Made by a program: the position numbers and the translations under genes. From positions 1 through 14,890 of the forward strand of contig SHMQ01000044.1 in NCBI GenBank assembly GCA_008534395.1: DNA of 14,890 nt, written 5' to 3'. The notes under the pieces are model-generated. The model saw only the letters and a program-made list of their open reading frames with translations. It was not told where the DNA came from and ran no database searches. Shown one piece after another: positions 1-14,890 of the stretch. This DNA is from Candidatus Acidulodesulfobacterium acidiphilum. GTDB taxonomy: Bacteria > SZUA-79 > Acidulodesulfobacterales > Acidulodesulfobacteraceae. Positions within the stretch are counted from its first letter, which is position 1; each line of letters opens with the position of its first letter.

Positions 1-1
1 A

Positions 2-127
2 TCGTTAAATTTTTTTATTTCGGCTATTTTAATATTAGGCGGCATTATATTTGTAATACTTAAAGAAAAAAAAGCGGAAGTAAAAGAAGAGACCATTGAA
101 GATTTAGAAGAAACATTTGATAAATAA
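2..127 (+). CDS. C-terminal end of a membrane protein (5'-truncated by window edge)
   Basis: An open frame runs in from the window edge and ends at TAA 125-127, followed directly by a second TAA. It encodes 41 residues: a hydrophobic stretch (roughly residues 4-20, rich in Ile, Leu, Phe and Gly) that looks like a last transmembrane helix, then a charged tail of Lys and Glu residues ending in FDK. This is the usual shape of a transporter or membrane-protein C-terminus facing the cytoplasm. The stop lies 13 bases before the start of the DsrE-like gene, whose AGGAGG site follows immediately, so the two are very likely co-transcribed. The family cannot be named from this fragment. Confidence 0.55.
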   Translation, partial: SLNFFISAILILGGIIFVILKEKKAEVKEETIEDLEETFDK

Positions 128-130
128 TAA

Positions 131-136
131 AGGAGG
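131..136 (+). promoter_or_regulatory. Ribosome binding site fixing the start of the DsrE-like gene
   Basis: AGGAGG sits 4 bases before ATG 141. It places the start at 141 rather than at the in-frame ATG 117, which overlaps the upstream gene and has no such site. Confidence 0.8.
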
Positions 137-140
137 AACA

Positions 141-557
141 ATGCAAAGAATGTCTGTTGTTATATCCAATGATGCATTTGATGCGATATTAACGCCGTTT
201 GATTTTATACATCTAGGAACTGCTATTTATGACGAAATAAATGTTTTATTTGTCGGGTTTGCCGCAAGACTTATGACAAAAGAAGGTATAAAAAATGCCG
301 AAGATTATTTAATCCATAAAAATATGCTTGATGAATTAAAGGAGGGCCTAAAAAGAATAGATCTGCCTGATAATTTATATTCAATAATTAAAGAATTAAA
401 GCGGACTGAAGGAATGAATTTTTATATTTGTTCAAATGCCGCCGCTAAATTTTCTATAACAGCTGAAATGCTTCTGCCTGAAATTGACGGCATAGTAGGA
501 GCCGCATGGTTTTTAATTGAAAAAGCAAACAAATCCGAAATATTTATGCAATTTTAA
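141..557 (+). CDS. DsrE/DsrF-like (DsrE family) protein
   Basis: This is a 138-residue soluble protein resembling the DsrE/DsrF/DrsH-like family of small alpha/beta proteins linked to sulfur-relay and persulfide chemistry. It opens with a beta strand (MSVVISND), continues with a second strand near residues 33-40 (INVLFVGFAA), has a helical middle rich in Lys and Glu, and then a strand NFYICSNAAAKFSI carrying its only cysteine, Cys97, at the place where family members hold the sulfur-carrying Cys. The end (EIDGIVGAAWFLIEKA) also fits the family. It follows the membrane-protein fragment by 13 bases, likely in one operon. A TauE/SafE permease follows after a repeat-containing gap, so a role in handling sulfur species is plausible but inferred. 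The family call is fairly good; the specific function is unknown. Confidence 0.65.
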   Translation: MQRMSVVISNDAFDAILTPFDFIHLGTAIYDEINVLFVGFAARLMTKEGIKNAEDYLIHKNMLDELKEGLKRIDLPDNLYSIIKELKRTEGMNFYICSNAAAKFSITAEMLLPEIDGIVGAAWFLIEKANKSEIFMQF

Positions 558-599
558 TTTATTATTTTATATATGAAAATTTCTTCAACAAGTTATAAA

Positions 600-689
600 T
601 ACTGGATTCCCGCTTTCGCGGGAATGACACCCGTTTAGTGAAAAGTTAAATCCCCGCATTGTCATTCCCGCGAAAGCGGGAATCCAGTA
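600..689. repeat. Perfect 30-bp inverted repeat built from GC-rich hairpin units
   Basis: Arms 600-629 and 660-689 are perfect reverse complements around a 30-base loop. Each arm itself holds a small hairpin (ATTCCCGC, TTTC loop, GCGGGAAT). The GC-rich arms stand out sharply from the AT-rich surroundings. This sequence type (TGGATTCCCGC...GCGGGAATGAC) resembles dispersed extragenic repeats common in many proteobacteria, such as dRS3-like or REP-like elements. It lies between the DsrE-like gene and tauE. As RNA it could fold into one long stem and act as a terminator or processing signal, though no clear U-run follows. Confidence 0.85.
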
Positions 690-696
690 AAAAAAA

Positions 697-716
697 TTCT
701 AATGGTGAGTTAAGGT
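697..716 (+). repeat. 20-bp direct repeat, copy 1
   Basis: TTCTAATGGTGAGTTAAGGT occurs here and again at 1837-1856 with one base changed (T to C at the seventh position), same orientation. This copy begins 7 bases after the inverted repeat and ends 10 bases before the tauE start, so its AAGG could serve as a weak ribosome binding site. The second copy has no gene start after it, so that cannot be the motif's general role. Confidence 0.7.
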
Positions 717-726
717 ATATTATTAT

Positions 727-1488
727 ATGGATATTTTAAATATAGTTATACTTTCTATAACGGGAATAATAGTCGGCGCAGCGACGGGTCTCATTGGAGC
801 GTCCGGCGTTATAATAGTCGTTCCCGTGCTTGCTTTTATATTTAATGTACCAATTTCAATAGCAATAGGCACAAGCCTTTTAATTGACGTTATAGTCTCA
901 TTTTCGGTGACTGCAACGTATGCTTTTAAAAATAGAGTTAATTATCGTATCGGCATACCTACAATGATAGGAGCGGTAGTTGGCGCACAACTCGGCGCAT
1001 ATATTTCAGTCAGTATGCCTCAGAGGCTTTTAGAAATAATATTCGGCATATTTATGTTGTTAATGGGCGCTTTTTTCTTAAAAACAAAAGGAAAATATCA
1101 AGAAAAAAGGGTTTTCTATTTTGAGAATCCACGCATAAATTTTATAATTATACTTATTTTTGGTTTTATTATAGGAATTCTTGCAGGTCTTCTCGGCACA
1201 AGCGGCGGCGTATTATACATGCTTGTGTATATTATAGTCTTTGGATTAGCAATAAAAGATTCAATAGGAACATCAACGCTTGTTATGATTATAGCTGCAT
1301 TAAGCGGAGCTATCGGTTATATCGGTTTAAAACATATAAATTTATTTGATGCATTTTTTATAGGGATTATTGCAATTCCTTCAGGAATTTTGTTTGCAAG
1401 AATTGCAATTAGAAGTAAAAAAGAGACGCTTATTATTATTTTAGGCATTACTTTGATTGCTGTGGGAGTTTCAATGTTATTTCATTAA
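727..1488 (+). CDS. TauE/SafE family membrane permease (putative anion exporter)
   Basis: This 253-residue, very hydrophobic protein has the usual length for TauE/SafE (former DUF81) inner-membrane proteins, which are linked to export of sulfite, sulfoacetate and other organosulfur or carboxylate anions. The internal duplication typical of the family is visible: the N-terminal half begins with a helix containing GAATGLIGASG (about residues 17-27) followed by VVPVL, and the C-terminal half repeats it as GILAGLLGTSGG near residues 149-160. A short charged segment (KTKGKYQEKR, near 120) separates the halves. Start ATG 727 has only a weak AAGG 11 bases upstream. The neighbouring DsrE-like gene hints at sulfur compounds as substrate, but this is inference and the substrate cannot be read from the sequence. 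Confidence 0.85.
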   Translation: MDILNIVILSITGIIVGAATGLIGASGVIIVVPVLAFIFNVPISIAIGTSLLIDVIVSFSVTATYAFKNRVNYRIGIPTMIGAVVGAQLGAYISVSMPQRLLEIIFGIFMLLMGAFFLKTKGKYQEKRVFYFENPRINFIIILIFGFIIGILAGLLGTSGGVLYMLVYIIVFGLAIKDSIGTSTLVMIIAALSGAIGYIGLKHINLFDAFFIGIIAIPSGILFARIAIRSKKETLIIILGITLIAVGVSMLFH

Positions 1489-1510
1489 AATTCCGCGGTT
1501 TATTTTTTGC

Positions 1511-1540
1511 TAAAAAAAATCCGGTCTCTTTAGAGACCTG
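1511..1540 (-). terminator. Rho-independent terminator-like hairpin reading leftwards
   Basis: GGTCTCT (1523-1529) and AGAGACC (1532-1538) form a perfect 7-bp stem with a 2-base loop, extended by two more pairs beyond one mismatch. On the minus strand the stem is followed by a run of eight T (1512-1519 read in reverse). It could end transcripts coming from ackA, 330 bases away, and would also shield tauE from antisense transcription. Confidence 0.5.
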
Positions 1541-1623
1541 ACCACCTTTAGGAGGAGTGATGGAAAACTTATAGTTATTAGTTAGTTATTAGTGATTATG
1601 TGAATTAAATAAAATTACCTATA

Positions 1624-1669
1624 ATTGCCGTAAAGCCTCCTTGCTTTAGCAATGGGAATATAAGGCAAT
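1624..1669. other. Nested hairpin, possible remnant of an IS200/IS605-type element end
   Basis: An outer 6-bp stem (ATTGCC 1624-1629 with GGCAAT 1664-1669) encloses an inner perfect palindrome TTGCTTTAGCAA (1641-1652). Read on the minus strand the inner part is TTCCCATTGCTAAAGCAAGGAGG, that is, a GCTAAAGC-cored hairpin followed by GGAGG. This resembles the layout I recall for the 3' ends of tnpB-carrying IS200/IS605 elements. No transposase or TnpB frame is present, so at most a remnant remains. Confidence 0.3.
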
Positions 1670-1836
1670 ATTTTTATAGAAATATAAGCCCTGATATTTT
1701 ATTATGTTGAATCATTGTTGAAAAAATATTTGAATATTTGAATAGTCTGTTTTTGCTAAAAATAAAAAATAATCTATAATTAATCGCTAAAAATAATAAA
1801 AAACGATAAAAACTATTTAAAATTAAATTGTGAAGT

Positions 1837-1856
1837 TTCTAACGGTGAGTTAAGGT
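1837..1856 (+). repeat. 20-bp direct repeat, copy 2
   Basis: TTCTAACGGTGAGTTAAGGT matches 697-716 in 19 of 20 positions, same orientation, 1140 bases away. It lies 12 bases beyond the ackA stop codon. Together the two copies bracket tauE and the non-coding stretch after it. Confidence 0.7.
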
Positions 1857-1868
1857 TATTATTTTGAT

Positions 1869-3209
1869 TTAATTTTTATTTGAATTTTTCAAATCATCCA
1901 AAAGGTTTATAGATTCAAACGCCATCTGAAGTTCTTCATCGGTATGGACGGCAAAAACTTTTACCGAAGAAGACTCGTCGTTTATAGGTTTAACAGAGTC
2001 GTCGATATTTACCGTGCCGAACGGATTATGCGACTGAAAATACTTTGCGGCGGCTGTGTTTTTTTCGCCGTCTAATTTTAAACCAAGATAAGTAAGATTG
2101 TCGCAGACTTCTTTTCTAAGCGGACCTGAGTTTTCGCCTATTCCACCAGTAAAAACAAGCGCGTCTATACCGTTTAAAACTGCGGCATACTGCCCTATAA
2201 ATTTTATTATTCTGTATATATACATTTTTAAGGCAAGTTTTGAATATTCGTCGTCAAACTCAGTTAATTCTTTAAAATCATAAGTTTTTTTGGATATTCC
2301 TAGAAGACCGCTTTTCTTGTTTAAAATTTTATTTAAGTCGTCATCCGTCAAATTAAGTTTTTTCTTTAAAATAAACGGCACTTCAGGGTCTATATTTCCG
2401 CATCTCGTCCCCATCATAAGACCTTCGAGCGGCGTGTAACCCATAGAAGTGTCTACGGACTTTCCGTTATTAACGGCACAGACGCTTGCCCCGTTTCCGA
2501 GATGACAGATAACCATTTTTTTTATGGCATTTTTATCGCCGTATTTATATTTATTATAAATATTAAATAAATTTACTATAAACGCATATGAAATTCCGTG
2601 AAAACCGTATTTTTTTATGCCCATCTTCTCGTAATATTCTATTGGAATAGGATAAATCGCCGCATAGTCCGGAACGCCTGCGTGAAAAGCGGTATCGAAT
2701 ATGCATACTTGGCGTGCATCAGGCATAAGCGATTTCATTACTTCAAGCCCCTTGAGGTTGGAAGGGTTATGAAGCGGCGCGATGTCGTTTAGTTCGGCTA
2801 ATTTTTTAACGTCTTCGCCGCCGGCTATAAGAGGTTTAACGTAATCTTTACCGCCGTGAACGTATCTGTGTGCAACTAAAACATTATAAGACGCAGACTG
2901 ACCTTTCTTTTCGGATTCTTTAGTTAAATCGTTAATGAAGGCTATTTTTTGTAAAATAAATTTAAGCGCAGTTTCATGGTCCGAAAAATTTCGTTTTTCG
3001 TTTTCGGTTTTGTTTTTATCTTTAAGATAAAAAGAGCCGTATTCCGTCCCTATCTCTTCTATCCTACAGGACAAGACTCTGTCTATATTATTTAGCGGCG
3101 ATACGCCGTTTTTTGAATCTGCCGAATAATTCGAAAAGTTAAAAAGGGAAAATTTTATAGAAGAACTGCCGCTGTTAATAGATATTATTTTTAAATTTTC
3201 GGTAAGCAT
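1869..3209 (-). CDS. ackA: Acetate kinase
   Basis: Acetate kinase interconverts acetate plus ATP with acetyl phosphate plus ADP in the cytoplasm. Family signatures occur in order: INSGSSSIKF (11-20, phosphate-binding Asn12), AHRYVHGG (113-120, Arg115 and His118), FDTAFH (171-176, Asp172 and His176), YGFHGISY (201-208, His204), CHLGNGAS (235-242, His236), GTRCGNIDPE (267-276, Arg269) and GGIGEN (355-360, Glu359). At 446 residues it is about 40 longer than usual, mainly through inserts near residues 28-45 and 95-110 and a tail. Two oddities: FHGISY lacks the second His of the common FHGTSH, and TRCGNID replaces TRSGDID. No phosphotransacetylase gene is adjacent. Start ATG 3209 has no clear ribosome binding site. 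It is transcribed divergently from the methyltransferase gene, with 87 bases between them. Confidence 0.95.
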   Translation of the reverse strand: MLTENLKIISINSGSSSIKFSLFNFSNYSADSKNGVSPLNNIDRVLSCRIEEIGTEYGSFYLKDKNKTENEKRNFSDHETALKFILQKIAFINDLTKESEKKGQSASYNVLVAHRYVHGGKDYVKPLIAGGEDVKKLAELNDIAPLHNPSNLKGLEVMKSLMPDARQVCIFDTAFHAGVPDYAAIYPIPIEYYEKMGIKKYGFHGISYAFIVNLFNIYNKYKYGDKNAIKKMVICHLGNGASVCAVNNGKSVDTSMGYTPLEGLMMGTRCGNIDPEVPFILKKKLNLTDDDLNKILNKKSGLLGISKKTYDFKELTEFDDEYSKLALKMYIYRIIKFIGQYAAVLNGIDALVFTGGIGENSGPLRKEVCDNLTYLGLKLDGEKNTAAAKYFQSHNPFGTVNIDDSVKPINDESSSVKVFAVHTDEELQMAFESINLLDDLKNSNKN

Positions 3210-3261
3210 TCTGAATATTTTCGAAAAATAGATAAATTAATAAAATTTAAAAATTAAAATA

Positions 3262-3290
3262 TTGTATTTCCGCTTATTATATAATATAAT
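3262..3290 (+). promoter_or_regulatory. Sigma70-type promoter of the methyltransferase gene
   Basis: TTGTAT (3262-3267), a 17-base spacer and TATAAT (3285-3290) match the consensus well. The -10 box ends only 6 bases before ATG 3297, so transcription should start at or next to the A of the start codon, implying a leaderless mRNA. An alternative TATAAT at 3280-3285 has a poor spacer. Confidence 0.6.
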
Positions 3291-3296
3291 AAACAA

Positions 3297-3932
3297 ATGC
3301 ACAAATTTAATCCTGCGCACCACAAAAGGTTAGACTCGGAAGAAAGGCATAAATTTATGCCTCCGGAACTTATCGTAAACGAAATAGAAAAAACTGCTAT
3401 AGAATATTTTAAAAATTCGGACGCCGTAACGTTTGCCGACCTCGGCTGCGGAAGCGGTTTTTTCTCTATACCGCTTGCCAAAAGAGCTAAAAATTTTAAA
3501 GATAAAAAATTTATTCTTTTTGCTTTAGACGTCAGCGAAGAAATGCTCGGCGTCTTTAACGGCAAACTTAAAAAAGATAAAGATATAGACCAGACGGATA
3601 CCGGTTCTTGCAAAATAAAATGCGTAAAATGCGAAGAATTCTTCATTCCGCTCGAAGACTCCTCCGTGAACATTTTGCTTCTGGCAAACGTCTTCCATGA
3701 AATAGAAAATAAAATCGATTACCTTAAAGAAATTAGACGGGTTTTAAAAGACGGCGGTACGTTTTTCCTTTTAGACTGGAAAAAAGAGGATCCTAACCCC
3801 GTGATGGGGCCTCCCTCTGCCGAAAGGGTTTCTACGGAAGAAGCAGAAAAAGCCCTTGAATCGTCGGGTTTTAAAAACATAAAAAACCTGCCTTTATATT
3901 CTTCGTCGTTTACGATAGTTTCAAAAAAATAA
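3297..3932 (+). CDS. Class I SAM-dependent methyltransferase
   Basis: This 211-residue cytoplasmic protein has the Rossmann-type methyltransferase fold. Motif I is [18 protein letters not shown] (about 46-63), the acidic residue after strand 2 is Asp78 in FALDVS, the motif IV region reads [14 protein letters not shown] (125-138), and the post-motif strand is [16 protein letters not shown] (149-164). The N-terminus ([21 protein letters not shown]) matches a conserved lead-in of UbiE/Methyltransf_11-like proteins often found in anaerobes, which supports ATG 3297 although no ribosome binding site precedes it. The acceptor substrate is unknown. A rubredoxin gene follows after 46 bases, probably in the same transcript. 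The fold is certain; calling it UbiE proper would go too far. Confidence 0.85.
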
Positions 3933-3978
3933 AAATAAAATAAATATAAAACAAAAAAGTAAATTAAAGGAGAGTGAA

Positions 3979-4143
3979 ATGCAAAAATATAGATGCGAAG
4001 TATGCGATTATATATACGACCCCGAAAAAGGAGACCCTGACGGCGGAATACCTGCCGGAACGCCGTTCGAAAAACTCCCCTCATTCTGGGTATGCCCTGT
4101 TTGCGGCGCAGCCATTATTAAATTCACTCTGGTTCCGGAATAA
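3979..4143 (+). CDS. Rubredoxin (54 residues)
   Basis: A small frame from ATG 3979 to TAA 4141-4143 encodes a rubredoxin, a soluble one-electron carrier with a single iron bound by four cysteines. Both metal motifs are present: [21 protein letters not shown] (Cys6 and Cys9) and FWVCPVCGA (Cys39 and Cys42), with the conserved GTPFEKLP between them. The length is typical. AAAGGAGA at 3967-3974 gives a good ribosome binding site. Small departures from the family are D in CDYIY where G is usual, SFW for the common DDW, and a hydrophobic AIIKF at the C-terminal motif. It follows the methyltransferase by 46 bases. Partners may be oxidoreductases that detoxify oxygen, but nothing adjacent shows this. 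Confidence 0.95.
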
Positions 4144-4203
4144 TAAATTTCGTAATAATAATTTACCAAAATTATTCATATTTTAAGTTTATATTTTACG
4201 CTA

Positions 4204-4232
4204 TTGACAAAACACTTAAAATATACTTTAAT
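4204..4232 (+). promoter_or_regulatory. Promoter of tRNA-Gly
   Basis: TTGACA (4204-4209), a 17-base spacer and TTTAAT (4227-4232). The expected start near 4239 leaves a leader of about 40 bases before the tRNA. The leader contains a 7-bp inverted repeat (GTTAAAT 4243-4249, ATTTAAC 4255-4261). Confidence 0.7.
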
Positions 4233-4280
4233 ATATGAATAAGTTAAATGACAAATTTAACTTTTGTCTTTCTCACGAAT

Positions 4281-4355
4281 GCGGGAATAGCTCAGTGGTA
4301 GAGCATTACCTTGCCAAGGTAAGGGTCGCGGGTTCAAGTCCCGTTTCCCGCTCCA
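4281..4355 (+). tRNA. tRNA-Gly (anticodon GCC)
   Basis: A complete cloverleaf can be drawn: acceptor stem GCGGGAA/TTCCCGC, D arm GCTC-AGTGGTA-GAGC, anticodon stem TTACC/GGTAA with loop TTGCCAA (anticodon GCC at 4313-4315), T arm GCGGG-TTCAAGT-CCCGT with a terminal G-T pair, discriminator T at 4352 and an encoded CCA at 4353-4355. All stems pair. It is a single tRNA gene with its own promoter. Confidence 0.97.
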
Positions 4356-4387
4356 TTAAAATATCATTTTAATTTTTATATTTTTTT
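4355..4387 (+). terminator. AT-rich terminator after tRNA-Gly
   Basis: ATTAAAAT (4355-4362) and ATTTTAAT (4366-4373) form an 8-bp hairpin with a 3-base loop, followed by T-rich sequence ending in seven T (4381-4387). The stem has no G or C, so it would be weak. The T-run overlaps the end of the convergent gene at 4376. Confidence 0.45.
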
Positions 4388-4687
4388 ACGCTTTGGTTTT
4401 TGAAATATACATTCATTGATTTCACCCATATTGTAAATCCTAAGTTTGTGGCTTCTGGGGAATTCACGCTTTAAAAGCTTTTTAAAAATTCCGTTCAGTC
4501 CGTTAAAATCGGAAACGAATTCTTCGTCGAAAAAACCCCTTTCAAGTATGCAGTATTCATCTTCTTGAGACCTGATAACGTAAAATCCCCTGTCTCTTTT
4601 ATAGCTCCTTACGTCATAGTAATGTCCTATCGGAATATTTTTTAATTTTTTGAGGAGGCTGTCTATAAAAGTTTCTTTCGCTATCAT
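4376..4687 (-). CDS. Small conserved-looking hypothetical protein
   Basis: This 103-residue protein is not recognised. It is soluble, basic, and has no signal peptide or membrane segment. Visible features are an N-terminal amphipathic helix (ETFIDSLLKKLKNIP, 5-19), a stretch of likely beta strands (YDVRSYKRDRGFYVIRSQEDEYCILERGFF), a second helix (LNGIFKKLLKREF) and a closing segment RSHKLRIYNMGEIN before a Lys/Arg tail. The balanced composition argues for a real protein. Start ATG 4687 lacks a ribosome binding site, but no other start exists before the in-frame stop upstream. It lies 51 bases after the metallophosphoesterase gene on the same strand, so the two are probably co-transcribed, perhaps together with hypAB. 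Confidence 0.7.
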   Translation of the reverse strand: MIAKETFIDSLLKKLKNIPIGHYYDVRSYKRDRGFYVIRSQEDEYCILERGFFDEEFVSDFNGLNGIFKKLLKREFPRSHKLRIYNMGEINECIFQKPKRKKI

Positions 4688-4738
4688 GCCGTTAAAGTAT
4701 TTCTAAAATTTAATAAATATAAAAACTATTGCCGTCGG

Positions 4739-5584
4739 CTATTTAATAACCGGAGTTTCAAAATATTTTACCGTTTTAGATATATATTCTCGGACGTTTG
4801 TTATATCGGTTTTATTAGTTTTATCGGTTATAATATTTGCCGTCTTATATTTCATAACTGTCGAAAGCAAAGCGCCTTTGCGGGCCAATATGTTTAATCC
4901 GTAAACCGGTATTCCTTCGATTTCTGATTTGCATATTCCATGGTGGTGTCCGAAAAAAACCATTTTAGGCTTAATTTTTAAAATTAAATCCCTGAGGCCG
5001 ACCGCCTTAGGATAATACCTGTTTTTATCGTTGTCTTCTATAAGTACTCCTTCCGGCGCATCATGGGAAATAAAAATATCAATGCTTCTATCTTCATTTT
5101 TTTTGTTTTCGTCCGCATATTTTAACAAATTATTTATTTCACTTTTTGTATAATGTCTGTCCGATTCTTTATAATTAAAATGTTCGGGGTCGTATTTTCC
5201 GCCGATACCGGCTGCTATAAGCCGCTCGCTGCCTATATTTATTTCAGCTACGGTGCCGTTGGGAATATAAAAAAGATTTTTAATAATTTCTAAATCGCCC
5301 GATAGTTTTACCGAATTAAGAAAATTAAAATCTTCGTTGTTGCCGTTTATAAAATACGTCTTAACCGGAGCGGTTTTTTTCTCTTTGTACCAGCGCGGAA
5401 AATCTCCCGTTCCGCTATGAAATTTAGTAACGCCGTCGTGATAGTCGGCATTTACCCATATGCCGAAATCGCCAACCTGCAGAATAACGTCAAAATTTAT
5501 TTTAAGTTCCGACTCAAATTTCTTTACGCAATTATAAAATTTATCTATCCTTCCGTGAACGTCTCCCGCCGCACAAATATTCAT
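4739..5584 (-). CDS. Metallophosphoesterase (calcineurin-like)
   Basis: This 281-residue protein has all the metal-binding blocks of the calcineurin-like superfamily in order: GDVHG (7-11, Asp8 and His10), GDFG (38-41, Asp39), GNNE (81-84, Asn82), SHD (173-175, His174) and GHHHG (212-216). Such enzymes bind two metal ions and hydrolyse phosphomono- or diesters. The block normally written GNHE is GNNE here, so the His that usually helps protonate the leaving group is Asn83. The layout (FINGNNE, ISHDAPEG, FFGHHH) somewhat resembles the RNA lariat-debranching branch, but the substrate is unknown. It starts 48 bases downstream of the hypB stop on the same strand, without a clear ribosome binding site, and may be a passenger in the hypAB operon. 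Confidence 0.85.
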   Translation of the reverse strand: MNICAAGDVHGRIDKFYNCVKKFESELKINFDVILQVGDFGIWVNADYHDGVTKFHSGTGDFPRWYKEKKTAPVKTYFINGNNEDFNFLNSVKLSGDLEIIKNLFYIPNGTVAEINIGSERLIAAGIGGKYDPEHFNYKESDRHYTKSEINNLLKYADENKKNEDRSIDIFISHDAPEGVLIEDNDKNRYYPKAVGLRDLILKIKPKMVFFGHHHGICKSEIEGIPVYGLNILARKGALLSTVMKYKTANIITDKTNKTDITNVREYISKTVKYFETPVIK

Positions 5585-5632
5585 TTTAATTTATTTATTT
5601 AATTTAATTTAATTTTATAAAAATGTTTTTAT

Positions 5633-6508
5633 TTATAAATATATGCCTCCGCCAATGCCATTAAACTCTTCGGCTTTTAATCTTACTTTTTCTTTTATGA
5701 ATGAAGCGAAGTCCAAAATTCCTTTATCTATTACTTCCGGCCTGACGGTATTGTCCGTATCTCCAGAGACGCGAACCGAACCGCCGTGCGCGTTTATCTT
5801 TCTTTTGCAGGATGTTTCAAAAATTACAAGTTCTTTATTTATAGACAGAGCGTTTTCTTTTATTTTTGAAACATCCGAGTCGAGAACCGGAAGCAGGTCT
5901 GTTTTATTTATTATCATAACTTTTGATTTATAAAAAGCCGCCGGATATTTTAACGGCTTATCGTCGCCTTCGGTTACCGAAAGCACGACCGCTTTCATAT
6001 CTTCCCCTAGATTGTAAGAAGTAGGACATACTAAATTGCCCACGTTTTCTATAAAAATTACGTCCGCATCGTTTATGTTTAAATTATTTAAAGACGTATT
6101 CACCATATTTGCGTCTAAATGGCACGTTCCGTTTGTAATAATTTGATATGACGGTATATTTAAAGCGTTAATCCGCCTTTTATCTAAATCAGTTTCTACG
6201 TCGCCTTCTATAACTGCGATATTTAAGCCTTCGGATTTTAAAACCGGCACTACAGATTCCAGCAAAGAAGTCTTTCCCGACCCAGGCGAACTTAAAAAAT
6301 TCATAACAAAAGCTTTCCCGAATAACGCTTTATTTTTTCCGGCGATAACTTCATTCGATTCTAAAGCGTTCAGCCTTACCGTTAAGGACCTTCCACCCGT
6401 TCCCGTTCTGCCTAAATGTTTGCCGCCGCCGCTTCCAAACGCTCCTATGCCCGTGCCTGCGCCGCCTCTGCCTGAGCTTCCGCGGTTAATACCGTTAGAG
6501 TTCGGCAT
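5633..6508 (-). CDS. hypB: Hydrogenase nickel incorporation GTPase HypB
   Basis: HypB is the G3E-type GTPase that, with HypA, inserts nickel into the immature hydrogenase large subunit. Visible motifs: P-loop SSPGSGKTSLLES (73-85), switch-like EGDVETDLDKRRI (101-113), the nickel/zinc site NGTCHLD (Cys129, His130) with Cys161 in GNLVCPTSY at the expected 32-residue spacing, and the guanine-specificity motif NKTD (201-204). The N-terminus is odd: residues 1-42 are Gly/Ser-rich with a single His, lacking both the CxxCGC high-affinity nickel motif of E. coli HypB and the His-rich stretch of others. A further insert (about 236-262) precedes the C-terminal helix. TAAGGAGG just upstream supports ATG 6508. 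It follows hypA by 32 bases in a two-gene unit. Confidence 0.95.
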   Translation of the reverse strand: MPNSNGINRGSSGRGGAGTGIGAFGSGGGKHLGRTGTGGRSLTVRLNALESNEVIAGKNKALFGKAFVMNFLSSPGSGKTSLLESVVPVLKSEGLNIAVIEGDVETDLDKRRINALNIPSYQIITNGTCHLDANMVNTSLNNLNINDADVIFIENVGNLVCPTSYNLGEDMKAVVLSVTEGDDKPLKYPAAFYKSKVMIINKTDLLPVLDSDVSKIKENALSINKELVIFETSCKRKINAHGGSVRVSGDTDNTVRPEVIDKGILDFASFIKEKVRLKAEEFNGIGGGIYL

Positions 6509-6540
6509 AAAAACCTCCTTATTTATAATTTATAAATAAA

Positions 6541-6780
6541 TCAATCTACTATAATTTCTTCTATTTTAATTTCATCGGAATCGTTTGAAATAAACTCCAG
6601 CGAAACCTCTTTAAATCTTTCGTCGTTGATATTTTGAAACGCAAAAGACAGATAATTTTTGTCTATTCCCGAATATCTGCCTATAATAAGTTTAATCGAA
6701 TCTACTTTCTTTACGCCCTTTAAATATCCGTTGTCTTCAAGCGTGTCAAGTATTTCGAGGGCTACGGAAATTTCATGCAT
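6541..6780 (-). CDS. hypA: HypA-like nickel chaperone lacking the zinc domain
   Basis: HypA delivers nickel with HypB during [NiFe]-hydrogenase maturation. The nickel-binding N-terminus is intact (MHEISVALEIL, with His2 and Glu3), as is the following alpha/beta core (VDSIKLIIGRYSGIDKNYLSFAF, residues 26-48). Normal HypA has about 113-120 residues and carries a zinc-binding domain with two CxxC pairs after the strand equivalent to VSLEFI. Here the protein has 79 residues and no cysteine at all: LEFI runs within a few residues into SDEIKIEEIIVD, which looks like the normal C-terminal strand (GDELxIxxIEV). The zinc domain therefore seems cleanly deleted rather than lost by frameshift, and the downstream bases encode no Cys pairs. 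No ribosome binding site is visible. It is divergent from the hydrogenase operon. Confidence 0.85.
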   Translation of the reverse strand: MHEISVALEILDTLEDNGYLKGVKKVDSIKLIIGRYSGIDKNYLSFAFQNINDERFKEVSLEFISNDSDEIKIEEIIVD

Positions 6781-6831
6781 ATAAAAAATAATAAAAAATT
6801 AAAATATTAAAAAATTATTAAAAAAAATTAT

Positions 6832-6859
6832 TTGACATTTTATAATTTTGCGATATGAT
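6832..6859 (+). promoter_or_regulatory. Promoter of the hydrogenase operon
   Basis: TTGACA (6832-6837), a 16-base spacer and TATGAT (6854-6859) form a strong sigma70-type promoter, leaving a leader of about 100 bases before ATG 6970. TATAAT sequences on the opposite strand (6858-6863, 6870-6875) could belong to a divergent hypA promoter, but I see no good -35 for them. No sigma54 (GG-N10-GC) site or clear FNR palindrome was seen. Confidence 0.6.
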
Positions 6860-6969
6860 TATAGAAAACATTATATAACATTTATCACTCAAATATATAT
6901 TAAAAAATATTTGTTTTTTCGTCTGTTTATTAATTTATCTGCAATTTAATTTAGAATTTAGGAGGCTCT

Positions 6970-8262
6970 ATGGCAAACGATAACCGTTCCAATTCTAACG
7001 GAAATAATTCCGACCCGGATTTTAAATGGGATCCTCTAAGATTTATATCAAAAAAACCCGATGAAGTTTTAAAAAAAGTAGATGACAGATTAGATGTGCT
7101 GGAAAAAGAATACTTCAGCGATAAAAAAGATAAAGAAGAAAATCTTCCCAATATTTTAGAAATTTACGGCGTTTCAAGAAGAGATTTCCTTAAATGGACC
7201 GCTTTTTTAACCTCCGCTTTAATGCTTCCTTATATATTCGAACCGAGAGTAGCAAGAGCCGCAAATATTCTAACAAGAACGCCTTTTATATGGCTTGATA
7301 TGGCAGACTGTATGGGAAATACCGAAGGCTTTCTAAGAACCGCCCACCCTACGCCGGCTGAAATTATACTTAATTACGTCAGCGTAAACTATATGGAATC
7401 TATAATGGCTCCCGCCGGCTATCAGGCTGAAACAAGAAGAACGGAGACGGTTAAAAAATATAAAGGTAAATATATACTTGTAGTCGAAGGCGCTATACCT
7501 ACCGGAATGGACGGGAAATTCCTTACCATCGGGGCAAAAGGAGATACAGGCTTAAAAATAACCAAGGAAACCGCAAAACATGCCGGAGTTATAATCGCAG
7601 TAGGAAACTGCGCCGCTTACGGCGGAATACCCGCTGCCAATCCAAATCCGACGTCGGCAGTAGGCTTAAGTTCCGTTACTAATAGAAGCGTTATAAACAT
7701 ACCAGCTTGTCCAGCAAATCCGGTAAATCTAGTAGGCACTCTCGTTGAATATATATTAATTGGAAAAGCGCCGCAGTTGGACAGCCTCGGCCGTCCGTTA
7801 TGGGCTTATTCCGGCAGGCTCCACGACAACTGTTACAGAAGGGGTCATTTTGAAGCCGGCGAATACGTCAGGCAATGGGGCGACGACGGAGCCAAAAAAC
7901 AATACTGTCTGTATATGATGGGTTGTAAAGGTCCTTTCACGTGGAACAACTGTACTACCGCCGAATATAATCAGGATATCAGTTTTCCCATGAGAGCGGG
8001 TCACGGATGTATAGGATGTTCGCAGCCTGCATTCTGGGACAGAATGACGCCGTTCGAGAAGCCTAATGCTGACGCAAAAATTATAATCCCGGGCATAGAA
8101 GCGACCGCAGACGAATTCGGAGTGGGATTGTTTGCGGCGGCAGGCGCCGGAATTGCCGCACATGCCATATATACCGGAGTTAAAAAGAAAAAAGAGCATA
8201 AAAAATCTAAAAACGAAAAAAACGACGATTCCGGAAAAAATGACGATAATAAGAAGGAATAA
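6970..8262 (+). CDS. hyaA: [NiFe]-hydrogenase small subunit, Tat-exported, with altered proximal cluster motif
   Basis: This 430-residue electron-transfer subunit of a periplasm-facing membrane-bound uptake hydrogenase carries three Fe-S clusters. The Tat signal is SRRDFLKWTAF (69-79) plus a hydrophobic stretch ending at VARA97. It is preceded by an unusual 68-residue charged region, and AGGAGG at 6960-6965 confirms ATG 6970. Cluster ligands seen: distal His285, Cys288, Cys313, Cys319; medial Cys328, Cys347, Cys350; proximal Cys114, Cys214, Cys247. The fourth proximal ligand is missing: the usual CxxC reads CMGN (Cys114, Asn117, codon AAT). No extra cysteines of the oxygen-tolerant six-Cys type are present (Gly116, Gly219). 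A C-terminal helix (GVGLFAAAGAGIAAHAIYTG, 384-403) anchors it near cytochrome b, followed by a Lys-rich tail. It is the first gene of hyaABCD. Confidence 0.95.
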   Translation: MANDNRSNSNGNNSDPDFKWDPLRFISKKPDEVLKKVDDRLDVLEKEYFSDKKDKEENLPNILEIYGVSRRDFLKWTAFLTSALMLPYIFEPRVARAANILTRTPFIWLDMADCMGNTEGFLRTAHPTPAEIILNYVSVNYMESIMAPAGYQAETRRTETVKKYKGKYILVVEGAIPTGMDGKFLTIGAKGDTGLKITKETAKHAGVIIAVGNCAAYGGIPAANPNPTSAVGLSSVTNRSVINIPACPANPVNLVGTLVEYILIGKAPQLDSLGRPLWAYSGRLHDNCYRRGHFEAGEYVRQWGDDGAKKQYCLYMMGCKGPFTWNNCTTAEYNQDISFPMRAGHGCIGCSQPAFWDRMTPFEKPNADAKIIIPGIEATADEFGVGLFAAAGAGIAAHAIYTGVKKKKEHKKSKNEKNDDSGKNDDNKKE

Positions 8263-8343
8263 CTTACTAAAAAATAAACATTAACAAGTTAAAATTTTCA
8301 ATATAAATATAATAATTATTACAATAATCTCTTTGGAGGATAT

Positions 8344-10029
8344 ATGGCAACAAAAATCATAGTCGATCCCGTGACTAGAATAGAAGGACATCTCAGAATA
8401 GAAGCTATTCTTAACGGCAATGAAATAAGCGAAGCATACTCTTCCAGCACTCTTTTTAGAGGCATAGAACTTATACTTAACGGAAGGGCTCCGGAAGATG
8501 CGGGTCTTTTTGCTCAGAGAATCTGCGGAGTATGCACTTATGCTCATTACGAAGCCGCAACATGGGCGGTAGAAAACGCTTTGGGAATACATCCGCCAAA
8601 AAACGCCAGAATTGCAAGAAATATACTTAAAGGCGCCCAGATGGTGCAGGACCACTTAGTCCATTTTTATCAGCTTGCCGGATTAGACTGGGTAGATATA
8701 GTATCTGCGCTTCAAGCCGACCCTAAAAAAACCATGGATTTAGCTTATGCTTACACCAAAACGCCTTATAATGCAAGTCTGGCAAGATTCGAAGAAGTAA
8801 AGTCTAGGCTTGGCGCTTTCGTTAAATCCGGACAGTTAGGGCCTTTTGCAGGTGGTTACTGGGACAATCCTTCTTATAAACTACCGCCGGAAGGCAATCT
8901 TTTAATAGCATCGCATTATTTAGACAATCTTAATATTTTAAGGATACCCGCTCAGATTATAGCTATTCTCGGCGCTAAAGACCCGCATCCTCAAACCTGC
9001 GTAGTAGGCGGAATATCTTCTATAGCCGATATTATCAACCCGCAAAGAATGGACGACATACTGTTCAGGATAGGAAAAATTACCGACTTCGTTAATAACG
9101 CCTATATTCCGGATTTATTGACGGCGGCACAGTTTTATAAAGAAGAAGCTATTCAGGGAATAGGCGGCGGACTAAAAAATTATCTTTCTTACGGCGCCTT
9201 TCCGCAAACGGATGACGAAAATCCGGACGATTATTTTTTGATGAGAGGAGTAATTTTCGACAGAGATTTAAGCAAGGTTCACAAGTTGGACGAGAAAAAG
9301 ATAACGGAATTCGTAACGCATTCATGGTATAAATATCCGAACGAAAAAATAGGACTTAATCCTAACGTAGGAATAACAGACCCCGATTATACGGGATTAA
9401 ACAAAGACGGAAGCCTGAAAGAAGATGAAAAATACAGCTGGATTAAATCGCCGCGCTATGAAAATAAGGCTATGGAAGTAGGTCCGCTCGCAAGAACGTT
9501 AGTAGCATACGCAAAAGGCAATAAAACGATAAAATCTTTGGTGGACTACGTTTTAAAAACATCGGGCTTGCCTGTAACCGCGCTCTTTTCTACGCTTGGA
9601 AGAACGGCGGCAAGAGGTATAGAAGCTAAATACGTCGCCGACGCATTGGAATCATGGACTTTAGAACTGATTAAAAACGCCGCCGTCGACCAGACAAGCT
9701 GGACAAAATACGATATGCCGTCGAAAGAGATTATAGGCATAGGTTTAGACGAAGCTCCGAGGGGTTCGCTCGGACACTGGGTAAGAATAAAAGACAAACA
9801 GATAACCCACTACCAGATAGTCGTCCCTACTACATGGAATGCATCTCCAAGAGATGCATTTAATAATCCCGGAGCATATGAAGCGTCGTTAGTAGGCGTA
9901 AAACTTGCAAACGTATCGCAGCCGTTAGAAATTTTGCGTACGGTTCACTCTTTCGACCCATGCCTTGCGTGCGCGGTGCATTTAATAGACCCAAGAACAA
10001 ACGAAATAAAAAAATATAAAATTTGTTGA
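8344..10029 (+). CDS. hyaB: [NiFe]-hydrogenase large (catalytic) subunit
   Basis: This catalytic subunit holds the NiFe(CN)2CO centre that splits H2. Start: VDPVTRIEGHLRIEA (7-21). The L1 motif RICGVCTYAH (59-68) gives Cys61 and Cys64, and the L2 motif DPCLACAVH (538-546) gives Cys540 and Cys543, so all four nickel/iron cysteines are present. The 15 residues after His546 (LIDPRTNEIKKYKIC) are the C-terminal extension that the HyaD-type endopeptidase removes after nickel insertion. At 561 residues it is of normal group 1 length. GGAGGA at 8335-8340 precedes ATG 8344. It lies 81 bases after the small-subunit gene. It has no signal peptide and should travel through Tat with the small subunit. 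The sequence is of the membrane-bound respiratory uptake type; the exact subgroup is undecided. Confidence 0.97.
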   Translation: MATKIIVDPVTRIEGHLRIEAILNGNEISEAYSSSTLFRGIELILNGRAPEDAGLFAQRICGVCTYAHYEAATWAVENALGIHPPKNARIARNILKGAQMVQDHLVHFYQLAGLDWVDIVSALQADPKKTMDLAYAYTKTPYNASLARFEEVKSRLGAFVKSGQLGPFAGGYWDNPSYKLPPEGNLLIASHYLDNLNILRIPAQIIAILGAKDPHPQTCVVGGISSIADIINPQRMDDILFRIGKITDFVNNAYIPDLLTAAQFYKEEAIQGIGGGLKNYLSYGAFPQTDDENPDDYFLMRGVIFDRDLSKVHKLDEKKITEFVTHSWYKYPNEKIGLNPNVGITDPDYTGLNKDGSLKEDEKYSWIKSPRYENKAMEVGPLARTLVAYAKGNKTIKSLVDYVLKTSGLPVTALFSTLGRTAARGIEAKYVADALESWTLELIKNAAVDQTSWTKYDMPSKEIIGIGLDEAPRGSLGHWVRIKDKQITHYQIVVPTTWNASPRDAFNNPGAYEASLVGVKLANVSQPLEILRTVHSFDPCLACAVHLIDPRTNEIKKYKIC

Positions 10030-10066
10030 CCAGATTATTTAATTAACTTTTAAAATGGGGTTAATT

Positions 10067-10840
10067 ATGCAAAATAAAAATAGTAAATACGGCGAAATTC
10101 AGTTAGTTCACAGAATGACGGTTATAAAAAGAATTATACACTGGTCTTTCTTTGCGGCGATTATTAACAATATTATTACAGGATTTTATATAGCTTATCC
10201 TTTCTTAATATTCGGAAAAACTCCGACGCAGGCAGATTCGCTTTCTACCGGCGTTTTAAACTCCGGCGAAACTTATCAGGCGTTTATAATGACTTGGATG
10301 AGGGAATTTCACTTTATAGGAGCGGTAATAATAGACGTTATTTTTTTCGTCTGGCTTTATCTGGCTTTCTTTTCATGGAAAGAGCCGCTATATAAAAGTT
10401 TTATTCCTTTCGGCGATAAATTGGAAGAAGCATGGAGAATGCTGAAGCACTACTTCACGCTTAAAGACAGGCCGAAAACCGGCAGGTATCAAGACCCTCT
10501 TAATGCAATAATATTCACGTTATTTCATCTGCTTATACTTCTTCAGATGCTTACCGGATTTCAAATGTACGTGGCTTCTTTTACCGGAACTTCGGCTGTA
10601 GGCGCTTGGTGGCCGTGGCTTCTGCATTTTTCTACCGACTGGACGCTCGTAGTATTCGGGGGATTAACAGGCGTTACCCTCGTGCATCTTTTTATAATGT
10701 GGCTCATTATAATATTTATAGCTTATCATGTTTATATCGAAGTATGGCGTTCGATAATGTGGAAAGAGGGCGATATTCTTATACCCTTCGGAGGCTATAA
10801 ATATATGAGAAATAAATCTGAATCCGAGTCCGATATATGA
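10067..10840 (+). CDS. hyaC: Hydrogenase cytochrome b subunit (HyaC-like)
   Basis: This 257-residue integral membrane di-heme cytochrome b accepts electrons from the small subunit and passes them to quinone. It has about four main hydrophobic segments. Candidate heme ligands are His25 (RIIHW), His82 (EFHF), His154 (LFHLL), His207 (LVHLF) and His221 (AYHVYIEVWRS), matching the HyaC/HupC pattern of one His in helix 1, one in helix 2 and two in the last helix. I chose ATG 10067 because GGGG lies 6 bases before it; ATG 10055, 12 bases upstream in frame, would give 261 residues but has no ribosome binding site. The gene starts 37 bases after the large subunit, and its stop overlaps the start of hyaD by four bases (ATGA). 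Confidence 0.92.
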   Translation: MQNKNSKYGEIQLVHRMTVIKRIIHWSFFAAIINNIITGFYIAYPFLIFGKTPTQADSLSTGVLNSGETYQAFIMTWMREFHFIGAVIIDVIFFVWLYLAFFSWKEPLYKSFIPFGDKLEEAWRMLKHYFTLKDRPKTGRYQDPLNAIIFTLFHLLILLQMLTGFQMYVASFTGTSAVGAWWPWLLHFSTDWTLVVFGGLTGVTLVHLFIMWLIIIFIAYHVYIEVWRSIMWKEGDILIPFGGYKYMRNKSESESDI

Positions 10841-11328
10841 CGGGAATTATAGGAATAGGCAATCTGATATTAAAAGACGAAGGAATAGGGGTTCATTTTA
10901 TAAATTTATTAAGAAAAAAATATATCTTTGAGGGCAATATAAGGTTAATAGACGGAAGCACTCTCGGATACGGGCTTTTGGACGACATATTCAGCCTCGA
11001 CTATATCATAGCGGTAGATGCCGTTAAAACGGACGAAAAACCAGGAAGTATATTTAAGTTCGATTCGGATAATCTTCCCGTAAATTTAATGAAGAAAACT
11101 GCGCACGACGTAGAATTTATCGACGTAATTTCAATGTGCGGACTGCAGGGGCATAATCCTAAAATAACGTTTTTTGCAATATCTCCTGAGGACTGCACCG
11201 GCGTAGGAACCGATATTTCGGAACCGCTAAAAAAAGCCATGCCCGCTCTAGAAAAATTAGTTTTGGACGAAATAAAACCGCTCGGCATAAACTGGAAAAT
11301 AAACACGGAATACGCCGCTGAGATTTAA
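10837..11328 (+). CDS. hyaD: Hydrogenase maturation endopeptidase (HyaD/HupD type)
   Basis: This nickel-dependent protease removes the 15-residue C-terminal extension from the large subunit once the active site is loaded. The family motif GIGNLILKDEGIGVH opens the protein (6-20), and the three metal ligands of HybD-type proteases have counterparts: Glu15, Asp61 (AVDAV) and His90 (AHDVEF). At 163 residues it has the usual length. Translation is coupled to the cytochrome b gene by a 4-base ATGA overlap. It is the last gene of the operon, and 20 bases separate it from the end of convergent hypF. Confidence 0.95.
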   Translation: MTGIIGIGNLILKDEGIGVHFINLLRKKYIFEGNIRLIDGSTLGYGLLDDIFSLDYIIAVDAVKTDEKPGSIFKFDSDNLPVNLMKKTAHDVEFIDVISMCGLQGHNPKITFFAISPEDCTGVGTDISEPLKKAMPALEKLVLDEIKPLGINWKINTEYAAEI

Positions 11329-11345
11329 TTGCGGCGCCGTATTAT
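11313..11345. terminator. Possible weak convergent terminator between hyaD and hypF
   Basis: CGCCGC (11313-11318, inside the end of hyaD) can pair with GCGGCG (11331-11336) around a 12-base loop, and CGGCGCCG (11332-11339) is itself a palindrome. AT-rich sequence follows but there is no proper T-run in either direction, so this is a weak call. Confidence 0.25.
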
Positions 11346-11348
11346 TAA

Positions 11349-14153
11349 TTATATAATCCCGCCGTAAACCGCCTGACCTAATGCAATACCTCCGTCGTTA
11401 GAAGGTATTTTTTCGTTAAAATAAACGTTAAAACCGTTATTTTTAAGAATAAGAGCCGCTTTATTCCTAAGCGAAGCATTCTGGAACACTCCCCCGCTCA
11501 TACAAACGTTTTTACATCGTGACTTTAACGCCGCATCCAGTATAATCATAGCAAGAGTATTTATAAACCTCTCCGCTATAAAACCGGCTTTATACAGCTT
11601 ATCTTTGACTTTATTTTTGTCTTTGTTTTTATTTTTATCTTTATCGTCGTTGTTATTCTTGGTTTGAACTATATCGATAATATCGCTGAACATAGGATAA
11701 TAATCGACCGTAAAAAAATCCTCTTTTTCCTCGTTTTTCTCATTGCGCTTATTATAATTATCATGCTTATTATCATAGCGTATTTCATATTTAAAACAGT
11801 CTTTTTTAGTTATTAAATTAGCTTTAGTAATTGAATTAGCCTGCTCTCCTGCGCTTTTGCTTTTGCTTTCGTACTCAAGACATAAATTTTCTAAATAAAC
11901 GGCCGCCTCTCCTTCGTATGTTATATCTCCTTTGAAACCGCACAAGCATGAAACGGCGTCGAAAATTCTTCCGCATGAAGATGTAAATGGGGAATTTAAT
12001 CCGTTTTCCCTCATTTTATGAAATATACTTATTTCTTTTTCGGAAAAACCGGTTAAACTTGAAATATTTTTAAAAATATCCGGCGATTTAAATATACATT
12101 TCGATTTAGATTTAATATAGATATCGCTATAATTATCGTCATTATATTTACCGGCTTTTTTGTCCTCGTTATGCAAAATAGCGGCGATATTTTCCTTTTC
12201 CGATAAAATGCCGAACAGAATTTCTGCAAGAACCCTTCCCGGCGATTTAACCGCTTTATCCCCTCCGATAAGCCTGAATTTTTCAAAACTGCCTATTCTT
12301 TTTAAATTATCATATTTCCCTTTAAAGAATTCTCCGCCCCATATAGTCCCGTCGTCTCCGTAGCCAGTTCCGTCGAAAGCGATGCCGAAAACTTCTTCGT
12401 TTAACCCAAGACCGTTTTCAGCCATACATGAGATAACGTGCGCTCTGTGATGCTGGAGAGATATGCCTTTAATATTTTTTTCCTTTGCATATTCTTTAGC
12501 CCATTTAGTATTTTCGTAATCGGGATGACTATCGTAAACGACTGCTTCCGGTTTAAAGTCGTAAAATTTTTCAAAATCTTCTATGTTATTTTTGAAATTA
12601 GCAAACCCGGCGGCACTGTCCAAGTCGCCGTTGTGCTGACTTAATACTATCGCGCCTGCATCTTCTCCGGCGTAAGCTAAGGCAAAAACGTTTTTAAGAA
12701 ACGCTCCCGACGCCAAAACGTTTCTTTTTAAATTAAAAGGGAGATTTAACGGTTCGGGAACATAGCCTCTTGAGCGCCTTATAAAAAAATAAGAAGCAGT
12801 TTTATTATGATTTTCATATTGATTTTTATCTGCATCCGTGCCGTAATTATGCGCATTATTCAAATTATATTCGTTGACCGCATTGACCTTTATAACGGAA
12901 TCGTCGCATCTCCTCAAAATATCCCTGTTATGGATTAAAAAACCGTCCGCAATGTTTTTCAACTTTAAAAACGCCTCTTCATTCTCCTTTACTATCGGTT
13001 CTCCGCCGATGTTTGCCGAAGTAGCGACTAAAGGCCCGTCTAAAAAAGCGAAAATAACATAGTGAAGCGGCGCATAAGGCAAAAAAACGCCGATATCTTT
13101 AAGTCCGCAGTTTACGTAATAAGAAAGTCCGCCTCTGTCTTTCAATAAGCATATAGGTCTTTCCTTAGAGTTCAATAAATCTGCGGAAATACCGTCTATG
13201 TATGCATATTCCGACGCCTGTCCGATGTCCTTAAACATTACGGCGAAAGGTTTTTTAGGCCTGTTCTTGCGCTCCCTTAATAATCTCAAGGCGTCGTCGT
13301 TTGCGGCATCCGCCATTAAATGGAAACCGCCTATTCCTTTAACGCAGACGATACCGCCTTCTTTAATTAAATTCACTAACGATTTTACGGCGTTTGAACT
13401 TTTTAAACGGTTTGATTTTAAAACCTCGGCTATATCTTGCGTCCTTTCCTCAATGCCGCTTAAACTATGTGTATAATTATCTATTTTCGATATATCCGAA
13501 CTCAAAATAAATTCTACTTCGGGACCGCAGGCGAAACATCCGTTAGGTTCTGCATGAAACCTTCTGTCTAAAGGATTTTTATATTCTGTTTGGCATTCCG
13601 GACACATCGTAAATTTATACATAGACGTAGAAGCCCTGTCGTACGGCAGTTCTTTAGATATGGTAAATCTTGGGCCGCAGTCCGTGCAGTTAATAAACGG
13701 ATATAAATATCTTCTGTCGGAAGGATTTAAAAGCTCGTTTAAGCATTTGCCGCATATTGCTATATCGGGAGGTATCGTTAAATTTAATTTATCAACGGCA
13801 TGGGCGGTTTTATCCGATTCTTTAATTTCAAACGTTTTATAAAAAAAATGCTCTTGTTCGATAAAATCGATATAATCTACTATTTTATCTTTTATTAATG
13901 CAAGAGGAGGTTTTTCCGAATCTGAATCTAAAGAATTTATAAAGTTATGAAGAGCGTTTTCGTCGCCTTCTGCTGAAATTTCGACGCCTTCGTCGTTATT
14001 TAAAACATAGCCTTTTATTCCGTATTTTTCCGCAAGCCTGTAAACGAAAGGTCTGAACCCTACTCCCTGAACCCTGCCCGACAGTCTAATCTTTGCTCTT
14101 TTTATTACGGCATTGACGGCATTATTATTATCATCGCAATTTTTATTATTCAT
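11349..14153 (-). CDS. hypF: Carbamoyltransferase HypF, enlarged by low-complexity inserts
   Basis: HypF uses carbamoyl phosphate and ATP to load a carbamoyl group on the C-terminal Cys of HypE, the first step in making the CN ligands. Domains in order: acylphosphatase (about 20-110, SGRVQGVGFRPFVYR), zinc-finger region with four CxxC pairs at 134/137, 156/159, 184/187 and 206/209 in the exact spacing 18-24-18, YrdC-like domain (about 255-465, with KPFAVM, ATSANIGGEP, RRSRGYVP), and Kae1-like domain (480-934, with QHHRAH 567-572, FDGTGYGDDGTIWGGE, MSGGVFQN, SNDGGIALGQ). At 934 residues it is well above the usual 750 or so. The excess lies in Asn/Lys/Asp-rich inserts near 423-453, 660-690, 760-810 and 830-853. 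It lies downstream of hypE in the same direction, with 95 bases between. No ribosome binding site stands at the normal distance. Confidence 0.96.
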   Translation of the reverse strand: MNNKNCDDNNNAVNAVIKRAKIRLSGRVQGVGFRPFVYRLAEKYGIKGYVLNNDEGVEISAEGDENALHNFINSLDSDSEKPPLALIKDKIVDYIDFIEQEHFFYKTFEIKESDKTAHAVDKLNLTIPPDIAICGKCLNELLNPSDRRYLYPFINCTDCGPRFTISKELPYDRASTSMYKFTMCPECQTEYKNPLDRRFHAEPNGCFACGPEVEFILSSDISKIDNYTHSLSGIEERTQDIAEVLKSNRLKSSNAVKSLVNLIKEGGIVCVKGIGGFHLMADAANDDALRLLRERKNRPKKPFAVMFKDIGQASEYAYIDGISADLLNSKERPICLLKDRGGLSYYVNCGLKDIGVFLPYAPLHYVIFAFLDGPLVATSANIGGEPIVKENEEAFLKLKNIADGFLIHNRDILRRCDDSVIKVNAVNEYNLNNAHNYGTDADKNQYENHNKTASYFFIRRSRGYVPEPLNLPFNLKRNVLASGAFLKNVFALAYAGEDAGAIVLSQHNGDLDSAAGFANFKNNIEDFEKFYDFKPEAVVYDSHPDYENTKWAKEYAKEKNIKGISLQHHRAHVISCMAENGLGLNEEVFGIAFDGTGYGDDGTIWGGEFFKGKYDNLKRIGSFEKFRLIGGDKAVKSPGRVLAEILFGILSEKENIAAILHNEDKKAGKYNDDNYSDIYIKSKSKCIFKSPDIFKNISSLTGFSEKEISIFHKMRENGLNSPFTSSCGRIFDAVSCLCGFKGDITYEGEAAVYLENLCLEYESKSKSAGEQANSITKANLITKKDCFKYEIRYDNKHDNYNKRNEKNEEKEDFFTVDYYPMFSDIIDIVQTKNNNDDKDKNKNKDKNKVKDKLYKAGFIAERFINTLAMIILDAALKSRCKNVCMSGGVFQNASLRNKAALILKNNGFNVYFNEKIPSNDGGIALGQAVYGGII

Positions 14154-14180
14154 AGGATTAACGTTTATCGAAGAATCCTT

Positions 14181-14236
14181 TTTTAGCTCTGCTTAGTTTT
14201 TCTTAGTTCTGTTTAGTTTTGCTTAGTTCTGCTTAG
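14181..14236. repeat. Tandem repeat with 10-bp period between hypE and hypF
   Basis: Six units of consensus GCTTAGTTYT follow one another, with the core TTAG at 14183, 14193, 14203, 14213, 14223 and 14233, exactly 10 bases apart. Flanking bases vary (some T for G or C). Read on the minus strand, the coding direction of hypE and hypF, the core is CTAA, so TAA stops occur in all three frames. The array fills more than half of the 95-base intercistronic gap. Confidence 0.85.
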
Positions 14237-14248
14237 CGGAAACTTTTT

Positions 14249-14890
14249 TCAGCATATTCTCGGCAAAAGTTCTCCGGAAGGATAGTCGAGTATCCTTTCC
14301 ACTCCGTATATTCCTTTTAAAATAACTTTTCCGGAAGAATTATTTCGTCCTCCGTCCGCACTTTTTCTTCTTATCCTTGAAACAGCAGTTCCAATTATAT
14401 TTGCATTTTTACCAAGCGGATGAGACCTGAGGATGCCAAGAGTTTTCTCCGCGAATTCAGGTTTTACCGCAAATACCGCCCTGCCTTCGCATGCAAGCTG
14501 GTAAGGTTCAAAACCGAGCAGTTCACAAAAACCTTTTACCGGAGGGCTTACCGGAATTTTATCTTCTTCGGCGTAAATATCGATATCCGCCGCCATAGCC
14601 CATTCGTTAAGGACAGCGGCTAATCCGCCCCTCGTTGCGTCTCTTACGGCTTTCACCTTTATACCGCCGCTTAAAACGGCATTTATCATACCCCACAAGG
14701 AAGCGCAGTCGCTTTCAATTTCAACGTCCATTTCTATCCCTTCCCTCTGCGACATAATCGCAGCGCCGTGGTCGCCTACATTACCCGAAACTATAATTAT
14801 ATCCCCTTCTTCTATGTTATAGACCGAAATGCCGCCGTATAAAATCTCCCCTATTCCGCTCGTGTTTATAAAAATTCCGTCCGCTTTTCC
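14249..14890 (-). CDS. hypE: HypE, hydrogenase cyanide-ligand synthesis protein (N-terminal part outside window)
   Basis: HypE dehydrates the thiocarboxamide that HypF places on its C-terminal cysteine to a thiocyanate, the source of the active-site CN ligands. The frame is open to the window edge; an internal Met at 14755 is not the start, since the 45 upstream codons include the conserved GDIIIVSGNVGDHGAAIMSQREG. Further family signs are SDCASLW, VRDATRGGLAAVLNEWA, FEPYQLACEGRAVF, and the C-terminus LLPRIC, whose last residue is the required Cys. The 214 residues seen are about two thirds of the normal length of roughly 335; the N-terminal ATP-binding part is missing only because the window ends. 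It precedes hypF, and hypC/hypD may lie further to the right. Confidence 0.95.
   Translation of the reverse strand, partial: GKADGIFINTSGIGEILYGGISVYNIEEGDIIIVSGNVGDHGAAIMSQREGIEMDVEIESDCASLWGMINAVLSGGIKVKAVRDATRGGLAAVLNEWAMAADIDIYAEEDKIPVSPPVKGFCELLGFEPYQLACEGRAVFAVKPEFAEKTLGILRSHPLGKNANIIGTAVSRIRRKSADGGRNNSSGKVILKGIYGVERILDYPSGELLPRIC

Follow-up and report, generated by a model that had tools for sequence, protein, structure and literature searches.

The hydrogenase small subunit encoded in the window, which is a complete contig of 14,890 bases, carries asparagine (Asn117) in place of the canonical second cysteine of the proximal iron-sulfur cluster. The CMGN motif to which this residue belongs is conserved throughout the family of the enzyme, and no other cysteine replaces the missing one. 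We regard it as highly probable that this is a respiratory uptake enzyme of group 1b type in an acidophilic sulfur bacterium, with a site-differentiated proximal cluster held by three cysteines and with Asn117 as a weak ligand or none at all. Loss of this cysteine has been recorded before as a trait of a known hydrogenase class, to which the window enzyme adds a further member.

Results

The hydrogenase operon

The genome containing the window has a size of 2.09 Mb and is rated 100% complete. The operon is ordered as small subunit, large subunit, b-type cytochrome and maturation protease, with hypA, hypB, hypF and hypE on the flanks. The features are as follows.

5633–6508, minus strand: HypB with a Gly-rich N-terminus (TIGR00073)
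6541–6780, minus strand: HypA-like protein of 79 aa, without cysteines (zinc domain missing)
6970–8262, plus strand: hydrogenase small subunit gene, 430 aa, group 1b-like (TIGR00391, PF14720, PF01058, tree)
7174–7194, plus strand: Tat motif SRRDFLK, residues 69–75
8344–10029, plus strand: hydrogenase large subunit (PF00374, alignment)
10055–10840, plus strand: hydrogenase b-type cytochrome with four hydrophobic segments (PF01292, TIGR02125)
10837–11328, plus strand: hydrogenase maturation endopeptidase of the HyaD/HybD family (TIGR00072, TIGR00140)
11349–14153, minus strand: HypF (TIGR00143)
14249–14890, minus strand: HypE, truncated by the contig end, with the frame open to the edge (TIGR02124)

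The small subunit was identified as a group 1 protein by the TIGR00391/HydA profile (402 bits, cut-off 179.5), by the domains PF01058 (Oxidored_q6) and PF14720 (SSU C-terminal), and by the SRRDFLK motif. In the large subunit the active-site motifs RICGVC and DPCLAC were intact and the PHP histidine was conserved. The b-type cytochrome scored above the cut-off of PF01292 and, with 112.9 bits, under that of TIGR02125 (121.5). Judged from the sequence, the enzyme is probably functional. A TIGR00391-type search of the genome (100% complete) gave no second group 1 small subunit, and one further PF00374 match was located on another contig.

Several features of the accessory genes were also recorded. 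In the hypA product, the MHE start and final strand of canonical HypA are retained, while its four-Cys zinc domain is missing. The same 79-aa form was present in the same-family relatives examined (L002–L022, L031–L049), with one cysteine in some of them, and a PF01155 profile search of the genome matched the window HypA alone, partially (profile positions 1–64 of 112). This conserved HypA without zinc domain may be a more unusual feature than the proximal motif. In HypB, a Gly/Ser-rich N-terminal extension, variable in length among relatives, replaces the His-rich or CxxCGC metal-binding N-terminus. Short imperfect tandem repeats were found at two places: in hypF (11599–11657), where they form a low-complexity insertion rich in Asn, Asp and Lys, and in the gap between hypE and hypF (14179–14236), which holds a short array of 10/20-base units (TTAGTTCTGC).

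The CMGN motif and its conservation

The codons TGT ATG GGA AAT were confirmed at 7309–7320 and encode residues 114–117, as read in the preliminary description. In the alignment to solved hydrogenases (MADCMGNTEGF against GLECTGCSESF), Asn117 falls without a gap on the second Cys of CxxC. The positions concerned, all on the small subunit gene, are listed below.

7309–7320, plus strand: CMGN, consisting of Cys114 (proximal ligand 1), Met115, Gly116 and Asn117 at the position of proximal ligand 2
7318–7320, plus strand: AAT, Asn117, in place of the canonical second proximal cysteine (alignment)
7609–7611, plus strand: Cys214, proximal cluster ligand (alignment)
7708–7710, plus strand: Cys247, proximal cluster ligand (alignment)
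7714–7716, plus strand: Ala249, second-sphere position two residues past Cys247 (association, phylogeny not controlled)
7822–7926, plus strand: distal cluster ligands His285, Cys288, Cys313 and Cys319 (alignment)
7951–8019, plus strand: medial cluster ligands Cys328, Cys347 and Cys350 (alignment)

The ten remaining ligands had been described as present, and all of them (Cys114, Cys214 and Cys247; His285, Cys288, Cys313 and Cys319; Cys328, Cys347 and Cys350) were found by alignment. The small subunit has exactly nine cysteines, at residues 114, 214, 247, 288, 313, 319, 328, 347 and 350. Since each of them is already a ligand, none is spare for the fourth proximal site. A nearby cysteine filling position 117 had been named as a possible refutation; the alignment and the cysteine count, which is also nine in the family cores, ruled this out. 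An AlphaFold model of the small subunit, built with 18 sequences, had a mean pLDDT of 46 and was too poor for cluster geometry.

Conservation was analyzed in a same-family set made up of the window sequence and homologues from 21 further genomes. CMGN was present in all 22 distinct sequences of this set (Ca. Acidulodesulfobacterales/SZUA-79-like MAGs), each with nine core cysteines; the named relatives come from acid-mine and acid-sediment MAGs and include Candidatus Acididesulfobacter diazotrophicus and isolate SZUA-79, so that the host is probably a bacterium like the Ca. Acidulodesulfobacterales. The motif is conserved far beyond chance. Because separate genomes gave CMGN 22 times out of 22, a base-calling error at 7318–7320 was rejected, and a sequencing or assembly error there has a negligible probability. 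The claimed site of three cysteines plus Asn is supported by both alignment and conservation.

Among 210 distinct aligned small subunits, CxxN was found in 134, CxxC in 57, CxxD in 13 and DxxC in 2, a census biased to window-like sequences because the search patterns included WLDMADCM. A fairer, profile-based sample from other families (70 rows with letters) contained 50 CxxC, 11 CxxD, 7 CxxN and 2 DxxC, so that one motif cysteine or the other was missing from more than a quarter of its rows. CAGN was general among the uptake hydrogenases of Sulfurimonas, Sulfurovum, Arcobacteraceae, Helicobacteraceae, Hippea and Persephonella, and some of these CAGN-bearing genomes (Campylobacterota, Hippea, Persephonella) encode a second hydrogenase with CNGN. 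The opposite change, DxGC, in which the first proximal Cys is replaced by Asp and the second retained, was observed in two small subunits (L160 and L172); a change of this type has been recorded for Methanosarcina barkeri (PMC4070099).

Residues around the proximal site were compared between motif classes. Pro occupied position 249 in 40 of the 57 CxxC enzymes but in none of the 134 CxxN or 13 CxxD enzymes, an association in which kinship is ignored. At position 113, 34 of the 57 CxxC rows had Glu, whereas 93 of the 134 CxxN rows had Asp. No significance is attached to the covariation at 249 and 113, because only two independent pairs control for descent; a second-sphere change at residue 249 may go with the loss of the cysteine.

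Phylogenetic placement

A group 1 tree was constructed from 53 sequences after removal of the four motif columns, with support given as bootstrap/SH-aLRT. The window family and the CxGN enzymes of Campylobacterota, Hippea and Persephonella (Aquificota) formed one clade of 14 rows with moderate support (88/87), which was nested in a clade of 22 rows (100/98) whose remaining members have CTGC. Within the CxGN clade, the window family is a separate deep branch with a length of 0.71. A second group 1 clade contained a mixture of CxGN, CxGD and one CxGC, and CxGN was also found in group 2a-type enzymes. The AU test rejected trees that unite all CxGN rows of group 1 in one clade (p about 1e-8), and likewise those that unite the CxGN plus CxGD rows (p about 7e-5). 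In the wider tree, no fewer than five changes on well-supported branches are needed to account for CxGN. Monophyly of the motif, proposed earlier as a check, therefore stood in part: the supported clade includes the window enzyme and is consistent with one origin, but CxGN also arose or was lost elsewhere.

The N-region ahead of the Tat motif has 68 residues (6970–7173), which is long for a Tat signal. A pre-Tat region of about 60 residues or more is common to the window family and the Campylobacterota group 1b-type enzymes, and this supports the group 1b-type placement. Clustering with Campylobacterota, the three-Cys motif with Asn and a cytochrome b partner gene in the operon were likewise as in group 1b. 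The assignment is based on the tree and on literature statements about relatives, not on the HydDB classifier: HydDB places Arcobacter in group 1b (PMC5037454), and in work on a group 1b enzyme, Wolinella, Helicobacter, Campylobacter and Sulfurospirillum are given as its characterised relatives (PMC10080006). Other classes fitted less well. Group 1d ([4Fe-3S], six proximal Cys) differs by the Gly at 116 and 219 of the window enzyme. Group 1h has Asp at position 117 and no Tat signal, whereas the window enzyme has Asn117 and a Tat motif. The group 2a type is distinguished by the presence of His285 and the Tat motif in the window enzyme, and long branches separate the Huc-type sequences.

Discussion

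The implied novelty of the substitution is not borne out: it was already published in 2014 and 2016. Yonemoto and colleagues tabulated Cys-to-Asn at proximal position 2 in Nostoc punctiforme and Cys-to-Asp in Geobacter, and the C81N change in Alteromonas HynS kept activity (PMC4070099). Mohammadi and colleagues reported that Asn replaces one proximal Cys out of four in enzymes of acidophilic Methylacidimicrobium that are closely related to group 1b, and stated that no more than three cysteines are available in groups 1b, 1f and 1g (PMC5364354). For a group 1b-type enzyme, a Tat signal, a membrane anchor and a cytochrome b alongside CxGN are normal.

In the working that we propose, Cys114, Cys214 and Cys247 would hold the proximal cluster, with Asn117 at its fourth corner. 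H2 would be oxidised at the Ni-Fe site and the electrons would enter this three-Cys cluster, from which they would pass to the medial [3Fe-4S] cluster, the distal His/Cys3 cluster, cytochrome b and quinone. The proximal cluster could be a [4Fe-4S] in which one iron is bound by Asn or water, and loss of this iron would give [3Fe-4S]. We infer such a site-differentiated cluster with a losable iron because CxGN has been assigned [3Fe-4S] in Huc and [4Fe-4S] in HupS; given these precedents, the [3Fe-4S] cluster and the non-Cys fourth ligand considered in the preliminary description were the right candidates. The literature searched yielded neither spectroscopy nor a structure for the proximal cluster of a group 1b enzyme. 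For the state in the cell, we would give [4Fe-4S] about half of the weight, a permanent [3Fe-4S] most of the rest, and other states a small remainder.

A stable [4Fe-4S] with 3Cys/1Asn or 3Cys/water ligation, electronically near the canonical cluster, would be the 4Fe half of the explanation proposed here, and the chances for it are even. The carboxamide is a poor iron ligand, which counts against stable Asn ligation. The proximal cluster of Nostoc HupS is given in reviews as a [4Fe-4S] ligated by three Cys and one Asn (PMC6616624, PMC4463661), and the group 1h cluster, in which Asp replaces the Cys of this position, is closely analogous in its chemistry (PMC5364354, PMC6813726). The interchange of CxGN and CxGD in the second group 1 clade suggests similar roles of the two residues. 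Against this, Huc has the same motif and a [3Fe-4S].

A permanent, Huc-like [3Fe-4S], in which Asn117 lines a vacant corner, would have a higher potential and a bias to H2 oxidation at the cost of overpotential. The 3Fe couple in general lies about 250 mV above the 4Fe couple. This possibility falls somewhat short of an even chance. HucS of Mycobacterium has the identical CxGN motif at the same place (CSGN at the position of CMGN by alignment), a Cys for the fourth iron is lacking, and the proximal cluster of Huc was shown to be [3Fe-4S] by high-resolution cryo-EM and EPR (PMC10017518). However, Nostoc HupS also has Asn here and is reported as [4Fe-4S], Huc-type sequences have Gln for the distal His, and Huc was examined as isolated in air. 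The wider claim that group 1b-type hydrogenases, including that of the window, carry a true proximal [3Fe-4S] in a Tat-exported, cytochrome b-linked respiratory enzyme is marginally more doubtful still; if true, the Huc-type electron relay would extend to a large class of H2 oxidisers that live as anaerobes or microaerophiles.

That the substitution confers oxygen tolerance on the window enzyme, as had been suggested, is improbable. Group 1h (3Cys/1Asp) and Huc (CxGN) are indeed oxygen-insensitive. Tolerance does not follow from this, because group 1b enzymes are described as oxygen-sensitive (PMC6813726, PMC10080006), Gly116 and Gly219 stand where [4Fe-3S] enzymes have their extra Cys, and the insensitivity of Huc is mainly ascribed to narrow gas channels (PMC10017518).

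A fourth ligand from Met115 (thioether) or from Asp113 or Glu119 is very unlikely: Met115 occurs in 22 of 22 family sequences and in no other aligned row, and Asp113 is more frequent with CxxN (93/134) than with CxxC (5/57, mostly Glu), but elsewhere residue 115 is usually Thr, Ala, Asn or Asp and gives no hint of acting as a ligand, and Glu119 is common in enzymes with four Cys as well (39/57 CxxC).

Group 1b-type enzymes power H2 respiration in Campylobacterota, among them lineages of the gut and of vents, as well as in these acid-mine sulfur bacteria. Should the first electron acceptor of these enzymes be something other than a standard four-cysteine [4Fe-4S], their catalytic bias and overpotential would be unlike those of textbook enzymes. 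The working of CxGN, a motif assigned both [3Fe-4S] and [4Fe-4S], thus bears on a large part of hydrogenase diversity.

Comparison with known hydrogenases

The closest likeness is to group 1b (Wolinella HydABC, Helicobacter, Campylobacterota), which shares CxGN, the remaining ligands, the long N-region, the C-terminal region and the cytochrome b partner at about 45–51% identity, up to 54–55%; the window enzyme differs in having CMGN rather than CAGN and a diverged N-region sequence. Methylacidimicrobium HupS (PMC5364354) is likewise a group 1b-like enzyme of an acidophile with Asn for one proximal Cys, a likeness by published description only, and its host is a verrucomicrobial methanotroph. 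Nostoc punctiforme HupSL has the same Cys-to-Asn change at proximal position 2, whereas its distal His is replaced by Gln, it lies on the cytoplasmic side and its cluster is the reported 3Cys/1Asn [4Fe-4S]. Huc of Mycobacterium smegmatis (group 2a; PDB 7uur, 7utd) has CSGN at the same place, but its relatives in the alignment carry distal Gln for His and start at the hydrogenase core with no Tat region, and Huc itself is a high-affinity, oxygen-insensitive oligomer far from the window enzyme in the tree. Group 1h (Cupriavidus HofK; actinobacterial type) is altered at the same position and keeps three Cys, while it has Asp there (CDGD), is without a Tat signal and is very distant in the tree.
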